Assembly: GCF_026460945.1 (NCBI RefSeq) | Contig: NZ_JAOVZV010000010.1 | Location: 1-64,000 of the forward strand | Reading direction: 5' to 3' | DNA: 64,000 bases | DNA from: Chryseobacterium luquanense | GTDB taxonomy: Bacteria; Bacteroidota; Bacteroidia; Flavobacteriales; Weeksellaceae | Shown: piece after piece, positions 1 to 64,000 of the stretch | Numbering within the stretch: the first letter of the stretch is position 1 | Layout: every line of letters starts with the position of its first letter | Notes under the pieces: model-generated | Database searches by the model: none | Seen by the model: the letters and a program-made list of their open reading frames with translations, nothing else | Told to the model about the DNA's origin: nothing | Translations under genes and position numbers: made by a program

Positions 1-99
1 GAAGCGATAAAAATGTATAAAAAATCGGTTGAGCTAAATCCGAAGAATGAGAATGGTAAACAGATGCTTTTGAAAATTGAAAATGAAATGAATGAATAA
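1..99 (+). CDS. C-terminal end of a TPR-type protein (truncated by window)
   Basis: Only the last 32 codons are present, read in frame from base 1 to a TAA stop. The peptide contains the pattern A-I-x-M-Y-x-K-S-V-E-L-N-P-x-N, which matches the second helix and loop of a tetratricopeptide repeat. In Flavobacteriia such tails commonly close serine hydrolases (beta-lactamase family) or secreted TPR proteins, but which one applies here cannot be told from this fragment. A strong hairpin terminator follows 17 bases after the stop. Confidence 0.6.
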   Translation, partial: EAIKMYKKSVELNPKNENGKQMLLKIENEMNE

Positions 100-115
100 T
101 ATTTTTCTAAATTTT

Positions 116-154
116 AAAAGTTTCGGCGGCACCGCAGGTGCCGCCGAAACTTTT
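116..154. terminator. Strong bidirectional Rho-independent terminator
   Basis: A perfect 18-bp stem (116-133 with 137-154) with a GCA loop, GC-rich in the centre and flanked by A-runs and T-runs on the two sides. It lies between the plus-strand TPR-type gene and the convergent minus-strand hydrolase, so it can serve both. Confidence 0.9.
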
Positions 155-171
155 TCATATACTAAGGGCAT

Positions 172-970
172 TTATTGAATCAAATTTTCAATCGCTTTCA
201 TAACCTCAGCCGGTTTTTCAGTTACTGCTCCCAAATGATCTGCGGTAAACTCTAAAAACTGTTTGGGTTCAGGAGCATTTTTATAAACTTCTTCGCCTTG
301 AGAAAAAGGAACAGTTTTATCATTTTTGCTATAGATAAAAAGTTTAGGAAGTCCTTCTGTAGCTTTAATATCTTCTTTCGCCGAGTAAACCGATGCTAAC
401 ATTTTAGCAAGAGCATCTTTAAACTGAGGCGCAAAAACAGCCGCAATATCTGCAAACGAAGACATTCCGCCATGCGATAATCAATCCTGAGATTTTATCT
501 TTATTGTTTTTCGCTAAATGAGCTGAAATCTGAGAGCCAAGAGAAGCTCCATAAATCAAAATTTTAGTGTTTTTAATTTCCTTACGGTTAAGCATGGTAT
601 CAAAAAACTTTTGTCCGTCTGCAGCAACATTGATATGCGTCGGAATTCCTGTTGATTTTCCATAACCTCTGAAATCGACCATTGCAACCTGAAATCCTGC
701 TTCAACCAAAGGCTTAATCATAAAAACATACGTTGCGACATTTCCACCTGCTCCATGAAAAAACAGAATTGTTGCTTTAGGTTTTGCTGAGGCTGGTTTT
801 AGAAAAATCCCGGTAATCGTATCTTTTTCAACTGGAATAGAAAAGTTTTCATATTTTAGTTCAATTGGCTTTAAAGTTTTGCTTGGCTGATAAAATTTGT
901 CATCAATTTGAGCTTGAAATAATTGAGTAAAAATTACAAATAGAAATGTGATAATAGCTTTAGCTTTCAT
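172..970 (-). pseudogene. Secreted alpha/beta hydrolase interrupted by a frameshift
   Basis: Two overlapping reading frames on the minus strand (970 to 419, then 465 to 172) together make one alpha/beta hydrolase of about 265 residues. The first part has a signal peptide (about residues 1-20), the oxyanion motif HGAGG (72-76), the fold element DFRGYGKS and the nucleophile elbow GASLG with Ser143. The second part carries the expected acid (Y-S-K-N-D) and histidine (A-D-H-L-G) segments, so the catalytic triad is split across the break. One extra base near 474 explains it: removing it restores the sequence I-I-D-G-G-M-S-S. It is either a recent pseudogene or a sequencing error; the rest shows no decay. 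Confidence 0.8.
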
Positions 971-992
971 AATATTGTTTTTAATTATGAAG

Positions 993-1023
993 CAAATATA
1001 GGTACGATGGCCGTTTCACGCAA
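993..1023 (-). promoter_or_regulatory. Promoter for the hydrolase
   Basis: On the minus strand TTG (1021-1023) is followed after 20 nt by TATATTTG (993-1000), matching the Bacteroidetes -33/-7 consensus. The hydrolase ATG at 970 is 22 nt downstream. Confidence 0.7.
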
Positions 1024-1102
1024 AATTAAATCACTGAAGTGTTACTTTTTATCACTGAACTGTCATCGAAACTACAACTCAATCATTTAATTCTGAAAAA
1101 TT

Positions 1103-1110
1103 TATATTTG
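1103..1110 (+). promoter_or_regulatory. Candidate -7 element for the DUF3592-like gene
   Basis: TATATTTG matches TAnnTTTG, but no TTG box lies at the usual distance upstream, so support is partial. The gene starts 84 nt downstream. Confidence 0.4.
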
Positions 1111-1194
1111 TATATAGTACGACTAATATTTAAAATCTTAATAAGATATTATCCTTGCTTTGGAAATCATGATAAAACTTTTAAAAACTAAACC

Positions 1195-1971
1195 ATGTAC
1201 ACAGCAATCTTTACAGCTATTATATTAATCTTGTTTGTTTTGAAAAAGAAAAATGAAAATATTTCTTTCAATTCAATTGTTTTAAGAACAGTAGTGACGC
1301 TTTGTGTAACAGGAATTTTTATTTATCTATCCGAAATAATCGTAACATATACGTATGACTATTTTTTTGCTAAAAAGTATGAGGCTAAAGTTGTAAAATA
1401 TGAGTACACAGAAGGAGATTCAGATTCCGGTCCGGTACCGATTGCCATTGTAGAATTTAAAAATGATAAAAATAAAATCCTGCAAAAATCAACAGGTTAC
1501 GGAACGAGCCATCCTATCGCAATAGGAAAAACAATACAAATATCTTATAATGAAGGGGATAAATATGTAAGGAATTTAACTTTCAGCGAAATGAAACTGA
1601 TGGTATTTTTCATTATATTTTTTTTCGGAATATTCAGTATTGCATTTGTTGCGGTTGTTATGAATGCATTCGGCAAAAATTTATTTGTAATATGGCGGCT
1701 TGTATCAATTATATTAGTTTATGTAGTATTTCCTGTTTTTTTGCTATTATTTATCGTAATCCTATCTCAGGTAATTTGGACGTATTTCTACAGCGAAAAA
1801 AATGATGTTTCAATTTTGGCATTACTGATAAGCGGTGTATTTTTAATTATACTTGTAACTTTATTTCTTGGGTATATTGCAAATCGCTTTGGAAAACTTA
1901 AAACTTATCTTAAAAAACCGAAAAAAAAGCCAATCAAATCATTTGATTTCAATAAGCGGATTCCAAAATAG
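1195..1971 (+). CDS. Membrane protein with a DUF3592-like extracytoplasmic domain
   Basis: A 258-residue protein. An N-terminal membrane helix (about 1-15) and a second (about 33-53) are followed by a soluble beta-rich stretch (about 60-130) with P-I-A-I-V-E-F, a glycine-rich turn, P-I-A-I-G-K and I-S-Y-N, the layout of DUF3592-type domains. At least three more hydrophobic segments follow, and the tail is very basic (K-K-P-K-K-K-P). Function is unknown; an envelope protein is inferred. Its last 33 bases overlap the 3' end of the convergent alkyltransferase-like gene. Confidence 0.6.
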   Translation: MYTAIFTAIILILFVLKKKNENISFNSIVLRTVVTLCVTGIFIYLSEIIVTYTYDYFFAKKYEAKVVKYEYTEGDSDSGPVPIAIVEFKNDKNKILQKSTGYGTSHPIAIGKTIQISYNEGDKYVRNLTFSEMKLMVFFIIFFFGIFSIAFVAVVMNAFGKNLFVIWRLVSIILVYVVFPVFLLLFIVILSQVIWTYFYSEKNDVSILALLISGVFLIILVTLFLGYIANRFGKLKTYLKKPKKKPIKSFDFNKRIPK

Positions 1972-2238
1972 AGTTTTAAAATTTTTCACTTTGAAATTGT
2001 CAACTACAATTCCTTCTGCTTCTAATCTTGACTGAAATTCTGGAACAGATAAAGTTCCCGAACTCGATATGACACGATGAGCCGGAACATCTTTCGGGCA
2101 ACCGCCCATTGCTTTTCCCACATGACGGGAATGGTTCGGAAAACCAACAGCTTTTGCAATGGCACCGTAGCTTGTCACTCTGCCTTTCGGAACTAATTTT
2201 GTGATTTCCCAGACTTGCTGTTTGAAAATTTCATTCAT
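1939..2238 (-). CDS. Alkyltransferase-like protein (MGMT family, no catalytic Cys)
   Basis: This 99-residue protein matches the DNA-binding domain of O6-alkylguanine-DNA alkyltransferases: V-P-K-G-R-V-T-S-Y-G (residues 16-25), S-R-H-V-G (37-41, the helix holding the arginine that flips the base) and V-P-A-H-R-V (51-56). The active-site cysteine of PCHRV is alanine here, which defines alkyltransferase-like (ATL) proteins. Family knowledge: ATLs bind O6-alkylguanine without removing the alkyl group and hand the lesion to nucleotide excision repair. Starting at the first of two ATGs keeps a conserved N terminus. The 3' end overlaps the convergent membrane gene. Confidence 0.9.
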   Translation of the reverse strand: MNEIFKQQVWEITKLVPKGRVTSYGAIAKAVGFPNHSRHVGKAMGGCPKDVPAHRVISSSGTLSVPEFQSRLEAEGIVVDNFKVKNFKTLFWNPLIEIK

Positions 2239-2255
2239 TTTATTTAAGTAATAAT

Positions 2256-2263
2256 CAAATGTA
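2256..2263 (-). promoter_or_regulatory. Candidate -7 element for the ATL gene
   Basis: Minus-strand TACATTTG matches TAnnTTTG, 17 nt before the ATG at 2238. No clear TTG box was found at the normal distance. Confidence 0.4.
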
Positions 2264-2470
2264 AGAAAATATGATTTACTCCGGTAAACTTTGCCGAGGT
2301 TATTATCGTTTCGCGGCTTAATCTTAACAAGGTAAAAAAGCTAAAGTGAACCAAGTAATTTTAAAGTTCAGAGAAATCACGCAAAGAAGTTTAACACAAT
2401 TTTATCATAGATTAAAATCCAAAAGGCATTATTGTTGTAAATTGAAGCAATGAAATAAAATATAAATATT

Positions 2471-3262
2471 ATGTCAAATTTTAAAGGTAAAGTAATTATA
2501 GTTACAGGAGCAGCGATGGGATTAGGATTAGCAGCAGCAGATTCTTTAGCATCAAAAGGAGCTGATTTAACTTTGGTTGATTATAACACAGAAGCTTTAG
2601 AAAAAGCTAAGGCAGAATTATCATCAAAATATCCTGAGAGTAAATATTTAACAGTTACTGCAGATGTTTCTGTTGAGGAAAATGTAAAAAACTATGTTGA
2701 CGCAACAGTAAAAGAGTTCGGAAAGGTAGACGGATTATACAACAACGCAGGAATTGAAGGAAAACAGGCGCCATTAATCGATTACGATATCGATGTTTTC
2801 AAAAAAGTAATCGACATCAATCTTTTAGGAGTGTATTACGGAATGAAGTATGTAATCCCTGAAATGCAGAAAAACGGTGGCGGAAGAATTGTGAATGTAG
2901 CTTCTGTTGGAGGAATCAGAGGGGTTTTAAATCAAACCGCTTATGTTGCCACCAAACATGCTGTTGCGGGTATGACCAAAAATGCAGCTTTAGAATACGG
3001 AAAAGACAATATTCTCACGAATGCAATTGCTCCCGGAGCGATTTTAACGCCAATGGTTGCCGAAGCTTTTAATCAGGTAAATCCTGCAGATCCGAAAGCG
3101 GCTGAAAAAGAATATGCTTCAAGAAATCCTACCAGAAAATTGGGAGATCCGAAAGATGTAGGAAATTTGGTCGCTTATTTATTGAGTGACGAAAACGGAT
3201 ATGTTTCAGGACAGGTAATTGCCATTGACGGTGGTGAATCGAATATGTACGGAAACCCATAA
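2471..3262 (+). CDS. Short-chain dehydrogenase/reductase
   Basis: A classical SDR of 263 residues. The Rossmann motif T-G-A-A-M-G-L-G is at 12-19, an Asp at 37 (after beta-2) points to NAD(H) rather than NADP(H), and NNAG is at 91-94. The catalytic Ser145, Tyr158 and Lys162 (Y-V-A-T-K) are all present, as is the P-G-A-I-L-T-P loop after the active site. The C-terminal S-G-Q-V-I-A-I-D-G-G is typical. Family members oxidise or reduce alcohols and ketones; the substrate cannot be predicted. It is a single-gene unit closed by a hairpin terminator. Confidence 0.92.
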   Translation: MSNFKGKVIIVTGAAMGLGLAAADSLASKGADLTLVDYNTEALEKAKAELSSKYPESKYLTVTADVSVEENVKNYVDATVKEFGKVDGLYNNAGIEGKQAPLIDYDIDVFKKVIDINLLGVYYGMKYVIPEMQKNGGGRIVNVASVGGIRGVLNQTAYVATKHAVAGMTKNAALEYGKDNILTNAIAPGAILTPMVAEAFNQVNPADPKAAEKEYASRNPTRKLGDPKDVGNLVAYLLSDENGYVSGQVIAIDGGESNMYGNP

Positions 3263-3297
3263 TCATAGGTAATCAGTAATGATTAATAAGTAATAAT
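3263..3297. repeat. Degenerate 7-bp-period repeat
   Basis: Just after the SDR stop, the spacer reads as 7-bp steps resembling GGTAATC, AGTAATG, ATTAATA, AGTAATA. It resembles one arm of the heptad inverted elements seen at 46.3 kb, but has no clear second arm. Confidence 0.4.
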
Positions 3298-3320
3298 TGC
3301 CTGCTGAAATGTAGGCAATT
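3295..3320 (+). terminator. Terminator of the SDR gene
   Basis: Stem 3295-3304 with 3311-3320 (core AATTGCCT paired with AGGCAATT, plus a G-T and a C-G pair), followed by TCTGTTTTTT. Confidence 0.75.
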
Positions 3321-3421
3321 TCTGTTTTTTCTGACTGCTCTAAACTTCCTGCTTTAACATCCATTTTCCAGCTTTCCAAAAACTGCACAATTTTTGAATT
3401 TAAATATTAAAGATTTGAGTT

Positions 3422-3568
3422 ATGAAAAAGTCCGTATTTAGATTTTTAAATAAAATCAACAAGAAGATATTACCGAAGTTAAGTGATAAAGATCCGTTGA
3501 AATTGACAAAATTTCAGAAAGGAATTATGGCTTACAAGTATTTTGTGCTAATTAATTCTTTGGATTGA
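3422..3568 (+). CDS. 48-residue basic small protein, conserved type in Flavobacteriia
   Basis: A short ORF starting ATG and ending TGA encodes a very basic protein that begins M-K-K-S-V-F-R-F-L-N-K-I-N-K and ends Y-F-V-L-I-N-S-L-D. From memory, proteins of this size and pattern (F-x-x-L-x-K-I-N-K-x-x-L-P, then Y-K-Y-x-V-L at the end) recur in Chryseobacterium relatives and are often labelled 'SsrA-binding protein'. They are far too short for SmpB (about 150 residues) and lack its fold, so that label is probably a database error. Function is unknown. No clear promoter was found; the SDR terminator lies upstream, so it is probably transcribed alone. Confidence 0.65.
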   Translation: MKKSVFRFLNKINKKILPKLSDKDPLKLTKFQKGIMAYKYFVLINSLD

Positions 3569-3720
3569 ATTATTCCCATAGATTGCACGGATTCTCATCG
3601 ATTTTAAAATAATCAGCTTAATAAACTTAATCAAAAATCAATCTATTGATTCTTAAATGATGTAGAATCTTGCTTTAATTTTAAAAAAACTTAATGTTTA
3701 AAAAATTAGCGAGTAGCAAA
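3569..3720. other. Intergenic spacer, no feature recognised
   Basis: AT-rich DNA between the small protein and the acyltransferase stop. No ORF, RNA or clear terminator was seen. Confidence 0.4.
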
Positions 3721-4812
3721 CTATTTAATTTTTGCAATCAACCTCCTGCAAACCTCGTACAAAGGTTTTTCAATTAACAGATAAATAATAATTGAACAAA
3801 TCCAAAGCAGTACAAAATTTTTGTCAGGAAGATAAATGTAAGATTTGAGTTTCATATTGAAATAGCTCAAATGAATCAGATAGAAAACAAAAGAAGCATT
3901 TCCAAGCAAAATAAAAAACTTCGTCGAAAGAACATTTGATACCCACGTTTTTTCCTTCATCAATCCCCAAAAGAAAATGATAATTCCGATGGGTAAAAAT
4001 AATTCATGAATTACTCTTCCTTCCCAACGTTCAACACCGTGTACGAAATTGTTTCTGGCAAAAAATCGAATACAAAAAATTAAAATTAAGATAGAAATTC
4101 CGCCCCAAAGTGTTGGTTTTTTAATCTTGTTTAAAAATTGAATTCCTTTTTCTTGCTTCATTAAATAAGCGAGCAACATTCCGAAGAAAAACTCAAGGCT
4201 TCGTCCGAAAAAAGTGCTTCCAATCATAAATTGTAAAGGATATAAAAATCCTTTTGGATTACCGTTAAATTCTTTTAAACCAACTCCAACAGCCCATCCT
4301 AAAAGGAAAAATCCGATTAAAAAGAGAATGCAATATTTCCAGCTTTTCTTTAATAACAAAAATAAAAACGGAGCCAAAATGTAAAAGAAAAACTCAACAG
4401 TTAATGACCATGCCTGAACAATCCCGGAAACTGAATATTTTTCAAATAGTGAGTAAAACAAAGAATATTGTAGAAAATAAGTATCAACTCCTTTTGAATA
4501 TGAAGTATCGAGAAAATATAAACTCAGCAAAATCCAGTACAAAGGAAAAATTCTGGCAATACGAAGCAGAATATATTTGAGATAAGATTTTTTAGATTCT
4601 AAAGGTTTTTCTTCATATCGGTAAGCTAACAAAAATCCGCTCAGAACAAAAAATACAGTCACTCCGATATGCCATTCGCTGATGAAACGCATTATTTCAA
4701 AAGGTAAATCGTTGCGCCAGTATTTTCGGTTGTGATAGACAAAAACCATCATAGCGGCAATGGCGCGCATTCCGGTTAAAGCATCGAATTTATTTTTCTG
4801 AAGGGTTTCCAA
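3721..4812 (-). CDS. Acyltransferase family 3 membrane protein (OafA/YrhL type)
   Basis: A 363-residue polytopic protein. Its N terminus has the family signature: D-A-L-T-G-M-R-A-I-A-A-M-M-V-F-V-Y-H, with the conserved His in the first membrane helix, then a second helix with F-F-V-L-S-G-F-L-L-A-Y-R-Y. About ten hydrophobic segments follow. Such enzymes transfer acyl groups, often acetyl, onto surface glycans; the acceptor is unknown. The frame opens with TTG directly after an in-frame TAA; the first ATG (residue 15) would delete the start of the conserved motif, so TTG is preferred. Confidence 0.85.
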   Translation of the reverse strand: METLQKNKFDALTGMRAIAAMMVFVYHNRKYWRNDLPFEIMRFISEWHIGVTVFFVLSGFLLAYRYEEKPLESKKSYLKYILLRIARIFPLYWILLSLYFLDTSYSKGVDTYFLQYSLFYSLFEKYSVSGIVQAWSLTVEFFFYILAPFLFLLLKKSWKYCILFLIGFFLLGWAVGVGLKEFNGNPKGFLYPLQFMIGSTFFGRSLEFFFGMLLAYLMKQEKGIQFLNKIKKPTLWGGISILILIFCIRFFARNNFVHGVERWEGRVIHELFLPIGIIIFFWGLMKEKTWVSNVLSTKFFILLGNASFVFYLIHLSYFNMKLKSYIYLPDKNFVLLWICSIIIYLLIEKPLYEVCRRLIAKIK

Positions 4813-4895
4813 TTAGGATAAAATATAAAGTGTAATAGTCTTTTTGAACACGAAGTTTAATAAGCTTTGTGAGTACTATATTCTAATAAAAAGCA

Positions 4896-4920
4896 AAAAG
4901 GCTTAATAAATAAGCCTTTT
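4896..4920 (-). terminator. Terminator of the deoxyhypusine synthase-like gene
   Basis: Stem of 10 bp (4896-4905 with 4911-4920) with A/T-rich flanks, 29 nt downstream of the minus-strand stop at 4949. Confidence 0.8.
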
Positions 4921-4948
4921 AAGTATAATAAATTTTTAATTCTAAAAA

Positions 4949-5920
4949 TTAGTTTTCCAAAATGTAAGAGAACATCAACGGTGCACAGATTGTAGCATCA
5001 CTTTCAACGATAAATTTCGGAGTTGTGATATCCAGTTTACCCCAAGTAATTTTCTCATTCGGAACTGCTCCTGAATACGAACCGTAAGAAGTCGTAGAAT
5101 CTGAAATCTGACAGAAATAAGACCAGAACGGAATATCATGCATTTCCATATCCTGATACAGCATCGGAACCACACAGATCGGGAAATCACCTGCGATACC
5201 TCCACCAATCTGGAAGAAACCAACTCCTTTTCCTGCTGAGTTCTTCGTGTACCAATCTGCCAAATATGTCATGTATTCGATACCAGATTTCATTGTTGTA
5301 GCCGTTAATTCACCTTTGATGCAGTATGAAGCGAAAATGTTACCCATGGTAGAATCTTCCCATCCCGGAACAACGATTGGCAAATTAGCTTCTGCAGCAG
5401 CAATCATCCAAGAATTTTCTCTAGGAATTTCGTAATACTGCTCCAAAACTCCCGAAAGAATCATTTTGTACATGAATTCATGCGGGAAATATCTTTCACC
5501 TTTTGCTTCAGCATCTTTCCAGATTTCAACAATATGTTTCTGTAATCTTCTGAAAGCCTCTTCTTCAGGAATACAAGTATCTGTAACTCTGTTCAAACCT
5601 CTTTCCAAAAGATCCCACTCATCCTGAGCTGTCAAATCTCTGTAGTGAGGAACTCTTTCGTAGTGAGAATGCGCTACAAGGTTCATTAAATCCTCTTCAA
5701 GGTTTGCACCTGTACAAGAAATGAAATCTACTTTTCCCTGACGGATCATTTCAGCCAAAATTTTCCCTAATTCTGCTGTTGACATCGCTCCTGCAAGCGT
5801 AATCATCATTTTCCCACCGTCTTTAAGGTGTGCAACATACCCTTTTGATGCATCTACCAAAGCTGCAGCGTTGAAGTGCAGATAATATTTTTCTATGAAC
5901 TCGGTAATCGGTTTGCTCAT
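4949..5920 (-). CDS. Deoxyhypusine synthase-like enzyme, probably polyamine synthesis
   Basis: This 323-residue protein is a full-length member of the deoxyhypusine synthase family. The lysine that forms the covalent aminobutyl intermediate in the eukaryotic enzyme is conserved in I-T-W-G-K (Lys295). Other family blocks are also present: the Gly-rich I-G-G-G-I-A-G-D-F stretch, S-C-T-G-A-N near residue 70 and P-G-W-E-D-S. Bacteria lack eIF5A, so hypusine is not the product; bacterial relatives are thought to make homospermidine-type polyamines, and homospermidine is a major polyamine in Flavobacteriaceae. That role is inferred. It forms a single-gene unit with its own -7 element and terminator. 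Confidence 0.85.
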   Translation of the reverse strand: MSKPITEFIEKYYLHFNAAALVDASKGYVAHLKDGGKMMITLAGAMSTAELGKILAEMIRQGKVDFISCTGANLEEDLMNLVAHSHYERVPHYRDLTAQDEWDLLERGLNRVTDTCIPEEEAFRRLQKHIVEIWKDAEAKGERYFPHEFMYKMILSGVLEQYYEIPRENSWMIAAAEANLPIVVPGWEDSTMGNIFASYCIKGELTATTMKSGIEYMTYLADWYTKNSAGKGVGFFQIGGGIAGDFPICVVPMLYQDMEMHDIPFWSYFCQISDSTTSYGSYSGAVPNEKITWGKLDITTPKFIVESDATICAPLMFSYILEN

Positions 5921-5936
5921 TATTTTAAAATTTTCA

Positions 5937-5944
5937 CAAAGATA
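5937..5944 (-). promoter_or_regulatory. Candidate -7 element for the deoxyhypusine synthase-like gene
   Basis: Minus-strand TATCTTTG, 16 nt before the ATG at 5920. It lies just upstream of the stop of the next gene (5949); no clear TTG box. Confidence 0.5.
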
Positions 5945-5948
5945 AAAT

Positions 5949-6593
5949 TTAAAAACGGAATGTAGCGGATGCTGCTAAAGAAACTCTGCTTAAACCTTCT
6001 CTGTTTTCTTCACCCAAATCCAGAACCTGTCCGTTGTATGAAATTTTTCGGAGTGATCCTCCCGAAAGCCCAATTTTAGGACCAATCAAAATGTGCTTGT
6101 TGATTTCATATTGGTAAGCGAAATCAACTTCTGCACCAAGCGTATTTCCCTTTCCTTTTATATTTCCAGTCTTTGTCGTATAGCTCATTGCTCCTAATGA
6201 TGCATCTAAAAGGAATTTATGCTTTGTCGGTTGATCAAAGTTTGTCACTGTAAAAGATGGACCGTAAAAATTGATTGCATCTTTTGTACTTACTACTGCA
6301 CTGGTTGTTGTTCCCATATTGTCGACTACACTCAATCTTCCTGTATGAGAAGCGCTGTAATTGGAATATTTAAAACCAATCTGCACTCCGTTTTTAATTT
6401 CATAGCGAAGTGCGATATCGAAATTGGTTCCGCTTTTAAGACCTTTAATGTAGTTGCGCTCTTGTGGAGATAAAGCCGATGAGATTTTGTTGACTCTCCA
6501 TGCGTAACCAAATGATGGTGTAAGTGATATTTTCTGAGAAAATGCAGCTGCTGAAACTGAAAGCAAGCTTATTGCGAATAGTTTTTTGATCAT
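5949..6593 (-). CDS. Small outer-membrane beta-barrel protein
   Basis: A 214-residue protein with a signal peptide (M-I-K-K-L-F-A-I-S-L-L-S-V-S-A-A-A-F-S-Q, cleavage about residue 20). The rest alternates polar and hydrophobic residues in short strands and ends in Phe (A-S-A-T-F-R-F), the C-terminal signature for outer-membrane barrel insertion. This resembles the 8-10-strand OmpW/OmpX-like barrels that are abundant in Bacteroidetes. No specific function can be assigned. A TATTTTTG element lies 18 nt upstream of the ATG. Confidence 0.75.
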   Translation of the reverse strand: MIKKLFAISLLSVSAAAFSQKISLTPSFGYAWRVNKISSALSPQERNYIKGLKSGTNFDIALRYEIKNGVQIGFKYSNYSASHTGRLSVVDNMGTTTSAVVSTKDAINFYGPSFTVTNFDQPTKHKFLLDASLGAMSYTTKTGNIKGKGNTLGAEVDFAYQYEINKHILIGPKIGLSGGSLRKISYNGQVLDLGEENREGLSRVSLAASATFRF

Positions 6594-6611
6594 TATTTTT
6601 ACTTATAATGG

Positions 6612-6619
6612 CAAAAATA
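6612..6619 (-). promoter_or_regulatory. Candidate -7 element for the outer-membrane protein
   Basis: Minus-strand TATTTTTG, 18 nt before the ATG at 6593. The nearest TTG is only 12 nt upstream, so the -33 box is unsupported. Confidence 0.4.
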
Positions 6620-6652
6620 ATATTTTTCTATCAATAGAGAATTAAATACTAG

Positions 6653-7048
6653 TTAAAATTTAAATCGTCTGTTTTCTTTTTTGTCTGAAATTTTCTTTTT
6701 GGAATCTAATCTTTTCTGAACTTTTGCCTTCGAAGGTTTTGTTTTATATCTAATTTTAGGAACAATGATAGAATCATTTACAATTTCTAAAATTTTATCG
6801 GTAGCAATTTTTTTATTCTGCAATTGCGTCCTCGATTCTGAAACTGTAAGCTGTAGAATTCCATCTAAGTTGATCCTGTTTTTAAGTTTAGTAAAAATTA
6901 AATTTTTCTGAAAACCATTAAAAAAATCAGAATCTTCTACCTTCCACATGACCGTGACAGAAGTTTCTACTTTATTTACGTTTTGTCCGCCTGCGCCACT
7001 GCTTCGGGAAGTTTTAAAATTAAGCTCTTTACTAAAATCTCTCATCAT
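6653..7048 (-). CDS. arfB: Alternative ribosome-rescue factor ArfB (peptidyl-tRNA hydrolase)
   Basis: A 131-residue release-factor-like protein with the catalytic motif R-S-S-G-A-G-G-Q (GGQ at 20-22) and N-V-N-K-V-E-T following. The C-terminal tail is highly basic (P-S-K-A-K-V-Q-K-R, ending E-N-R-R-F-K-F). In ArfB/YaeJ the tail enters the empty mRNA channel of a stalled ribosome while GGQ hydrolyses the peptidyl-tRNA. Size and the lack of a codon-recognition domain exclude RF1 and RF2. It lies 14 nt downstream of menE on the same strand, so the two are probably co-transcribed. Confidence 0.93.
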   Translation of the reverse strand: MMRDFSKELNFKTSRSSGAGGQNVNKVETSVTVMWKVEDSDFFNGFQKNLIFTKLKNRINLDGILQLTVSESRTQLQNKKIATDKILEIVNDSIIVPKIRYKTKPSKAKVQKRLDSKKKISDKKENRRFKF

Positions 7049-7062
7049 ATTGTTTTAATAAT

Positions 7063-8094
7063 TTACTTTTTCTCAAAAATACTTTTTAGCTCCGACCTAT
7101 TTACCTTTCCATTAGGAGTTCTTGGAATTTTTTCTACAAAAATAATTTCTTTAGGCTTATGAAATTTTTGTTGATAGTTAATTATTGATAGTTTTTGGTT
7201 AATTAATTCAGATTCTTTACCTTCAATAACTAAAATCAACCTTTGTCCCAGACTTTCATCTTTCATCCCTAAAAATACAGCTTCATTCGGAATTTCTTTT
7301 TTTACTAAAGCTTCAAGCTGCTCGGGAAATATTTTTGCACCTCCGGAATTAATCACATTATCAATTCTTCCTAAATATTTAAATTGATTTCCATTAGTGA
7401 TCTCAACCAAATCATTTGTCTGCAGAATTTCGGAATTAAGTTTTGGAGCATGAATTTTGAGACAACCTTTTTCATCCACAGAAATATTAATTTTTTCAAA
7501 AACAGTAAAATAATCATCATATTTAGGATAAATTTCCTTTAAAGCAATATGGGAAAGTGTTTCAGACATTCCGTAGGTTTCGTAAATTTTGGTTGACGAG
7601 TGGAATAGTAGGAGAGTTTGAGTAATTTTCTTTTTTAAAGATTCCGAAACTGCTGCACCTCCAATAATTAGTTTTTTAATAAAATGAATTTTATCTAAAG
7701 AATTTTCAACCTGCAAAGGTGTCATCGCACAAAAATCTATTTCTTGATCAAGATTTTCTAAAGGTTTTAAAGATGAGTCAGATATAAATAACTTTAATTT
7801 TCTCTCAAAAGAACGTACAATCATCATTTTCCCAGAGATATATTCTACCGGAAGACATAATAATGCCGTGTCATTATTTTTCAATTCCAAAAAATTGCAC
7901 GTCATTTCTGCTGAGTTCAGCATCTTTTCTTTTTCAATTTCAAAAATCTTAGGAGCACCGGTTGATCCCGAAGTCTGAACTTTCACCGTTTTTGAATCTG
8001 ATAACCATTCTTCAACGAAAAAAAATACTTTTTTTTCAAATTCGGATTTAGGATGTAAATTATTAATTTCGAGATTATTGAATTCGACCAGCAT
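7063..8094 (-). CDS. menE: O-succinylbenzoate-CoA ligase-like AMP-forming enzyme (MenE)
   Basis: An acyl-adenylate-forming enzyme of 343 residues. The P-loop-like T-S-G-S-T-G-A-P-K is at 41-49. Further along are Y-G-M-S-E-T (A5), the hinge aspartate region Y-L-G-R-I-D, S-G-G-A-K-I (A8) and P-N-G-K-V-N-R with the catalytic Lys (A10). The N-terminal subdomain is shorter than in Proteobacterial MenE (about 450-490 residues), a size usual for Bacteroidetes MenE in menaquinone synthesis. No other men genes are nearby, so the substrate is inferred from family and size. Confidence 0.8.
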   Translation of the reverse strand: MLVEFNNLEINNLHPKSEFEKKVFFFVEEWLSDSKTVKVQTSGSTGAPKIFEIEKEKMLNSAEMTCNFLELKNNDTALLCLPVEYISGKMMIVRSFERKLKLFISDSSLKPLENLDQEIDFCAMTPLQVENSLDKIHFIKKLIIGGAAVSESLKKKITQTLLLFHSSTKIYETYGMSETLSHIALKEIYPKYDDYFTVFEKINISVDEKGCLKIHAPKLNSEILQTNDLVEITNGNQFKYLGRIDNVINSGGAKIFPEQLEALVKKEIPNEAVFLGMKDESLGQRLILVIEGKESELINQKLSIINYQQKFHKPKEIIFVEKIPRTPNGKVNRSELKSIFEKK

Positions 8095-8146
8095 AATTCA
8101 GGCAGTTATTTTGTTATGTAAATTTAAACAAAAATTAAAAAATGAT

Positions 8147-8176
8147 TTGCAATTAAAGAAAAAAGCTTTAAATTTG
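8147..8176 (+). promoter_or_regulatory. Promoter of tRNA-Gln copy 1
   Basis: TTG (8147-8149), 19 nt, then TAAATTTG (8169-8176), ending 15 nt before the tRNA. The second copy has the same geometry. Confidence 0.8.
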
Positions 8177-8191
8177 CATCACTAAAGAAAC

Positions 8192-8262
8192 AGACCCATG
8201 GTGTAACGGTAGCACTCTGGTTTTTGGTACCATCAGTTGGGGTTCGAATCCCTGTGGGTCTA
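8192..8262 (+). tRNA. tRNA-Gln (anticodon UUG), copy 1
   Basis: Acceptor strands 8192-8198 and 8255-8261 pair perfectly, and the T-arm holds G-G-T-T-C-G-A-A-T-C-C. The anticodon loop TTTTGGT places TTG at positions 34-36, which reads CAA. CCA is not encoded. The 71-nt sequence is identical to the copy at 9537-9607. Confidence 0.93.
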
Positions 8263-8265
8263 CAA

Positions 8266-8304
8266 AAAAGCAATCTTCTGAACACCAGTTGATTGCTTTT
8301 TTTT
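8266..8304. terminator. Terminator after tRNA-Gln copy 1
   Basis: Stem of 10 bp (8266-8275 with 8291-8300) followed by a T-run. The A-run on the other side lets it also end the convergent glycosyltransferase gene (stop at 8369). Confidence 0.85.
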
Positions 8305-8368
8305 ATTTTGAATATATCATAAGGAATATAAATATTGACGCAGTATACTCTGAATTTCTGCTACATTA

Positions 8369-9322
8369 TCAATTCATATGATTCACATTTAAGATATTGT
8401 TTTTAATATTTTTTATTTCAACAAATTCTTTAAAAGGACTATCATAATAAGTTTTTAAACTTTCAATTATTGTATTATCCACATTGTTATCAAACTTCCT
8501 TGCAAAAAGATGATTTCCTTCCAATAGAAAACCTAAATCAGTTTGAGTGAAAGTTTTAGGACGCAATTTGATATCTCCATCCGGAATCCAGATAATTGCT
8601 CTTTTATCATCATTTATCAATGTTCCTGCGAAAGATGTATTCATTAATACAGTTTGAAAAAATGATTCATCAGCAATTAATGTATTTAAATAATAATCTT
8701 CAAACTTTTTCACCTCTACATTGTTGGTGATAAATTCACAGCAATTTCTGGTCAAAATCATCCACTGTCCGCCAATGTAAGGAATCACCCCTTTCATAAA
8801 ATCTCTTTTATGAGTCTTATCTGAAATTTTATCCTCTAATTCTTCAAAATAATTCTCAATCCTATTCATTGTTTCAGGTCTGCTTTTTTCCTGATCAGCA
8901 ATTTTTATATAGTTTTTACCATTATTTTTTGATAAAAAGTTTTTTATGATTTCCTGTGATTTAAGTGGGAAATCCTGACCGCTTAAATTGATGAAATAAT
9001 CCCATTTTTTATTCATTTCCAGCAGATATTTCATTCCATCCAACTCTGCCTGAACCATACTGTAGCCACCCCAAATCACATTTTCGCTATCAAGAATATG
9101 TACGTTAAGATAATCCTTTAGAAAGTTCTTTACATCTTCACCAATTTGCTGACTTGCTTTTTTGTCAATATGGATAAGATAGAAATTAGAAGAATCATAA
9201 ATAGCCTTGAAAAGTTTTTTGAATTGATTGGGTAGACGGTGTACCAAAATAAGGTATGCGATACTTACAGATTGTATCGGCATATCAACAATGCCGCTTT
9301 CGCTGATGCAAACATTTTTCAT
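8369..9322 (-). CDS. Core-2/I-branching-type glycosyltransferase (GT14 family)
   Basis: A 317-residue protein with the GT14 pattern: A-Y-L-I-L-V-H-R near residue 25, Y-L-I-H-I-D-K-K, V-I-W-G-G-Y-S-M-V-Q-A-E-L, then F-I-N-L-S-G-Q-D-F-P-L-K-S and a late A-D-E-S-F-F-Q-T. Eukaryotic members add beta-1,6-GlcNAc branches or xylose; bacterial ones usually modify surface polysaccharides, and the substrate here is unknown. There is no signal peptide or membrane helix, so it is probably cytoplasmic. ATG at 9322 is used, though a second Met at residue 14, just before the conserved strand, is possible. The gene lies, oppositely oriented, between two identical tRNA-Gln genes. Confidence 0.85.
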   Translation of the reverse strand: MKNVCISESGIVDMPIQSVSIAYLILVHRLPNQFKKLFKAIYDSSNFYLIHIDKKASQQIGEDVKNFLKDYLNVHILDSENVIWGGYSMVQAELDGMKYLLEMNKKWDYFINLSGQDFPLKSQEIIKNFLSKNNGKNYIKIADQEKSRPETMNRIENYFEELEDKISDKTHKRDFMKGVIPYIGGQWMILTRNCCEFITNNVEVKKFEDYYLNTLIADESFFQTVLMNTSFAGTLINDDKRAIIWIPDGDIKLRPKTFTQTDLGFLLEGNHLFARKFDNNVDNTIIESLKTYYDSPFKEFVEIKNIKNNILNVNHMN

Positions 9323-9490
9323 TTTATATAATTTAAAAATTATGAATGCTTACAACTTATTTTATAAAGTATTAATAGACATTTTTATAAAAATACGATA
9401 ATTAAATCACATTCTTAATATTAAATATGCAAAAGACAGATTGGGATTTTGATTGATCTCTGAAATATTTGAAAAAAGTACATATTTTTT

Positions 9491-9520
9491 TTGCAGTTTT
9501 AGAAATATTTAATAGATTTG
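9491..9520 (+). promoter_or_regulatory. Promoter of tRNA-Gln copy 2
   Basis: TTG (9491-9493), 19 nt, TAGATTTG (9513-9520), ending 16 nt before the tRNA. This mirrors copy 1. Confidence 0.8.
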
Positions 9521-9536
9521 CACCACTAAATAAAAC

Positions 9537-9607
9537 AGACCCATGGTGTAACGGTAGCACTCTGGTTTTTGGTACCATCAGTTGGGGTTCGAATCCCTGT
9601 GGGTCTA
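9537..9607 (+). tRNA. tRNA-Gln (anticodon UUG), copy 2
   Basis: Base-for-base identical to the tRNA-Gln at 8192-8262. The upstream DNA back to the -7 box is also clearly related (shared TTTGCA, then CACTAAA), while the downstream DNA diverges within a few bases. Confidence 0.93.
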
Positions 9608-9608
9608 C

Positions 9609-9640
9609 AAACCACTCTTTTTAAAGAGTGGTTTTTGTTT
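9609..9640 (+). terminator. Terminator after tRNA-Gln copy 2
   Basis: Stem of 12 bp (9609-9620 with 9623-9634) directly at the tRNA 3' end, followed by a T-rich run. Confidence 0.8.
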
Positions 9641-9696
9641 TTTTATAATAATGAAATTTTGGTTCGAAAAAGCAATCATCCTAGTTTCGTAAAACT

Positions 9697-9782
9697 AGCC
9701 CAGATCGAAACGGTATCCTTTTTTTTATTGAAAAGAAAATAGGGTTGGATAAAAAAGATATAGTGGAGAGCTGGAAAAAGCT
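9697..9782 (+). ncRNA. Candidate structured RNA element, possibly Flavo-1-like
   Basis: Three nested pairings are visible: AGC (9697-9699) with GCT (9780-9782), CCAG (9700-9703) with CTGG (9771-9774), and TATCC (9714-9718) with GGATA (9747-9751). Between them lie the blocks ATCGAAACGG and GATATAGTGGAGAG. From memory, elements of the form AGCCC-GAT-GAA-CGG-ATCC ... GGATATAG-GGA-AGC-GGG-AAGCT recur in intergenic DNA of Flavobacteriia; the Flavo-1 RNA family is a possible match, but the name is a recollection, not a search result. Strand is taken from that orientation. No promoter was identified. Confidence 0.45.
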
Positions 9783-9821
9783 TCAAATAAAAAAAATCTT
9801 TTCGATGTAGTGAAATAGCTC

Positions 9822-12800
9822 CTAAAAACTTGCTTTTACCTGCATACTTCCAATGTGAATTGTTCTTTCACCGGAATTTCTTCCTTCATAATTTAAATTC
9901 AACTGTAAGAAAGAGTTGATTGCCTGTTGAATAAACACGCTCCAAACCTGGTTTTTCCCTGGTTTTAATCCATCGAGCATTTGGTTTCCGACAATACTGA
10001 AGCTGTTTCCAGTAAAGTCATTATTGATAAATGAGAAGTTTCCTCTGATGGATGTTTTCTTTCGCTCCCATTGAATGGTTCCTGTAATATCAAACGCTTT
10101 TAAAAGTTCTTCACCGTCTTTTCTCTGTTTTTCGCGGTAAGCCGATGAGAATTCTGCCTGAATGGCGTCTGTGAATTTATAAGTCGCTTTTGGTTTTGTC
10201 TCGAAATTATTAAGTCTGTAATCTCTTGTCGTAAATAATTGGGATGAATTTTTCAAATCGTGAACGGAATTTTCCCAATCAACCCTGAATTCTTTATTAA
10301 ACCAATATCCGATATTCACGAAGTGAGAAGTCTGATTACGCTCTTCGTTACTGAAATTGGCATTGATAAGGTTGTCATTTTGTATGAAGCGGTAATTTCC
10401 GTTCCAACCAGATTTTTCGGTAGGATTAAACTGCATCGACATCAAAATATTCTGGTTTTTAAGAATTTGATTTTCACCTTTTTCAAAAGGATTCAAAACC
10501 AAAACTTTATCTTTTTTATAGAATGAATTTTGAGAATTTAGTGAAATATTGAAATTCCAACGTTTTAAAAACTTATTTTCAGAACTGAAAATCACCGCAG
10601 GATTTACGAATAAAGCCAGCTGTAATTTGTTTTTATTAGACGGAATATAGCGTACTGAATTGGTATAAACTCTGATGTATTGCGCCAAATCCGAATACTC
10701 TGCAATTTCAAATTCGTCAAGTTGTTGTACTCCGTCACCATTATAATCCGTCCATTTATAAATTCCCTGTCCATCAGTAACTTTAATGTACTGAAATTCT
10801 CTTTGCGCTTCCTGTCCGTTTCCTAACTCGTAAAATGCCTGAAGTCGCATCCCGTTTTTGAAAAGCTGTTGATTGTATAAAATATTTCCAACCACAAAAT
10901 CTTTATTCTGATTGATATCTACATCATCATTTTTATAGAAGAATTTTCTGTAGTGGAGTAGTGCGTTTAAAGTTGTTTTTTCAGTTTTAATAATCTGGCT
11001 TTCTGCCATAAAACCTAAAATCCTGTTCATGTTTTGAAGTCGGTTGTCACGCACCGAGTCATTATCTCTTACATAAACTTTAGATAAAAGTTTTGTTCTT
11101 GCGCTGTCACCGATTTTCTTTTGTACGAATAATTCTTTCCAGCTGAAACTCGTTACATCCATCAAGCCGGTGTCGTTGTACTTTTTCTCATTATGTTCCA
11201 TGCTTCCGCCGACTGCCCAACTTCCTTTTTTGCCGGTATATTCAGTTCCTGCTCCTCCACGAATGAATTTTGTGTCCTGAAGAATAGCATTGGTATTCAG
11301 GTAAGATAAATTTCCTTTTGTGTTGAATTTTCCTTTAATCCATCCAAAATCAAGATCATTTTTTGTTCCTTTATAAGAATCCTGTTCGTCAAGATAATTG
11401 ATTCTGTAGTTTAAAGTTGATTTGTTATTCCATTTGTTTAAAAAGCTAAAAATAAAACGGTTTTGCGTTAAACCATTAAATTCTTTGGCCAAGTTGAAGT
11501 CACGTGAGAATTCTACATCATTGATTCGATCTAAAATATGGAACTGTTTATCGATATATTGATATTCAAAACTCGGAGTTCCTTTCCAACTATTCTTTGT
11601 AAATGTTTTATTTCCGAAAATTCTTGCAGCGTACCCTAAATTTTGGTCTGAATCTTTTGAAGAAAATAAATTGATGTCATAGTTACTCATCGAAACATCC
11701 GCACCGATTTTTCCATCCTTCAACAGATATTCAGAATTAAAAGTATAAACCTGAGCTTTTTGTGGGGAAGGAAGTTTTCTTACTGCTCTATAGTCTCCCT
11801 GATTTGGACCAACGTATTCGAAAACTCGCCCGTTATTGGTAGTTTGAGTTAACTTATAATCTCCCAAATTTGCTCCAAAATAAGTAAATGAAACCTGATA
11901 TAAGGTTTGTGTGGCATCTGTTGAAAATTGGTAGTAGTTTCCATTAACTCCTGGAACAAGACTGTATAAGATTTTATTTACATCAAATTCGGCAACGACT
12001 CCGGAAGGCGCATACATTAAATTGGAATCATTTCCCGCATCTGCTAAAATCTGCTCGTCTTCTTTTGATAAATTTAAAGCTAGCGGAGCATTTTTATTGT
12101 CATTTTCCATGAACCAATTCAATCCGATTCTTAGTTTTTCTCTTTGATGCTGAAGTTTTCCGGTAAATAAATATCTGGAATAATTTCTATTTGCATAATT
12201 AAATGAAATCGTAATGAAATTCTGCTGAAATATCGGTCGGAAACTGGTAAATGTAACCTCTCCCGTATTATAATTAATAATGTAATCCTGATTTTCTCCA
12301 CGTTTCATCAAAATACCGTCGATAAAAACCTGCTCCGAGCCTGAAATCAAAGTAATAAACTGTTCGCCATTTTTCCCTGTTAAACGATAAGGTCCCTGAT
12401 TTCCTTCAATCCCCTGAAAACGGATTCTGTGAAATTCACTTCGGGCAACACCCGCTGAAATATCTACAAAAGTCTTGTTGTCGGTTCCAAACTGGGTCTG
12501 AAACTGAATTCCCATACTTCGACGTTGGTATTTGGCGAAATAATTCTTGTCATCTACAAGATCTAAATGTCCCGCTCTAAGAATAGATTTATCCTTAATA
12601 TTAAGCTGCATATAAATTTTGTCAAATTCCTCCAAAGTCTGCGTGTAACCATCTGCCTGAATCGGTAGGTTATGATCTGAAATACTGGCTAAAACAGTAA
12701 CATCTTTCGATAATTTTCCGGAAATCTGAAGATCCATTGAGCTTTGAACCGATTGTCCCTGATTGTTACCAAAAGTAATTCCTCGAATGATGGAACCTTT

Positions 12801-13085
12801 AGAATTTAGCTCTCCTAAAAATCTTTTGGAATCATTTTTAGCTAAAACAGCTTCATCAACAATAATTCGGTTGCTGGTTTTTACAAAATCCATCGTGTCT
12901 TTCGCAAAAATATCCTGTCCGAATTTTAAAGCAAGAATACTGTCTTTCTTCTTTGTAAATATACTGTCATTCTTAGCTGAGGCGGAATCTTTTGGAATAT
13001 TGGGATTTTTCCATGTAAATATTTGGGCATTATTCGATGATAAGCCCATGAGAAATACGAAGAATATCAGTATAGAATTCCGCAA
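9822..13085 (-). CDS. Large outer-membrane beta-barrel protein, unknown function
   Basis: A 1087-residue protein with a signal peptide (I-L-I-F-F-V-F-L-M-G-L-S, cleavage near Asn-Ala-Gln, residues 19-21), a low-complexity Ser/Lys/Asp region, then a conserved-looking block G-S-I-I-R-G-I-T-F-G-N-N-Q near residue 97. The remainder is a long series of amphipathic strands ending in Ser-Phe, as in outer-membrane barrels. The N-terminal block resembles large Bacteroidetes envelope proteins, but it is less than half the length of SprA and lacks a TonB plug. No ATG is available upstream of the signal peptide; the frame opens with TTG at 13085, with an in-frame TAG ten codons upstream. Confidence 0.7.
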   Translation of the reverse strand: MRNSILIFFVFLMGLSSNNAQIFTWKNPNIPKDSASAKNDSIFTKKKDSILALKFGQDIFAKDTMDFVKTSNRIIVDEAVLAKNDSKRFLGELNSKGSIIRGITFGNNQGQSVQSSMDLQISGKLSKDVTVLASISDHNLPIQADGYTQTLEEFDKIYMQLNIKDKSILRAGHLDLVDDKNYFAKYQRRSMGIQFQTQFGTDNKTFVDISAGVARSEFHRIRFQGIEGNQGPYRLTGKNGEQFITLISGSEQVFIDGILMKRGENQDYIINYNTGEVTFTSFRPIFQQNFITISFNYANRNYSRYLFTGKLQHQREKLRIGLNWFMENDNKNAPLALNLSKEDEQILADAGNDSNLMYAPSGVVAEFDVNKILYSLVPGVNGNYYQFSTDATQTLYQVSFTYFGANLGDYKLTQTTNNGRVFEYVGPNQGDYRAVRKLPSPQKAQVYTFNSEYLLKDGKIGADVSMSNYDINLFSSKDSDQNLGYAARIFGNKTFTKNSWKGTPSFEYQYIDKQFHILDRINDVEFSRDFNLAKEFNGLTQNRFIFSFLNKWNNKSTLNYRINYLDEQDSYKGTKNDLDFGWIKGKFNTKGNLSYLNTNAILQDTKFIRGGAGTEYTGKKGSWAVGGSMEHNEKKYNDTGLMDVTSFSWKELFVQKKIGDSARTKLLSKVYVRDNDSVRDNRLQNMNRILGFMAESQIIKTEKTTLNALLHYRKFFYKNDDVDINQNKDFVVGNILYNQQLFKNGMRLQAFYELGNGQEAQREFQYIKVTDGQGIYKWTDYNGDGVQQLDEFEIAEYSDLAQYIRVYTNSVRYIPSNKNKLQLALFVNPAVIFSSENKFLKRWNFNISLNSQNSFYKKDKVLVLNPFEKGENQILKNQNILMSMQFNPTEKSGWNGNYRFIQNDNLINANFSNEERNQTSHFVNIGYWFNKEFRVDWENSVHDLKNSSQLFTTRDYRLNNFETKPKATYKFTDAIQAEFSSAYREKQRKDGEELLKAFDITGTIQWERKKTSIRGNFSFINNDFTGNSFSIVGNQMLDGLKPGKNQVWSVFIQQAINSFLQLNLNYEGRNSGERTIHIGSMQVKASF

Positions 13086-13169
13086 TCCTTTAAAAATAAT
13101 TTGTAAAAATAGCTAAAAAATGTGAGTGACACGGCTATTAGCATTATTAACAGAAAATTAACCTTATTA

Positions 13170-13201
13170 TTGTCTCAAATGAAAAAATAGCCTTATTTTT
13201 G
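13170..13201 (+). promoter_or_regulatory. Promoter of the first T9SS cargo gene
   Basis: TTG (13170-13172), 21 nt, TATTTTTG (13194-13201), 33 nt before the ATG at 13235. Confidence 0.7.
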
Positions 13202-13234
13202 CTATGTAAATTATTAATAATTAAAAATTAAGTT

Positions 13235-14023
13235 ATGAAAAAGATCTTTACAGTTTTAGGAATTGTTGCAGTTGCTACATTTGCAAATGCACAAAACTTA
13301 ATTACAAATCCAGGTTTTGAATCTTGGGATGCAACTACTACCCCAGCAAAACCTACAGGTTGGACTTTCGTAAGTAACACAGTAGAGCAAGGTACAGGAG
13401 CTGCTTTTGTTCATGGTGGTAATAGTTCATTAAAAGCTGTAACGGAAGCTACAGGAAGTCTTAGTTCTTATATTGACGTTCCTGCAACTGCAAATACAAC
13501 CTACACGCTTGGCTACTGGGTTTTAGACAATGATGCTAATGCAAGAGGAAGAGTTTGGGTTCAAGCAAGAACAGCAACTGCGAACCTTACTTGGACTGGA
13601 GTGGGAAATTTTCAGCCTAGCGCATATAGTACAGATAATACAGCTTGGACATTTGTAACTGCTACCGCTACAACTCCTGCTAATACAGAAATATTAAGAT
13701 TTGACCTAAGAACTTATTCTGTTGGTTCTGGTTTAGGAACAGTTTATTATGATGATGTGAATTTACAAGTTGGTGCTACATTGGGAACTGCAGAAATTCC
13801 TCATTCAAAACACAGATTAATTAAGTTTTCTGTAGTAGATTCTAGCTTAACTTTTGCTACTAAATCTGCAGTTGAGATTTACGATGTTAATGGTAAAATA
13901 GTAAGAAAAGCTGATGTTAATGACAATACTACTCTTAATGTTAGTGATTTAGCTGCAGGAGTTTATTTTGTAAAAGGATTAGCAAACGGTTCTCTTTCTT
14001 CTCAGAAATTTATTAAAAAATAA
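13235..14023 (+). CDS. Secreted carbohydrate-binding-like protein with T9SS type A sorting domain
   Basis: A 262-residue protein. The signal peptide is residues 1-19 (cleavage after A-N-A). A domain beginning N-L-I-T-N-P-G-F-E-S-W (about 21-175) has the start and W/Y-rich beta-sandwich pattern of CBM4/9-type carbohydrate-binding modules. The last 75 residues form a T9SS type A sorting domain: V-E-I-Y-D-V-N-G-K-I-V, L-A-A-G-V-Y-F-V, ending S-S-Q-K-F-I-K-K. It is therefore exported by Sec, crosses the outer membrane through T9SS and is probably surface-attached. No catalytic domain is seen, so an adhesive or binding role is inferred. Confidence 0.85.
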   Translation: MKKIFTVLGIVAVATFANAQNLITNPGFESWDATTTPAKPTGWTFVSNTVEQGTGAAFVHGGNSSLKAVTEATGSLSSYIDVPATANTTYTLGYWVLDNDANARGRVWVQARTATANLTWTGVGNFQPSAYSTDNTAWTFVTATATTPANTEILRFDLRTYSVGSGLGTVYYDDVNLQVGATLGTAEIPHSKHRLIKFSVVDSSLTFATKSAVEIYDVNGKIVRKADVNDNTTLNVSDLAAGVYFVKGLANGSLSSQKFIKK

Positions 14024-14046
14024 AGTTTTAACTTTTATATCAATAT

Positions 14047-14074
14047 AAAGCCGCCTATTCAGGGCGGTTTTTTT
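14047..14074 (+). terminator. Terminator of the first T9SS cargo gene
   Basis: Stem AAAGCCGCC (14047-14055) with GGCGGTTTT (14063-14071), including one G-T pair, followed by more T. Confidence 0.85.
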
Positions 14075-14141
14075 GTATGTATTGCATATTTTTATTTATT
14101 GATAATTTAATAGATGTGGTATATTGTTGTTTATTTGGTAT

Positions 14142-14149
14142 TAATTTTG
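14142..14149 (+). promoter_or_regulatory. Candidate -7 element for the lamin-tail protein
   Basis: TAATTTTG, 35 nt before the ATG at 14185. The closest TTG (14124-14126) leaves a 15-nt spacer, shorter than usual. Confidence 0.45.
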
Positions 14150-14184
14150 CTTAAATTACATTAAACCAATCAAAATATCACGTT

Positions 14185-15042
14185 ATGAAAAAAGTATTTA
14201 CTTTTATCGGGCTAGTCTCGATAGCAGCATTTTCTAATGCTCAGATTGTAATTAATGAAATCTATTCTGGTGGTGGAATCTTAGGAGCCGCTATTACCAA
14301 TGATTTTATAGAACTGAAAAACATTGGTGCTTCCTCGGCTTCTCTTAACGGGGCAACTCTTCAATATGCCTCTTCAACAGGAGCTTTTACACAGTACAAT
14401 ACCTTACCCAATGTCACTCTTGCTCCCGGACAAACTTTCCTTGTTCAGCATGGAACTGATGGATTTGGAGGATTGATTAATCTGATAAATCCTAATCTCA
14501 TAGTTAGCGTTTTGCTTAATTTAGACGGGTCTCCTGCTGTTGGAGTAGGAGTAGGTCTTGCGCTTACATCTGGAAAAGTTGCTTTGGCAAGTAATACAAC
14601 ACAGGTTACGGGACCTACAGCTTCTAATGTTCTCGATTTTGTAGGATATGGATCAGCAAATCAATATGAAGGAACTGGAACGGCTCCATCACCAACTATT
14701 TTAAATTCAATCACAAGAACAAGTGGAGATACGAACAATAATTCTGTTGATTTTACAGTGACATTACCAACTCCACAGTCATCAGGAACTTTAGCAGTGA
14801 ATGATGTAAATAATGCTAAACGGTCTGAATTTATCAAAAATTCTTTGGTGAAAAGTGATGAGATTACTTTCGGAGCTGATGTGAAAGATGTAAAAGTTTA
14901 TACTTTATCTGGTCAATTAGTGAAAACTTCTTCCATAAAAGCCAACGGAACTTTAAATGTTGCTGAACTAGCTGAAGGTAATTATATTGTTACAGGAACT
15001 ATAAATAATCAATTGGTTTCTCAGAAAATTTTGAAAGATTAG
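14185..15042 (+). CDS. Secreted lamin-tail domain protein with T9SS type A sorting domain
   Basis: A 285-residue protein: signal peptide (1-19), then I-V-I-N-E-I-Y-S-G-G-G at 20-30 and D-F-I-E-L-K-N-I-G, the hallmark opening of a lamin-tail domain (LTD). A C-terminal sorting domain (V-K-V-Y-T-L-S-G-Q-L-V-K, L-A-E-G-N-Y-I-V, ending S-Q-K-I-L-K-D) directs export by T9SS. LTDs are common accessory domains on secreted nucleases and surface proteins; this one has no enzymatic partner. It has the same layout as the preceding gene, with an unrelated N-terminal module. Confidence 0.85.
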   Translation: MKKVFTFIGLVSIAAFSNAQIVINEIYSGGGILGAAITNDFIELKNIGASSASLNGATLQYASSTGAFTQYNTLPNVTLAPGQTFLVQHGTDGFGGLINLINPNLIVSVLLNLDGSPAVGVGVGLALTSGKVALASNTTQVTGPTASNVLDFVGYGSANQYEGTGTAPSPTILNSITRTSGDTNNNSVDFTVTLPTPQSSGTLAVNDVNNAKRSEFIKNSLVKSDEITFGADVKDVKVYTLSGQLVKTSSIKANGTLNVAELAEGNYIVTGTINNQLVSQKILKD

Positions 15043-15067
15043 TTTTTTATTACTACACATTTATAAA

Positions 15068-15091
15068 AGCAGCTGTCATTTGACAGCTGTT
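15068..15091 (+). terminator. Hairpin after the lamin-tail gene
   Basis: A 9-bp stem CAGCTGTCA (15070-15078) with TGACAGCTG (15081-15089) just after the stop. It lacks a proper T-run, so termination is less certain. The same CAGCTGTC stem is used in the terminator at 17954. Confidence 0.55.
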
Positions 15092-15508
15092 ATCTTTGGT
15101 TTAAGATTTTTTTGATATGTCGAAAGTTTTAGTACATCTTTAATCATCTTGCTGTGATGAAAATTTTTTTTGATGGTGATTTATTTTTGAGTTTTCAAGT
15201 GAAGCTTTATAAGTTTTAAACTTACCTTGATGAATTAATAAATTTACCTTAATAAGTTAGATATTGATAAAATGACTTTAAATAGGTGGAAATACGCAAT
15301 AATCGTCATTGATGTGAAGAGAACTTTTAAAAAAAATACAGTGTGAATTGTTTTATTTAATTTTAATATAGTCTTTAAATTTTTTGATCTTAATCTATCG
15401 ATGTTTTATATTTAAAGTGATTAAAAAAATATTAATTCTTCTATGTATGATTTTTGTAAGATTATTTTACCTATTTTAGATGCACAATAATCAACAAAAT
15501 TTTTAACT
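15092..15508. other. AT-rich spacer without recognised features
   Basis: About 420 bases of very AT-rich DNA with no ORF of note, no TAnnTTTG box at the right place and no clear repeat. The promoter for the gene at 15509 must lie here but was not identified. Confidence 0.4.
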
Positions 15509-16204
15509 ATGAAAAAAGCAATTATCTTTTTGAGTATCCTTTGTGGACTAAACGCAAGTGCACAATCTTCTTGGTCTTTAACCGGAAACTCGGGAACCAA
15601 CCCACAAAATAATTTTATTGGAACTACAGATGCTAATAATTTGGTATTTAAGACTAATAATGTGATAAGATTTCAAGTTACAGGTAATGGGTCTAATGTT
15701 TTTTATGGTGCTGATGTAATGGGCAGGTTCGCAAATTACATAGATGATATTTCCATAGATGGATTTAGAGTTTTAGATGAGATGAATGGGTATAATTATA
15801 TGCGCGTTGATGGCAAAAATAAGATTGTATATTTACAGGAAAAACTAGGGAAAGTTGTCATAGGATCTTCAACTTTGGCAGATTGCTCCGATTGTAATGA
15901 ATACAAGCTTTTCGTAAATGAAGGTATCCGTACAGAAAAAGTAAAAGTAGACATTGCGGCAAATAATGGATGGGCTGATTATGTTTTTGCAAAAGATTAC
16001 AAATTGATGCCATTAAAAGAATTAGATCAGTTTATCAATAAAAATGGTCACTTACCGGAAGTTCCTACTACAGAAGAAGCCATCAAAAATGGGATTGAGC
16101 TAAAGGAAATGAACATTCTTCTCCTGAAAAAAATAGAAGAGCTTACGCTTTATACAATTGAGCAGCAAAAGAGAATTGAAGCGCTAGAGAACAAATCTAA
16201 ATAA
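15509..16204 (+). CDS. Secreted protein with S74/tail-fibre-like C-terminal region
   Basis: A 231-residue protein with a signal peptide (1-18, ending A-S-A-Q). Middle parts read like the repetitive 'N-V-I-R-F-Q-V-T-G-N-G' strands of Bacteroidetes tail-fibre-like proteins. The C-terminal third (W-A-D-Y-V-F, Y-K-L-M-P-L-K-E-L, G-H-L-P-E-V-P, then a coiled coil E-M-N-I-L-L-L-K-K-I-E-E-L-T) is a recurring module near peptidase S74-type chaperone domains. No T9SS sorting domain is present. It lies 19 nt upstream of the next secreted protein and is probably co-transcribed with it. Confidence 0.65.
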   Translation: MKKAIIFLSILCGLNASAQSSWSLTGNSGTNPQNNFIGTTDANNLVFKTNNVIRFQVTGNGSNVFYGADVMGRFANYIDDISIDGFRVLDEMNGYNYMRVDGKNKIVYLQEKLGKVVIGSSTLADCSDCNEYKLFVNEGIRTEKVKVDIAANNGWADYVFAKDYKLMPLKELDQFINKNGHLPEVPTTEEAIKNGIELKEMNILLLKKIEELTLYTIEQQKRIEALENKSK

Positions 16205-16223
16205 TTTATATAAAATTAAAAAT

Positions 16224-17936
16224 ATGAAAAAATTTTATATAACATTATTTTTGTGTTTATCCCTTTTTGGGTATTCACAGGGTGAGAATGACCATTGGTA
16301 TTTTGGTAATAAAGCTGGCGTTAATTTTTTTGGTCTACCTACACCGATAGTGGATAGCGAAATGCCAACGTATATGCAACCGGTTGGAAGCATCAGCGAC
16401 AGTGATGGTAATCTGCTTTTTTATACAGATGGTAAAAATATCTGGAACAGAGAACATCAGATTATGCCGAATGGAACTCTTAATAATTTTGGGTCTTGGA
16501 CGTATGGTAGCCAACTTTCTATTTCAAAACACCCCGGTAACCCTAATCTTTATTATATTTTTACTCCGGTTCCTATTTATATTAATGGTGGTATTTCAAA
16601 CGGAATAAGCTCCTATACTGTTGTTGATATGTCATTGGGTAACGTTGTGAATGGTATTCCTCTAGGTGATGTAGTACCAAACCACAACTCATTACCTTTA
16701 ATGGATGAAAATAATTTGCAATTTGCAGCCAATAATGTGAATATTGTTAAACATTCTGATAATAAATCGTATTGGGTAGTTATACCAAATAAGACGAAAC
16801 TTTACAGCTATTTAATAGATGATCAAGGCTTGATTAATACTCCAGTAGTAAGTAATATCCCTGCAAATATTCCTAATTATTCGCCAACTACACACCCTTC
16901 ATATCTCAAAATCTCTCCAAAAGTAAATGTAAGTAATAATTTTTCTAACTATATGTATGTAGTATATTGGGGAGGAGTGAACTCAAGTGATTGGGCAAGT
17001 AGTAAAGTTTTGTCATTTAATAATGGTACTGGGAAAATAACGACTGATTTCGTTCTTGATATTACAACAAATCCTGGCGCAGGATCGTGTGGAGAATTCA
17101 CACAAAATGGTTCAATACTTTATGTTGGTTCAAACGGAAGCTCCATTGTGCATGGTATTAATATGGTTAATATTTCACCAAGTTCTATCAATTATTATAC
17201 TTTACCAATCAATTATTCTTCATCTTCTGAAGGCCCAATGGATATGCAAAGAAATAAATATGGACAGATTTATATGCCGTTTGAATACAATAATCAGTAT
17301 TTAGCAAGAATTAATAACCAAAGCATTTATAATAATGCGAATGTAGATATTTATGGTTTATATCTAAATGGAAGAACAGTGGGGCGTAATCTTCCGCAAT
17401 TTGTACAATTTACCAGTAAAATAGGAGTATGTATTCAAGATATTTCACTTACATCACCAGAACCTAATTTTGCTTATGTATATAGAGCTTCTAATTCAAT
17501 AAACACAACAAATTACTCGGTGGCTCCAAATCAAAATGTTGAAATGAAAGCAGGCTCCTTTATCATGCTTACTCCGGATACTGAGATAAAAGGCAAGTTT
17601 TTAGGTAAAATTGAATGGTGTAGAGTTGGCTCCTATAGAGAAAGTTCTCCAGAGAATTCCGCATTTGATCAACCAATGAGATTATCACTAGATTTACGAA
17701 CAAAGAGTATTGTTGAAAATAAAATTTTAATTTCTCCTAATCCTACATCAGATATTTTGAATATTAAATCAGATTCAAAAATTAACAATGTATCTGTTGT
17801 TGATATGAGTGGCAGAAAAATAAATGTAAGATTAGACGGTGAAAAAGTAGATGTGAAAAGTCTTCCATCCGGAACTTATATGATAAACATTGAAACTAAA
17901 GATGGTGTTTCTACACAGAAATTTATTAAAAAATAA
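16224..17936 (+). CDS. Secreted propeller-like protein with T9SS type A sorting domain
   Basis: A 570-residue protein with a signal peptide (1-19) and an N-terminal signature D-H-W-Y-F-G-N-K-A-G-V-N-F found in a family of secreted Bacteroidetes proteins with repeated beta-strands, possibly a propeller (G-S-I-S-D-S-D-G-N-L-L-F-Y-T-D-G). The last 75 residues are a type A sorting domain (I-S-P-N-P-T-S-D-I-L-N-I, L-P-S-G-T-Y-M-I, ending T-Q-K-F-I-K-K). Ligand or partner is unknown. It probably forms an operon with the preceding gene and ends at the bidirectional terminator at 17954. Confidence 0.8.
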   Translation: MKKFYITLFLCLSLFGYSQGENDHWYFGNKAGVNFFGLPTPIVDSEMPTYMQPVGSISDSDGNLLFYTDGKNIWNREHQIMPNGTLNNFGSWTYGSQLSISKHPGNPNLYYIFTPVPIYINGGISNGISSYTVVDMSLGNVVNGIPLGDVVPNHNSLPLMDENNLQFAANNVNIVKHSDNKSYWVVIPNKTKLYSYLIDDQGLINTPVVSNIPANIPNYSPTTHPSYLKISPKVNVSNNFSNYMYVVYWGGVNSSDWASSKVLSFNNGTGKITTDFVLDITTNPGAGSCGEFTQNGSILYVGSNGSSIVHGINMVNISPSSINYYTLPINYSSSSEGPMDMQRNKYGQIYMPFEYNNQYLARINNQSIYNNANVDIYGLYLNGRTVGRNLPQFVQFTSKIGVCIQDISLTSPEPNFAYVYRASNSINTTNYSVAPNQNVEMKAGSFIMLTPDTEIKGKFLGKIEWCRVGSYRESSPENSAFDQPMRLSLDLRTKSIVENKILISPNPTSDILNIKSDSKINNVSVVDMSGRKINVRLDGEKVDVKSLPSGTYMINIETKDGVSTQKFIKK

Positions 17937-17953
17937 ATATTATTTGAAAAACA

Positions 17954-17985
17954 AAAAAACAGCTGTCAATCGACAGCTGTTTTTT
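17954..17985. terminator. Bidirectional terminator
   Basis: A 14-bp stem (17954-17967 with 17972-17985) with a 4-nt loop and A/T-runs on both sides, between convergent genes ending at 17936 and 17989. Confidence 0.9.
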
Positions 17986-17988
17986 GTT

Positions 17989-20808
17989 TTAATACCAACC
18001 TCTCCTCGCTGCATTAATAATTGTACTTAGGTTTAAAACTAAAGTATATCGTATTCTTTTTCCGTAATCTTTGAAAGCTGGCTCGAAACCTAAAGAAGAT
18101 TGTACAGGAAGAAATATTTCTAAGAAATCCGGAATAACTCTTACTTTCAAACCACTGTCCCAGATAAATTGTGTCGGGTTATTTTTGTTTTTATACAAAC
18201 CTGCATCAGCGTAAACATGAAAGATTTTCCAAACGCTGGAATCTACATTAAATGATGTGATAAACTGATTAGCCGTTCCTGGAATAAAAGATTTAAAACC
18301 ACCATCGGCCAAAATATATTGTTGAGACAAAACACCGCTTGTTGCACTTTGTCCTAAAAGATTGTATGAGAAAGAATAATCGGAAACTCTTGAAATTCCG
18401 TAGTCAAAAGTATTGTTTCGGGTTTCGTTTCTGGCAAAATATCCGGCGAAAAGTCTTAAACTCAGTTTCTGTCTTGGTGCAAATTCCCAACGGTAAAAAC
18501 CTTCAGCTGTAATTTTATTATAATCTTCCATTCCCTGCGTACTCAAACTGAAACTTTTCTCATGAATCATCTGATTATCGGTGTAACCATAACCAACTGT
18601 CCAAAGATTATACTTGCTGTAATCATCTTTTGCAATCATTTTTGCATTAAGATCTCGTTCAAAATAAGTGTAAGAAATTCCCAAACCACGACTTACCGTA
18701 CTTCTAGGATTTTTTCTGAAACTAATATTGGTAGAAATTGAATTCTTCTGATAAGCCAAATCATAATCATAATGAAAATACGATCCTGAAACTCCAAAAG
18801 TTAACCTTTGAATAATACTTTCAGCCGGTAAAAAAGAGTAAGCAACAGATCCTGAGCCTGTCATTTTCTGTGTTCCGGTACTGTAATAAGGGGTGAAAGA
18901 ATATAAAAACTTCTGATCAAAAAGCGATTGGTTTTTAAAGTTCATCCCAATCAAAAATTTATCATAAGTATTGGAAAAACGAATTCTTGGGTTCAGATAA
19001 ATTTCGTTAAACTCAGGATTAGGAATATCTTTAATCAATTTAAGTTTAATCTTTTTTGCATTCGAAAACAAACCTTTTGTATAAAGAAAATTATCACGGT
19101 AATTCGATTCCGGGAAGATGTAATCGTTGTTTAATGTAATCTTGTAAATGTCTTCTGAGGGAAGATTGACGGTTTTTAGTCTCTCGTTTTCTTCGGTTTC
19201 AATCCAATAAGAAGTTCGTGTTCCGTCTTTGGTCTGCGTTTCCAGCTTTACAGGGATTGCTTCATCAGTATTTTTTACAATTTTAATATTTAGAGAATCA
19301 TCTTTCACTCTGAAGTTTTTTAGTCTGAAATTGACTCTGTTTTTCTGTTTTAAAAATCCTTTTAAATAAGATGTTGGAGATTCTTCTTGGGCAAGTTTGT
19401 CGAGAAAATCTTCAGGATTTACTTGTCTGTCTGTATTTTCGGAAATATAGTTTTTTAGTAAACTGTTAAATTTTTCTGCACCCATTTTGTCTGCAGAATA
19501 GCTGAAAAGAGTTCCTGTTTCAAAACTACTGATTGCCATATCGTTGAAATTACTCAAAACCGCAAAAGGCTCATCGATTTTCTGATCGAGATTCTGCGAC
19601 ATAATATATTGATATGCCAAACCATATCGATCCAATAACTTTACTCTTGAAGCGTGAAACCATTTTAAAGGTTTAATTCCTAAAACATCTGTTTCAGGAA
19701 GATTTCCCAAAAGTTTTTTGTCTCCGTAGAATTTCTTTAAATATTGTATTTCAAGATATGATTTTAAACCATTTTTAAACCAATGATTCTCCTGTTTATC
19801 AGTAATAATGCTTTCGTCAAGAATTTTTTTAGAGATAATTCCAAAATAATCAAGGTCTGTATTTTCGGCATCTGAGAAAAGTTTAAACCTGAATTTCCAA
19901 AATTTAATATCATTATTTCCAAAAAAATCTTCTTTGGCTCTGAATTTTTCAGAAATAAACAACTGCTCTGGAATAGAACCAATTTTATCTTTAATAAACC
20001 TCAACTGCAAAGGAAGGTAAAACTCAAGATTCTGAATTTCCTGTTGACTGATATTGTAACCAAATTTTATTTCAGTTTTAATATCATCGGAATTGATTTT
20101 TATCGTCGGAAAATTATTATTAGTAATAATAAATTCAGGATCAGAATCTAAATAACCTTTAAATGAATTGGGCTGAATCTGCTGAAGATTGCTTTGTACA
20201 AAAGAATTTGCAGGTGTTTTAAAATCGACATTCCAATAGGTATTGAAATTCACTGATTCTTCAATGTCATGATAATCTCTTTTAAAACTGTTCTCAGAAT
20301 CAAAATGATCAGGAACGATAAAGAAATATTTTAGTGCAATATCTTGTGCAGAAGTTCCGTAACCGGTAAACTTTTTGTCTGGAAGCTGCATTTTATATTG
20401 AAGTTGAAGTTTGATGCTTTTTCCGGGTTGTAAAGATTCATTTAAATGTAAAAATAAGTTTTCCTCAGAAATAGTATTCAATGAAAGAGGTTGATTTTCA
20501 GAATTTTTAATATTTAATTCTAAAATTTTTCCCAGTTCTTCCTGTTTTGCAAAATGAAGACTGTTATTTCGGTCTTCCAACTTTCTGTAAACCAAAGAAG
20601 TTCCTCTTTTGTTGTAAGCGGCAATCCAATTGAGAAGTTTTATACTGTTTAAATCTTTATCAGAATGGTTATGATACACAATTTCCTGATTAACTTCAAG
20701 AGTTTTTCGGTCATTAGATAACTTTGCCTGAATATAAATGCTGTCTTTTTGTGCAGAAACCTGTACAATTCCCCAAATCAAAAAAAGACCTATGCTAAAC
20801 TTTTTCAA
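17989..20808 (-). CDS. M1-peptidase-like domain fused to an outer-membrane barrel, catalytic motif missing
   Basis: A 939-residue protein: signal peptide (1-19), N-terminal beta-sandwich like that of M1 aminopeptidases (about 22-210), and a helical middle (about 230-480) in which N-H-W-F-K-N-G-L-K-S-Y-L-E aligns with the W-L-N-E-G-L-A-x-Y region of M1 enzymes. The zinc-binding HExxH that should precede it is absent anywhere in the protein. The last 330 residues are amphipathic strands ending R-R-G-W-Y, suggesting a barrel. A scaffold or degenerate peptidase anchored in the outer membrane is inferred. The frame opens with TTG; no ATG lies upstream of the signal peptide. Confidence 0.65.
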   Translation of the reverse strand: MKKFSIGLFLIWGIVQVSAQKDSIYIQAKLSNDRKTLEVNQEIVYHNHSDKDLNSIKLLNWIAAYNKRGTSLVYRKLEDRNNSLHFAKQEELGKILELNIKNSENQPLSLNTISEENLFLHLNESLQPGKSIKLQLQYKMQLPDKKFTGYGTSAQDIALKYFFIVPDHFDSENSFKRDYHDIEESVNFNTYWNVDFKTPANSFVQSNLQQIQPNSFKGYLDSDPEFIITNNNFPTIKINSDDIKTEIKFGYNISQQEIQNLEFYLPLQLRFIKDKIGSIPEQLFISEKFRAKEDFFGNNDIKFWKFRFKLFSDAENTDLDYFGIISKKILDESIITDKQENHWFKNGLKSYLEIQYLKKFYGDKKLLGNLPETDVLGIKPLKWFHASRVKLLDRYGLAYQYIMSQNLDQKIDEPFAVLSNFNDMAISSFETGTLFSYSADKMGAEKFNSLLKNYISENTDRQVNPEDFLDKLAQEESPTSYLKGFLKQKNRVNFRLKNFRVKDDSLNIKIVKNTDEAIPVKLETQTKDGTRTSYWIETEENERLKTVNLPSEDIYKITLNNDYIFPESNYRDNFLYTKGLFSNAKKIKLKLIKDIPNPEFNEIYLNPRIRFSNTYDKFLIGMNFKNQSLFDQKFLYSFTPYYSTGTQKMTGSGSVAYSFLPAESIIQRLTFGVSGSYFHYDYDLAYQKNSISTNISFRKNPRSTVSRGLGISYTYFERDLNAKMIAKDDYSKYNLWTVGYGYTDNQMIHEKSFSLSTQGMEDYNKITAEGFYRWEFAPRQKLSLRLFAGYFARNETRNNTFDYGISRVSDYSFSYNLLGQSATSGVLSQQYILADGGFKSFIPGTANQFITSFNVDSSVWKIFHVYADAGLYKNKNNPTQFIWDSGLKVRVIPDFLEIFLPVQSSLGFEPAFKDYGKRIRYTLVLNLSTIINAARRGWY

Positions 20809-20824
20809 AATATTGATAAAAAAT

Positions 20825-20832
20825 CAAATATA
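20825..20832 (-). promoter_or_regulatory. Candidate -7 element for the peptidase-like/barrel gene
   Basis: Minus-strand TATATTTG, 16 nt before the TTG start at 20808. No TTG box at the usual distance. Confidence 0.45.
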
Positions 20833-20914
20833 ACTTATTTTAGATGGAAATGTTATGATTTTTAGTTAAGATTTTTCAAATTAAGAAAATTATTTACCTT
20901 TTTCTCTGAAATGA

Positions 20915-20943
20915 AAAATGCTCTCAAATAATGAGAGCATTTT
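20915..20943 (-). terminator. Terminator of pyrEF
   Basis: 12-bp stem (20915-20926 with 20932-20943), 15 nt downstream of the minus-strand stop at 20959. Confidence 0.85.
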
Positions 20944-20958
20944 GGTAATTTATTTATT

Positions 20959-22317
20959 TTACAATGAAGCTAAGTATGCTTTCCAACCTTCATTTTTATA
21001 ATTAATTGCGGCTTCTGCAGGATTTTCAGATTTGTAAATTCCTCTTCCAACAATCATGAAATCGGTATGCAGGGTTTTAAAAACGTGTTCCGGAGTATTG
21101 TATTGTTGACCTTTCCCGTCTCCCGAATCTGCTAAATTTACTCCTGGAGTAAACAATAAAATTTCATCTGGAAGTGCATTTTGAGAAACTCCACCAATTA
21201 CATTTGGGTGAGAAAGAGCTACTTTCAAAGCTTCTTCTCTGTAATTATTGGTCGTTAAAGTTCCTTTTGAAGACATTCCGATGATTGCAACTACACCAAC
21301 ATTAGTGAAGCAATCTAAAGATTCAAAACCACCGATTACCTGAGAAGTTACAAAATCTGCCCAATCTGTAATTTTGAAAACTCCGCTTGTAAACTGTAAT
21401 TCCTGAGTGTTTCCGATGTCGGCAAATTTTCTGTCTTCCATTAATAAAAACTGATGTTTTGCAGCCAATTCCTTCAACGGAATAATCGTATTCTGATAAT
21501 CGAAATCTGAAATAATATCGATGTGCGTTTTTAAAGCAATAATATGTGGACCAACATTTTCAGCTAATTCAAGTAACTCCTGAGTTGTCGTTACATCTGC
21601 CGACGCAATTAGGTTTGATTCTTTTGCTAAAGCAGTTTCTAATAATTTTTTTGAAACAGAATGTTGTGCAGCTTCAAATTTTTGCTGATAAGAAAGTCTT
21701 GTTTTTTCTTCAAATTGAATATGATTTCCCTTCAAAAAATCCTGAATTCTTTTAACTTCTTCATCGCTCAATTCACCATTTTCCTGAAGAATTGTGCAAA
21801 CTTCAGAAATATTAAATAAAGTATGAACTCTGTAACCTTTGCTTTCCAAAAGCTGTTTTCCACCTTGTTCTCTATCTAAAACAACAACGATGTCTGCAAC
21901 TTTTAGATCTTCCTGCTCAACTTCGGCAATGGTTTCTACCAAAGATTTTCCGGAAGTAATCACATCTTCTACCAAAAGACAGTTTTGCCCTTTTTGATAA
22001 ATTCCTTCAATTAATTTTTTTGTTCCGTAGCTTTTTGCTTCTTTTCTTTTAATAATTAATGGGATATAGCTTTCCAAAGACATTGCTGTTGCCATCGGAA
22101 GTGCAGCGTAAGGAACTCCGCAGATCAAATCGAAATTATCCAAAGGAAGCATTTCCAATAAATAATTGGCAAGGTTTTTTAAAATTTTAGGATCAGACGC
22201 CAATGGTCTTAAATCTACATAAAACGGACTTTCAATCCCACTTTTTAACGTAAATCTTCCAAATTTGATGATGCCCAATTTGTAACATTCCAAAAAGAAT
22301 TCTTTCTTACTTTCCAT
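20959..22317 (-). CDS. pyrEF: Bifunctional UMP synthase: orotate phosphoribosyltransferase fused to OMP decarboxylase
   Basis: A 452-residue fusion catalysing the last two steps of UMP synthesis. The N-terminal PyrE part (1-200) has the PRPP-binding motif L-V-E-D-V-I-T-S-G-K-S (115-125) and the Lys-rich loop I-K-R-K-E-A-K-S-Y-G. The PyrF part (about 210-452) has A-L-K-T-H-I-D (261-267), the catalytic M-E-D-R-K-F-A-D-I-G-N-T (293-304) and the phosphate-binding V-G-R-G-I-Y near the end. Domain order and the D-R-K-F-A-D-I-G-N-T form match eukaryotic UMP synthases rather than the short bacterial PyrF. It has its own promoter (22338) and terminator. Confidence 0.93.
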   Translation of the reverse strand: MESKKEFFLECYKLGIIKFGRFTLKSGIESPFYVDLRPLASDPKILKNLANYLLEMLPLDNFDLICGVPYAALPMATAMSLESYIPLIIKRKEAKSYGTKKLIEGIYQKGQNCLLVEDVITSGKSLVETIAEVEQEDLKVADIVVVLDREQGGKQLLESKGYRVHTLFNISEVCTILQENGELSDEEVKRIQDFLKGNHIQFEEKTRLSYQQKFEAAQHSVSKKLLETALAKESNLIASADVTTTQELLELAENVGPHIIALKTHIDIISDFDYQNTIIPLKELAAKHQFLLMEDRKFADIGNTQELQFTSGVFKITDWADFVTSQVIGGFESLDCFTNVGVVAIIGMSSKGTLTTNNYREEALKVALSHPNVIGGVSQNALPDEILLFTPGVNLADSGDGKGQQYNTPEHVFKTLHTDFMIVGRGIYKSENPAEAAINYKNEGWKAYLASL

Positions 22318-22337
22318 TAATTTTTTATTAGATAGTG

Positions 22338-22367
22338 CAAATTTAAGAATTTGATGTTTAAAGTCAA
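22338..22367 (-). promoter_or_regulatory. Promoter of pyrEF
   Basis: Minus-strand TTG (22365-22367), 19 nt, TAAATTTG (22338-22345), 20 nt before the ATG. Confidence 0.75.
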
Positions 22368-22588
22368 TTGCGAATTATGAATTTTGCTTGAAAAGAAATT
22401 TTTTAAAATTACCATTAAGAGCATTAAAAGTTTAAAAATTATTAAGAATCAATAGTTGATTTAAAAATAAAGCTTAATGATTTACTTTAGTTAAACTTAA
22501 AAAATCTGAATTGATTTTATTTTTAAAAATTTAATTTCCTTAATGATTTAAAAATTTCATCTTCATTAAAAATACTTATTTATAAGAA
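22368..22588. other. AT-rich spacer, nothing recognised
   Basis: Low-complexity A/T-rich DNA upstream of the pyrEF promoter. The string CTTAATGATTT occurs twice, with no evident role. Confidence 0.35.
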
Positions 22589-22612
22589 AAAACATCCCCG
22601 AAAGGATGTTTT
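22589..22612 (-). terminator. Terminator of the DUF1232 gene
   Basis: 9-bp stem (22589-22597 with 22604-22612) just downstream of the minus-strand stop at 22621. Confidence 0.75.
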
Positions 22613-22620
22613 GTAAATTA

Positions 22621-22962
22621 TTAAACGATATCTGCGTCTATTATTTTCGTACCGTCTACTGTATATTTTTGTTCAGCTTCCCAAAGTAAAAACTTATCTA
22701 CTTCCCGTATGAGTTTCGGAATTGCCAATGATAAAACTGCCAAATCATCTAAAACTCCCGCTACAATAATAAAATCAGGGATGATATCAATTGGGGAAAT
22801 TACATATAGAAGACCTACCAAGGGTAAAATCAAATCTATCGATTTTACAGGATAAGATCCCTTTCTCCACATATTTACCATTCTGAAAATATCAGGTATT
22901 TTTTTTACGAAGCCTTTGTGGGCTATTGCCTCTTTAGCAAGATTGAGTTTTGAATATTTCAT
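22621..22962 (-). CDS. DUF1232 (YkvA-type) small membrane protein
   Basis: A 113-residue protein containing the DUF1232 core: L-I-L-P-L-V-G-L-L-Y-V-I-S-P-I-D-I-I-P-D-F followed by a second hydrophobic helix with L-D-D-L-A-V-L. Function in bacteria is unknown; Y-x-I-S-P-I-D-L-I-P-D is the family hallmark. The frame extends upstream to a TTG at 22995, but the ATG at 22962 begins M-K-Y-S-K-L-N and is preceded by an A-rich leader, so the shorter form is chosen. Confidence 0.8.
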   Translation of the reverse strand: MKYSKLNLAKEAIAHKGFVKKIPDIFRMVNMWRKGSYPVKSIDLILPLVGLLYVISPIDIIPDFIIVAGVLDDLAVLSLAIPKLIREVDKFLLWEAEQKYTVDGTKIIDADIV

Positions 22963-23048
22963 TTTTGTGTTTGCTTTTTTTAAAATAATTTTCAACTCTG
23001 TAAATTTCGCAAAATTTATACCAAATCAATATAAATTTTAGTTAAAGT

Positions 23049-23588
23049 TTATTTAACAATATTATCTATGAATTGATGGATAGATTCTGCGTCCCAATCA
23101 GTTGCGGCATCTTCTTTAATTAAAATCCTTCCGTTTTGGTCTAAAAGAAACGTTGTAGGAAATGCTTTCGGAAGTATTTTCTCCGAGATCGGACTCTGTG
23201 CAATATACACTGGAACCGTATAATTATTCTCTTTCAAGAATGCTCTTACTTTTTCTTCGTCATCCTTCATTGCAATCAAAACAAAATCTACGTGACCTTT
23301 TCTTCTGTCGTATAATCTCTGAATTGACGGCCATTCTTTCCGGCATGGAGGACACCAGGTTCCCCAAAAATTTAAGAAAACAGGTTTGTTTTTAAAGTTT
23401 TTCAGATTCGTACTTGGTACGTTGATTCCCTGCAAATCTACATCATAATCATCCTGACTGATGTGAACCGCATTTTCTATTGTTGCTACAGGGAAAAATT
23501 GATCTTTAAGAAAATTTCTGATTCCCGGAACTAAAAAAACAGCTCCCAAAATGACAAGAATAATAACGTATGTAACCAGTTTTTTCAT
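23049..23588 (-). CDS. Membrane-anchored TlpA/ResA-type thioredoxin
   Basis: A 179-residue protein with an N-terminal membrane anchor (about 4-21) and a redoxin domain carrying N-F-W-G-T-W-C-P-P-C-R-K-E-W (Cys79, Cys82). The cis-proline region A-F-P-T-T-F-L-L-D is intact. Periplasmic relatives reduce disulfides, for example during cytochrome c maturation; the partner is not known. It lies 10 nt after a second thioredoxin-fold gene and downstream of aroC, all on the same strand. Confidence 0.88.
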   Translation of the reverse strand: MKKLVTYVIILVILGAVFLVPGIRNFLKDQFFPVATIENAVHISQDDYDVDLQGINVPSTNLKNFKNKPVFLNFWGTWCPPCRKEWPSIQRLYDRRKGHVDFVLIAMKDDEEKVRAFLKENNYTVPVYIAQSPISEKILPKAFPTTFLLDQNGRILIKEDAATDWDAESIHQFIDNIVK

Positions 23589-23598
23589 ATTTACTATT

Positions 23599-24162
23599 TT
23601 ACAATAATTCTAAAATCTCCTGAATGGCATCTTTTCCTCGGTTTCTTGAGTAATAAACCTGTAAATCGTTATAAAAAGTTTCTCTTGGATATTCTTCAGG
23701 ATTAGCTTTAAATTTTAATAATAATTCATGGCCGAATTTTGGACGAGGTCCCCAAGAATTTTTTACTTCAAAGTTTTCATCTAAAATAATAACTTTCGGA
23801 ATAGATTCAGTTCCGTTGGTTAAAAACTGATTGATTAAACTTTTATCGCTGTCTCTTAAAAAGATTTTCACTTCATTATAACCTTCAAAAAACTTCGCTA
23901 AAGCGGGAACTGTTGCACTTGCATCACCGCACCAACCTTCAGAAATAATTAGAATTTTTCCGTTGAAATTTTTAGATTTCAATTCATTAATTTGTTCTTC
24001 ATCTATTACAAATTTTTTCAACGTTCTGTCCATTCTCTGGATTCCCAATTCGTAATACATTTTATATTCAGAATCTTGCGGAGTCGCAGGATTTTGTAGT
24101 CTTTCTTGTGCAATCTGAAAGTATTCTTCAAATGAGATTGCTTTATCCCAGTAATTTTTCAT
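23599..24162 (-). CDS. Thioredoxin-fold protein with a single-cysteine W-C-G-D-A motif
   Basis: A 187-residue cytosolic-looking protein. The thioredoxin active site is replaced by E-G-W-C-G-D-A-S: Cys78 is present but the resolving position is Asp80-Ala. A cis-Pro segment (S-I-P-K-V-I-I-L-D) and the fold's beta-strands remain. Such single-Cys members occur widely in Bacteroidetes, annotated as thioredoxin family; they cannot act as ordinary dithiol reductants. It is co-directional with aroC (11 nt upstream) and the TlpA-type gene. Confidence 0.82.
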   Translation of the reverse strand: MKNYWDKAISFEEYFQIAQERLQNPATPQDSEYKMYYELGIQRMDRTLKKFVIDEEQINELKSKNFNGKILIISEGWCGDASATVPALAKFFEGYNEVKIFLRDSDKSLINQFLTNGTESIPKVIILDENFEVKNSWGPRPKFGHELLLKFKANPEEYPRETFYNDLQVYYSRNRGKDAIQEILELL

Positions 24163-24172
24163 TACTAAATAT

Positions 24173-25243
24173 TTAAAATTGATTAATATTTCTCGTTTTA
24201 TTGATCAGAAATAAGTCGGCCAAAACAAATGCCGCCAAACTTTCAACAACCGGAACAGCTCTCGGAACTACACAAGGGTCGTGTCTTCCTTTTCCTTCTA
24301 CAGTTACTGCATTTCCGTCTTTGTCAACGCTATTTTGAGGTCTTAAAATAGTTGCTACCGGTTTGAAAGCAACACGGAAATAAATATCCATTCCATTAGA
24401 AATTCCACCTTGAATTCCACCGGAAAGGTTTGATTTTGTAGAAAAATCGGTATTAAATTCATCATTATGTTCACTTCCTTTCATTTTTGCACCACAAAAT
24501 CCGCTTCCGTATTCGAAACCTTTGCAGGCGTTGATGTTGAGCATTGCTTTTGCCAATTCAGCCTGAAGTTTAGAAAAAACCGGTTCACCGATTCCTACGG
24601 GAACATTTTTGATAACACAGGTAATTGTTCCGCCAATCGTATTGCCTTCTTTTTTGATTTCTTTAATTTTTGAAATCATTTTTTCGGCAGTTTCAGCATC
24701 GGGACATCGTACTTCATTATTTTCCGTTTTAGAAAAGTCTAAATCCTGATAAGGTTTTACACAGAAAATTTCGCCAACCGAAGAAACATAAGCATTGATT
24801 TCAATATCTTTTAAAAATTGTTTTGCTAAAGCTCCTGCAACTACCCAATTGATGGTTTCTCTTGCAGAAGATTTTCCGCCGCCACGATAATCTCTAATGC
24901 CAAATTTTTGATCATACGTAAAATCTGCATGACTTGGGCGATAAGAATTCGCAATATGGTCGTAGTCTTTTGATTTTTGATTTTCGTTCTCAATCATAAA
25001 ACCAATCGGAGTTCCCGTCGTTTTCCCTTCGAAAATTCCTGAGAGAAATTGTACAGTGTCACTTTCTTTTCTTTGCGTAACGATTGCTGACTGACCTGGT
25101 TTTCTGCGGTCTAATTCGTATTGAATTTTTTCAAAATCAACTTCCAAACCAGCAGGAAAATTATTAATGATTCCGCCATAAGCTACGCCATGACTCTCGC
25201 CAAAAGTAGTAAGGCTGAGAAGATTACCTAAAGTATTGAACAT
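24173..25243 (-). CDS. aroC: Chorismate synthase
   Basis: Converts 5-enolpyruvylshikimate-3-phosphate to chorismate using reduced FMN, the last shikimate-pathway step. The 356-residue protein has all family signatures: G-E-S-H-G-x-x-x-G-G near the N terminus, [31 protein letters not shown] and [15 protein letters not shown] near the C terminus. A -7 box ends only 4 nt before the ATG, predicting a leaderless or nearly leaderless mRNA. Two thioredoxin-fold genes follow closely and may be co-transcribed. Confidence 0.96.
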
Positions 25244-25247
25244 AGTA

Positions 25248-25255
25248 CAAAATTA
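25248..25255 (-). promoter_or_regulatory. -7 element adjacent to the aroC start
   Basis: Minus-strand TAATTTTG, 4 nt upstream of the aroC ATG. Transcription would begin at or next to the ATG. Confidence 0.5.
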
Positions 25256-25294
25256 CCGTTTTTTATTCAGATAATAAAGTCTTTGATGATCGGG

Positions 25295-26929
25295 TTATTG
25301 ATAACTCTTTTTGATGATTTCAATGGTTTTGTCGAGTCCTTTTTTCTCTTCAGCGTTGAGCTTTTTCCAGATAAAACCTTTTCTTACATTGTTTTTGTCG
25401 ATTGGTTGTGGGAATATCCCTAATTTCTGATAATCCATCACATAGCTTTCTGAAATTGCGGGAATAAGCGTGTTAAAATTGAAAGGATATTGTTTGGAAA
25501 TATTGAATTTTAAATCTCCTACTTTATAAGAATTGTATTTATTATAATCGTAATTGGACGGTATTAAAAGCTGCTTTACTTCAAACTGACTCATAAATGT
25601 TCCCACCCGAAAACTTGGTATAAACTTCTGAATGAGATTTGGGAAAGAAAAAATTCCAACAGCAATTACTATCAGAAATGATGAAATTAAAATTGAACTT
25701 TTCTTGTTTAAATGTTGAAAAAGAACAACAAAAAACATCACGAAAAAAACATCAATAAAAAATCTGTATTGCGCAGAAAAAAGTAAAATTAAAAAGCTTT
25801 TAATTAAAATTGAAATACAAATTAAACTAATTATTTTATTTCTTTTAATTATTGAAAATATAATGAAACCAATTAAACTCACAATAAATAAAATGTTGAT
25901 GATTGATTTTATTCCTTTTAAAAATAACCAGTTTTTAATGTGATCGAACCAGGAGAATTTTAAAATTTCTGCATAAGTATATTGTTCGTCGTAGGTTTTT
26001 ACCAAGGCAAATTGTGATGAAGCTTTTAATAGTTCAGGATTAGCTTTCCAAGGGATTTCACAATCAAAAAATGTGGTTGGAAAAACAGGATATCCGAATG
26101 TCCAAAGATTTTTAATAATAAATAATATAAAAATGAACGACCCGAAAATGAGTTTTTTATATTGAAATTTTGAATTGAAAATAGAGTAGAGCAGAATGAA
26201 AATCGGCAACCAAATGACTGTAGGTTTTATGGCAAAAGTGAAAATCGAAAATGCAAATAGGAAAGACAGATTTTTGTTCCCCGATAAAATTTCATTTAAA
26301 ATAATTAAAGAAAATACGATAACTGGTAAATCCGGACTTGGAGACTGTGTAAAAATCAATAAGACGGGTATGAAAATCAATTGAATCCAGCTTTTGTTTT
26401 CAATAATATAAAGCCCGTAAATGATTAGTAAAACAGTATTAAATTTAAAAAATGGGTCAGAAAAATTACTGAATCCTGCCTGGAAAATATGCCAAACCGA
26501 CATTTGCCCTAAAATTAAATCCAGATTTGAAATTCCTTTTACCAAACCGTATTCTGTAAGCCATTTTATCGTAGGAATATAATAACCGAAATGGTCTAGA
26601 ATAAAAGGATAAAAAGATCCGCAAAATAGAATTGAAATTGTGAGAACTCCAAAAATGGTTGAATTCTTTTTTGAAAATTGATGGAAATTTAAATGAAGTT
26701 TTTCTTTAAAAAAGTAAAAAAGTCCAATCAATATTATCGGGATTTCGATGTATAAATTCAAAGGAATGAAAAATGCTAAAATAGTGAAAATTAATCCGAT
26801 TGAAAGTATTCCTGTCAGGATTTTCCCTGAGATTCCATTCAGCTTTTTCCCAAAGAAATTTTCCATCAATTTTCCCCAACCTATTAAAGTTGAAATCAGA
26901 AGAATTGAGGAAAATAAAATTAAAAGCAT
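25295..26929 (-). CDS. Polytopic membrane protein (LIC_10190-like)
   Basis: A roughly 544-residue protein with about 12 hydrophobic segments and few charged loops; the C-terminal 90 residues are soluble. The layout, with D-H-F-G-Y-Y near residue 110, is that of a glycosyltransferase-C-like membrane family annotated LIC_10190; the function is not established. The reading frame extends to 26965, but its first codons lie in the hairpin terminator of the upstream gene. The ATG at 26929, right before the first membrane helix, is therefore taken as the start. Confidence 0.65.
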   Translation of the reverse strand: MLLILFSSILLISTLIGWGKLMENFFGKKLNGISGKILTGILSIGLIFTILAFFIPLNLYIEIPIILIGLFYFFKEKLHLNFHQFSKKNSTIFGVLTISILFCGSFYPFILDHFGYYIPTIKWLTEYGLVKGISNLDLILGQMSVWHIFQAGFSNFSDPFFKFNTVLLIIYGLYIIENKSWIQLIFIPVLLIFTQSPSPDLPVIVFSLIILNEILSGNKNLSFLFAFSIFTFAIKPTVIWLPIFILLYSIFNSKFQYKKLIFGSFIFILFIIKNLWTFGYPVFPTTFFDCEIPWKANPELLKASSQFALVKTYDEQYTYAEILKFSWFDHIKNWLFLKGIKSIINILFIVSLIGFIIFSIIKRNKIISLICISILIKSFLILLFSAQYRFFIDVFFVMFFVVLFQHLNKKSSILISSFLIVIAVGIFSFPNLIQKFIPSFRVGTFMSQFEVKQLLIPSNYDYNKYNSYKVGDLKFNISKQYPFNFNTLIPAISESYVMDYQKLGIFPQPIDKNNVRKGFIWKKLNAEEKKGLDKTIEIIKKSYQ

Positions 26930-26934
26930 AAAAA

Positions 26935-26962
26935 AAAGATTGCCTAAAAATAAGCAATCTTT
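26935..26962 (-). terminator. Terminator of the glycine-zipper lipoprotein gene
   Basis: 9-bp stem (26935-26943 with 26954-26962) followed on the minus strand by a T-run. It overlaps the first in-frame ATG of the downstream membrane gene, which decides that gene's start. Confidence 0.8.
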
Positions 26963-26983
26963 CATGTTTTTGAAAATATTTAA

Positions 26984-27517
26984 TTATTTTGGTTGCACTC
27001 GACCACTTTTTCTATCTTGTGCTCTACCCAAAGTATATCCTGTTGCACCACCGATGATGCCACCTACAACGCCACCACCAACACGGTTTTTCTTATTAAC
27101 AATTGCTCCTAAAGCAGCACCACTCACTACACCGATTGCGGTACCTTTTGCAGCTTCACTGATTCCTTTTTTCTTTGCAGTTGTTCCTTGTGAAGAACTA
27201 CCACTGGAAGAAGAACCTCCGCTGTTTGAAGCTGGAGCATCTCTATAAACAGTTTTTGTCTCTCTAATTACCTGTGGTTTTGAAGCAGCTGCAACTTTTG
27301 CTTTTTCAACTTCAGCTACACTGTCGGCTTTCTTTTTGGTTTCGTAAGAAAATCTCTCTCTTTCGATTGCCAGTTTTTGTTGTTCAATTTCAAGTTGTCT
27401 TACCTGAAATTCTAGTTTTTGTTGTTCTAAAGTCTTTTCGGCAACTTTATTATCATCCTTCTTACAGGCACTCAATGTTAAAACTGAAATTAAACCTGCT
27501 AAAACTATCTTTTTCAT
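26984..27517 (-). CDS. Lipoprotein with coiled coil and glycine zipper
   Basis: A 177-residue lipoprotein with lipobox L-S-A-C (Cys18). Residues about 30-75 form a charged coiled coil (Q-x-x-Q-L-E-I-E-Q-Q-K-L). A Ser/Gly linker follows, then G-T-A-I-G-V-V-S-G-A-A-L-G-A-I-V and G-G-G-V-V-G-G-I-I-G-G-A-T-G, two glycine-zipper helices of the YMGG/SlyB type that insert in membranes. Role unknown; likely envelope integrity or stress. It has its own terminator. Confidence 0.8.
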   Translation of the reverse strand: MKKIVLAGLISVLTLSACKKDDNKVAEKTLEQQKLEFQVRQLEIEQQKLAIERERFSYETKKKADSVAEVEKAKVAAASKPQVIRETKTVYRDAPASNSGGSSSSGSSSQGTTAKKKGISEAAKGTAIGVVSGAALGAIVNKKNRVGGGVVGGIIGGATGYTLGRAQDRKSGRVQPK

Positions 27518-27676
27518 AACTCAATTTTTTCTATTTATAATTAAGCTTTGAAGCTTATATTAAAGATAATCTCAATTATGAAGCCAAGTTTTAGTTAAGG
27601 AAATGTTAAAATTAGCAAACTGTTTATAGATAAGGGAATTTGAGCAATTGTTTTTATGAGAAAATTTAAAATAAAA

Positions 27677-27704
27677 AAAACTCCAATCAAAGGATTGGAG
27701 TTTT
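27677..27704 (-). terminator. Terminator after tRNA-Cys
   Basis: 12-bp stem (27677-27688 with 27693-27704) immediately 3' of the minus-strand tRNA, with A/T flanks. Confidence 0.85.
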
Positions 27705-27708
27705 CGTG

Positions 27709-27779
27709 AGGTGCCTAGCGGATTCGAACCGCTGTAGATGGTGTTGCAGACCACTGCCTAGCCGCTCGGCCAAAGCACC
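27709..27779 (-). tRNA. tRNA-Cys (anticodon GCA)
   Basis: On the minus strand GGTGCTT pairs with AGGCACC (one G-T pair), the T-arm holds GGTTCGAATCC, and the anticodon loop CTGCAAC gives GCA. Discriminator base U, as usual for tRNA-Cys. CCA is not encoded. Confidence 0.95.
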
Positions 27780-27827
27780 GTTTTAAGTGGTGCAAATATA
27801 CTAAAATTTACTTTTTGTCCAAATTTT

Positions 27828-28337
27828 TTATGTGATTTCTTTTACTCCGATGTTGTCAATATCGCTTTTACTCTGTCTTTCAGCTTTATAATTTTTAATA
27901 TTAACTACTCTTGTGTCACTCCATGTATCATGCCATCCGTTTTCTCCGAAAAAAGAGAGTGCATCGAAAGGAACAATTCTGGAAACTGTTCTGATTAAAT
28001 ATTCCTGAAAAGTAGGATTTGAGCTATCCAAACTCATTACTTTTGTTCCTGTAATATATTTTCCTACTGTTCTTCCTTTTGTAAAATATTCCATTAAAAA
28101 AATATACAAAAGATAAACTGCTGTTGTTATTAGAATATCTTGAAGTCTACTTGCTGAAGCCATTTTGTCTGTAATATTTAGAAAAAACTCAATGTTGAAA
28201 ATTTCGTATACTAATAGTGAAAATGCTCCGAAAAGAAAAAATATGACGTAAATAACAATTCTGTCAATAATAAAATTGGCGAACCTAATTCCTTTTGAAG
28301 CTTTGTTATCTTCTATAATTTTTAAGTGTTTTTTCAT
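27828..28337 (-). CDS. RDD family membrane protein
   Basis: A 169-residue protein with the RDD signature: R-F-A-N-F-I-I-D-R-I-V near the N terminus (Arg and Asp of the family name), three hydrophobic segments and F-T-K-G-R-T-V-G-K-Y-I-T-G-T-K-V before the last third. RDD proteins are small polytopic inner-membrane proteins of uncertain, possibly transport, function. It shares its strand with the DUF4403 gene 22 nt upstream and may be its operon partner. Confidence 0.85.
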   Translation of the reverse strand: MKKHLKIIEDNKASKGIRFANFIIDRIVIYVIFFLFGAFSLLVYEIFNIEFFLNITDKMASASRLQDILITTAVYLLYIFLMEYFTKGRTVGKYITGTKVMSLDSSNPTFQEYLIRTVSRIVPFDALSFFGENGWHDTWSDTRVVNIKNYKAERQSKSDIDNIGVKEIT

Positions 28338-28359
28338 AGTTATGTTGTTTTAGTTTTTA

Positions 28360-29718
28360 TTAGAATCCTTTTAAAGTAAATCTCAAATTAGCATTGGTGT
28401 CAATTACAGCGGTGATTCCGAAATCATTTAAAAGAATTTTTGAAGGTTTTAAATTAAATACTTTTCCGGAAATTTTCAAACCTTTATAATATTCTTTATT
28501 AAAAGCTTCTTCAATACTTTTCTTAGACGAGTCTTCAATTTCATCGGTTGGAATTCCATATTCGTCTTCAATCATTTTTACAATTTTACCTTTGAAAAGT
28601 GAAGTGGCTAATTTTTGAAGAAAGTTGGATGTTTTAAGTTTGAATTTTGTATCAGAAAGTATGATTTTTTTCTTTATTTCATCGTAAACAGGAATGCCTG
28701 AAATAAATGCCGTTCCTTTTACATAGCCTTCCGTATCGGCTTCAATCATAATGCGGTTTGCTTCTCCATAAACTTTAATGTCAGTAATTTTTACTTTTGA
28801 ATCTCTGATGTCAAATTCTTTATTTAAAAATGACTTTTTTGCAATATTAGTCGCTTCAGAAAACGGAATGTTTGCTGTTGTCTGTAAAACAAATTTATCT
28901 GCCAAAAGCGGAATGAAATTAAAATTCATCATGGCTCTTGCTGGTTGCGATGCTTCAGGTTTTGTTCCGGTAAAAGTTTCAGAGAAAATATCAATCCCGA
29001 TATTGGTATCGATTTGATTTCCGTAGAATTTTAATTGAGTAATATTAACGTTAATTGGGGTGATTTTCAACCAGGTATTATATTCTTCCGAAATATTGAA
29101 AGGCTGAGAAAATGCGTTCCAAGCCAAAACTGCATATTGTTGGAAATTAAGCTGCGAAGCCATTTGTTCGTCAATTGTTTTACAGAATTTATACTGTTGC
29201 TCTTTCAAACTTGATTCGACGATCGAGGTAATGGGAATTTTTATTCTACCAAAATCTAAAACAGGTTTTTTTATCCATTTAAAACCCATTGGCTGGGTGA
29301 AAGTACTCACCGTCCAGTTATTTTTAAAATTTAGAGCAGTTTTGAAATACATTACCGTTTCAAAAGTTGTCTCTTGATAGGTGTAAACTCCCAAAGTGCC
29401 AATTCCTTTTTCTGCCCAAATTTTTAGCGGAACTTCAATCGCAATGTTTTGATTAGCATCTCCTACTAATCGTATCGGTCGGGTTTTCCAGACTTTTACC
29501 TTAAATTGATCATTATCGTTATCGGTGTAAGAATCATCCTGAAAAATCAAATCTTTCACCGAAGCGTTGATCATATTGCTGATTTCCGACAACGGAATTG
29601 TTACCGGCATTGTTATGCTCGATTTTACCTTTGGAAAACTGTAAACTATTTGATTATTTTCGGTCTGAGCAAAAATGTTAAATGAAATCAGTACGAAAAG
29701 AAAACTTAAAATTCTCAC
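28360..29718 (-). CDS. DUF4403 family secreted protein
   Basis: A 452-residue protein of a Bacteroidetes family with two repeated lipid-binding-like domains: I-P-L-S-E-I-S-N-M-I-N-A in the first half and I-P-F-S-E-A-T-N-I-A-K-K in the second occupy equivalent places. Function unknown; the repeats resemble the SYLF/LEA-like folds sometimes predicted for this family. The open frame begins at a TTG inside folB (29787), but a GTG at 29718 directly precedes a signal peptide (R-I-L-S-F-L-F-V-L-I-S-F-N-I-F-A-Q) and avoids overlap with folB, so GTG is chosen. Confidence 0.75.
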   Translation of the reverse strand: MRILSFLFVLISFNIFAQTENNQIVYSFPKVKSSITMPVTIPLSEISNMINASVKDLIFQDDSYTDNDNDQFKVKVWKTRPIRLVGDANQNIAIEVPLKIWAEKGIGTLGVYTYQETTFETVMYFKTALNFKNNWTVSTFTQPMGFKWIKKPVLDFGRIKIPITSIVESSLKEQQYKFCKTIDEQMASQLNFQQYAVLAWNAFSQPFNISEEYNTWLKITPINVNITQLKFYGNQIDTNIGIDIFSETFTGTKPEASQPARAMMNFNFIPLLADKFVLQTTANIPFSEATNIAKKSFLNKEFDIRDSKVKITDIKVYGEANRIMIEADTEGYVKGTAFISGIPVYDEIKKKIILSDTKFKLKTSNFLQKLATSLFKGKIVKMIEDEYGIPTDEIEDSSKKSIEEAFNKEYYKGLKISGKVFNLKPSKILLNDFGITAVIDTNANLRFTLKGF

Positions 29719-29743
29719 CTTAAATGTTTTTGAAAATTGAAAA

Positions 29744-30127
29744 TTAGTTATTTTCCGTTGAACTACCCAACAAAAAACTTTTTTCAAGTTCGATACTTGC
29801 CCCTTTCATCTCACCTTTCATCGGTGGACTCGTTTTGGTAATTCTTAATTTGATGTAAGAAATCTGATTGAATTTTTCATTGATTTTGGTAATAATTCTT
29901 CCTGCAACGTGTTCCAACAATTTCGACTGAATCTTCATTTCGTTATGAATGATTTCATTGATGTCCGCATAGCTTATCGTATCATTCAAATCATCAGAAA
30001 CTGCAGCATCCCACAGATCGGTATGAATTTCTGCATTTAAAATATAGTATGTCCCGATGATGTTTTCTTCAGGAAGAACACCGTGGTAAGCGTAGATTTT
30101 AACGTCTTCTAAAAATATTTTGCTCAT
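29744..30127 (-). CDS. folB: Dihydroneopterin aldolase
   Basis: A 127-residue enzyme of folate synthesis that cleaves dihydroneopterin to 6-hydroxymethyl-dihydropterin and glycolaldehyde. Family motifs seen: I-Y-A-Y-H-G-V-L-P-E-E, D-T-I-S-Y-A-D-I, L-L-E-H-V-A-G-R-I and I-T-K-T-S-P-P-M-K-G. The ATG overlaps the TGA of the upstream gene by the classic ATGA arrangement, implying translational coupling. folK, the next pathway enzyme, is found 29 kb away at 59028. Confidence 0.93.
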   Translation of the reverse strand: MSKIFLEDVKIYAYHGVLPEENIIGTYYILNAEIHTDLWDAAVSDDLNDTISYADINEIIHNEMKIQSKLLEHVAGRIITKINEKFNQISYIKLRITKTSPPMKGEMKGASIELEKSFLLGSSTENN

Positions 30128-30768
30128 AGTTTTTGAAATTCTAAATGTTCACCAATAAAATAATTATTTCCTAGAAATATAATTTTAAATTCATCTTTTG
30201 TTTGATCGTTTAATTTTTTTTTGTTTTTAAAATAATATGGTTCTTTTCCATATTTTAAAAGAAGATTAAAATATAAATCTAAAATATCTTCAGGGCCTTC
30301 TGAAAATAATGCATTTTGATGTCCTAATAATTGTTCTAAATTTTCGTTAGTTATATATTTTTTTGGTTGTATAAAATTATCTAATGTCAGACTATGGAGG
30401 TTATGAAATTCTATAAAGAGTTTTTCAAGATTTTCACCATAATTTTTAAAATACAATTCCTTCCAATTCTTTTTATAATGAGACAAAAGAATATGGTCTG
30501 AAAAAATAGTTATAAATGCATCAACATTTGTTGAGTCTTCAATATTATAATCTTTATAGTTTGTTATTCTTAATTTCCACTGATAATTTTCTTCTCCTTC
30601 ATCTAGTAATCCCTCTAAAATTTTTATTGTGAAGTAAAACTCAATAACGTTATTTTCAAATGAAATTTTGTCAATTTTAAAAATCCCATAGTTTTCGTAT
30701 TCCACTGTATCAAAGAGAGAATCTAATTCTATAGGTAAGATTTCTTTAGTGATATCAATTGCTTTCAT
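30124..30768 (-). CDS. Uncharacterised acidic 214-residue protein coupled to folB
   Basis: No family was recognised. The protein is cytosolic-looking (no signal or membrane helix), rich in acidic and aromatic residues, with an N-terminal beta-rich half (Y-G-I-F-K-I-D-K-I-S-F, F-Y-F-T-I-K-I-L) and a helical C-terminal half. Size and composition recall immunity-type or SUKH-like cytosolic proteins, but this is only an impression. Its TGA overlaps the folB ATG, and the nadA terminator lies just upstream, so it begins a short transcript with folB. Confidence 0.7.
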   Translation of the reverse strand: MKAIDITKEILPIELDSLFDTVEYENYGIFKIDKISFENNVIEFYFTIKILEGLLDEGEENYQWKLRITNYKDYNIEDSTNVDAFITIFSDHILLSHYKKNWKELYFKNYGENLEKLFIEFHNLHSLTLDNFIQPKKYITNENLEQLLGHQNALFSEGPEDILDLYFNLLLKYGKEPYYFKNKKKLNDQTKDEFKIIFLGNNYFIGEHLEFQKL

Positions 30769-30804
30769 AACTTTTTTCCATTGTAGAAGTTCATTAAAGT
30801 AAAA

Positions 30805-30826
30805 AAAGCGAGTAAAAACCCGCTTT
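30805..30826 (-). terminator. Terminator of nadA
   Basis: Short stem AAAGCG (30805-30810) with CGCTTT (30821-30826), plus two inner pairs, 6 nt downstream of the nadA stop. Confidence 0.6.
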
Positions 30827-30831
30827 GAAAT

Positions 30832-31851
30832 TTATTTGATGCTTTTCGAAAGATCAAGCATTGCCTCAATCGGCTTCAGCGCTCTCAGTCGAAGTTCTTC
30901 TTCGATGATGATTTCCGGAAGTTCATATTTCATACACAAGTACAGTTTTTCCATTGTGTTTCTCTTCATGTAAAAACATTCTGAGCAGTTACAGCTTTCG
31001 TCAAAAACCAAAGCAGGAATCAGTTCCTTGTGTGGCGCACGTTTTCTCATTTCGTGAAGAATTCCTTCCTCAGTCGCGATAATGAATTTCTGACAGTCGT
31101 CTTGTTCCACAAAATTCAAAAGGGCAGAAGTCGAACCGATGAAATGAGCCAGTTTTAAAACAGCTTCTTCACTTTCCGGGTGTGCAATCATTTTTGCGTC
31201 AGGATTATCTGCTAACTGCTGTGCGATTCTTTCCATTGAGAAAGCTTCGTGTACGATACAGCTTCCGTCCCAAAGAATCATATCACGGCCGGTTTTTTTA
31301 GACAAATATCTTCCTAAATTTTTATCCGGAGCGAAAATAATCGATCTGTCAGTCGGTAAAGCTTCAATTACCGTTTCAGCGTTTGAACTGGTTACGATGA
31401 TGTCGCTTTCTGCCTTTGTTTCCGCATTACAGTTAATATATGTTGCAATCAAAGCGTTTGGATGCTGCTCACGCATTTTTCTCAATCCTTCTCCAGAACA
31501 TCCGTCTGCCAAAGAACATCCAGCCATTGTATCCGGAAGAACAACTTTCTTCGTCGGGTTCAGAATTTTTGCAGCTTCAGCCATGAAATGTACTCCGCAG
31601 AATACAATCATGTCGGCATCGGTGTCTTTGGCCTGTCTTGCCAGTTGAAGAGAATCTCCTAAGAAATCGGCGATATCCTGAATTTCTCCCGGTTGATAAT
31701 AATGCGCCAATATCACGGCATTTTTTTCTTCTTTCAGTTGGAGAATGGCCTTTACCAATTCTTCTCCCTGTGGAATATCTATGTCTTTTAAATCTAAAAA
31801 TCCTTTTACAGGAAGTGTAGATTTAGCTTTTTCTAATGTTTCGGTGCTCAT
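30832..31851 (-). CDS. nadA: Quinolinate synthase A
   Basis: A 339-residue enzyme that condenses iminoaspartate with dihydroxyacetone phosphate to quinolinate for NAD synthesis, using an oxygen-sensitive [4Fe-4S] cluster. Signatures: I-L-A-H-Y-Y-Q-P-G-E-I-Q-D-I-A-D, V-F-C-G-V-H-F-M-A-E-A-A-K, D-G-S-C-I-V-H-E and the Cys-rich E-S-C-N-C-S-E-C-F-Y-M near the C terminus. Cysteines in these blocks supply the cluster ligands. nadB was not found next to it. Confidence 0.95.
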   Translation of the reverse strand: MSTETLEKAKSTLPVKGFLDLKDIDIPQGEELVKAILQLKEEKNAVILAHYYQPGEIQDIADFLGDSLQLARQAKDTDADMIVFCGVHFMAEAAKILNPTKKVVLPDTMAGCSLADGCSGEGLRKMREQHPNALIATYINCNAETKAESDIIVTSSNAETVIEALPTDRSIIFAPDKNLGRYLSKKTGRDMILWDGSCIVHEAFSMERIAQQLADNPDAKMIAHPESEEAVLKLAHFIGSTSALLNFVEQDDCQKFIIATEEGILHEMRKRAPHKELIPALVFDESCNCSECFYMKRNTMEKLYLCMKYELPEIIIEEELRLRALKPIEAMLDLSKSIK

Positions 31852-31874
31852 TTCGACCTGTATTTTTTTTTTAT

Positions 31875-31963
31875 AGAAGTTAGATTTTAGAAATTAGAAG
31901 TTAGCTGCTAATCCGAATTTACGGCTGTTTTTTACTAACTTCTAATCTCTAGCTTCTAATTTC
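31875..31963. repeat. Inverted element of 7-bp units between nadA and gmk
   Basis: Left arm 31875-31904 in 7-bp steps (AGAAGTT, AGATTTT, AGAAATT, AGAAGTT); right arm 31935-31963 (CTAACTT, CTAATCT, CTAGCTT, CTAATTT), nearly the reverse complement. The right arm contains the stop and last codons of gmk, so the repeat reaches into coding DNA. Confidence 0.75.
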
Positions 31964-32521
31964 GCCTATAAATTTTTTTATTAAACTTTCTATTTCTATT
32001 TTTGCTTGATTCAAATCGCTGTTGATCACGATTTCGTCAAATTCTATTGCGTAGGTAAGCTCTTCTTCGGCTTTTTCTACGCGGGTTTTGATGGTTTCGG
32101 CATCATCGGTGTTTCTAGTAATCAATCTCCGTTCCAACTCGGCAATCGAAGGTGGTTCAATGAAAATCGACAATGCTTTCTCTCCAAAATATTTTTTTAA
32201 TGAAATTCCGCCTTTTACGTCTACATCAAAAATAACAACTTTTCCCTGATTCCAGATCTTTTCGACCTCAGATTTCAGAGTTCCGTAATATTTATCGGTG
32301 TACACTTCTTCAAATTCCACAAAAGCTTCTTCAGTAATTTTCTGTCTGAATTCATCCGGCGAGATAAAGTGATAATCAATGGCATGAATTTCACTTCCTC
32401 TCGGTTGTCTCGTCGTACATGAAATGGAAAATTCCAATTCAGGAATAGCTTCCAGAGAATGTTTTACCAATGTTGTTTTCCCGCTGCCCGACGGCGCTGA
32501 AAATATGATAACCTTATTCAT
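31949..32521 (-). CDS. gmk: Guanylate kinase
   Basis: A 190-residue enzyme phosphorylating GMP to GDP. P-loop A-P-S-G-S-G-K-T (9-16), the GMP-binding S-C-T-T-R-Q-P-R-G-S-E and F-D-V-D-V-K-G-G are present. It sits 87 nt downstream of yicC on the same strand, a pairing common in bacteria. The final Arg-Ser-stop codons overlap a heptad repeat arm, so the exact C terminus may differ from relatives. Confidence 0.95.
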   Translation of the reverse strand: MNKVIIFSAPSGSGKTTLVKHSLEAIPELEFSISCTTRQPRGSEIHAIDYHFISPDEFRQKITEEAFVEFEEVYTDKYYGTLKSEVEKIWNQGKVVIFDVDVKGGISLKKYFGEKALSIFIEPPSIAELERRLITRNTDDAETIKTRVEKAEEELTYAIEFDEIVINSDLNQAKIEIESLIKKFIGEIRS

Positions 32522-32527
32522 TTTTTT

Positions 32528-32608
32528 AGTTATGAATTATGAGTTTTAAATTATGAGTTTTGAAATCCGCAAAGCGATTTATAACTCATCATTAATAATT
32601 TATCACTT
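32528..32608. repeat. Inverted element of 7-bp units between gmk and yicC
   Basis: Left arm about 32528-32565 in 7-bp steps (AGTTATG, AATTATG, AGTTTTA, AATTATG, AGTTTTG), a short centre containing CGCAAAGCG, and a right arm to 32608 that on the other strand reads AAATTAT, TAATGAT, GAGTTAT. It fills nearly the whole spacer. Confidence 0.7.
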
Positions 32609-33466
32609 TTATAAGACGTTTAACGTCTGTTCTTTTATTTTTTCCAAATCATCTTTCATCATCACGACTAGTTTCTGAATTTCAGCGTGATTGGCTTTTG
32701 ATCCTAAAGTATTGATTTCTCTTCCGATTTCCTGTGAAATAAAACCTAGTTTTTTTCCGTTGAAATCTTCGTTTTCCATCACTTCAGAATAATATTTCAA
32801 ATGCTGGGAAAGCCTTACTTTTTCTTCCTGAATGTCCAATTTTTCAGTAAAATATGCCATTTCTTGGTAAAATCTTGTTTCGTCAACGTTTTCAAACTCT
32901 TTCAAAGTTTTCATGTAACGTTCTTTCACGGCATCAATTCTCACCTGCTCGTAAGGAACAACTTCTGCCAAAGATTTATCGATATTTCTAATGTTTCTTT
33001 CCAGTTCTTCGTGAAGAATTTGACCTTCAGTTTTTCTGAATTCCTGGAATTTATCTACCGCATTGTTTACGATTTTCGCCAAAGATTCCCATTCTCCTTC
33101 AGTTAATTCGTCTGGTCTTGATGTTATAGCATCCGGTAATCTAACCGCCATTTTCAGGTACTCAAAGTCGGGTCCATCTGAAGCGATATTTTTAAGCTCA
33201 TTCATGTAAGAATCGATCAAACTTCTGTTGATTTTTACATCATTCGTTTCTTCAAGATTCTCAATATTGATATAGCAATCTACCTTTCCACGGATGATTC
33301 TATCGTTTAGAATTTTTCTTACTTCAAATTCTTTTTCTTTATATCGTAAAGGAATTTTGATATTTAAATCAAAGCTCTTGCTGTTCAGTGATTTAATATC
33401 GATCGAAATTTTTTTTCCTTCAAAAACACCTTCGGCTCTACCGAAGCCGGTCATTGATAAAATCAT
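32609..33466 (-). CDS. YicC/YloC family endoribonuclease
   Basis: A 285-residue member of the YicC family: N-terminal M-T-G-F-G-R-A-E-G, S-L-N-S-K-S-F-D, then a helical middle and the C-terminal motif F-I-S-Q-E-I-G-R-E-I-N-T-L-G-S-K-A. E. coli YicC is an RNase affecting small-RNA turnover. It is the first gene of a probable yicC-gmk transcript, divergent from miaA, with a TATCTTTG element 17 nt upstream. Confidence 0.92.
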   Translation of the reverse strand: MILSMTGFGRAEGVFEGKKISIDIKSLNSKSFDLNIKIPLRYKEKEFEVRKILNDRIIRGKVDCYINIENLEETNDVKINRSLIDSYMNELKNIASDGPDFEYLKMAVRLPDAITSRPDELTEGEWESLAKIVNNAVDKFQEFRKTEGQILHEELERNIRNIDKSLAEVVPYEQVRIDAVKERYMKTLKEFENVDETRFYQEMAYFTEKLDIQEEKVRLSQHLKYYSEVMENEDFNGKKLGFISQEIGREINTLGSKANHAEIQKLVVMMKDDLEKIKEQTLNVL

Positions 33467-33483
33467 AGTTTTTTATTGTCGTG

Positions 33484-33491
33484 CAAAGATA
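33484..33491 (-). promoter_or_regulatory. Candidate -7 element for yicC-gmk
   Basis: Minus-strand TATCTTTG, 17 nt before the yicC ATG. The nearest TTG leaves only a 14-nt spacer. Confidence 0.5.
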
Positions 33492-33591
33492 AACATTTAA
33501 TTTAGCAAACTGGAAATATCCGTGATATAGAAAGTGAAATTATGATGAGGAAACTGAGATGTTTTTTCATTTTTAAAATGACTGTTAGCAT

Positions 33592-34515
33592 ATGAAAATA
33601 TTGATTTCTGTAGTGGGAACTACCGGTATTGGAAAAACAAAACTCGCCATTGATTTAGCTCGCCAATTCAATACAGAAATTATTTCCTGTGATTCCCGAC
33701 AGTTTTTCAGCGAAATGAAAATTGGAACCGCCGCGCCTTCGGAAGAAGAACTTTCGCAGGCAAAACATCATTTTATCGGTCAGCTTTCTGTAAAAGATTA
33801 TTATTCTATCGGTCAGTTTGAACGTGATTCTTTGGAATTACTGGATCAGCTTTTCGAAAAATACGACATCGTCATTATGGTTGGCGGAAGCATGATGTAT
33901 GAAAAAGCAGTTATTGAAGGATTAAACGATTTGCCTGAAGCCAATGACGAAAATCAGAAAAAACTGGAAGCCATCTGGAAAACTGGGGGAATCGAAAAAC
34001 TTCAGGAAATGCTGAAAGATTTAGATCCTGAATATTACGAAAATGTGGATATTCACAATCAAAGAAGGTTGCTGCGGGCGATTGACGTCATTTGGCAAAC
34101 CGGAAAAACATATTCTGAAAATATTTCTCATGACAAAAATCCGAGAAATTTCAAAACGATTAGAATAGGCATTGAGGCGCCACGAGAAACGATTTATGAA
34201 AGGATCAATCTGCGTGTCGATAAAATGATGGAAAACGGCTTGCTTGATGAGGCGAAAAATGTGGATGAACTAAGAAAATCTCAGGAAGGAAGAAATCTGG
34301 CATCACTGAATACGGTTGGTTATTCAGAGCTTTTTAAATATTTTGACGGCGAATGGAATCTTGATTTTGCGGTTTCTGAGATTAAGAAAAACTCCAGGAG
34401 ATTTGCAAAACGGCAATTGACTTGGTATAGAAAGGAAGAGAATATTCATTGGGTCAATTATGAAAATGCACTACAAGGATCTTTGTTTTTTTTAAATGAA
34501 TTGAAAGGAATTTAA
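33592..34515 (+). CDS. miaA: tRNA dimethylallyltransferase
   Basis: Adds the isopentenyl group to A37 of tRNAs reading UNN codons. The 307-residue protein has the P-loop G-T-T-G-I-G-K-T-K-L-A near the N terminus, S-C-D-S-R-Q-F-F (normally D-S-x-Q), V-G-G-S-M-M-Y, and the C-terminal S-L-N-T-V-G-Y-S-E-L and R-R-F-A-K-R-Q-L-T-W-Y-R. All core motifs are intact. It is divergent from yicC; no clear -7 box was seen upstream. Confidence 0.94.
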   Translation: MKILISVVGTTGIGKTKLAIDLARQFNTEIISCDSRQFFSEMKIGTAAPSEEELSQAKHHFIGQLSVKDYYSIGQFERDSLELLDQLFEKYDIVIMVGGSMMYEKAVIEGLNDLPEANDENQKKLEAIWKTGGIEKLQEMLKDLDPEYYENVDIHNQRRLLRAIDVIWQTGKTYSENISHDKNPRNFKTIRIGIEAPRETIYERINLRVDKMMENGLLDEAKNVDELRKSQEGRNLASLNTVGYSELFKYFDGEWNLDFAVSEIKKNSRRFAKRQLTWYRKEENIHWVNYENALQGSLFFLNELKGI

Positions 34516-34578
34516 TGATTTAATTAATAAAAAATGCGATCCCTAAAGACCGCACTTCAAACAATATAATTAAATTTA

Positions 34579-35991
34579 CTACTTCCATCCTCCACCTAAA
34601 GCTCTGTACAAATCTACAATACTGCTTAATCTCTGTCTTTTTACAGACGCAAGATTCAGTTCAGCCTGCAGAGAATTTCCCTGAGCGGTAATCACTTCTA
34701 AATAATTGGCCATTCCGCCTTTGTACAACATTTCGGCACTTTTAATTCCGTTTTTCAATGTTGTAACCTGTTCGCTGGCTTTTTGTTCCTGAACTTTCAG
34801 ACTTTCATTAGAAACCAATGCATCAGAAACTTCACCTACTGCATTCAAAACAGACTGACGGAACGCCAAAACATTTTTCTCTCTCTGAATTTTAGCAACA
34901 TTCAAATCTGTTTTCAACTGTCTTTTCTGAAAAATAGGCTGAGTCAATCCACCTAAAACAGAACCGAACAATGAAGCCGGAATTGAAAACCAGTTATCAA
35001 TTTTAAACGAATTTACACCTCCGTTTGCAGTGATTTTCAATGAAGGGTACATATTTGCCTGAGCAATTCCCACGATTGAATTTGATTCCAATAAAACCAA
35101 TTCCTGCTGACGGACATCCGGACGGCGACTCACCATCGCTGCAGGAAGTCCCGCAGAAATATCCTGTGGTAAAGACGTGTCGGACATTTCAATCGTTCTG
35201 TTGACTTTATTCGGATTTTCACCGACCAAAATACTCAATGCATTTTCCTGAATCGCAATATTTTGCTCCAATTGAGTGATCAAAAGTTCTGTCGATTGCT
35301 TTTGAGCAGTCGCCTGTTGAACTCCCAATGAAGTCGTATCGCCGCTTTGCCACAATTTTTCTGTAAGTGAAAGGGTATTGGTGCTTAAATCTAAATTTGA
35401 TTTTGCAATCTGTAATTGTTTATCAAGCATCAATAAATTATAATAACCTTGAGCAATCGCTGCAACAACTTGTGTCTGAATTGCTTTTGTCGCTTCATAG
35501 GTCTGCAGATACTGCATTTTTGACACTTCCTGCTGGTTTTTTATTTTACCCCAAATGTCTGCTTCCCAAGATAAGTTGAATGCTGCATTATAATCTTCAA
35601 CATGGCTTTGACCTAAGAATAAATTTAAGCTCTGCCCGTTCATGCTGTTCTTTGAAGGCTTTGAAATTTGAGCAGAAACTCCGAAACCAACATCAGGATA
35701 TTGAAGATATTTTGCCTGTTTCAGTTTTTCCTGTGAAGAAGCGACCTGTTTTAAGGCAATTTGTAAATCGTAATTGTTTTTAATTCCTTTTTCGATTAAA
35801 TTTTGCAACATCGGGTCGCTGAAAAACTGTTTCCATTCTAAGTTAGCAACGCTTGCAGTGTCTGCGGTTGCGGTATATTTGAATGTTTCGGGAAGTTCGG
35901 GTTTAGTTTCCTGATAGGCCAATTTTGGCACACAGGAAACTGCACCTAATGCAATCCCAAAAGCGATGATTATATTTTTTACTCTTTTCAT
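34579..35991 (-). CDS. RND efflux outer-membrane channel (OprM/NodT family lipoprotein)
   Basis: A 470-residue TolC-type outer-membrane factor. The lipobox A-V-S-C gives an acylated Cys near residue 20. Repeated helix-rich halves contain the family blocks W-K-Q-F-F-S-D-P-M-L, N-Y-D-L-Q-I-A-L, S-W-E-A-D-I-W-G-K and S-R-R-P-D-V-R-Q-Q-E-L. It is the last gene of the adaptor-pump-channel operon read on the minus strand, 160 nt after the pump. Confidence 0.93.
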   Translation of the reverse strand: MKRVKNIIIAFGIALGAVSCVPKLAYQETKPELPETFKYTATADTASVANLEWKQFFSDPMLQNLIEKGIKNNYDLQIALKQVASSQEKLKQAKYLQYPDVGFGVSAQISKPSKNSMNGQSLNLFLGQSHVEDYNAAFNLSWEADIWGKIKNQQEVSKMQYLQTYEATKAIQTQVVAAIAQGYYNLLMLDKQLQIAKSNLDLSTNTLSLTEKLWQSGDTTSLGVQQATAQKQSTELLITQLEQNIAIQENALSILVGENPNKVNRTIEMSDTSLPQDISAGLPAAMVSRRPDVRQQELVLLESNSIVGIAQANMYPSLKITANGGVNSFKIDNWFSIPASLFGSVLGGLTQPIFQKRQLKTDLNVAKIQREKNVLAFRQSVLNAVGEVSDALVSNESLKVQEQKASEQVTTLKNGIKSAEMLYKGGMANYLEVITAQGNSLQAELNLASVKRQRLSSIVDLYRALGGGWK

Positions 35992-36151
35992 AAGTCTATA
36001 TATTTAAATTGATCACAAAACTTTGAGTGTTAAGCAAAGTTGTCTTTAGTAGGAGAAAATATTTTGCTTATTTTAGAAAATCTTAAAAATTAAATTTGAA
36101 GAAAAATTTTTGTGCGAATTTCAGATCTCAAAGTTTTGTAAATCATTTTTA

Positions 36152-39100
36152 TTAATGAGCAGTTGCTAAAAGTTCTGCCTCCAATTTTTGTTTTTGAAGT
36201 CTTTTGTTCTTTCTGCTCGGCATTTTTTCATGTAAATACTGGAAGATCACAAACATTACAGGAATAATGAAAATCCCGAATACAACTCCTGTGAACATTC
36301 CTCCAACTGTACTGATACCGATAGAGTGGTTACCTTTTGCAGCCGCACCTTGTGACCAAACTAATGGAAGCATACCTACGATGAAGGCAAATGAAGTCAT
36401 CAAAATCGGTCTTAAACGTAATCTTGAAGCCTGAAGAGCAGATTCAAGTAATGTTCTTCCTGCTTTTCTTCTTTGTACGGCAAATTCTACAATCAGAATC
36501 GCATTTTTCGCTAACAATCCGACGAGCATGATTAAACCAACTTGAACGTAAATGTTATTATCAATTCCTGCCAATCCTGTGAAAGCAAATACTCCGAAAA
36601 TCCCTGTAGGAATTGTTAAAATAACGGCAAACGGAAGAATATAACTTTCATATTGAGCTGCCAGTAAGAAATACACAAATAAGATACTTAATGCAAAGAT
36701 GAAAGTTGTTTGTCCACCAGTTTTGATTTCCTCACGGGTAATTCCTGTCCATTCATATCCGAAACCTCTTGGAAGTGATTTTTGAGCAGTTTCTTCTACC
36801 GCTTTAATCGCATCTCCGGTACTGTAACCAGGTTTTGGAGTTCCGTTAATTGTAACAGCATTAAATAAGTTGTTTCTTGTTACTGTTTCAGGTCCGAACG
36901 TTCTTTTTAAAGTAACTAATGTTTTTACGGGAACCATTTCGCCAGATTTATTTTTAACATAAATTCCTTCCAAAGAATTTGCATCCGTACGATAAGGAAT
37001 ATCTGCCTGAGCCATTACTCTATAATATTTTCCGAATCTATTGAAATCTGAAACGAAGCTACTTCCGTAATAGATCTGCATTGTCTGCATCAATTCTGTG
37101 ATAGAAACTCCCAATTGATTAGCTTTATCTGAATCTACATCAATCGTATATTGTGGATTTCCAGCTGCGTATGTTGTAAAGGCAAATGCAATTTCCGGAC
37201 GTTTCATTAATTCACCAATAAATGCCTGAGTTGTTGTTCCTAATTGTTCAAAAGAACCGTTGGTTTTATCCTGAAGCATAAATTCGAAACCGGAAACGTT
37301 ACCAAATCCCTGAATGGTAGGGAAGTTGAAGAAGAATGCATTCGCATCTTTTACTTGCGCTACTTTTCCTGTTAATGCTGCTGCAATCTGGTCAGGATCT
37401 TTCATTTCGCCACGTTGCTCATAATCTTTAAGTTTAATGAAACCTGCAGAATATGGAGAAGCGTTTGCGTTACTGATAAAGTTCAGACCATCTGCAACCC
37501 AAAGGTGGTTTTTAGCTTTTTCACCGTTAATGATGTGATCAATCTGTTCAGTTGCTTTGTGTGTTCTGTCTAATGAACTTCCCGGAGGAGTGTTCACAGC
37601 ATACAAGATGAAACCTTGGTCTTCTGTCGGAATAAATCCTGAAGGAGCTTTTTTAATCAAGAAAACACTTGAAGCAATAAGAAGGGCTAAACCACCAATT
37701 GCAACCCATTTATTTTTAATTAAAAATTTAAGGCTATAGATGTATTTTCTGGTCATGTTATCAAAACTTGCATTGAAGGCATTGAAAAATCTTGCTCCAA
37801 AACCTGTTTTCTTACCATGTTCACCGTGTTCTCCCTGAGGATCATTCAGGAACATTGCACATAAAGCCGGACTTAATGTTAAGGCGTTAACCGCAGAAAT
37901 CAGAATTGCAATTACCAATGTAAAGGCAAACTGTCTGTAGAAAACTCCTGCAGGACCCTGCATGAAACCAACCGGAATAAATACGGCACACATCACCAAT
38001 GTAATAGAGATAATCGCACCGGAAATTTCACTCATTGAGCTCATTGTGGCATGTTCCACAGGCATTCCTGTACGTTCCATTTTTGAATGGACAGCTTCCA
38101 CTACAACAATCGCGTCATCTACTACAATACCAATGGCGAGGACTAATGCGAACAACGTCAACATATTAATACTGAATCCAAATAACTGAAGGAAGAAGAA
38201 TGTACCTATAATCGCAACCGGAACGGCAATCGCAGGAATTAATGTAGATCTGAAATCCTGAAGGAAAATAAATACAACAATAAATACCAAAACGAACGCA
38301 ATTACTAAAGTCTCAACAACCTGATGAATAGACGCATCCAGGAAATCCTTAGAATTGTACATGATGATCGGTTCAACTCCTTTTGGAAGGGTGGTTTTCA
38401 TCTGATCAACCTGTTTTTCAATCTCTGTTAAGATTTCATTCGCGTTTGAACCTGCAGTTTGAAGGATGGCAAATCCGGCAACGGGCTTACCATCCACTCT
38501 GTTAGCTGCTGTGTATGTGTAAGAACCAAATTCTACTCTTGCCACATCTTTCAGTCTTAAGAAAGAACCGTCGCTGTTCGCTTTGATGGCAATGTTTTCG
38601 TAGTCTTCGTTTTTATTTAATTTACCTTTATACTTTAAAATGTATTCGTAAGTTTCCTTACTTCCTTGTCCAAGACGACCTGGAGCAGCTTCTAAGTTGT
38701 GATCTTTTACTGCTGCCAAAACTTCCTGTGGAGAAAGATTGTTAGCCGCTAATCTATCCGGTTTCAGCCAAAGTCTCATTGAATAATCTCTCGTTCCGAA
38801 AACCTGCGCCTGAGCAACCCCGGGAATACGTTGGATTTGTGGAATAACGTTGATTTTCAAATAATTCTGAAGGAAAAGCTCATCATATTGTTTTGGGTCA
38901 TCACTTGATAATCCCATGAACATAATCATACTGTTCTGAACTTTCTGCGTGGAAATTCCCGCTTGTACAACCTCCTGTGGAAGCTGGCTCATCGCTTTGG
39001 ATACACGGTTTTGAACGTTTACGGCTGCGTTATCTGCATCTGATCCCTGTTTGAAAAATACACTCAAGGTCATGGTTCCATCATTACTGGAATTTGATGT

Positions 39101-39334
39101 CATGTACGTCATGTTCTCAACTCCGTTTACCGCTTCTTCGATCGGTGTAGCTACCGAACGAGCTACAACTTCCGCGTTCGCTCCCGGATAAAATGCTGTC
39201 ACCTGAACACTCGGCGGAGCAATATCCGGAAAGAGGGCGATGGGTAAATTAAAGAGGGACAATGCCCCCAATAATAAAAGTATTATGGAGATGACCGTTG
39301 AAAGTACCGGTCTTTCTATAAATTGTTTTAACAT
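36152..39334 (-). CDS. RND multidrug efflux pump (HAE1 family, AcrB-like)
   Basis: A 1060-residue inner-membrane pump that exports hydrophobic or amphiphilic drugs using the proton gradient. Starts F-I-E-R-P-V-L-S-T-V; the proton-relay Asp pair is in G-I-V-V-D-D-A-I-V-V-V-E, and the conserved Lys is in L-L-A-K-N-A-I-L-I-V-E-F. Twelve membrane helices and two large periplasmic loops fit the family. It lies 40 nt downstream of the adaptor and is likely controlled by the TetR gene further upstream. Confidence 0.96.
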   Translation of the reverse strand: MLKQFIERPVLSTVISIILLLLGALSLFNLPIALFPDIAPPSVQVTAFYPGANAEVVARSVATPIEEAVNGVENMTYMTSNSSNDGTMTLSVFFKQGSDADNAAVNVQNRVSKAMSQLPQEVVQAGISTQKVQNSMIMFMGLSSDDPKQYDELFLQNYLKINVIPQIQRIPGVAQAQVFGTRDYSMRLWLKPDRLAANNLSPQEVLAAVKDHNLEAAPGRLGQGSKETYEYILKYKGKLNKNEDYENIAIKANSDGSFLRLKDVARVEFGSYTYTAANRVDGKPVAGFAILQTAGSNANEILTEIEKQVDQMKTTLPKGVEPIIMYNSKDFLDASIHQVVETLVIAFVLVFIVVFIFLQDFRSTLIPAIAVPVAIIGTFFFLQLFGFSINMLTLFALVLAIGIVVDDAIVVVEAVHSKMERTGMPVEHATMSSMSEISGAIISITLVMCAVFIPVGFMQGPAGVFYRQFAFTLVIAILISAVNALTLSPALCAMFLNDPQGEHGEHGKKTGFGARFFNAFNASFDNMTRKYIYSLKFLIKNKWVAIGGLALLIASSVFLIKKAPSGFIPTEDQGFILYAVNTPPGSSLDRTHKATEQIDHIINGEKAKNHLWVADGLNFISNANASPYSAGFIKLKDYEQRGEMKDPDQIAAALTGKVAQVKDANAFFFNFPTIQGFGNVSGFEFMLQDKTNGSFEQLGTTTQAFIGELMKRPEIAFAFTTYAAGNPQYTIDVDSDKANQLGVSITELMQTMQIYYGSSFVSDFNRFGKYYRVMAQADIPYRTDANSLEGIYVKNKSGEMVPVKTLVTLKRTFGPETVTRNNLFNAVTINGTPKPGYSTGDAIKAVEETAQKSLPRGFGYEWTGITREEIKTGGQTTFIFALSILFVYFLLAAQYESYILPFAVILTIPTGIFGVFAFTGLAGIDNNIYVQVGLIMLVGLLAKNAILIVEFAVQRRKAGRTLLESALQASRLRLRPILMTSFAFIVGMLPLVWSQGAAAKGNHSIGISTVGGMFTGVVFGIFIIPVMFVIFQYLHEKMPSRKNKRLQKQKLEAELLATAH

Positions 39335-39374
39335 AAGAAGTTTATTTTTTAATGTCTTCTGTTTCTGAAAAGAG

Positions 39375-40535
39375 TTACAACGGTTTTGCTTTAAGCAAAC
39401 TGTCAGAAGAAATAGGTTTTGCTTTGATAGAAACTCCGTCTTTTAAGCTACCCAATCCTACATAAACGATTTTCTCTCCCGGCTGTAAACCTTCAGAAAT
39501 GAAGTAGTAGTTTTCAGTTTTCCCTGAAATTTTGATAGGCTTGCTGGTTACTTTCTGATCTTTTCCGACTACGTAAACGTAAGTTTTATCCTGAATTTCG
39601 AAAGTAGATTCCTGTGGAATTACCACTGCATTTGACATTAATTGAGGCATACGAACACGTCCTGTATTTCCTGTTCTCAATGTTCCGTTTGAATTTGGGA
39701 AAACTGCACGAACACTGATGGCGCCTGTTGTTTTATCAAATTGTCCGTCAACAATAGTCATTTTACCTTTTTGAGGATAAATACTGTTGTCAGCGATTAC
39801 CAATTCTACCATTGGCATATCTTTTAATTTTTCTTCTAAAGTTGCTCCCTGATATTTATTTTGAAAAGCAATAAAATCAAGTTCACTTAAAGAAAAGTAA
39901 GCGTAAATTTCGCTGATGTCGGATAATAAAGTCAATGGACTAGGATCTGTTCTTGAAATCAGACTTCCTTTTTTGTAAGGAATTCTTCCAATGTATCCGC
40001 TTACCGGAGCTGTGATGGTTGTAAATCCTACATTGATTTTAGCACCACCAACAGAAGCTTTCGCCTGTGAAGCTGCGGCAACTGCGGCTGCATAATTTGC
40101 TTTTGCCGTTCTTAATTGTACATCAGAAACTACTTTTGCTGCAACAAGAGGTTCCAGTCTGTCAACCTCAACTTTTGCTTTTTGAATATTTGCGTTGGCA
40201 ACTTGTAAATTAGCATTTGCCATATTCATTTGCTCTCCGTAAGCTCTTGAATCTATTTTGAATAAAGGTTGTCCGGCTCTTACATAAGCACCTTCTTCCA
40301 CATAAATTCTATCTAAATATCCGTCTACCTGCGATCTGATTTCCACATTGTTTTTTCCTTCCAAAGCGGTTGGGAATTCCTGATATGTTGTAGCAGGAGA
40401 CGAAATTACTGTATAAACGGGCAATTCAGGAGTGGGAGGAGCCATATTGCTTCCTTCGGCGGCTTTTGTGCAGTTTTGTAAAAGGATAATACTTGATATA
40501 AGTACGATAAACCTTATTTTTCCAGGTATTTTCAT
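39375..40535 (-). CDS. RND efflux periplasmic adaptor (membrane fusion protein)
   Basis: A 386-residue lipoprotein (lipobox L-Q-N-C) of the MFP family: lipoyl-like halves V-E-I-R-S-Q-V-D-G-Y-L-D and T-T-I-T-A-P-V-S-G-Y-I-G-R flank an alpha-hairpin (about 100-160), followed by a beta-barrel and a membrane-proximal domain. It joins the pump to the outer-membrane channel. It heads the three-gene operon; three palindromic operators lie in the 347-nt gap upstream. Confidence 0.94.
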   Translation of the reverse strand: MKIPGKIRFIVLISSIILLQNCTKAAEGSNMAPPTPELPVYTVISSPATTYQEFPTALEGKNNVEIRSQVDGYLDRIYVEEGAYVRAGQPLFKIDSRAYGEQMNMANANLQVANANIQKAKVEVDRLEPLVAAKVVSDVQLRTAKANYAAAVAAASQAKASVGGAKINVGFTTITAPVSGYIGRIPYKKGSLISRTDPSPLTLLSDISEIYAYFSLSELDFIAFQNKYQGATLEEKLKDMPMVELVIADNSIYPQKGKMTIVDGQFDKTTGAISVRAVFPNSNGTLRTGNTGRVRMPQLMSNAVVIPQESTFEIQDKTYVYVVGKDQKVTSKPIKISGKTENYYFISEGLQPGEKIVYVGLGSLKDGVSIKAKPISSDSLLKAKPL

Positions 40536-40608
40536 TTTTAATTTAAGTTTTTAATGAAGTGTTAAATTTATTAATGTTGTTGTTTGATTTGTATTCCGTT
40601 ATTTTTAC

Positions 40609-40619
40609 TAACACTGTTA
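40609..40619. promoter_or_regulatory. TetR operator candidate O1
   Basis: Palindrome TAACACTGTTA (with flanking C and A), 74 nt upstream of the adaptor ATG. It shares its core with three other sites near this gene. Confidence 0.7.
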
Positions 40620-40730
40620 ATTTAATGTCAAAAAATATCGGAGCTAATTGGCGGTTTAAATTGCTATTTTCATGATGTTAAATTTAGTTTAGAATATTGA
40701 GTAGTAGACAAAAACACATGTAATATTTAC

Positions 40731-40741
40731 TAACAGTGTTA
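40731..40741. promoter_or_regulatory. TetR operator candidate O2
   Basis: Palindrome TAACAGTGTTA, starting exactly 122 bp from O1. Confidence 0.7.
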
Positions 40742-40852
40742 ATGTGAAGTGAAGAAAATTGCCAGCAGTAGTGATAAAAAGTTATATTTCATTTTTTAGA
40801 TTTTTATTTATAAATAAATGGAAAGGATGAATTAATTACGTGTTACTTTTCC

Positions 40853-40863
40853 TAACGGTGTTA
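40853..40863. promoter_or_regulatory. TetR operator candidate O3
   Basis: Near-palindrome TAACGGTGTTA, exactly 122 bp from O2 and 19 nt past the tetR stop. Confidence 0.6.
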
Positions 40864-40882
40864 AGTTTGGATTCAAAAAAAA

Positions 40883-41479
40883 TCACAAAGACTTAATGAA
40901 AGCAGTAACTGTTTCATCCAAAGTCGTCTTGTTCATCGTTGAAGGAATATCGTCATTACGCATCATCATAATCGAAATCAAACCATGCACCGCTGAAAAT
41001 AATGCGTGAGAAGAGTGACATGCATTATCAGGATTTGAACCTTTTTTCTTGATAATCTCATAAGTACACTCATAAAGCATATCCTGAAAAGATGAAAATT
41101 CCTCCTTCATCATTCCTTTTCCGCTGCACTGCATTCCTAGACCAAACATCAGTTGGTAATATTCTTTATTTTTAAAAGCGAATTTCCAATACGCATCCAC
41201 AATGGCAACAATTTGTTCTTCTGGAGTGTCATGTTTTTTCTGGGCTTTTAATAATTCGATATGAAGACAGTGGAAACCATTTAAAGAAATTTCAAATAAA
41301 ATAGCTTCCTTGTTTTCAAAATAATCATAAACTACAGGAGCACTGTATTCAATAGCATCGGCAATTTTTCTTATCGAAAGAGACGCCCAACCTTCTGTTT
41401 TAGCCAAAGTAAAAGCCGCGTCCAAAATATTTGCACGAGTATTTTCCTTCTCTCTTTGACGACGTTCATGTACTCCCAT
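40883..41479 (-). CDS. TetR/AcrR family repressor of the efflux operon
   Basis: A 198-residue regulator with an N-terminal helix-turn-helix: I-L-D-A-A-F-T-L-A (18-26), L-S-I-R-K-I-A-D-A-I-E-Y-S-A-P-V-V-Y-D-Y-F-E-N-K with the recognition helix about 45-54. The C-terminal ligand-binding half is divergent. It lies directly upstream of the RND operon on the same strand, and a palindromic site abuts its own promoter (41493-41503), indicating autorepression plus repression of the pump. The inducer is unknown. Confidence 0.92.
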   Translation of the reverse strand: MGVHERRQREKENTRANILDAAFTLAKTEGWASLSIRKIADAIEYSAPVVYDYFENKEAILFEISLNGFHCLHIELLKAQKKHDTPEEQIVAIVDAYWKFAFKNKEYYQLMFGLGMQCSGKGMMKEEFSSFQDMLYECTYEIIKKKGSNPDNACHSSHALFSAVHGLISIMMMRNDDIPSTMNKTTLDETVTAFIKSL

Positions 41480-41492
41480 GATTTCTTTTTTC

Positions 41493-41503
41493 TAACAGCG
41501 TTA
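41493..41503. promoter_or_regulatory. TetR operator candidate O4 (autoregulation)
   Basis: Palindrome TAACAGCGTTA lies between the tetR -7 box (41505-41512) and the tetR ATG (41479), covering the expected transcription start. Confidence 0.75.
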
Positions 41504-41504
41504 G

Positions 41505-41538
41505 CAAAACTACTGACTTTTTACTATACTTTCCAAAC
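41505..41538 (-). promoter_or_regulatory. Promoter of tetR
   Basis: Minus-strand TTG (41536-41538), 23 nt, TAGTTTTG (41505-41512). The operator O4 begins one base downstream of the -7 box. Confidence 0.65.
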
Positions 41539-41763
41539 AATTTTTTACTTTTAACTTTTAGTGAAGGATGAAAAAATTGTTTCATAAGTAAGTTAAATGC
41601 TGTGAGAATGGTATATTGATGTTATTTAAAATGCTTGATTTTGAAGTTATTGTAAAAATTAATATTCTCAATAGGGTAATTCAATTGGAAATGATGCTTT
41701 TCTAAAATATATAACTTCTTCCATTGAAATTAACCTTCCTTACTATATACTAAAAGAAATTTT

Positions 41764-41771
41764 TATCTTTG
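41764..41771 (+). promoter_or_regulatory. Candidate -7 element for the thioredoxin-like gene
   Basis: TATCTTTG, 17 nt before the ATG at 41789; no TTG box at the usual distance. The rest of the 41513-41788 spacer shows nothing else. Confidence 0.5.
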
Positions 41772-41788
41772 TGCATAAATAAAAAAAT

Positions 41789-42343
41789 ATGGATACTCCC
41801 TCAAATATGATGGAATTGGGTACAAAAGCACCTTTTTTTGAACTTCCAAACCCGTCAAAAACTAACGAAATTCAGTCGCTTGATGACTTGAAAGGAGAAA
41901 AAGGAACTTTGGTAATCTTTATGTGCAACCATTGTCCGTTTGTTCTTCACGCAATCGATAAGTTAAATGAATTGTACGAAGATTATAATGAAAGAGGGAT
42001 TGAATTTATCGCTATTAATTCGAATAATGTAGAAAAATATCCTGCAGATTCTCCGGAAAAAATGATTGAATTCCAAATCGAAAGAAATTTTGATTTTCCT
42101 TATTTATATGACGAAAGCCAAGCGATTGCAAAAGCTTATGATGCAGCCTGCACACCAGATTTCTTTTTCTTTGATGAGAAGTTAGATCTTGTTTACAGAG
42201 GTCAAATGGATGATTCTAGACCAGGAAATCATAAAGATGTAACTGGCGAAGATTTGATTATTGCTTTCGAAAATCTTTTGCTGGGCGAACCTCAGGAAGA
42301 AATTCAAAGACCAAGTATGGGTTGTAACATTAAATGGAAGTAA
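41789..42343 (+). CDS. Thioredoxin-family (AhpC/TSA-like) protein
   Basis: A 184-residue cytosolic redoxin. The active site F-M-C-N-H-C-P-F-V has Cys46 and Cys49, followed by the fold elements I-E-F-I-A-I-N-S-N, F-P-Y-L-Y-D and C-T-P-D-F-F-F-F-D (resolving-side region with a further Cys). This M-C-N-H-C-P-F-V subgroup is widespread in Bacteroidetes and cyanobacteria and is annotated as thioredoxin family; its target is unknown. It ends at a bidirectional terminator. Confidence 0.88.
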   Translation: MDTPSNMMELGTKAPFFELPNPSKTNEIQSLDDLKGEKGTLVIFMCNHCPFVLHAIDKLNELYEDYNERGIEFIAINSNNVEKYPADSPEKMIEFQIERNFDFPYLYDESQAIAKAYDAACTPDFFFFDEKLDLVYRGQMDDSRPGNHKDVTGEDLIIAFENLLLGEPQEEIQRPSMGCNIKWK

Positions 42344-42423
42344 TTTTGTTGATTGTTTTCAGTTGTTAGTTGATGATATTGCAATTCTATAACTCTTGAA
42401 AATTAACTATAAATCATAAAATA

Positions 42424-42457
42424 AAAAACTCCGGAAAATTAATTTTCGGAGTTTTTT
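42424..42457. terminator. Bidirectional terminator
   Basis: An A-run, CTCCGGAAAATT, AATTTTCGGAG and a T-run form a long stem with a one-base bulge, between convergent genes ending at 42343 and 42550. Confidence 0.8.
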
Positions 42458-42549
42458 ATCAATAGAAACGAACTGTAATCCTGCTGTTTAAATATAAAAT
42501 TCAAATTAGCTTTAGCTAAAACTAAAACTTTTCTGCTCAAATCTCAAAT

Positions 42550-43185
42550 TTAAAAAAAAGGATTATGCTGTTTTTCAAAACCAATACTTGTAGGATTTCC
42601 ATGTCCTGAAAAAACCTGTGTTTCTTCATTCAATACAAAAAGCTTTGTTTTAATTCCTTCAATCAATTGCTCATAATTTCCTTTATATAAATCGGTTCTT
42701 CCGATGCTTCCTTCAAATAAAACATCACCCGAAATTATGAATTTCTGAGTTTCATTATGATAAACCACACTTCCCGGAGAATGTCCCGGAACATGATAAA
42801 TTTTAAATTTTTCACCGTCAAAATCAAGTTCGTCACCTTCGTTTACATATTCTACATCCACATTGATATGGTCAAGTTCGAAACCAAATCTCATTCCACT
42901 CACTTGAAACATATCTAAAACTTCTTTATCATCTTTATGCATTGTTACAGGAACTTTATAGGTGTCAAAAGCCCATTGTAAACCTAAAACATGATCAATA
43001 TGAGCATGAGTCAGAATGATTTTTGTTATTTTTAAATCGTTTTCAGTAATAAAATTTGAAATTATCTTAGTTTCCTGTTCATTCATATTTCCCGGATCAA
43101 TTAACCAAGCATTTTTATTTTCATTAAAAAGAAGGTAAGTATTTTCACTCGCAAAATTGAATACAAAAGGCTTTATTTGAAACAT
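42550..43185 (-). CDS. MBL-fold metallo-hydrolase (glyoxalase II-like)
   Basis: A 211-residue metallo-beta-lactamase-fold protein. Metal ligands are in T-H-A-H-I-D-H (H60, H62, D64, H65), in V-P-G-H-S-P-G-S, in I-S-G-D-V-L-F and in F-S-G-H-G. The G-D-V-L-F-E-G-S-I-G-R-T-D pattern matches the YcbL/glyoxalase II-like thioesterase group; the substrate is uncertain. It is divergent from the DUF5103 gene, with its own -7 element at 43205. Confidence 0.9.
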   Translation of the reverse strand: MFQIKPFVFNFASENTYLLFNENKNAWLIDPGNMNEQETKIISNFITENDLKITKIILTHAHIDHVLGLQWAFDTYKVPVTMHKDDKEVLDMFQVSGMRFGFELDHINVDVEYVNEGDELDFDGEKFKIYHVPGHSPGSVVYHNETQKFIISGDVLFEGSIGRTDLYKGNYEQLIEGIKTKLFVLNEETQVFSGHGNPTSIGFEKQHNPFF

Positions 43186-43204
43186 ATTTAGATTAATTTT
43201 TCAT

Positions 43205-43212
43205 CAAAAATA
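43205..43212 (-). promoter_or_regulatory. Candidate -7 element for the MBL hydrolase
   Basis: Minus-strand TATTTTTG, 19 nt before the ATG at 43185. Confidence 0.45.
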
Positions 43213-43243
43213 CGATAATAATAGGAAAATGGGCATTTTTCGT

Positions 43244-43251
43244 TATCTTCG
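43244..43251 (+). promoter_or_regulatory. Candidate -7 element next to the DUF5103 start
   Basis: TATCTTCG (one mismatch to TAnnTTTG) ends 5 nt before the ATG at 43257, predicting a leaderless mRNA. Confidence 0.4.
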
Positions 43252-43256
43252 TAATA

Positions 43257-44468
43257 ATGAAAACGTTGCAAATATTTTTACTAAGTTTAGGTTCTTTTGC
43301 TTTTGGGCAGAATATTCAGAGTGTACAGTTGTTTAATCCTCAAACTAACGACGAAACGCCTGTAATAACCATGAGCCAACAATTGATTTTGAGTTTTGAT
43401 GATTTAACCAATTCAAGCGAAATTTACCGTTACACGATAAAGCATTTTGACAGAAACTGGGAAGATGACAATCTTTTTTTTAGCGAAATTGCAAATGGCT
43501 CGATGAATGCAATACTGGATCAGTTTCAGTATTCATTCAATACACTTCAAGCTTACACGCATTACAAATTAACATTTCCAAACGATAAAATTCAGCCAAA
43601 AATTTCAGGTAATTTTGAATTGATTGTTTATAAAAGTTCTGCAGATCAACCGCTTTTCAAAAGAAGATTTTCTATTGTGGAAGATAATGTGAATCTGGTT
43701 TTAAATATTTCAAGAATTGCGGATGCAAAAAATCCTAATATCAATCAAAGAGTAGAAGTACAAGCAGTTGCAAAAGCCGGAGATTTAACTTCCAATGTAA
43801 ATTCTATGACACTTACCGTGATGCAGAATAATAATCCGGATATGAAAATTATCAACCAAAAACCGAGTGCAACGATGGGAAATAAATTACTTTTCCAACA
43901 GTTGAATTTGGCTTTTCCGGGTAATAATGAGTTTTATTATTTCGATAATAAAAATATGAGAATGGCTGCAGATATGGTTCGTGAAACAGGGGTTTTAGAT
44001 GGAGTTAATCAAACTTATCTTCATCCGGTTTGGGCATATCCTCTAAATTATCAATATCAACCTGACGTAAACGGAGCTTGGTATTTCAGAAGAAATGATT
44101 TGGGATTGGAAAGAGATGCGAATCGTGAAGGGGATTATGCTTGGGTTCATTTTTCTTTAGATTCCGATCTGATGGATAAGGAATTGTATGTTGTCGGCGG
44201 TTTTAATGACTTCAAAGCGAGTAAAGAATATCAAATGCAATATGATGAAGCAGCAAAGAAGTACATTGCTAAAATTTATATGAAGCAGGGTTTCTATAAT
44301 TATATTTTAGCAACGAAAGAAGCTAACGGATCTTTAAATTTAGGCGAAATCAACGGTAATTTCTGGCAAACCGAAAATCTTTATCAGGCATTTTTATACT
44401 ACAAACCTTTTGGAAGAAATTACGATGGTTTGGCTGGTTACGGAGAGTTCAGAACTCCGGTGAGATAA
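43257..44468 (+). CDS. DUF5103 family secreted protein
   Basis: A 403-residue protein with a signal peptide (1-17, ending S-F-A-F-G-Q). It has the DUF5103 layout: N-terminal beta domain (V-Q-L-F-N-P-Q-T-N-D-E-T-P), Y-x-Y-T-I-K-H-F-D-R-N-W, and a later D-R/E-x-x-Y-A-W-V-H-F-S-L with G-G-F-N-D-F, an E-set/CBM-like fold. The family is Bacteroidetes-specific and of unknown function; a periplasmic or surface role is inferred from the signal peptide. Confidence 0.85.
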   Translation: MKTLQIFLLSLGSFAFGQNIQSVQLFNPQTNDETPVITMSQQLILSFDDLTNSSEIYRYTIKHFDRNWEDDNLFFSEIANGSMNAILDQFQYSFNTLQAYTHYKLTFPNDKIQPKISGNFELIVYKSSADQPLFKRRFSIVEDNVNLVLNISRIADAKNPNINQRVEVQAVAKAGDLTSNVNSMTLTVMQNNNPDMKIINQKPSATMGNKLLFQQLNLAFPGNNEFYYFDNKNMRMAADMVRETGVLDGVNQTYLHPVWAYPLNYQYQPDVNGAWYFRRNDLGLERDANREGDYAWVHFSLDSDLMDKELYVVGGFNDFKASKEYQMQYDEAAKKYIAKIYMKQGFYNYILATKEANGSLNLGEINGNFWQTENLYQAFLYYKPFGRNYDGLAGYGEFRTPVR

Positions 44469-44475
44469 AATACAA

Positions 44476-44504
44476 AACCTTACAGCTTGCACATCTGTAA
44501 GGTT
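44476..44504 (+). terminator. Probable terminator of the DUF5103 gene
   Basis: 10-bp stem AACCTTACAG (44476-44485) with CTGTAAGGTT (44495-44504) eight nt after the stop; only a weak T-run follows. Confidence 0.6.
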
Positions 44505-44598
44505 CTGTTAAAAAGTGTTTGTTGTCTTAAAGTAAGACTACAACAGAAAAATTAAACTATATAATAATGTCAAAAAAGTTCTAAACTAAAAGACGTTT

Positions 44599-44865
44599 TT
44601 AATTATTTTCCTTAAAAATCGCCGTTATAAAAAGACTTTCATTGTCTTCAAATAAATAATGAATCTGCACGGGGAAGTTTTCTGTTTTGCAAACGTGTAA
44701 TTCCTTGTTTTTAATATCTGTGTTTTCAGAATCGTGCAGTATTTTGTAAATAGATTCTTTCAAATCATCTAGAAAATATTTGTCTTTATATTGTTCTTCT
44801 GCATTAAAAACCCTCATCAGCATTTTGATGTCATTTTTTGCGATTGATGACAGTAAAACTTTCAT
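44599..44865 (-). CDS. Putative RelE/ParE-like toxin
   Basis: An 88-residue protein whose pattern fits the RelE/ParE fold: two N-terminal helices (I-A-K-N-D-I-K-M-L, F-L-D-D-L-K-E-S-I-Y-K-I-L) and a C-terminal strand pair (E-N-F-P-V-Q-I-H-Y-L-F-E, S-L-F-I-T-A-I-F). The longest frame starts at a TTG (44874), but the ATG at 44865 overlaps the upstream stop as TAATG, the usual coupling in antitoxin-toxin operons, and is chosen. Catalytic residues cannot be named with confidence. Confidence 0.6.
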   Translation of the reverse strand: MKVLLSSIAKNDIKMLMRVFNAEEQYKDKYFLDDLKESIYKILHDSENTDIKNKELHVCKTENFPVQIHYLFEDNESLFITAIFKENN

Positions 44866-45092
44866 TAAGCACAAATTTTTTCAAGCTCAGTCATATTTTC
44901 AAAAAAATCAAGCTTTGTTTTTGGGTTTTCGGTATGAAATTCCAATCTGTACAAAACTTCATCAAGATGAAACTGAGGAATCACAGATTGCGGAACAGTT
45001 TCAAGATTTTCTACAATCATTGTAAACGCTTCAATAAGATCCGGAGTGAAACTTTCTATCTTTCTTTTTAAAATTTCTATGCTTGTTTCCAT
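44865..45092 (-). CDS. Putative antitoxin partner
   Basis: A 75-residue acidic protein (E-T-S-I-E-I-L-K-R-K at the N terminus, L-D-E-V-L-Y-R-L-E-F-H in the middle) immediately upstream of the RelE/ParE-like gene and translationally coupled to it. The frame extends to TTG at 45101 but the ATG at 45092 is the better start. No classic DNA-binding motif is obvious; the antitoxin role is inferred from position, size and charge. Confidence 0.55.
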   Translation of the reverse strand: METSIEILKRKIESFTPDLIEAFTMIVENLETVPQSVIPQFHLDEVLYRLEFHTENPKTKLDFFENMTELEKICA

Positions 45093-45115
45093 TATTTCCA
45101 AAGTTTTTAAATCTA

Positions 45116-45135
45116 ACCCCTTTTTTTAATAGGGT
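45116..45135. repeat. C-run/G-run palindrome, copy 1
   Basis: ACCCC, T-run plus AAT, then AGGGT: a 20-bp imperfect palindrome 23 nt upstream of the antitoxin ATG, repeated almost exactly at 45223. Possible operator of the toxin-antitoxin pair. Confidence 0.5.
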
Positions 45136-45222
45136 AAAGGTAATAAAAAATATTAAATTACAAAACAACCCCCCTAATAAATTTACATAAATTTTAAAAA
45201 TAAATATATTTTCAAATACTTT

Positions 45223-45243
45223 ACCCCTGTTTTTTAATGGGGT
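45223..45243. repeat. C-run/G-run palindrome, copy 2
   Basis: ACCCC, TG plus T-run plus AAT, then GGGGT (21 bp), the same pattern as copy 1 in the same orientation 107 bp away. A further ACCCCCC run lies between them near 45168. Confidence 0.5.
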
Positions 45244-45264
45244 GGTTTTTGGAAAAGTATAAAA

Positions 45265-45294
45265 AAAGACACTTAAATTGAATTAAGTGTCTTT
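45265..45294 (-). terminator. Terminator of hemH
   Basis: 12-bp stem AAAGACACTTAA (45265-45276) with TTAAGTGTCTTT (45283-45294), 24 nt downstream of the minus-strand hemH stop. Confidence 0.85.
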
Positions 45295-45318
45295 ATATTT
45301 TATAATATTGAATTTATT

Positions 45319-46341
45319 TTAAACTAAATAAAATTCATTCAGTTTTTCCTCGCAAAGTGTTTTTACAACATCAATCCATCGGTCTTCATCGTTAAGGCAA
45401 GGAATGTAATGGAAATTTTCTCCGCCGCCATGCTCAAACTGATGTTTTCCTTCAACTGAAATCTCTTCCAAGGTTTCAAGACAGTCAGAAACGAAAGCCG
45501 GACAAACTATCGCAAGGTTTTTAATTCCTTTTTTGCCGATGGTTTCTAGTGTTTCGTCAGTATAAGGTTCCATCCATTTATCTTTCCCTAATCTTGACTG
45601 GAAGGTTACCATCACTTTTTCTTTTGGTAAACCTAATTTTTTAATCACAGAATTGGTTACATCAAAGCACTGGTGGCGATAGCAAAACTGATGACTCGGG
45701 TTATTCTCACGAGAACAGCAATCATTCAGATTACAGGTATTGGTAGGATCTGTCTTATATATATGTCTCTCCGGAACTCCGTGATAAGAAAATTGTAGCG
45801 CATCAAAATTTTCAGGAAGTTTTTCTCTGATACTTTCTGCAAGACAGTCGATGTAAATTTCTCTGTTGTAAAAAGGCTGGATGTAATTGATTTTAATTCT
45901 CGGAAATTTCTTTTTTCTTACTTCTTCTGCTTTTTCAATCACCGTCTCAGTCGTGCTCATCGCATATTGCGGGTACAATGGAAATAAAACAATTTCCGTC
46001 ACGCCTTGCTCAACTAATTTCTGAATTCCGGCTTCAATGCTTGGTTGTGCATATCGCATCCCGATTTCTACCGGAACGTCAACCAATTTCTGAAGTTTTT
46101 TCTGAATTTTCTGAGTAATGACAATCAAAGGCGAACCTTCATCTGTCCAGACTGTTTTGTAGGCTTCAGCAGATTTTGCAGGTCTTGTATTAAGAATAAT
46201 TCCCTGAACCAAAAGTGCACGGAAAAACCATCGGTAATCAATCACTTTCTCGTCCATCAAAAATTCATCAAGATATTCTCGTACATCAGGTACAGAGGTT
46301 GATCTTGGCGAACCTAGATTGACTAATAATATTCCTTTCAT
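45319..46341 (-). CDS. hemH: Ferrochelatase
   Basis: Inserts Fe(II) into protoporphyrin IX, the last haem-synthesis step. The 340-residue protein starts L-L-V-N-L-G-S-P, has the catalytic-His motif Q-F-S-Y-H-G-V-P-E-R-H, the aromatic block C-Y-R-H-Q-C-F, and F-Q-S-R-L-G-K-D-K-W-M-E-P-Y-T-D-E-T. A Cys-rich insert (C-N-L-N-D-C-C) in the middle recalls the cluster-binding loops of some ferrochelatases, but the usual C-terminal cluster motif is not present. Confidence 0.95.
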   Translation of the reverse strand: MKGILLVNLGSPRSTSVPDVREYLDEFLMDEKVIDYRWFFRALLVQGIILNTRPAKSAEAYKTVWTDEGSPLIVITQKIQKKLQKLVDVPVEIGMRYAQPSIEAGIQKLVEQGVTEIVLFPLYPQYAMSTTETVIEKAEEVRKKKFPRIKINYIQPFYNREIYIDCLAESIREKLPENFDALQFSYHGVPERHIYKTDPTNTCNLNDCCSRENNPSHQFCYRHQCFDVTNSVIKKLGLPKEKVMVTFQSRLGKDKWMEPYTDETLETIGKKGIKNLAIVCPAFVSDCLETLEEISVEGKHQFEHGGGENFHYIPCLNDEDRWIDVVKTLCEEKLNEFYLV

Positions 46342-46348
46342 ATATATG

Positions 46349-46420
46349 TAATGGGTAATGAATAATGAGTAATAAATAATCTGAATGCCAATTACTTATT
46401 ACCCATTACTTATTGCTTAT
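46349..46420. repeat. Inverted element of 7-bp units between hemH and nfu
   Basis: Left arm 46349-46380 reads TAATGGG, TAATGAA, TAATGAG, TAATAAA; centre 46381-46390; right arm 46391-46420 reads ATTACTT, ATTACCC, ATTACTT, ATTGCTT, the complementary pattern. It fills the spacer between hemH start (46341) and nfu stop (46425). Confidence 0.75.
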
Positions 46421-46424
46421 ATTT

Positions 46425-47303
46425 TTATCCGTTTACGGCTTCCACTCTTTGCACCAATTCCGGAACGAATTGTTTTAAAATATTTTCAATTCCGCCCTTT
46501 AATGTAGCAGTTGAACTTGGACAGCCTGAACAAGCACCTTGTAGCAACATCTTTGCCGTTTTGTTGTCTGCATCATATTCCAATAAAGAAATTTTTCCAC
46601 CGTCGTTCTCTACCGCAGGAGCAACATATTCATTTAAAATATCTGAAATTTTCTGCTCGTCATCTGTATAATCTCTGTTGATGATTTTTTCTACTGGATT
46701 TTCGTGCTTCTGAGCTTCAATTGTCGAAATTTCACCTCCGCTTTGAAGGTATTCTGCAATGTATCCACGAACTGCCATCATTACCTGATGCCATTCCACA
46801 GAATTATCTCTTGTAACGGCTACGAAATTATCAGAAATAAAAACTTCGTTGGCGAAATCAAATTCTGTAAAAACTGCCTGTGCTAAAGGAACACCTTCTG
46901 CTTCATTTCTTGACTTTACTTCCACAAAACCGTCCATTAGCATTTTGCTTGAAACAAATTTCATCACATTAGGATTAGGAGTCATTTCCGCATAAATCTC
47001 AATCATCTCTTTTTTCTTCTGTAAATAAATTCTTGGGTTGGCTAAAAGTTCATCCTCGATTACATTTTTAAGGCTTTCTGCTACGTGTTCCCATTCTACA
47101 GTATCTTGTTTTGCAACCGCAACAAAATTAGCCGTAATGAAAATTCTTTCCACAAAAGGATAATTGAAAAGCTCCTGTGCCATAGGAATTTCTGATATAT
47201 CTGAATCTCTGTCCAATTCCAAAGAACCCGGAATCAAATTGTAATCAGCTACAAATTTCATCACTTTTGGGTTTTCTGTTGGCTCTATAAGTATTGTACG
47301 CAT
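46425..47303 (-). CDS. NifU-like Fe-S scaffold with two Nfu_N domains
   Basis: A 292-residue Fe-S cluster carrier. Two Nfu_N domains in tandem (P-T-E-N-P-K-V-M-K-F-V at the start and M-T-P-N-P-N-V-M-K-F-V near residue 115) precede a NifU C-terminal domain with G-A-C-S-G-C-P-S-S-T (Cys258, Cys261), which binds the [4Fe-4S] cluster at a dimer interface. The longest frame adds 35 residues of non-conserved sequence; the ATG at 47303 begins exactly at the first domain and has a -7 box upstream. Confidence 0.9.
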   Translation of the reverse strand: MRTILIEPTENPKVMKFVADYNLIPGSLELDRDSDISEIPMAQELFNYPFVERIFITANFVAVAKQDTVEWEHVAESLKNVIEDELLANPRIYLQKKKEMIEIYAEMTPNPNVMKFVSSKMLMDGFVEVKSRNEAEGVPLAQAVFTEFDFANEVFISDNFVAVTRDNSVEWHQVMMAVRGYIAEYLQSGGEISTIEAQKHENPVEKIINRDYTDDEQKISDILNEYVAPAVENDGGKISLLEYDADNKTAKMLLQGACSGCPSSTATLKGGIENILKQFVPELVQRVEAVNG

Positions 47304-47325
47304 TTTTTCGTTAAATTTGAGAGTA

Positions 47326-47333
47326 CAAAAATA
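47326..47333 (-). promoter_or_regulatory. Candidate -7 element for the Nfu gene
   Basis: Minus-strand TATTTTTG, 22 nt before the chosen ATG at 47303; this supports the shorter start. Confidence 0.5.
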
Positions 47334-47457
47334 CGGATAAGAACTTAGAAGCTGGGTGTTGGAAGTTAGATTTTTGCTATCACTGTAATTTGCAATTTGT
47401 GATTTCAATAATTTATATTTTCAAATTGGCTCATTATAAATTTTCAAATTAATTTAA

Positions 47458-47973
47458 ATGGCACTTATAAAAGAACTTTTAGGAAAGACACCGCAAATTG
47501 GTGAAAATACATTTTTGGCAGAAACGGCAACGATTATCGGAAATGTAACGATGGGGAAAGACTGTAGTATTTGGTATAATGCAGTAATCAGAGGCGATGT
47601 ACATTACATCAAAATGGGAAATAAAGTAAATGTGCAGGATAATGCAATGCTACATTGTACGTATGAAAAATTTCCTTTAGAGATTGGAAATAATGTTTCC
47701 ATCGGTCACAATGCGATTGTTCATGGCTGCAGAATTCACGATAATGTTTTGATCGGAATGGGTTCTATCGTAATGGATGACTGCACAATTGAAGAAAATT
47801 CTATTGTTGGAGCAGGTTCTGTAGTAACTCAGGGAACGCATATAAAATCAGGAGAAGTTTGGGGCGGAGTTCCTGCAAGGAAAATCAAAGATATTTCTGC
47901 AGCGCTTCTGGAAGGTGAAGTCAATAGAATTGCAGATAATTATGTGAAGTATTCTTCTTGGTATAAGGACTAG
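47458..47973 (+). CDS. Gamma-class carbonic anhydrase-like protein (YrdA/PaaY type)
   Basis: A 171-residue left-handed beta-helix protein with hexapeptide repeats. The three zinc-ligand histidines of gamma carbonic anhydrases are present: H66 (M-L-H-C-T), H84 and H89 (I-G-H-N-A-I-V-H-G). R-G-D is seen in V-I-R-G-D-V. Whether it hydrates CO2 or has another role is not known for this subgroup. It is divergent from nfu, and ends at a bidirectional terminator. Confidence 0.88.
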   Translation: MALIKELLGKTPQIGENTFLAETATIIGNVTMGKDCSIWYNAVIRGDVHYIKMGNKVNVQDNAMLHCTYEKFPLEIGNNVSIGHNAIVHGCRIHDNVLIGMGSIVMDDCTIEENSIVGAGSVVTQGTHIKSGEVWGGVPARKIKDISAALLEGEVNRIADNYVKYSSWYKD

Positions 47974-48033
47974 GCTTAAAATGTAATAAGCTTTAGCTAA
48001 AGTTTAATTATTGTTTTTTCGCAGATTTTAAAA

Positions 48034-48069
48034 AAAAAGGTTCTGATTAACTTAAATCAGAACCTTTTT
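48034..48069. terminator. Bidirectional terminator
   Basis: 15-bp stem (48034-48048 with 48055-48069) with A/T flanks, between convergent genes ending at 47973 and 48091. Confidence 0.9.
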
Positions 48070-48090
48070 CTTGTAGCCTTTCAGCTATTA

Positions 48091-48534
48091 TTAAAATATC
48101 AAAACTCCTTTTCCGTTTTCACATTTTACAGAAGTTGGTTCCGGAGCCATCATACAATCAGAAGTAATATTGTACTTTTTGTTGTATTCCGACATTTTTT
48201 GAGTGTAACTTTCTATTTTAGGAAGAATTTCAGTTTCTATTTTTTTAGGATAAGCGATGTAACCGGTTGGTCCGCCACAAGCTTTAGAACCGATTGGAGC
48301 GAAAGTCCAGTCTGCATTTTTTGTGCATTTTTCTTTTGCAATTTCAGACTCAAGGGCAATTTTTATTTTGTCTAAAGCAGCTAATTCGTATTTTTGACTG
48401 TTTTCATCTGCCGGTCTTTCCGAAATATCCTTTGGTAAAGTTGAAGGATCTCCAGAACTTGAAGAAGCGCAAGAACTTATTGTAAATGCGGTGATTAAAG
48501 CAATTATTGATGATTTAATAAGTGAGTTTTTCAT
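48091..48534 (-). CDS. Small lipoprotein, unknown function
   Basis: A 147-residue lipoprotein: signal peptide with lipobox S-S-C (Cys22), then a short S/G/D stretch. The mature part has four Cys residues (K-C-T, A-C-G-G-P, D-C-M, K-C-E), likely forming disulfides, and the block A-D-W-T-F-A-P-I-G-S-K-A-C-G-G-P-T-G-Y-I. This G-x-K-A-C-G-G-P block recurs in hypothetical Bacteroidetes lipoproteins. No function is known. Confidence 0.75.
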   Translation of the reverse strand: MKNSLIKSSIIALITAFTISSCASSSSGDPSTLPKDISERPADENSQKYELAALDKIKIALESEIAKEKCTKNADWTFAPIGSKACGGPTGYIAYPKKIETEILPKIESYTQKMSEYNKKYNITSDCMMAPEPTSVKCENGKGVLIF

Positions 48535-48586
48535 AATTTATTTTTTCTAAAACGCATCAAAGTTTATGCCCTACTAACATTTTCCG

Positions 48587-48594
48587 TAAATTTG
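48587..48594 (+). promoter_or_regulatory. -7 element adjacent to the helicase start
   Basis: TAAATTTG ends 6 nt before the ATG at 48601. It favours that ATG and predicts a leaderless mRNA. Confidence 0.5.
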
Positions 48595-48600
48595 CAAACG

Positions 48601-50727
48601 ATGAACAATCATTTTTTTGACTTAATAGAATATACGAGCCGAAGCGTTTTTCTTACAGGAAAAGCAGGAACGGGGAAAACTACATTTCTAAACGAATTTG
48701 TAAAAAAAACGAAAAAAAAGCACATTGTTGTAGCGCCCACGGGAATTGCTGCAATCAATGCAGGCGGAGTTACCATTCACTCAATGTTTGGTTTGCCTTT
48801 GCGTACGTTTTTGCCAACAACAGACCGTATTGACAGCAGTATTGCCAATAATATTATCGACCTTCAGCAGCATTTTAAATACCGAAAAGATAAGCTTAAA
48901 CTTTTAAGAGAAGTTGAGGTTTTGATTATTGATGAGGTTTCGATGCTTCGTGCTGATGTTTTGGATATGATGGATTTTTCTTTGAGGTTTATCCGTAGAA
49001 ATAATCAGCGTTTTGGTGGTGTTCAGATGTTGTTTATTGGAGATTTGTATCAGCTTCCGCCTGTTGTGAGAGATGAGCATGTCTTGAAAATGTTTTACAA
49101 TTCGCCTTTCTTTTTTGATAGTTTGGCGATTAAAGATATTCCTTTATTGACAATTGAATTGACTAAAGTTTACCGTCAAACCGATCAGGAATTTTTAGAA
49201 ATTCTAAATGCGATTCGTGACGGTGATGTTGCCAATATCAATTTTAATCATCTGAACGAAAGATATGATCCAAGCTTTGAAGCCGGAGAAGAACCTTACG
49301 TTTATCTCTGTTCGCACAACAAAATGGCAGACGATATCAACCAGGAAAAACTGAAGGATATAAAAGTAAGTCCCAAGTCTTACGAAGCGAAGCTATTTGG
49401 TGAGTTTAAAGAAAATCAGTTTCCGAATGAGCAGTTTTTAGAATTAAAAATCGGAGCTCAAGTCATGTTTATCAGAAATGATATTACGGGTGAAAAGAAA
49501 TACTTCAACGGTAAACTGGGTGAAATTTCTTCTTTAGATGAAAATGAAATCAAGGTCGTTCTTGAAGGAAGCGAAAGAGAAATTACCGTAAAAAGAGAAG
49601 TTTGGGAACAGAAAAAATATTCTCTCGACACTGATAAAAATATTAAGGAAGAAGTTTTAGGAAGCTTTGAGCAGTTTCCTGTAAAATTAGCTTGGGCAGT
49701 GACGATTCACAAAAGTCAAGGTTTAACATTTGATAAAGTAATTATTGATGCCGGAAAAAGTTTTACGGCAGGTCAGGTTTATGTTGCTTTGTCCCGTTGT
49801 CGTACTTTGGAGGGGATTGTTTTAAAATCTAAAATTACGCCCGAAGTTATTTTTAAAGACAACCGAATTCTTAAATTTCAGGGTGAAACTCAGGCAAATG
49901 ACAACGTTGAAACGATTTTAAATCAGGAAAAATACGATTACAGCATCAGAAAACTGCTTCGTACGTTAGATTGTCAGTGGTTTTTAAAAGAAGTAGAGCA
50001 GTGGAATAACCTTTCGATTGTTACCAAAAGTATTGACCGTTCAAAATCTAATCAGCTGTATCTTCAGTTGAAGCGAGATGTTTTAAATTTAGGCAAGATT
50101 TTTGAAAAATTGGAGCGTATTATTTTTCAAAAAGTAAATTTATTTATTGAAAAGAAAGAAGATTGGTCAGAAATTGAGGGTAAATCAAAAGGAGCTGTTA
50201 ATTTCTTTTTTACAGAAATCAGAGATAAGGTTTTTAATCCGCTGAAAGATTTTTATGCTGAAATAAAAGGCGCAAAAGGTTTAAAACAGTATAATGAAGA
50301 ACTCAAAAACTGGTTGGAAGATATTGAAGAATACCTGAACAGTTTAAAGGAAATTCATTTGTTGGAAACCAAACTTTTGGATGAGAAAAATGATAAAGAA
50401 GTCAGCATGAAAATTGCAAAAGTTCCGTCTCAGGTTCTTACTTTTCAGTTGTTTGAAGAAGGAAAAACAATTTCAGAAATTGCCATGGAAAGAGGTTTGG
50501 TAAAAGAAACGGTGATCGGTCATTTAGCAAAATTTGCAGAACAGGGTTTGTTGGATATTGCGAGAGTGATTACTTCCGATAAAATTAAAACTTTCGAAAA
50601 AACATTTAAAACCGATCCAAAAGAAACTTTAAACGAATGGAAAACTGCACTTCCAAATGATTTTGAATTTAATGAAATCAGGATCTTGATTAACCATTTT
50701 ACGTATCAGAAAGAAAAAAATAATTAA
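48601..50727 (+). CDS. Pif1/RecD-like superfamily 1 helicase with C-terminal helix-turn-helix
   Basis: A 708-residue ATPase. Walker A G-K-A-G-T-G-K-T is at 20-27, Walker B in V-L-I-I-D-E-V-S-M near residue 100, and later Q-L-P-P-V-V (motif III), A-W-A-V-T-I-H-K-S-Q-G-L-T (motif V) and V-Y-V-A-L-S-R-C-R (motif VI). These are Pif1-type motifs. The C-terminal region contains a helix-turn-helix (T-I-S-E-I-A-M-E-R-G-L-V-K-E-T-V-I-G-H-L) of the kind found after RecQ-type helicases. A role in DNA secondary-structure or replication stress is inferred. The frame extends to TTG at 48592; ATG at 48601 is chosen. Confidence 0.87.
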   Translation: MNNHFFDLIEYTSRSVFLTGKAGTGKTTFLNEFVKKTKKKHIVVAPTGIAAINAGGVTIHSMFGLPLRTFLPTTDRIDSSIANNIIDLQQHFKYRKDKLKLLREVEVLIIDEVSMLRADVLDMMDFSLRFIRRNNQRFGGVQMLFIGDLYQLPPVVRDEHVLKMFYNSPFFFDSLAIKDIPLLTIELTKVYRQTDQEFLEILNAIRDGDVANINFNHLNERYDPSFEAGEEPYVYLCSHNKMADDINQEKLKDIKVSPKSYEAKLFGEFKENQFPNEQFLELKIGAQVMFIRNDITGEKKYFNGKLGEISSLDENEIKVVLEGSEREITVKREVWEQKKYSLDTDKNIKEEVLGSFEQFPVKLAWAVTIHKSQGLTFDKVIIDAGKSFTAGQVYVALSRCRTLEGIVLKSKITPEVIFKDNRILKFQGETQANDNVETILNQEKYDYSIRKLLRTLDCQWFLKEVEQWNNLSIVTKSIDRSKSNQLYLQLKRDVLNLGKIFEKLERIIFQKVNLFIEKKEDWSEIEGKSKGAVNFFFTEIRDKVFNPLKDFYAEIKGAKGLKQYNEELKNWLEDIEEYLNSLKEIHLLETKLLDEKNDKEVSMKIAKVPSQVLTFQLFEEGKTISEIAMERGLVKETVIGHLAKFAEQGLLDIARVITSDKIKTFEKTFKTDPKETLNEWKTALPNDFEFNEIRILINHFTYQKEKNN

Positions 50728-50795
50728 AATATAAGGGTTCGGTAAAAACTGAATCCTTTTTTTATTTAAATATTGCTTAAATTATTTTGATGACA

Positions 50796-50894
50796 TTAAT
50801 CCGTAGGAAATTCAGTTGGAATGTTCATTTTATTTTGAGAAAATAAAATATTGGTAAGAATTAAAAGAGCAAGAATTAATAGAAATTTTTTCAT
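50796..50894 (-). CDS. Very small secreted peptide (32 residues)
   Basis: ATG to TAA encodes a signal peptide (M-K-K-F-L-L-I-L-A-L-L-I-L-T-N-I-L-F-S-Q) followed by only about 12 residues (N-K-M-N-I-P-T-E-F-P-T-D). A consensus promoter lies 15 nt upstream (50910-50940). It may be a secreted peptide, or the 5' remnant of a lost gene: no continuation in other frames was seen downstream. Nothing is known of its function. Confidence 0.5.
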   Translation of the reverse strand: MKKFLLILALLILTNILFSQNKMNIPTEFPTD

Positions 50895-50909
50895 CAGTAT
50901 AAGTTTCAA

Positions 50910-50940
50910 CAAATATAAAATAAGAATTCCGCATAGACAA
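50910..50940 (-). promoter_or_regulatory. Promoter of the 32-residue peptide
   Basis: Minus-strand TTG (50938-50940), 20 nt, TATATTTG (50910-50917), 15 nt before the ATG at 50894. One of the best consensus promoters in the window. Confidence 0.65.
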
Positions 50941-51038
50941 AAGCTAAAATATCAAAACTCATTTTCCAATAGTTTTTCCCACAACACACCAATCAATTCC
51001 ATCAATTACAAAAAGTAACTAATGCAATTTATTAGCCT

Positions 51039-51046
51039 TAACTTTG
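51039..51046 (+). promoter_or_regulatory. Candidate -7 element for the LLM oxidoreductase
   Basis: TAACTTTG, 18 nt before the ATG at 51065; no clear TTG box. Confidence 0.45.
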
Positions 51047-51064
51047 CTTGGTTAAATTTAATAA

Positions 51065-52069
51065 ATGAAAAATTTTAATATATCCGTGCTTGATTTGGCT
51101 CCCGTAAAACAGGGGAAAACCATTCACGATACTTTTCAAGACAGTTTGTCTTTAGCAGGTTACACTGAAAATTTAGATTATAAAAGATTCTGGCTTGCAG
51201 AACATCACAATATGGAAAGTATTGCAAGTTCTGCAACTTCAGTTCTGATTGGTTTCATCGCCAACGGAACAAAAAAAATAAGAGTGGGTTCAGGAGGAAT
51301 TATGCTTCCAAATCACAGTTCGCTCGTTATTGCTGAACAATTCGGAACTTTAGAATCACTTTTTCCGGGAAGGATTGATCTTGGTTTGGGAAGAGCTCCC
51401 GGAACGGATGGTTTGACGGCTCAAGCTTTGGGAAGAAATCCAGCCATCATCAATGAACAGTTTCCGAGACAGATCTTAGAATTGCAAAAATATTTTTCAA
51501 AGGAGAATTCAAACGCTTTGGTTCGTGCAATTCCTGGTGAAGGTTTAGATATTCCGATGTATATTCTCGGTTCGAGTACAGATAGTGCTTGGTTAGCTGC
51601 AGAATTGGGGCTTCCGTATGCTTTTGCGGGACATTTCGCTCCCGAACAGATGGAAATGGCTTTTAAAATTTACAGAGAGCATTTTGAGCCTTCAAAATAT
51701 TTAGATAAACCTTTTGTTTTGGCTTGTGTGAACGGAATAGCTGCAGAAACTTCTGAGGAAGCACATTTTCTTTCTACCACTTTGTTTCAGGCATTCATCA
51801 ATATTATCAGAAACGACAGGAAACCTTTTCCTGCACCGATTGAAGATATGGATACAGTTTGGTCAGCAATGGAAAAATCGATGGTTTTACAGAAGTTGAA
51901 ATTCAGTTTTATTGGAAATCGGGAAGAAATTGCTGAACAGATTAAAAACTTTCAGGAAAAATATCAGGTGGATGAATTGATGATTAATTCTCACATATAC
52001 GATCATCAGAAAAGACTGAAATCATATGAGATTATCAAACAGGCAACCGACTCATTATTTGAAGCGTAA
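51065..52069 (+). CDS. LLM-class flavin-dependent oxidoreductase
   Basis: A 334-residue bacterial luciferase-like monooxygenase family protein. Family blocks: L-D-L-A-P-V at the start, R-F-W-L-A-E-H-H, R-V-G-S-G-G-I-M-L-P-N-H, G-R-I-D-L-G-L-G-R-A-P-G-T-D and L-G-L-P-Y-A-F-A-G-H-F. It fits the single-component 'MsnO8/YhbW-like' group that uses FMNH2; the substrate is unknown. Confidence 0.92.
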   Translation: MKNFNISVLDLAPVKQGKTIHDTFQDSLSLAGYTENLDYKRFWLAEHHNMESIASSATSVLIGFIANGTKKIRVGSGGIMLPNHSSLVIAEQFGTLESLFPGRIDLGLGRAPGTDGLTAQALGRNPAIINEQFPRQILELQKYFSKENSNALVRAIPGEGLDIPMYILGSSTDSAWLAAELGLPYAFAGHFAPEQMEMAFKIYREHFEPSKYLDKPFVLACVNGIAAETSEEAHFLSTTLFQAFINIIRNDRKPFPAPIEDMDTVWSAMEKSMVLQKLKFSFIGNREEIAEQIKNFQEKYQVDELMINSHIYDHQKRLKSYEIIKQATDSLFEA

Positions 52070-52086
52070 CAAACCGTTCATATTAA

Positions 52087-52117
52087 TTGTTGATGCTTAT
52101 TTTATTGAGTATCTTTG
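52087..52117 (+). promoter_or_regulatory. Promoter of ribB
   Basis: TTG (52087-52089), 20 nt, TATCTTTG (52110-52117), 18 nt before the ATG at 52136. It overlaps the long-form ORF start, arguing against that start. Confidence 0.7.
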
Positions 52118-52135
52118 CGAAAATTTAAAGTAAAA

Positions 52136-53257
52136 ATGTCAGATATTAAACTAAATACTATTCCAGAGGCGATTGAAGACCTTAAAAATGGTAAAATAAT
52201 TATAGTGGTAGACGATGAAGACAGAGAAAATGAAGGTGATTTTCTTTGCGCTGCTGAATTAACGACACCTGCATTAATTAATTTTATGGCAGTTCACGGA
52301 AGGGGCTTGATCTGTATGCCGCTTCCTGAGAAAAGATGTGATGAATTAGGATTAGATGTAATGGTAAGCCGAAGCAGCGATCCTAAAGAAACTGCTTTTA
52401 CCGTTTCTGTTGACCTTTTGGGTGACGGAACTTCTACAGGAATTTCCGCAGGAGACAGAGCAAAAACCATTTTAGCTTTGATGGATGAAAAATCTAAACC
52501 AACAGATTTTATGCGTCCAGGTCACATTTTCCCGCTTCGTGCAAGAAAAGGTGGTGTTTTGAAAAGAGCTGGACATACTGAAGCTGCAATTGACTTAACG
52601 AGCTTGGCTGGTTTAAAAGAAGGTGGGGTCATCTGTGAGATTATGAACGAAGACGGTTCTATGTCGCGTTTGCCGGATTTACAGATTTTTGCTCAGAAAC
52701 ATGATATGAAAATCGTTTCTATTGAAGATTTGATCCATTATCAGCTTAAAAAAGGAAACTTAATCGAAAGAATTGAAGAAAGAAAAGTACAAACAGCTTA
52801 TGGTGAATATGATTTCTGTGCTTTCAGAGAAACGTCTAACGATCAGATTCACTTTGCTTTAACAAAAGGATCTTGGACGGTTGACGAACCTGTCTTGGTA
52901 AGAGTTCAGTCTTCTGATTCTTATTTTGATGTGTTGACGAGATTAAATAACGGTGAAAAACCATTATTGGAAAAAGTAACATCAATGGTGAATGAAGCTG
53001 GAAAAGGAGCAATTATTTTCATCAATAATGTTTCAAATTCTGAAAATACATTGAGAAAATTGCAACAGTTTTTAAATTATCAGGACGGACAACAAAAACA
53101 TCCGACTGTTGCATTCAATTACAGAGATTATGGAATTGGTACTCAGATTCTGAAAAATTTAGGAATCAATAAATTTAAAGTAATCACTCAAAACCCTAAT
53201 GTAAAACCTCAGGTTGGAGGTTATGATGTTGAGGTGACAGAGATGGTTCAACTTTAA
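52136..53257 (+). CDS. ribB: 3,4-dihydroxy-2-butanone 4-phosphate synthase with degenerate RibA-like domain
   Basis: A 373-residue RibBA-type protein for riboflavin synthesis. The RibB half (1-205) is complete: V-D-D-E-D-R-E-N-E-G-D-F (25-36), S-R-S-S-D-P-K-E-T-A-F-T, G-D-R-A-K-T and R-P-G-H-I-F-P-L-R-A. The C-terminal GTP-cyclohydrolase-II-like half lacks the zinc-binding Cys triad and the R-Q-E-G-R-G-I-G-L loop of active RibA, keeping only Y-R-D-Y-G-I-G-T-Q-I-L. It is therefore probably not a GTP cyclohydrolase, as in RibBX-type proteins. ATG at 52136 is used; the longer TTG frame overlaps the promoter. Confidence 0.88.
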   Translation: MSDIKLNTIPEAIEDLKNGKIIIVVDDEDRENEGDFLCAAELTTPALINFMAVHGRGLICMPLPEKRCDELGLDVMVSRSSDPKETAFTVSVDLLGDGTSTGISAGDRAKTILALMDEKSKPTDFMRPGHIFPLRARKGGVLKRAGHTEAAIDLTSLAGLKEGGVICEIMNEDGSMSRLPDLQIFAQKHDMKIVSIEDLIHYQLKKGNLIERIEERKVQTAYGEYDFCAFRETSNDQIHFALTKGSWTVDEPVLVRVQSSDSYFDVLTRLNNGEKPLLEKVTSMVNEAGKGAIIFINNVSNSENTLRKLQQFLNYQDGQQKHPTVAFNYRDYGIGTQILKNLGINKFKVITQNPNVKPQVGGYDVEVTEMVQL

Positions 53258-53258
53258 A

Positions 53259-53355
53259 AGTGAAATGTTAATTGTGAATTCACTTCGTTGTCAATTTTTT
53301 GATTGCGTTTTCAATTCACTTGCGAAGCAAAATTGACTTTTCACCATTCATGATA
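53259..53355. repeat. Heptad-like inverted element between ribB and fmt
   Basis: Steps such as AGTGAAA, TGTTAAT, TGTGAAT on the left and TGACTTT, TCACCAT, TCATGAT on the right, around an imperfect GC-containing centre. Less regular than the elements at 31.9 and 46.3 kb. Confidence 0.4.
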
Positions 53356-53386
53356 AAAAATGGCTTGAGTAAATCAAGCCATTTTT
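53356..53386. terminator. Bidirectional terminator overlapping the fmt stop
   Basis: 13-bp stem (53356-53368 with 53374-53386), loop GTAAA. The right arm is the last codons of fmt (Lys-Met-Ala-stop), so coding and terminator bases are shared. It also faces the end of ribB. Confidence 0.85.
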
Positions 53387-54321
53387 ATTTCGTCGAAATT
53401 CCTAAATCCATTTAGAAAATCTTTGATATTCATTCTTTTTTTACCTTCCAATTGCAATTCTAAAGGAAAATACATTCCGTCTTTGGTGTAGATTTTAAAA
53501 TCATTTTTCGAAATCTCTAAACTTCCAACAGACTTTACGTGATCTGATCGTTCGAATTTTCCACTGTATATTTTTAATCCTTTTTCCTCTTCTCCAATTT
53601 TTAAAGTGGTAAAAGCTGTAGGATAAGGTGACATCCCTAAGATAAACTGATGAACTTCTTTTGAGTTTCTTGCCCAGTTGATTCTGGTGTCTTCTTTAAA
53701 GATTTTATACGCATTTTTTGGATGTTCTACTTCGGGCTGAGGTTTTTCAATGATTGAATTTTCAGCTAATTCATTCAATGTTTTTACCACCAATTTTGAA
53801 CCCATTTCCATCAATCTGTCGTGAAGACTTCCTGCATTTTCATTTTCCAAAACCGGAATCTCTTCCTGTAATAAAATATTTCCTTCATCTATTTTTTCAT
53901 TGATAAAGAATGTGGTTGCGCCTGTTTTTTCTTCACCATTAATGACTGCATAATTAATTGGAGCAGCACCTCTGTAATCTGGAAGCAGGGAAGCATGGAG
54001 ATTGAAAGTTCCCATTTTTGGCATTTCAAAAAGAACTTTAGGCATCATTCTGAAAGCAACAACAACAAAAACATCAGCATTTAATTTTTTTAATTCCTCT
54101 AAAAATTCAGGATTTCTCAATTTTTCAGGTTGAAAAACAGGAATATTATTTTCGACAGCAAAAACTTTAACGGGGGACTGATTGATTTTTTGTCCGCGAC
54201 CGCTTGCTTTATCGGCAACGGTGACAACCCCTACAACTTCGTGATGCGATTGATGGATGGCTTCCAACGAAGTCTTTGCAAACTCCGGAGTGCCTAAAAA
54301 AACGACTTTCAATGATTTCAT
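53374..54321 (-). CDS. fmt: Methionyl-tRNA formyltransferase
   Basis: Formylates initiator Met-tRNA. The 315-residue protein has the formyl-THF-binding F-L-G-T-P-E-F-A, the catalytic N-L-H-A-S-L-L-P-D-Y-R-G-A-A-P and K-I-D-E-G-N-I-L (catalytic Asp), and a C-terminal OB-like domain. The C-terminal codons form one arm of the terminator. A TATCTTTG box 4 nt upstream of the ATG predicts a leaderless transcript. Confidence 0.96.
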   Translation of the reverse strand: MKSLKVVFLGTPEFAKTSLEAIHQSHHEVVGVVTVADKASGRGQKINQSPVKVFAVENNIPVFQPEKLRNPEFLEELKKLNADVFVVVAFRMMPKVLFEMPKMGTFNLHASLLPDYRGAAPINYAVINGEEKTGATTFFINEKIDEGNILLQEEIPVLENENAGSLHDRLMEMGSKLVVKTLNELAENSIIEKPQPEVEHPKNAYKIFKEDTRINWARNSKEVHQFILGMSPYPTAFTTLKIGEEEKGLKIYSGKFERSDHVKSVGSLEISKNDFKIYTKDGMYFPLELQLEGKKRMNIKDFLNGFRNFDEIKMA

Positions 54322-54325
54322 GGTA

Positions 54326-54333
54326 CAAAGATA
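54326..54333 (-). promoter_or_regulatory. -7 element adjacent to the fmt start
   Basis: Minus-strand TATCTTTG, 4 nt before the fmt ATG; no TTG box at the usual distance. Confidence 0.5.
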
Positions 54334-54339
54334 AAACTC

Positions 54340-54415
54340 TTGAGTTATAAGTTAAAAATTAAGAGTTATGAATTATGAACTTCCATTACTTAATATCAAT
54401 TATTGATTACTTATG
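54340..54415. repeat. Heptad inverted element between fmt and recQ
   Basis: Left arm about 54340-54380 in 7-bp steps (GAGTTAT, AAGTTAA, AAATTAA, GAGTTAT, GAATTAT); right part about 54385-54415 of ATTACTTAATATCAATTATT type. The right end touches the recQ stop at 54411. Confidence 0.55.
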
Positions 54416-56312
54416 TTAAAGCGTACGTTCGGAAATTCAGCATTTTCACCTTGCCTGAATCTAATAAGAAAATCAGATTTTCTAAGATATTTTCTTTTGT
54501 TTGAAATTGTAATTGAATAGAAATTTCTTCAATTGTTGCAGGTTTTTTATTTAAAACTTTTATAATTTCTGAAGAAACATTTTTACCAAAAATTGACTGC
54601 TTGTTTTTTTCGCACACGGTACATTGTCCACAATTCTTCGCATTTTTTTCACCAAAATAAGAGAGAATTAGTTTCATTTTGCAATATTGATTGTCTTCAA
54701 TAAAAAATTTCATTTCTTCCCATTTCTGGATTTTGTTTTTTTGAATATGCTCAAAAATATTCCAATAAATCCCACCATTCGATCTTTCGTCACGCGGTTT
54801 TAAAAATTTTATTGAAGCTAATGCACCATCAATATATTCCAGATAATTTTTCTGTTGAAGTTCTTTCAGTCTTTCTTTGATGAGATGAACGCTTACTCCA
54901 ATTTTATCGCTGACTTTTTGTTCGCTGAACATTACTTTATGAGTGGTAATTCCTGAAATGGATCTCAGCATTAATTCTATAAAATAAGCATCTTTTGCTG
55001 GAAGTTGGTCAATTTCATCGGGTTTAATGAGAAGTTCAAGCGAAGACAGACTTTTATTGCTGTTGTGAAAAATAATTTCTTGGGTATGAAGAAAATTCAG
55101 AACATTTTTAATTTTTGCAGTTGAAAGCTTTGTAAAACTCTGTATTCCTGACGTATTTAGCTGAAAAACCTTTTCTGGAAGCTCAAATTCTGCCACCTGA
55201 AACTTAGAATAGAGATAACTTATGATTTTTAAAAACTCTGTTTTGCTTGGAATCTGATTTCTTAAAATTTGATCAAAATTTGAAATTTCCTGCTGATTCC
55301 AAAGCATAAAAGCATAACTTTTTTTGCCGTCTCTTCCGGCACGACCTATTTCCTGGTAATAATTCTCAATCGATTGGGAAGGAGAGAAGTGTATGACAAA
55401 TCGTACATTGTCTTTATCAATTCCCATCCCAAAAGCATTTGTGGAAATCAAAACGTTTTGATCACTGTTATTCCAGAAATTCTGTCTTTCATTTTTTTCT
55501 TTGGTTGATAATCCGGCATGGTAATAATCAACATTCTCAATCTTTTTTCTGTGAAGAAATTCAGTCAATAACTCAGCATCTTTTCGGGTTCTTACATAGA
55601 TTATTCCAGATTCTTTAGCATATTTAAGGATATTAAAAACCTTTTGATACTTATCTGAAACTTCTTCCGAAAATATTTTAATGTTTTCTCTTTTAAAGCT
55701 TTTCTGAAAAATCTGAGGATTTTTAAGTTCAAGTTTAGATTTTATTTCATCTAAAACTTTTGGCGTTGCCGTAGCTGTTAATGCAAGACATGGAATTTCA
55801 GGATTATTTTTTCTGAAATCTTTAATATTCTGATAACTTGGTCTAAAATCCTGTCCCCATTCTGAAATGCAATGCGCTTCATCCACTGCAATAAATGATA
55901 GCTGAATTTCCTCCATTTGTTGAAGAAATAGTTTATTCGTCAGTCTTTCGGGAGAAACATATAATAATTTAGTTAAACCATCTTTGCATCGGTTATAGAT
56001 AACTTCAGCATCAAATTCATCCAATTCCGAACTTAAATATTCTGCTTCAATTCCTCTGAATTTTAATTGATTCACCTGATCTTTCATTAAAGCCAAAAGC
56101 GGCGAAATTACAAGACAGGTTCCTTCCTGCAACAAAGATGGAAGTTGGTAGCATAATGATTTTCCGGCTCCTGTAGGAAGTAAAACTAGGGTGTCTTTTC
56201 GATTGATTACAGAATCAATAATTTGTTCCTGTGAGTCTCTAAAATGATTATAACCCCAAAAATGTTTTAGGGTTTTACTTTTTAATTCGGTAAAATCTTG
56301 CGGAGAAATCAT
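54411..56312 (-). CDS. recQ: RecQ-family ATP-dependent DNA helicase
   Basis: A 633-residue superfamily 2 helicase. L-L-P-T-G-A-G-K-S (motif I), V-D-E-A-H-C-I-S-E-W-G-Q-D-F (II), L-T-A-T-A-T (III), G-I-I-Y-V-R-T-R (IV) and Q-E-I-G-R-A-G-R-D-G (VI) are present. The zinc-binding region has only C-x-x-C-x-x-C (C-G-Q-C-T-V-C) and no HRDC domain is evident, making it one of the shorter Bacteroidetes RecQ paralogues. The frame extends to 56342; M-I-S-P-Q-D-F at 56312 is the more likely start. Confidence 0.9.
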   Translation of the reverse strand: MISPQDFTELKSKTLKHFWGYNHFRDSQEQIIDSVINRKDTLVLLPTGAGKSLCYQLPSLLQEGTCLVISPLLALMKDQVNQLKFRGIEAEYLSSELDEFDAEVIYNRCKDGLTKLLYVSPERLTNKLFLQQMEEIQLSFIAVDEAHCISEWGQDFRPSYQNIKDFRKNNPEIPCLALTATATPKVLDEIKSKLELKNPQIFQKSFKRENIKIFSEEVSDKYQKVFNILKYAKESGIIYVRTRKDAELLTEFLHRKKIENVDYYHAGLSTKEKNERQNFWNNSDQNVLISTNAFGMGIDKDNVRFVIHFSPSQSIENYYQEIGRAGRDGKKSYAFMLWNQQEISNFDQILRNQIPSKTEFLKIISYLYSKFQVAEFELPEKVFQLNTSGIQSFTKLSTAKIKNVLNFLHTQEIIFHNSNKSLSSLELLIKPDEIDQLPAKDAYFIELMLRSISGITTHKVMFSEQKVSDKIGVSVHLIKERLKELQQKNYLEYIDGALASIKFLKPRDERSNGGIYWNIFEHIQKNKIQKWEEMKFFIEDNQYCKMKLILSYFGEKNAKNCGQCTVCEKNKQSIFGKNVSSEIIKVLNKKPATIEEISIQLQFQTKENILENLIFLLDSGKVKMLNFRTYALT

Positions 56313-56344
56313 AAAGTAAATGTAATAAAAGTATTGAGACAAAA

Positions 56345-56367
56345 AAAGCCACGCAATGCGTGACTTT
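56345..56367 (-). terminator. Terminator of the OmpA family gene
   Basis: 10-bp stem (56345-56354 with 56358-56367, one wobble pair) and a 3-nt loop, 22 nt downstream of the minus-strand stop at 56390, followed by a T-run. Confidence 0.8.
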
Positions 56368-56389
56368 AAATTTATAATAAGAAATTTTA

Positions 56390-57853
56390 TTATTTAGCTT
56401 CGAAGTAAACTCTTCTGTTTGCTCTGTTTTTCCATTCAGGACATTTAGTAGCAGGATCACACTCAGGGTATTTAAGGTCTTTTTCACCTCTACCTACAGC
56501 GTTTAATTTAGAAGAATCTACACCATTTTTAATCAAATAGTTTTTCACACTGTTTGCTCTTCTTTCAGATAACTTTTGGTTATATTCGTCAGAAGCTCTT
56601 GTATCAGTTGCTCCGATTACAGTATAAGTACCATTTGAAGAGTTGATATAGTTTACAGCATTGTTAAGAATTGGGGTGTTTGTAGACAAGATTCTGTCAG
56701 AATTTAAATCAAACTCAATTCCTTCCATGTTAGTAGTGATGTCGTCTATTTTTCCTACTGGAGCAGTTGGTGTTGGTTCTAAAGGACAACCTTGGTTTTC
56801 AACCGGTCCTGGAACTGTTACGCATTTATCGTATAGATCAATTACTCCATCTAAATCTGTGTCTAAAGCTACACCTGCACCATCAACTCTTGCTCCTGCA
56901 GGAGTATCAAGTTGTCTGTCCCAATCGTCACAAACTCCGTCGTTATCAGCATCTCCTTTTTTACAAACTTCAATATCTTGGTTTTTGTTAGCCAAAACAT
57001 CAAGCTTGTAATAAATTTCTTGCAAAGGATCGTGCCACATTAGGTGAGATTCGTGTTTTCCTAATTTTAAAGATAAACCAACTGTAGCGTTGAAGAAGTT
57101 ATCAGAAATCTGATCTTCTCTTTTGTTAATCTCGCTGTATTGAGCACCACCTCCGTCAAATTCATCATCACCAGTGTAAACATACATTAGTCTTGTTTCA
57201 AGATCTAATCTTCTGTTTACTTTAAATTTAAGACCTGCTCCAGCTTGACCGAAGAAAGAACCAAATTTGAAAGGCTTAATTTCAGTCATTAATCTTTGTC
57301 CTGTAGCATCTTTTTGATATGCTCTGTATGCTAAAGTACCAACACCAGCATAACCGTGTAATGCCCATCTGTAAGTGGATTTGTTATCAACTCTTCTCAA
57401 TAAATTTGAGAAATTGATGTCTCCCAAAACAGAGATTGCATCATATTGTGTTCTTGCACCAACTTGCTGATAAGTAGCATTTGCAGGCGCTGAATCTTTA
57501 GTATTAAACCAACCTTGTCTTGTTTCTCCTCTGTCGTACTGTAAATTAATACCAAAAGCATGAGTAATTGCTTTATCAATACTCACAAAAGCTGAGTAAC
57601 CGAATAGGTTTTTACCGTTACCATTTTTAATAGATGTTAAATCTCCTGCTTGTATCAATGGTACTCCGGCTCCAAATGAAATCGCCCAATCGTTAAATCT
57701 TTTAGATTTTTGTGTGAAGGGAGAGATGTTGGCAGATCCAGATGAAAATGTATTTGGGTATTCATCAGTAGAAACTACGGCTATCGAATCTTGTGCATAG
57801 CTCACTGTGGGTACAGCTAATGCTAAGGCAACAATTGCTAAACTTAATTTCAT
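56390..57853 (-). CDS. OmpA family outer-membrane protein with calcium-binding-like repeats
   Basis: A 487-residue protein: signal peptide (1-21), an 8-strand-type barrel domain (about 30-285), an acidic D-x-D-x-D-G region with two thrombospondin-3-like repeats (D-A-D-N-D-G-V-C-D-D, D-T-D-L-D-G-V-I-D) with paired Cys, then an OmpA C-terminal domain (about 370-487) carrying the peptidoglycan-binding N-R-R-V-Y-F and N-Q-K-L-S-E-R-R-A. It therefore links the outer membrane to the cell wall. A shorter paralogue sits 48 nt upstream. Confidence 0.93.
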   Translation of the reverse strand: MKLSLAIVALALAVPTVSYAQDSIAVVSTDEYPNTFSSGSANISPFTQKSKRFNDWAISFGAGVPLIQAGDLTSIKNGNGKNLFGYSAFVSIDKAITHAFGINLQYDRGETRQGWFNTKDSAPANATYQQVGARTQYDAISVLGDINFSNLLRRVDNKSTYRWALHGYAGVGTLAYRAYQKDATGQRLMTEIKPFKFGSFFGQAGAGLKFKVNRRLDLETRLMYVYTGDDEFDGGGAQYSEINKREDQISDNFFNATVGLSLKLGKHESHLMWHDPLQEIYYKLDVLANKNQDIEVCKKGDADNDGVCDDWDRQLDTPAGARVDGAGVALDTDLDGVIDLYDKCVTVPGPVENQGCPLEPTPTAPVGKIDDITTNMEGIEFDLNSDRILSTNTPILNNAVNYINSSNGTYTVIGATDTRASDEYNQKLSERRANSVKNYLIKNGVDSSKLNAVGRGEKDLKYPECDPATKCPEWKNRANRRVYFEAK

Positions 57854-57901
57854 AGTGTATTTTTTTATTTAGTTAATTAAATGATTATTTTTTGCAAAAC
57901 A

Positions 57902-59002
57902 TTAGTTGATTGGGCAACCGTTATTATTTGGTGAACCTGGTACTGTAACACACTTATCGTATAAGTCGATTACACCATCAAGATCCATATCCAATGCTAC
58001 ACCAGCGCCGTCAACTCTTGCACCTGCAGGAGTGTTGAGTTCTCTGTCCCAATCATCACAAACTCCATCGTTATCGTTATCTCCTTTTTCGCAGACAACC
58101 AATTCATTTGTTGTATTTTCTAATAGATTCGCTCTGTAATAGACTTCCTGTAAAGGATCATGCCAAGCTAAATGTGTTTGATGTTTTCCTAATTTAAAAG
58201 ATAAACCTAAATTGAAGGTCATCATTGCATCTGAATAAGAATCATTAATTAAGTTATAATTAATTCTGTCCCCATTAGGATTTTCTAAAGCTCTACCTTC
58301 ACCACCGCCATCGAATTCTTCATCAAAACTGTTGATATACATCATTCTTGCTTCAATGTCAATAAGTTTTGAAACGTTATATTTCAAACCAACTCCAGCC
58401 TGCATGAAAAATGATTCAATACCAAGTTTTTGATCAATCATAATTGGGATTCTTGGAGGATTTGTGCTCCATCTGGAAGCATCATTATCTATAAGCTCAG
58501 TTTTATAGCCCATAAAACCACCACCAAGATATCCATGTAATGCCCATCTGTAATGCGAATGATTATCAACTCTTCTTAAAAGATTAGAAAGATTAATGTC
58601 TCCTAATAATGAAACTTGTTGATATTCAGTCCAAGCATTAGCAACACCAGCGGCAGGATTATTTGGTAATTTTCCTTGTTGATTTGTTTTACCCATTTGG
58701 TATTGTAAACTCAGACCAAATGTATGGGATATTTGCTTATCAACGCTTGCGTAAGCATTCCAGCCCCAATTTACTTTCTTATCATAAAAAGAAGTAAGAT
58801 CTGCAAAAGCCATAACAGCAGGACCACCTCCAATAGAAATAGACCAATCATTAAATTTCCGAGCTTTGTTGTCAAATTTTTGAATGTCTGCAGAACCGGA
58901 AGAAAACGTATTGGGATATTCGTTTGTGGAGTTTACCGAAATACTGTCCTGAGCATAAGTAGCAATAGGCAAAGCTGCCAATAATAATAAACCTAATTTC
59001 AT
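57902..59002 (-). CDS. Truncated paralogue of the OmpA family protein, no OmpA domain
   Basis: A 366-residue protein with the same layout as the downstream gene: signal peptide (1-17), the shared S-T-N-E-Y-P-N-T-F-S-S-G-S-A, the barrel (R-R-V-D-N-H-S-H-Y-R-W-A-L-H-G-Y) and the TSP3-like repeats, ending at D-K-C-V-T-V-P-G-S-P-N-N-N-G-C-P-I-N. The whole OmpA peptidoglycan-binding domain is absent. No frameshift remnant of that domain was seen after the stop; the gap to the next gene is only 48 nt. A tandem duplication with domain loss is inferred. Confidence 0.85.
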   Translation of the reverse strand: MKLGLLLLAALPIATYAQDSISVNSTNEYPNTFSSGSADIQKFDNKARKFNDWSISIGGGPAVMAFADLTSFYDKKVNWGWNAYASVDKQISHTFGLSLQYQMGKTNQQGKLPNNPAAGVANAWTEYQQVSLLGDINLSNLLRRVDNHSHYRWALHGYLGGGFMGYKTELIDNDASRWSTNPPRIPIMIDQKLGIESFFMQAGVGLKYNVSKLIDIEARMMYINSFDEEFDGGGEGRALENPNGDRINYNLINDSYSDAMMTFNLGLSFKLGKHQTHLAWHDPLQEVYYRANLLENTTNELVVCEKGDNDNDGVCDDWDRELNTPAGARVDGAGVALDMDLDGVIDLYDKCVTVPGSPNNNGCPIN

Positions 59003-59027
59003 ACAATATGTTTTATTTGTTGTTTTT

Positions 59028-59441
59028 TTAACTAAAATTTTTCAATAATATCTGAGAAAATTCCCTTTCAAAAAGATGTTTCTTATGAGGGATTTCTAAT
59101 CTTTCTGATGAGAATTTCAACTCATCATACTTCACTATATCAATGTCGATTATTCTATCGGTGTAAACTTTTGAGATTGTAGAGTCAGTAAGTCGTCCCA
59201 TTTCAATCTCTATTTTTTTCACGTAATCAAGCAGTTGTATTGGCGAGAGGTGAGTGGATATTATTGTTGCAATATTACAAAAAATATTAGAACTGGCAAA
59301 TTCTACGGGTTCGGATGTTAAATATTCACTTTTTTTTAATATAGAACAGGCCTCGCTTATTTTGTTTAAAGCGGTATCAATATTTTTTTTTTGTTCACCA
59401 ATGTTACTTCCGAGTAACAAAACGACTGTATGTTGCGACAT
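59028..59441 (-). CDS. folK: 2-amino-4-hydroxy-6-hydroxymethyldihydropteridine pyrophosphokinase
   Basis: A 137-residue folate enzyme acting after FolB. L-L-L-G-S-N-I-G near the N terminus and Y-T-D-R-I-I-D-I-D-I-V (equivalent to the R-x-x-D-I-D-I-L family motif with the Mg-binding Asp pair) are present. The longest frame adds 84 non-conserved residues; the ATG at 59441 begins S-Q-H-T-V-V-L-L-L-G-S, as in relatives. Its start is only 19 nt from the divergent sppA ATG. Confidence 0.9.
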   Translation of the reverse strand: MSQHTVVLLLGSNIGEQKKNIDTALNKISEACSILKKSEYLTSEPVEFASSNIFCNIATIISTHLSPIQLLDYVKKIEIEMGRLTDSTISKVYTDRIIDIDIVKYDELKFSSERLEIPHKKHLFEREFSQILLKNFS

Positions 59442-59460
59442 ATAAGAAAAATGATTGTTT

Positions 59461-61215
59461 ATGAAGAGTTTCTTTAAAAATGTATTGGCAAATATAGTGG
59501 CTATTGTACTATTATGCTTCGTGTTTTTCTTCTTTTTTATCATAATGATTGCCGTTGGTTCAATGGGTGGAGAAAAATCTGTTTCGGTGAAAAAGAATTC
59601 TGTTTTAACTATTAATCTGAATACAACTATTATCGATAGTCCTACAGAAGAACAGCAGAGTATTTTCAATATGAAAAATAAAAACAGCAACATTCTTATT
59701 TATGATGCTGTGGAAGCTATTCATAAAGCTAAAGAAGATGATAATATAAAGGGAATAAGTATTGAGGTAGATAATTTTAACGCAGGAACTACACAAATTG
59801 ATGATTTAAGAAGTGCTATTGAAGATTTCAAAAAGAGCGGAAAATTCGTCTACGCTTACGGGAATTCAGTTTCGCAGGCTTCTTATTATTTAGGTTCTGT
59901 TGCTGATCAGTATTATTTAAATCCATCTGGTGGAATTGAATTAAAAGGTTTAGCAACTGAAGTAACTTTCTTTAAAGATTTTGCTGAAAAATATGGAATA
60001 GGAATCGAAGTTATCCGTCACGGAAAATTCAAATCTGCTGTTGAGCCGTTTTTAAGAAATGATATTTCTCCTGAAAACCAAGAACAACTGAGTACTTTAT
60101 TGAATGATATTTGGGGAAATACTTCATCAAAAATGGCAGCTTCAAGAAAAATGAAAGCTGAAGAATTTAAAACTGTTGTGGATAGTTTATACGGAATGAT
60201 TCCTGATTTAAGCTTAAAATACAAATTGGCAGATAAATTAATTCAAAAAACGGAGTACGACCAAATTATCAGAGCAAAATTGAATCTAAAAGCTAGTGAT
60301 AAATTAAACAGAGTTTCTCTTCATAAATATATTGATTCGTTTACAGATAAAGAAAAGTCTGGCGACAGGGTTGCTGTTTTATATGCTTCAGGTTCTATTA
60401 ATAATGGAGATGAATACAACGAAATTTATTCGGAAAAGTATATTAAATATATCAAAGATCTTCAGGAAGATGATAAAGTGAAAGCAGTAGTTTTAAGAAT
60501 TAATTCTCCGGGTGGAAGTGCGAATGCTTCTGATGAAATTTTATTTGAACTTCAACAGTTGAAAAAGAAGAAACCTCTTGTTGTTTCATTCGGTGACTAT
60601 GCTGCTTCAGGAGGATATTATATTGCAATGGGAGCAGATAAAATTTATTCTGAACCTAATACTTTAACTGGCTCAATCGGAGTTTTCGGAGTAATGCCTT
60701 ATTTTAAAGATATTGCCAATAAAAATGGAGTTCGTTCTGATATTGTTGCAACCAATGCCAATTCAGCATATTATTCTTCATTGCACGGTCTTACGCCTTA
60801 TGGAGTAAATTTAATGACAAGAAGTGTGGAAGGAACTTACAAAAGATTTGTTCATTTTGTAACGCAGAACAGAAAGAAAACTTTCGAACAAATCGATAGT
60901 GTTGGTGGAGGTAGAGTTTGGAGCGGTGTTCGCGCAAAAGAAATCGGATTGGTTGATGAACTGGGAACTTTAAATGATGCTGTAAAATTTGCAGCACAAA
61001 AAGCAAACTTAAAATCATACAACGTTGCTTCTTATCCTAAGAAAATGACAGCTTTTGAACAGATTTTTGAAGATTTAAATGAAGATGATATTTCTGCAAG
61101 AGTGATTAAAAATAAAATTGGTAAAGCCAACTACGAAGTTTTAGAGCAGCTTACCGATGAAAAATTAAAGTCTGAGGTGAAAATGGAAATGCCTTACAAA
61201 ATCAAGATTAACTAA
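59461..61215 (+). CDS. sppA: Signal peptide peptidase SppA (67K type)
   Basis: A 584-residue inner-membrane serine protease that degrades cleaved signal peptides. One N-terminal membrane helix is followed by two Clp-like domains. The catalytic Lys lies in R-H-G-K-F-K-S-A-V-E-P-F and the Ser in D-Y-A-A-S-G-G-Y-Y-I-A, both as in E. coli SppA. The frame extends to TTG at 59455 but ATG at 59461 is chosen. The promoter must lie inside folK, because the divergent starts are so close. Confidence 0.94.
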   Translation: MKSFFKNVLANIVAIVLLCFVFFFFFIIMIAVGSMGGEKSVSVKKNSVLTINLNTTIIDSPTEEQQSIFNMKNKNSNILIYDAVEAIHKAKEDDNIKGISIEVDNFNAGTTQIDDLRSAIEDFKKSGKFVYAYGNSVSQASYYLGSVADQYYLNPSGGIELKGLATEVTFFKDFAEKYGIGIEVIRHGKFKSAVEPFLRNDISPENQEQLSTLLNDIWGNTSSKMAASRKMKAEEFKTVVDSLYGMIPDLSLKYKLADKLIQKTEYDQIIRAKLNLKASDKLNRVSLHKYIDSFTDKEKSGDRVAVLYASGSINNGDEYNEIYSEKYIKYIKDLQEDDKVKAVVLRINSPGGSANASDEILFELQQLKKKKPLVVSFGDYAASGGYYIAMGADKIYSEPNTLTGSIGVFGVMPYFKDIANKNGVRSDIVATNANSAYYSSLHGLTPYGVNLMTRSVEGTYKRFVHFVTQNRKKTFEQIDSVGGGRVWSGVRAKEIGLVDELGTLNDAVKFAAQKANLKSYNVASYPKKMTAFEQIFEDLNEDDISARVIKNKIGKANYEVLEQLTDEKLKSEVKMEMPYKIKIN

Positions 61216-61231
61216 ATTATTATTGTTCATA

Positions 61232-61268
61232 AAAAATCCCGATTTGAAATTTTCAAATCGGGATTTTT
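61232..61268. terminator. Bidirectional terminator
   Basis: 17-bp stem (61232-61248 with 61252-61268) flanked by A- and T-runs between sppA and the convergent stress-response gene. Confidence 0.9.
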
Positions 61269-61283
61269 ATTTTTTAAACTTTT

Positions 61284-61541
61284 TTATTTTCTAGTAGCCA
61301 TTCCGTAAAGCCAAAGTACAAGTAATGCACCTCCGATGGCAAGAAACCAGCTTCTGAAATTCCAGAAAGAATCGACGTCTCCCCAATGAAGAACATAAAC
61401 TCCGATTAGTCCGCCGATAAAAGCTCCAACAATACCTAAAATGATTGTTATAAGCCAGCCACCGCCTTGTTTTCCAGGCATGATAACTTTAGCAAGTGCT
61501 CCTGCTAAAAGGCCAAAAATAATCCATGTAATAAATCCCAT
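61284..61541 (-). CDS. GlsB/YeaQ/YmgE-type small membrane protein
   Basis: An 85-residue protein with three hydrophobic segments and the family pattern I-I-F-G-L-L-A-G-A-L-A-K near the N terminus, G-G-G-W-L-I-T-I-I-L-G-I-V-G-A-F-I-G-G in the middle. Relatives are called GlsB/YeaQ/YmgE stress response or transglycosylase-associated proteins; biochemical function is unknown. Confidence 0.9.
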   Translation of the reverse strand: MGFITWIIFGLLAGALAKVIMPGKQGGGWLITIILGIVGAFIGGLIGVYVLHWGDVDSFWNFRSWFLAIGGALLVLWLYGMATRK

Positions 61542-61588
61542 AGTTTTTTAATTTTTAATGTTAGTAAATGTGTTTATTTTTAAGAAAA

Positions 61589-62542
61589 TTACCTCTTCTT
61601 GAAAAATGAATCTACAAACTCTGTACCATTAAAAAGTTGGAGATCCTGCATCTTCTCTCCAACACCTATATATTTTACCGGAATTTGAAATTGATCTGAA
61701 ATCCCAATAACAACGCCTCCTTTTGCAGTACCGTCTAATTTTGTTACCGCTAAAGCATTAACTTCCGTTGCTGCTGTAAATTGTTTTGCCTGTTCAAAAG
61801 CATTCTGACCTGTAGAACCATCTAGAACCAATAAAATCTCGTGTGGAGCATCAGGAATTACCTTTTGCATCACTCTTTTGATTTTAGAAAGTTCATTCAT
61901 CAAATTAATCTTATTGTGAAGTCTTCCTGCAGTGTCAATAATCACCACATCTGCATCTTGAGCAACTGCACTTTGTACCGTGTCGAAAGCAACAGAAGCA
62001 GGGTCAGAACCCATTTCTTGTTTTACGATTGGTACGCCAACTCTTTCACTCCAAATAACCAATTGGTCTACAGCTGCAGCTCTGAATGTATCTGCTGCAC
62101 CCAAAACTACCTTTTTGCCTTCAGATTTAAACTGATGAGCTAATTTCCCTATGGTTGTAGTTTTTCCGACGCCGTTTACACCGACAACCATAATTACGTA
62201 TGGTTTTTTTGAAGTATCAATATTTCCGCTTCCTGAGTGAGGGTTTTCCAAAAGAAGTCCGGAAATTTCATCACGTAGAATTTGGTCTAATTCATTTACA
62301 CCTACATATTTGTCTCTTGCGACACGTTCCTCAATTCTCTCAATGATTTTGATGGTTGTAGAAGCGCCTACATCGGAAGCAATAAGTATTTCTTCTAAGT
62401 TATCCAGAACTTCGTCATCTACTTTGCTTTTGCCGACTACGGCTTTAGTCATTTTTTCAAAGAAACCCTGATTAGATTTTTCCAATCCTTTATCTAAAGT
62501 TTCTTTTTCTTCTTTTTTAAAAATATTTTTAAACCAACTCAT
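61589..62542 (-). CDS. ftsY: Signal recognition particle receptor FtsY
   Basis: The 317-residue SRP receptor GTPase that docks ribosome-nascent chains at the membrane. G-V-N-G-V-G-K-T-T-T (G1), D-T-F-R-A-A-A (G2/I-box), D-T-A-G-R-L (G3), T-K-L-D-G-T-A-K-G-G (G4) are intact, with the N-terminal four-helix bundle ahead. The acidic A domain is short. It follows the ribosomal cluster but has its own -7 box and is separated from it by a terminator. Confidence 0.97.
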   Translation of the reverse strand: MSWFKNIFKKEEKETLDKGLEKSNQGFFEKMTKAVVGKSKVDDEVLDNLEEILIASDVGASTTIKIIERIEERVARDKYVGVNELDQILRDEISGLLLENPHSGSGNIDTSKKPYVIMVVGVNGVGKTTTIGKLAHQFKSEGKKVVLGAADTFRAAAVDQLVIWSERVGVPIVKQEMGSDPASVAFDTVQSAVAQDADVVIIDTAGRLHNKINLMNELSKIKRVMQKVIPDAPHEILLVLDGSTGQNAFEQAKQFTAATEVNALAVTKLDGTAKGGVVIGISDQFQIPVKYIGVGEKMQDLQLFNGTEFVDSFFKKR

Positions 62543-62583
62543 CTTAGAATTTTGATTTTTATAATCTTACTTTGTCTTGTACA

Positions 62584-62591
62584 CACAAAGA
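62584..62591 (-). promoter_or_regulatory. Candidate -7 element for ftsY
   Basis: Minus-strand TATCTTTG, 41 nt before the ftsY ATG; the nearest TTG leaves only a 14-nt spacer. Confidence 0.45.
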
Positions 62592-62596
62592 TAACA

Positions 62597-62623
62597 AAAA
62601 AACTACCCAAAAAATGAGTAGTT
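62597..62623 (-). terminator. Terminator of the rpmB-rpmG-DUF4295 operon
   Basis: 10-bp stem (62597-62606 with 62614-62623, one wobble pair) and T-run on the minus strand, after the DUF4295 stop at 62649. Confidence 0.75.
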
Positions 62624-62648
62624 TTTATATTGTAAATAAAGTGACTGA

Positions 62649-62801
62649 TTATTTTTTCAAATAAGCGTCTACTTCGTCTGCATTCATTACTTTTTCTTCG
62701 AAAACGTAAGCATCTGATTTAGATGACTTCACCATTTTCACAACTTTAGTCATTTTTTTTGACTGTCCGCTTTGTAGGGTTGCTACTACTTTCTTTGCCA
62801 T
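62649..62801 (-). CDS. DUF4295 family ribosome-associated small protein
   Basis: A 50-residue basic protein, M-A-K-K-V-V-A-T-L-Q-S-G-Q at the N terminus and V-D-A-Y-L-K-K at the C terminus, matching the Bacteroidetes-specific DUF4295 family, which regularly follows rpmB and rpmG. From memory, this family was seen in a Flavobacterium ribosome structure and given the name bL38; this could not be checked here. It is co-directional with rpmG, 19 nt downstream. Confidence 0.9.
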   Translation of the reverse strand: MAKKVVATLQSGQSKKMTKVVKMVKSSKSDAYVFEEKVMNADEVDAYLKK

Positions 62802-62820
62802 GGTAAATTATATTTATAAA

Positions 62821-63003
62821 TTACTTGATTTCTTTGTGAAGGGTAGATCTCTTAAGAACAGGATTGTATTTTTTCAATTCCAATCTTTCTGTAGTGTTCT
62901 TTTTGTTTTTTGTAGAAATGTATCTAGACATTCCCGGCATACCACTTTCTTTGTGCTCTGTACATTCAAGAATTACTTGAACTCTATTTCCTTTTTTTGC
63001 CAT
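62821..63003 (-). CDS. rpmG: 50S ribosomal protein bL33
   Basis: A 60-residue protein, [16 protein letters not shown], with Y[20 protein letters not shown]. Only one Cys remains, so this is the zinc-free (C-minus) form. It starts 3 nt after rpmB. Confidence 0.96.
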
Positions 63004-63006
63004 GAT

Positions 63007-63249
63007 TTAGTTCTTTTTAATCAATCCTTCTCTGATGCCTCTTTCGATAGCTTCTTCGATTCCAATCTTGTTAATGATTCTCAATCCATGAGCTGAAACT
63101 TTAAGCGTAACGTGCTTGTCTTGCTCTGGAAGGTAAAATTTCTTTTCCAATAAGTTAATTTCAAAACGACGCTTCGTTTTGTTATTAGCGTGGGAAACGT
63201 TGTTACCAACCATTGCACGCTTTCCTGTTATCTGGCAAATTCTTGACAT
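63007..63249 (-). CDS. rpmB: 50S ribosomal protein bL28
   Basis: An 80-residue protein: [20 protein letters not shown], then K-R-R-F-E-I-N-L and [13 protein letters not shown]. First gene of the rpmB-rpmG-DUF4295 cluster. Its promoter was not clearly identified in the 240-nt gap upstream. Confidence 0.96.
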
Positions 63250-63454
63250 ATCTCGATGTTCTTATTTGTATAATATTTGAGGTTGCAAAATAACAAATAA
63301 TTTTTTAGATAGACAAGTCTTTAAATAAATTTTCTAATAATTATTTATCATTTTTAATGAGTTACAAATTTAAGAACATTGTAAAATGTCTTTTATACTT
63401 GAGCAGATGATAAATGTCAGTCTCAATAAAAACCGTTAAAATAATATTTGAGGC

Positions 63455-63462
63455 TATCTTTG
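63455..63462 (+). promoter_or_regulatory. Candidate -7 element for the VCBS protein
   Basis: TATCTTTG, 27 nt before the ATG at 63490; no TTG box at the usual distance. Confidence 0.5.
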
Positions 63463-63489
63463 TTTTTAATTAATCTAAATAAAAATAAA

Positions 63490-64000
63490 ATGAAAAGATT
63501 ATATGTTTTTGCTTTTTTTATTCCGATGTTGTTTCAGTCGCAAACATTTTCCGAAGTTTCTAGCAACATCAAAAATTTCTATTATGGTTCAAGTGACATT
63601 GGAGATTTTAATAATGACGGAAAACCGGATGTCGTTTACAACGGGGCAATAGATAACGACGCAGACGGTAATGCCGATATTACATTTAATGAAATTTATT
63701 CCAATAATAACGGCGTTTTTTCTGCATATGGAAATTTGGGAATCGATGTTACACATTTGGGAGATATTAAATTTATAGATTATAATAATGATGGTCTGCT
63801 CGATATTGTTTCCACAGGTTTGAGCTATAATAATGTTGTTAATTATAAGCATTATCGTTTTCTGAATAATGGAACAGGGTTTGCAAAAGTGGAAGATACT
63901 GCAGGGAAAATCTACGGTTCAATTGAAGTTTTTGATTTAAATCACGATGGTAAACAAGACTATGCTATTAATGGTACACAATATGTTGATGGAACTGGTT
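63490..64000 (+). CDS. Secreted FG-GAP/VCBS repeat protein (truncated by window)
   Basis: 170 residues are visible: a signal peptide (1-18, ending F-Q-S-Q), then FG-GAP/VCBS-type repeats with D-I-G-D-F-N-N-D-G-K-P-D-V-V, F-I-D-Y-N-N-D-G-L-L-D-I-V and F-D-L-N-H-D-G-K-Q-D-Y-A. These calcium-binding propeller repeats are typical of secreted or surface proteins; a T9SS sorting domain may lie beyond the window. Confidence 0.85.
   Translation, partial: MKRLYVFAFFIPMLFQSQTFSEVSSNIKNFYYGSSDIGDFNNDGKPDVVYNGAIDNDADGNADITFNEIYSNNNGVFSAYGNLGIDVTHLGDIKFIDYNNDGLLDIVSTGLSYNNVVNYKHYRFLNNGTGFAKVEDTAGKIYGSIEVFDLNHDGKQDYAINGTQYVDGTG

Follow-up and report, generated by a model that had tools for sequence, protein, structure and literature searches.

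TetR-family proteins acting as local repressors of RND pumps were represented by systems of the AcrR-acrAB, VexR and MexZ type. Arrangements in which several operators served one repressor near one promoter region were familiar from lac O1-O3 and from the lambda operators. Here, we analysed a locus of Chryseobacterium luquanense that is probably a variation on the TetR-repressed control of an RND pump, with an added leader array containing mini-ORFs. No paper on this locus was found in the literature searched, the coverage of which was partial and did not prove absence.

Genes of the locus

The window (the whole stretch of 64,000 nucleotides that was analysed) contained the following genes, given in the order of their transcription:

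40883-41479, minus strand: tetR, TetR-family repressor of 198 aa (TetR_N, E=3.8e-12; TetR_C_33, E=6.9e-08)
39375-40535, minus strand: RND periplasmic adaptor, a membrane fusion protein (RND_mfp TIGR01730, E=3.9e-77)
36152-39334, minus strand: RND transporter of the AcrB type (ACR_tran, 1073 bits)
34579-35991, minus strand: outer-membrane efflux channel (TIGR01845, E=7.6e-89)

The regulator belonged to the TetR family by its N-terminal DNA-binding domain (PF00440, 46.2 bits against a cut-off of 24), and its closest named relatives were from Chryseobacterium species (93-95% identity). The adaptor, transporter and channel genes were serially arranged, as in a tripartite RND efflux operon. They were located downstream of tetR on the same strand, so that regulator and pump were codirectional and not divergent.

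Operator sites and their link to the repressor

The motif TAACNNNGTTA occurred at exactly four sites of the 64-kb window (40609, 40731, 40853 and 41493), where 0.91 were expected by chance and four or more were found in 1 of 100 shuffles. Similarly, TAACRSTGTTA had 6 strand-matches compared with 0.06 expected. The presence of the four palindromes was confirmed and is not attributable to chance. Two observations of the initial annotation were reproduced: the three palindromes between tetR and the pump were spaced by 122 and 122 bp, and the fourth site was located one base beyond the tetR -7 box, with TAGTTTTG at 41512-41505 of the minus strand followed by C at 41504 and then by the operator.

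Alignment of relatives demonstrated that the operator exceeded the palindrome. On the pump strand, it had the asymmetric form TTAAC-RSY-GTTAGnAAAAnTAAC of about 22-23 bp, and at site A the flank was in the opposite orientation, doubling as the -7 box. The sites were as follows:

41493-41503, no strand assigned: operator A (putative autoregulation), separated by one base from the -7 box, upstream of tetR in 113/113 loci
40842-40864, minus strand: operator B, extended site TTAACACCGTTAGGAAAAGTAAC with 0 mismatches, core palindrome 40853-40863
40720-40742, minus strand: operator C, extended site TTAACACTGTTAGTAAATATTAC with 2 mismatches, core 40731-40741
40598-40620, minus strand: operator D, extended site TTAACAGTGTTAGTAAAAATAAC with 0 mismatches, core 40609-40619

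A genome-wide scan for the motif had been proposed in the initial annotation, and the matches were not abundant. TAACRSYGTTA was present at 7 places in the genome, namely the four sites of the locus and three within open frames. The extended form TTAACRSYGTTAGNAAAANTAAC, allowing up to 3 mismatches, was confined to these four sites in the 4.35-Mb genome (five rows were returned, one site being read in both orientations). A wider regulon was rejected, since the three other core palindromes sat in open frames and did not match the extended site.

We surveyed 148 genomes of the family, 38 of which had a tetR orthologue. Exact matches to TTAACRSYGTTAGNAAAA were found in 29 of the 148 genomes. The tetR gene was also present in 28 of these, and of 48 matches in total, 47 were located beside it; the reversed pattern, used as a control on the same genomes, produced 3 matches. 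Ten tetR genomes had no exact match because the pattern was strict. The one match away from tetR was in genome G201. This genome had no tetR orthologue and carried a lone exact extended operator (G201:C1:821420-821437). Within Chryseobacterium, 3 of 98 genomes were without a close tetR; the adaptor paralogues there reached just 40-42%, and the operator site was absent from all three. The co-occurrence of gene and site supported the palindromes as putative operators of this local TetR, with the pump side probably served by the three sites other than A. The separate autoregulation of the repressor, suggested in the initial annotation, was in agreement with the position of site A on the tetR promoter, where it abutted the -7 box in 113/113 loci.

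The same comparison bore on whether the palindromes could be recombination sites of an integron-like cassette array, as the repeated GTTA/TAAC sites separating small ORFs might suggest. We found this hardly credible, because the sites had a constant position next to a single tetR/pump pair, site A was on a promoter, and tetR accompanied the site in nearly all genomes that had it. Moreover, the integron integrase model TIGR02249 had 12 matches in the whole genome, none above the cut-off and the best scoring 115.6 of 265 bits, and control genomes also produced matches below the cut-off. With a fixed locus and no integrase over the cut-off, an integron array was strongly disfavoured.

A second TetR encoded by the same genome (30% identical) had a related palindrome, TGAACNNNGTTCA, on either side of its gene, 20 nt before the start and 17 nt after the stop:

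L160:2591-2603 and L160:3274-3286 (G000:C1, near 77590 and 78274): palindromes flanking the second TetR gene, TGAACAACGTTCA after the stop and TGAACGTTGTTCA before the start

The next codirectional gene was FAD-dependent reductase-like, as judged by eye. This layout corresponded to A plus B of the main locus but had no array. It supports the view that A and B represent the basic arrangement, to which the extra units were added later.

Conserved architecture and free spacing

Among relatives, 150 loci were collected (80 of them named), and 113 distinct regions containing both tetR and the adaptor gene were kept in most tests; the remaining 37 were dropped as duplicates of another region or because the adaptor gene was out of reach. 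The counts were uncorrected for relatedness, and the tree was built with FastTree from 113 rows. In addition to the invariable site A, operator B started 19-21 nt past the tetR stop in 112/113 loci, and the last operator (D) ended 60-85 nt ahead of the adaptor ATG across the 113 loci. There were 96 loci with three intergenic sites, 11 with two and 6 with four. In one of the two-site loci (L014) the first site was mismatched, and but for this the locus would have been scored as having three; in L019, a mismatched third site was accepted in the count.

The distances between sites varied freely. Between neighbouring sites, 54 different spacings were observed, the shortest being 67 bp and the longest 203 bp, and in the 96 three-site loci the two gaps were 67-132 and 80-142 bp, being equal in 4 of them versus 1.5 expected. 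In the nearest relative, whose TetR was identical, four intergenic sites were spaced by 128, 113 and 131 bp, and alignment demonstrated that a whole unit differed between the sister species. Accordingly, the exact 122-bp spacing was rejected as a signal. It appears to be an accident of this species, and the meaning that the initial annotation had attached to it found no support.

The same annotation had proposed a mechanism of looping or cooperative repression of the pump, which would act through TetR dimers at the spaced sites. The presence of at least three sites in 102/113 loci was in its favor, as was the B-C spacing considered alone (Rayleigh R=0.23 at 10.5 bp, p~0.006, uncorrected for relatedness). 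However, other periods fitted the B-C gaps slightly better (R=0.27 at 7 bp and 0.25 at 11 bp), and across all 221 adjacent gaps helical phasing was weak or absent (R=0.10, p~0.09). The 122-bp gap itself corresponds to 11.6 helical turns and is out of phase, and the material between the sites was conserved. We therefore considered looping unsupported and very unlikely.

Promoters and leaders

The promoter -7 consensus, placed at -12 to -5, was taken from PMC9723704. At this locus, a canonical promoter (9/9) was associated with site A, and the leader of the adaptor gene had a distinctive composition:

41533-41537, minus strand: TTTGG, -33 element of the tetR promoter, canonical promoter 9/9 in 113/113 loci
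41505-41512, minus strand: TAGTTTTG, -7 box of the tetR promoter, starting 9 nt before the operator in 113/113 loci
40536-40597, minus strand: leader preceding the pump adaptor gene, devoid of G, with G at 0 in the -60 to -15 stretch
40874-40882, minus strand: T-tract TTTTTTTTG preceding operator B and adjoining the tetR stop codon, with five or more T in 113/113 loci
40629-40635, minus strand: T-tract TTTTTTG before operator D, at least five T at D in 104/113 loci

Sites B, C and D had no TAnnTTTG box of canonical form at a constant position in the 113 loci, their scores of 6-8 of 9 being scattered. The T-tracts stood at a fixed distance ahead of B and D; at C, 57 of 108 sites had one of at least five T, and the C site of the window was without a run of five. 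Across operator D, the G content fell from 9.9% to 1.8%, decreasing in 111/113 loci, and the adaptor leader had the lowest G of the 34 genes of the window (mean 10.9%). The G drop and the G-free leader provided indirect support for transcription starts near the intergenic operators.

These data could also be read as an array of roadblocks. In this case, the pump would be transcribed mainly by read-through from the tetR promoter, TetR bound at B, C and D would halt RNA polymerase, D or none of the three would be a promoter, and the mini-ORFs described below would hold ribosomes on the long intergenic RNA. The restriction of the canonical promoter to A, the codirectional genes and the position of B immediately past the tetR stop agreed with such a scheme. 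On the other hand, the fixed-distance T-tracts at B and D together with the G drop after D resembled repeated promoter/leader starts, and the operator-to-ATG distance of the adaptor gene recurred in each unit. On balance, we regarded roadblocks as rather unlikely.

Antisense promoters directed from the intergenic sites were considered because of a reverse-strand TAnTTTTnC, and were rejected by eye, since its eighth base was not G-biased and it had no -33 partner. This sequence was taken to be a repressor contact, because site A had the same flank in the other orientation. An RNA element was rejected as well: Rfam had no match near the gathering score, and leader RNA was unfolded, the mean folding z of four stretches, computed over 29 of the 113 loci, being +0.73, +1.02, -0.19 and -0.26.

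Mini-ORFs between the sites

The initial annotation had seen the sites but missed repeated leader units with mini-ORFs between them. Two such ORFs were present in the window:

40739-40792, minus strand: mini-ORF 1, 17 codons, MKYNFLSLLLAIFFTSH; 25 distinct 17-codon versions, pN/pS 0.27
40656-40673, minus strand: mini-ORF 2, 5 codons, MKIAI and a stop; start codon and very short ORF in 111/113 loci

The TAA that ends mini-ORF 1 also opened the operator that follows, C, as its first three bases. The 17-codon ORF had the form MK(Y/H/T)(D/N)FFTLILAIFFPYH or similar, was often in the first unit, and was found in 35 of the 150 loci. Its pN/pS of 0.27 was to be compared with 1.18 and 3.59 in the other frames, and for codons 2-10 only 1 of 200 column shuffles was as low. 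This comparison indicated that it is probably translated and under coding selection, and a translated short ORF ahead of the regulated gene is also a feature of leader-peptide attenuation. On the tree, its distribution was patchy, with 26 of 113 rows having it and 10 changes, which fits an old unit with several losses.

In the last unit, before operator D, it was the start codon and the quick stop that appeared to be conserved by the same kind of comparison. An ATG was located 45-72 nt past the operator in 104/113 last units, whereas triplets of the same letters were found in 5-49 (the highest count, for TGA, was from a triplet that overlaps ATGA). Of 107 ORFs, 106 had at most nine codons, versus 53% for all positions, with five codons in 68 and nine in 20, and their stop codons interchanged (TAA 76, TGA 29, TAG 2). 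The five-codon peptides had no sequence conservation (pN/pS 0.66, with 63 of 300 shuffles as low), and peptide selection on them was thus unsupported. Among first units of at least 100 bp, 69 of 76 had an ATG 45-72 nt past the operator, and in 17 of 72 such units with an ATG there, the ORF was a start codon followed directly by a stop. The first unit was without an ATG at the expected place in 26/113 loci, mostly in short units.

The bases upstream of the mini-ORF ATG were A-rich at -3 (83%) and at -13 to -11 (63-79%), with a background of 43%, and A at -6 was present in 29-31%. According to PMC6847099, the initiation signal of Flavobacterium johnsoniae consists of A at -3, -6 and -13 to -11, and AUG is scarcer than expected near start codons in this phylum. 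This scarcity makes the conserved extra AUGs more notable.

Conserved mini-ORFs, one of them with a conserved hydrophobic peptide, and the start-stop ORFs of first units raised the question of a drug-sensing leader-peptide array, in which ribosomes slowed by an antibiotic on the mini-ORFs would switch the pump as a second input beside TetR. A precedent was toiL of E. coli, which reacts to several ribosome inhibitors, some of them stalling at its start codon (PMC12121999). However, most of the peptides were unconserved, and the leader, less folded than shuffles in the two stretches with positive z, offered no hairpin switch; alternative RNA structures or a terminator after the ORF, as expected of leader-peptide attenuation, were not found in the 29 loci analysed for folding. 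We considered such a switch improbable.

Repeated units and their duplication

A 38-nt stretch was shared in register by 40598-40635, 40720-40757 and 40842-40879, the second and third copies having 79% and 71% identity to the first. The earlier statement that the sequence between the sites was not a tandem repeat was correct letter by letter, but it overlooked this shared stretch and a duplication of ~120 bp in a relative. In that relative (L069), intergenic units 2 and 3 were identical at 68 of 72 positions between the elements (z=14.3). The L069 duplication was 94%-identical and recent, and included the operator and an MEMTI mini-ORF. Elsewhere, similarity between paralogous units was not above shuffles in the 10 loci compared, including the other L069 pairs (z from -0.8 to 2.2). 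Thus, comparison pointed to the gain of units by tandem duplication, and the regularity of the array was attributed to duplication with later divergence everywhere but in the constrained parts. The palindromes probably mark diverged tandem copies of the control region of the pump, usually with a tiny gene each, across many relatives.

A TAAC occurred 18 nt past the operator start at 109/113 B, 98/108 C and 83/113 D sites. Most units thus had a half-site at +18, and binding of two adjacent dimers may be possible. In L036 (E+141, E+159) and L041 (E+140, E+158; counted from the tetR stop), a second full palindrome was located exactly 18 bp past a middle operator.

A model of pump control

We considered it fairly probable that an autoregulated TetR represses tandemly duplicated promoter/operator/leader modules, the last of which drives the pump while the upstream ones make leader RNA with mini-ORFs. 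TetR would bind the ~22-bp asymmetric site and control both itself and the RND pump, limiting its own synthesis at site A, which would overlap the tetR transcription start region. A unit would comprise a T-tract, an operator, a G-poor leader of ~60 nt and a start codon, and its tandem duplication would have produced two to four units, mostly of 100-140 bp. When a pump substrate releases TetR, the last operator, D, would serve the pump adaptor, and units B and C would give longer leader RNAs with translated mini-ORFs. In this model, B, C and D may each start transcription, and the extra modules may add both output and tightness, the latter because the upstream transcripts would also pass the downstream operators. 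Ribosomes on the mini-ORFs may keep the leader RNA occupied, either protecting it or blocking Rho, and their translation could make the output respond to ribosome inhibitors.

Several observations were at odds with these modules. Unlike A, the sites B, C and D had no fixed canonical box, and the T-tract was missing at about half of the C sites. Moreover, the five-codon peptides were unconserved, first units without the expected ATG were not rare, A at -6 was scarce, and unit-to-unit similarity was confined to L069.

A more speculative possibility, which we thought unlikely, was a composite sensor in which TetR gates the number of firing modules and the tandem mini-ORFs read the state of the ribosomes. 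The start-stop, five-codon and 17-codon types would then have been reshuffled between species. G-poor, C-bearing leaders can load Rho, and the unstructured leaders of this composition might be Rho-loading sites covered by ribosomes on the mini-ORFs. If so, drugs that target the ribosome would increase expression of the pump by two routes, via translation and via the repressor.

Under the favored model of duplicated modules, a repressor-controlled pump region could expand through duplication of its promoter, operator and start codon. The natural range of units among Chryseobacterium, Epilithonimonas and a related genus would allow one to test whether the number of units or the type of mini-ORF sets efflux induction. 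The locus also contained conserved micro-ORFs passed over by annotation, including a 17-residue peptide apparently under selection and start-stop ORFs.

Comparison with known systems

As in systems of the AcrR, VexR and MexZ type, a TetR-type regulator adjoined an RND operon and had a palindromic operator on its own promoter. In contrast to them, the regulator was codirectional with the pump and upstream of it, and two to four more operators were spread across a leader array of mini-ORFs throughout the genus. The presence of multiple operators for one repressor was shared with lac O1-O3 and lambda; however, the spacing here was free and had no clear phasing, and conserved expression signals were located between the sites. 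Finally, as with the leader peptides and uORFs of ErmCL, VmlR and toiL (PMC12121999, PMC9226507), short leader ORFs preceded a resistance determinant. The locus differed from these examples in that no leader hairpin was seen and most peptides were unconserved, and its mini-ORFs were several and in tandem, each behind an operator of the repressor.
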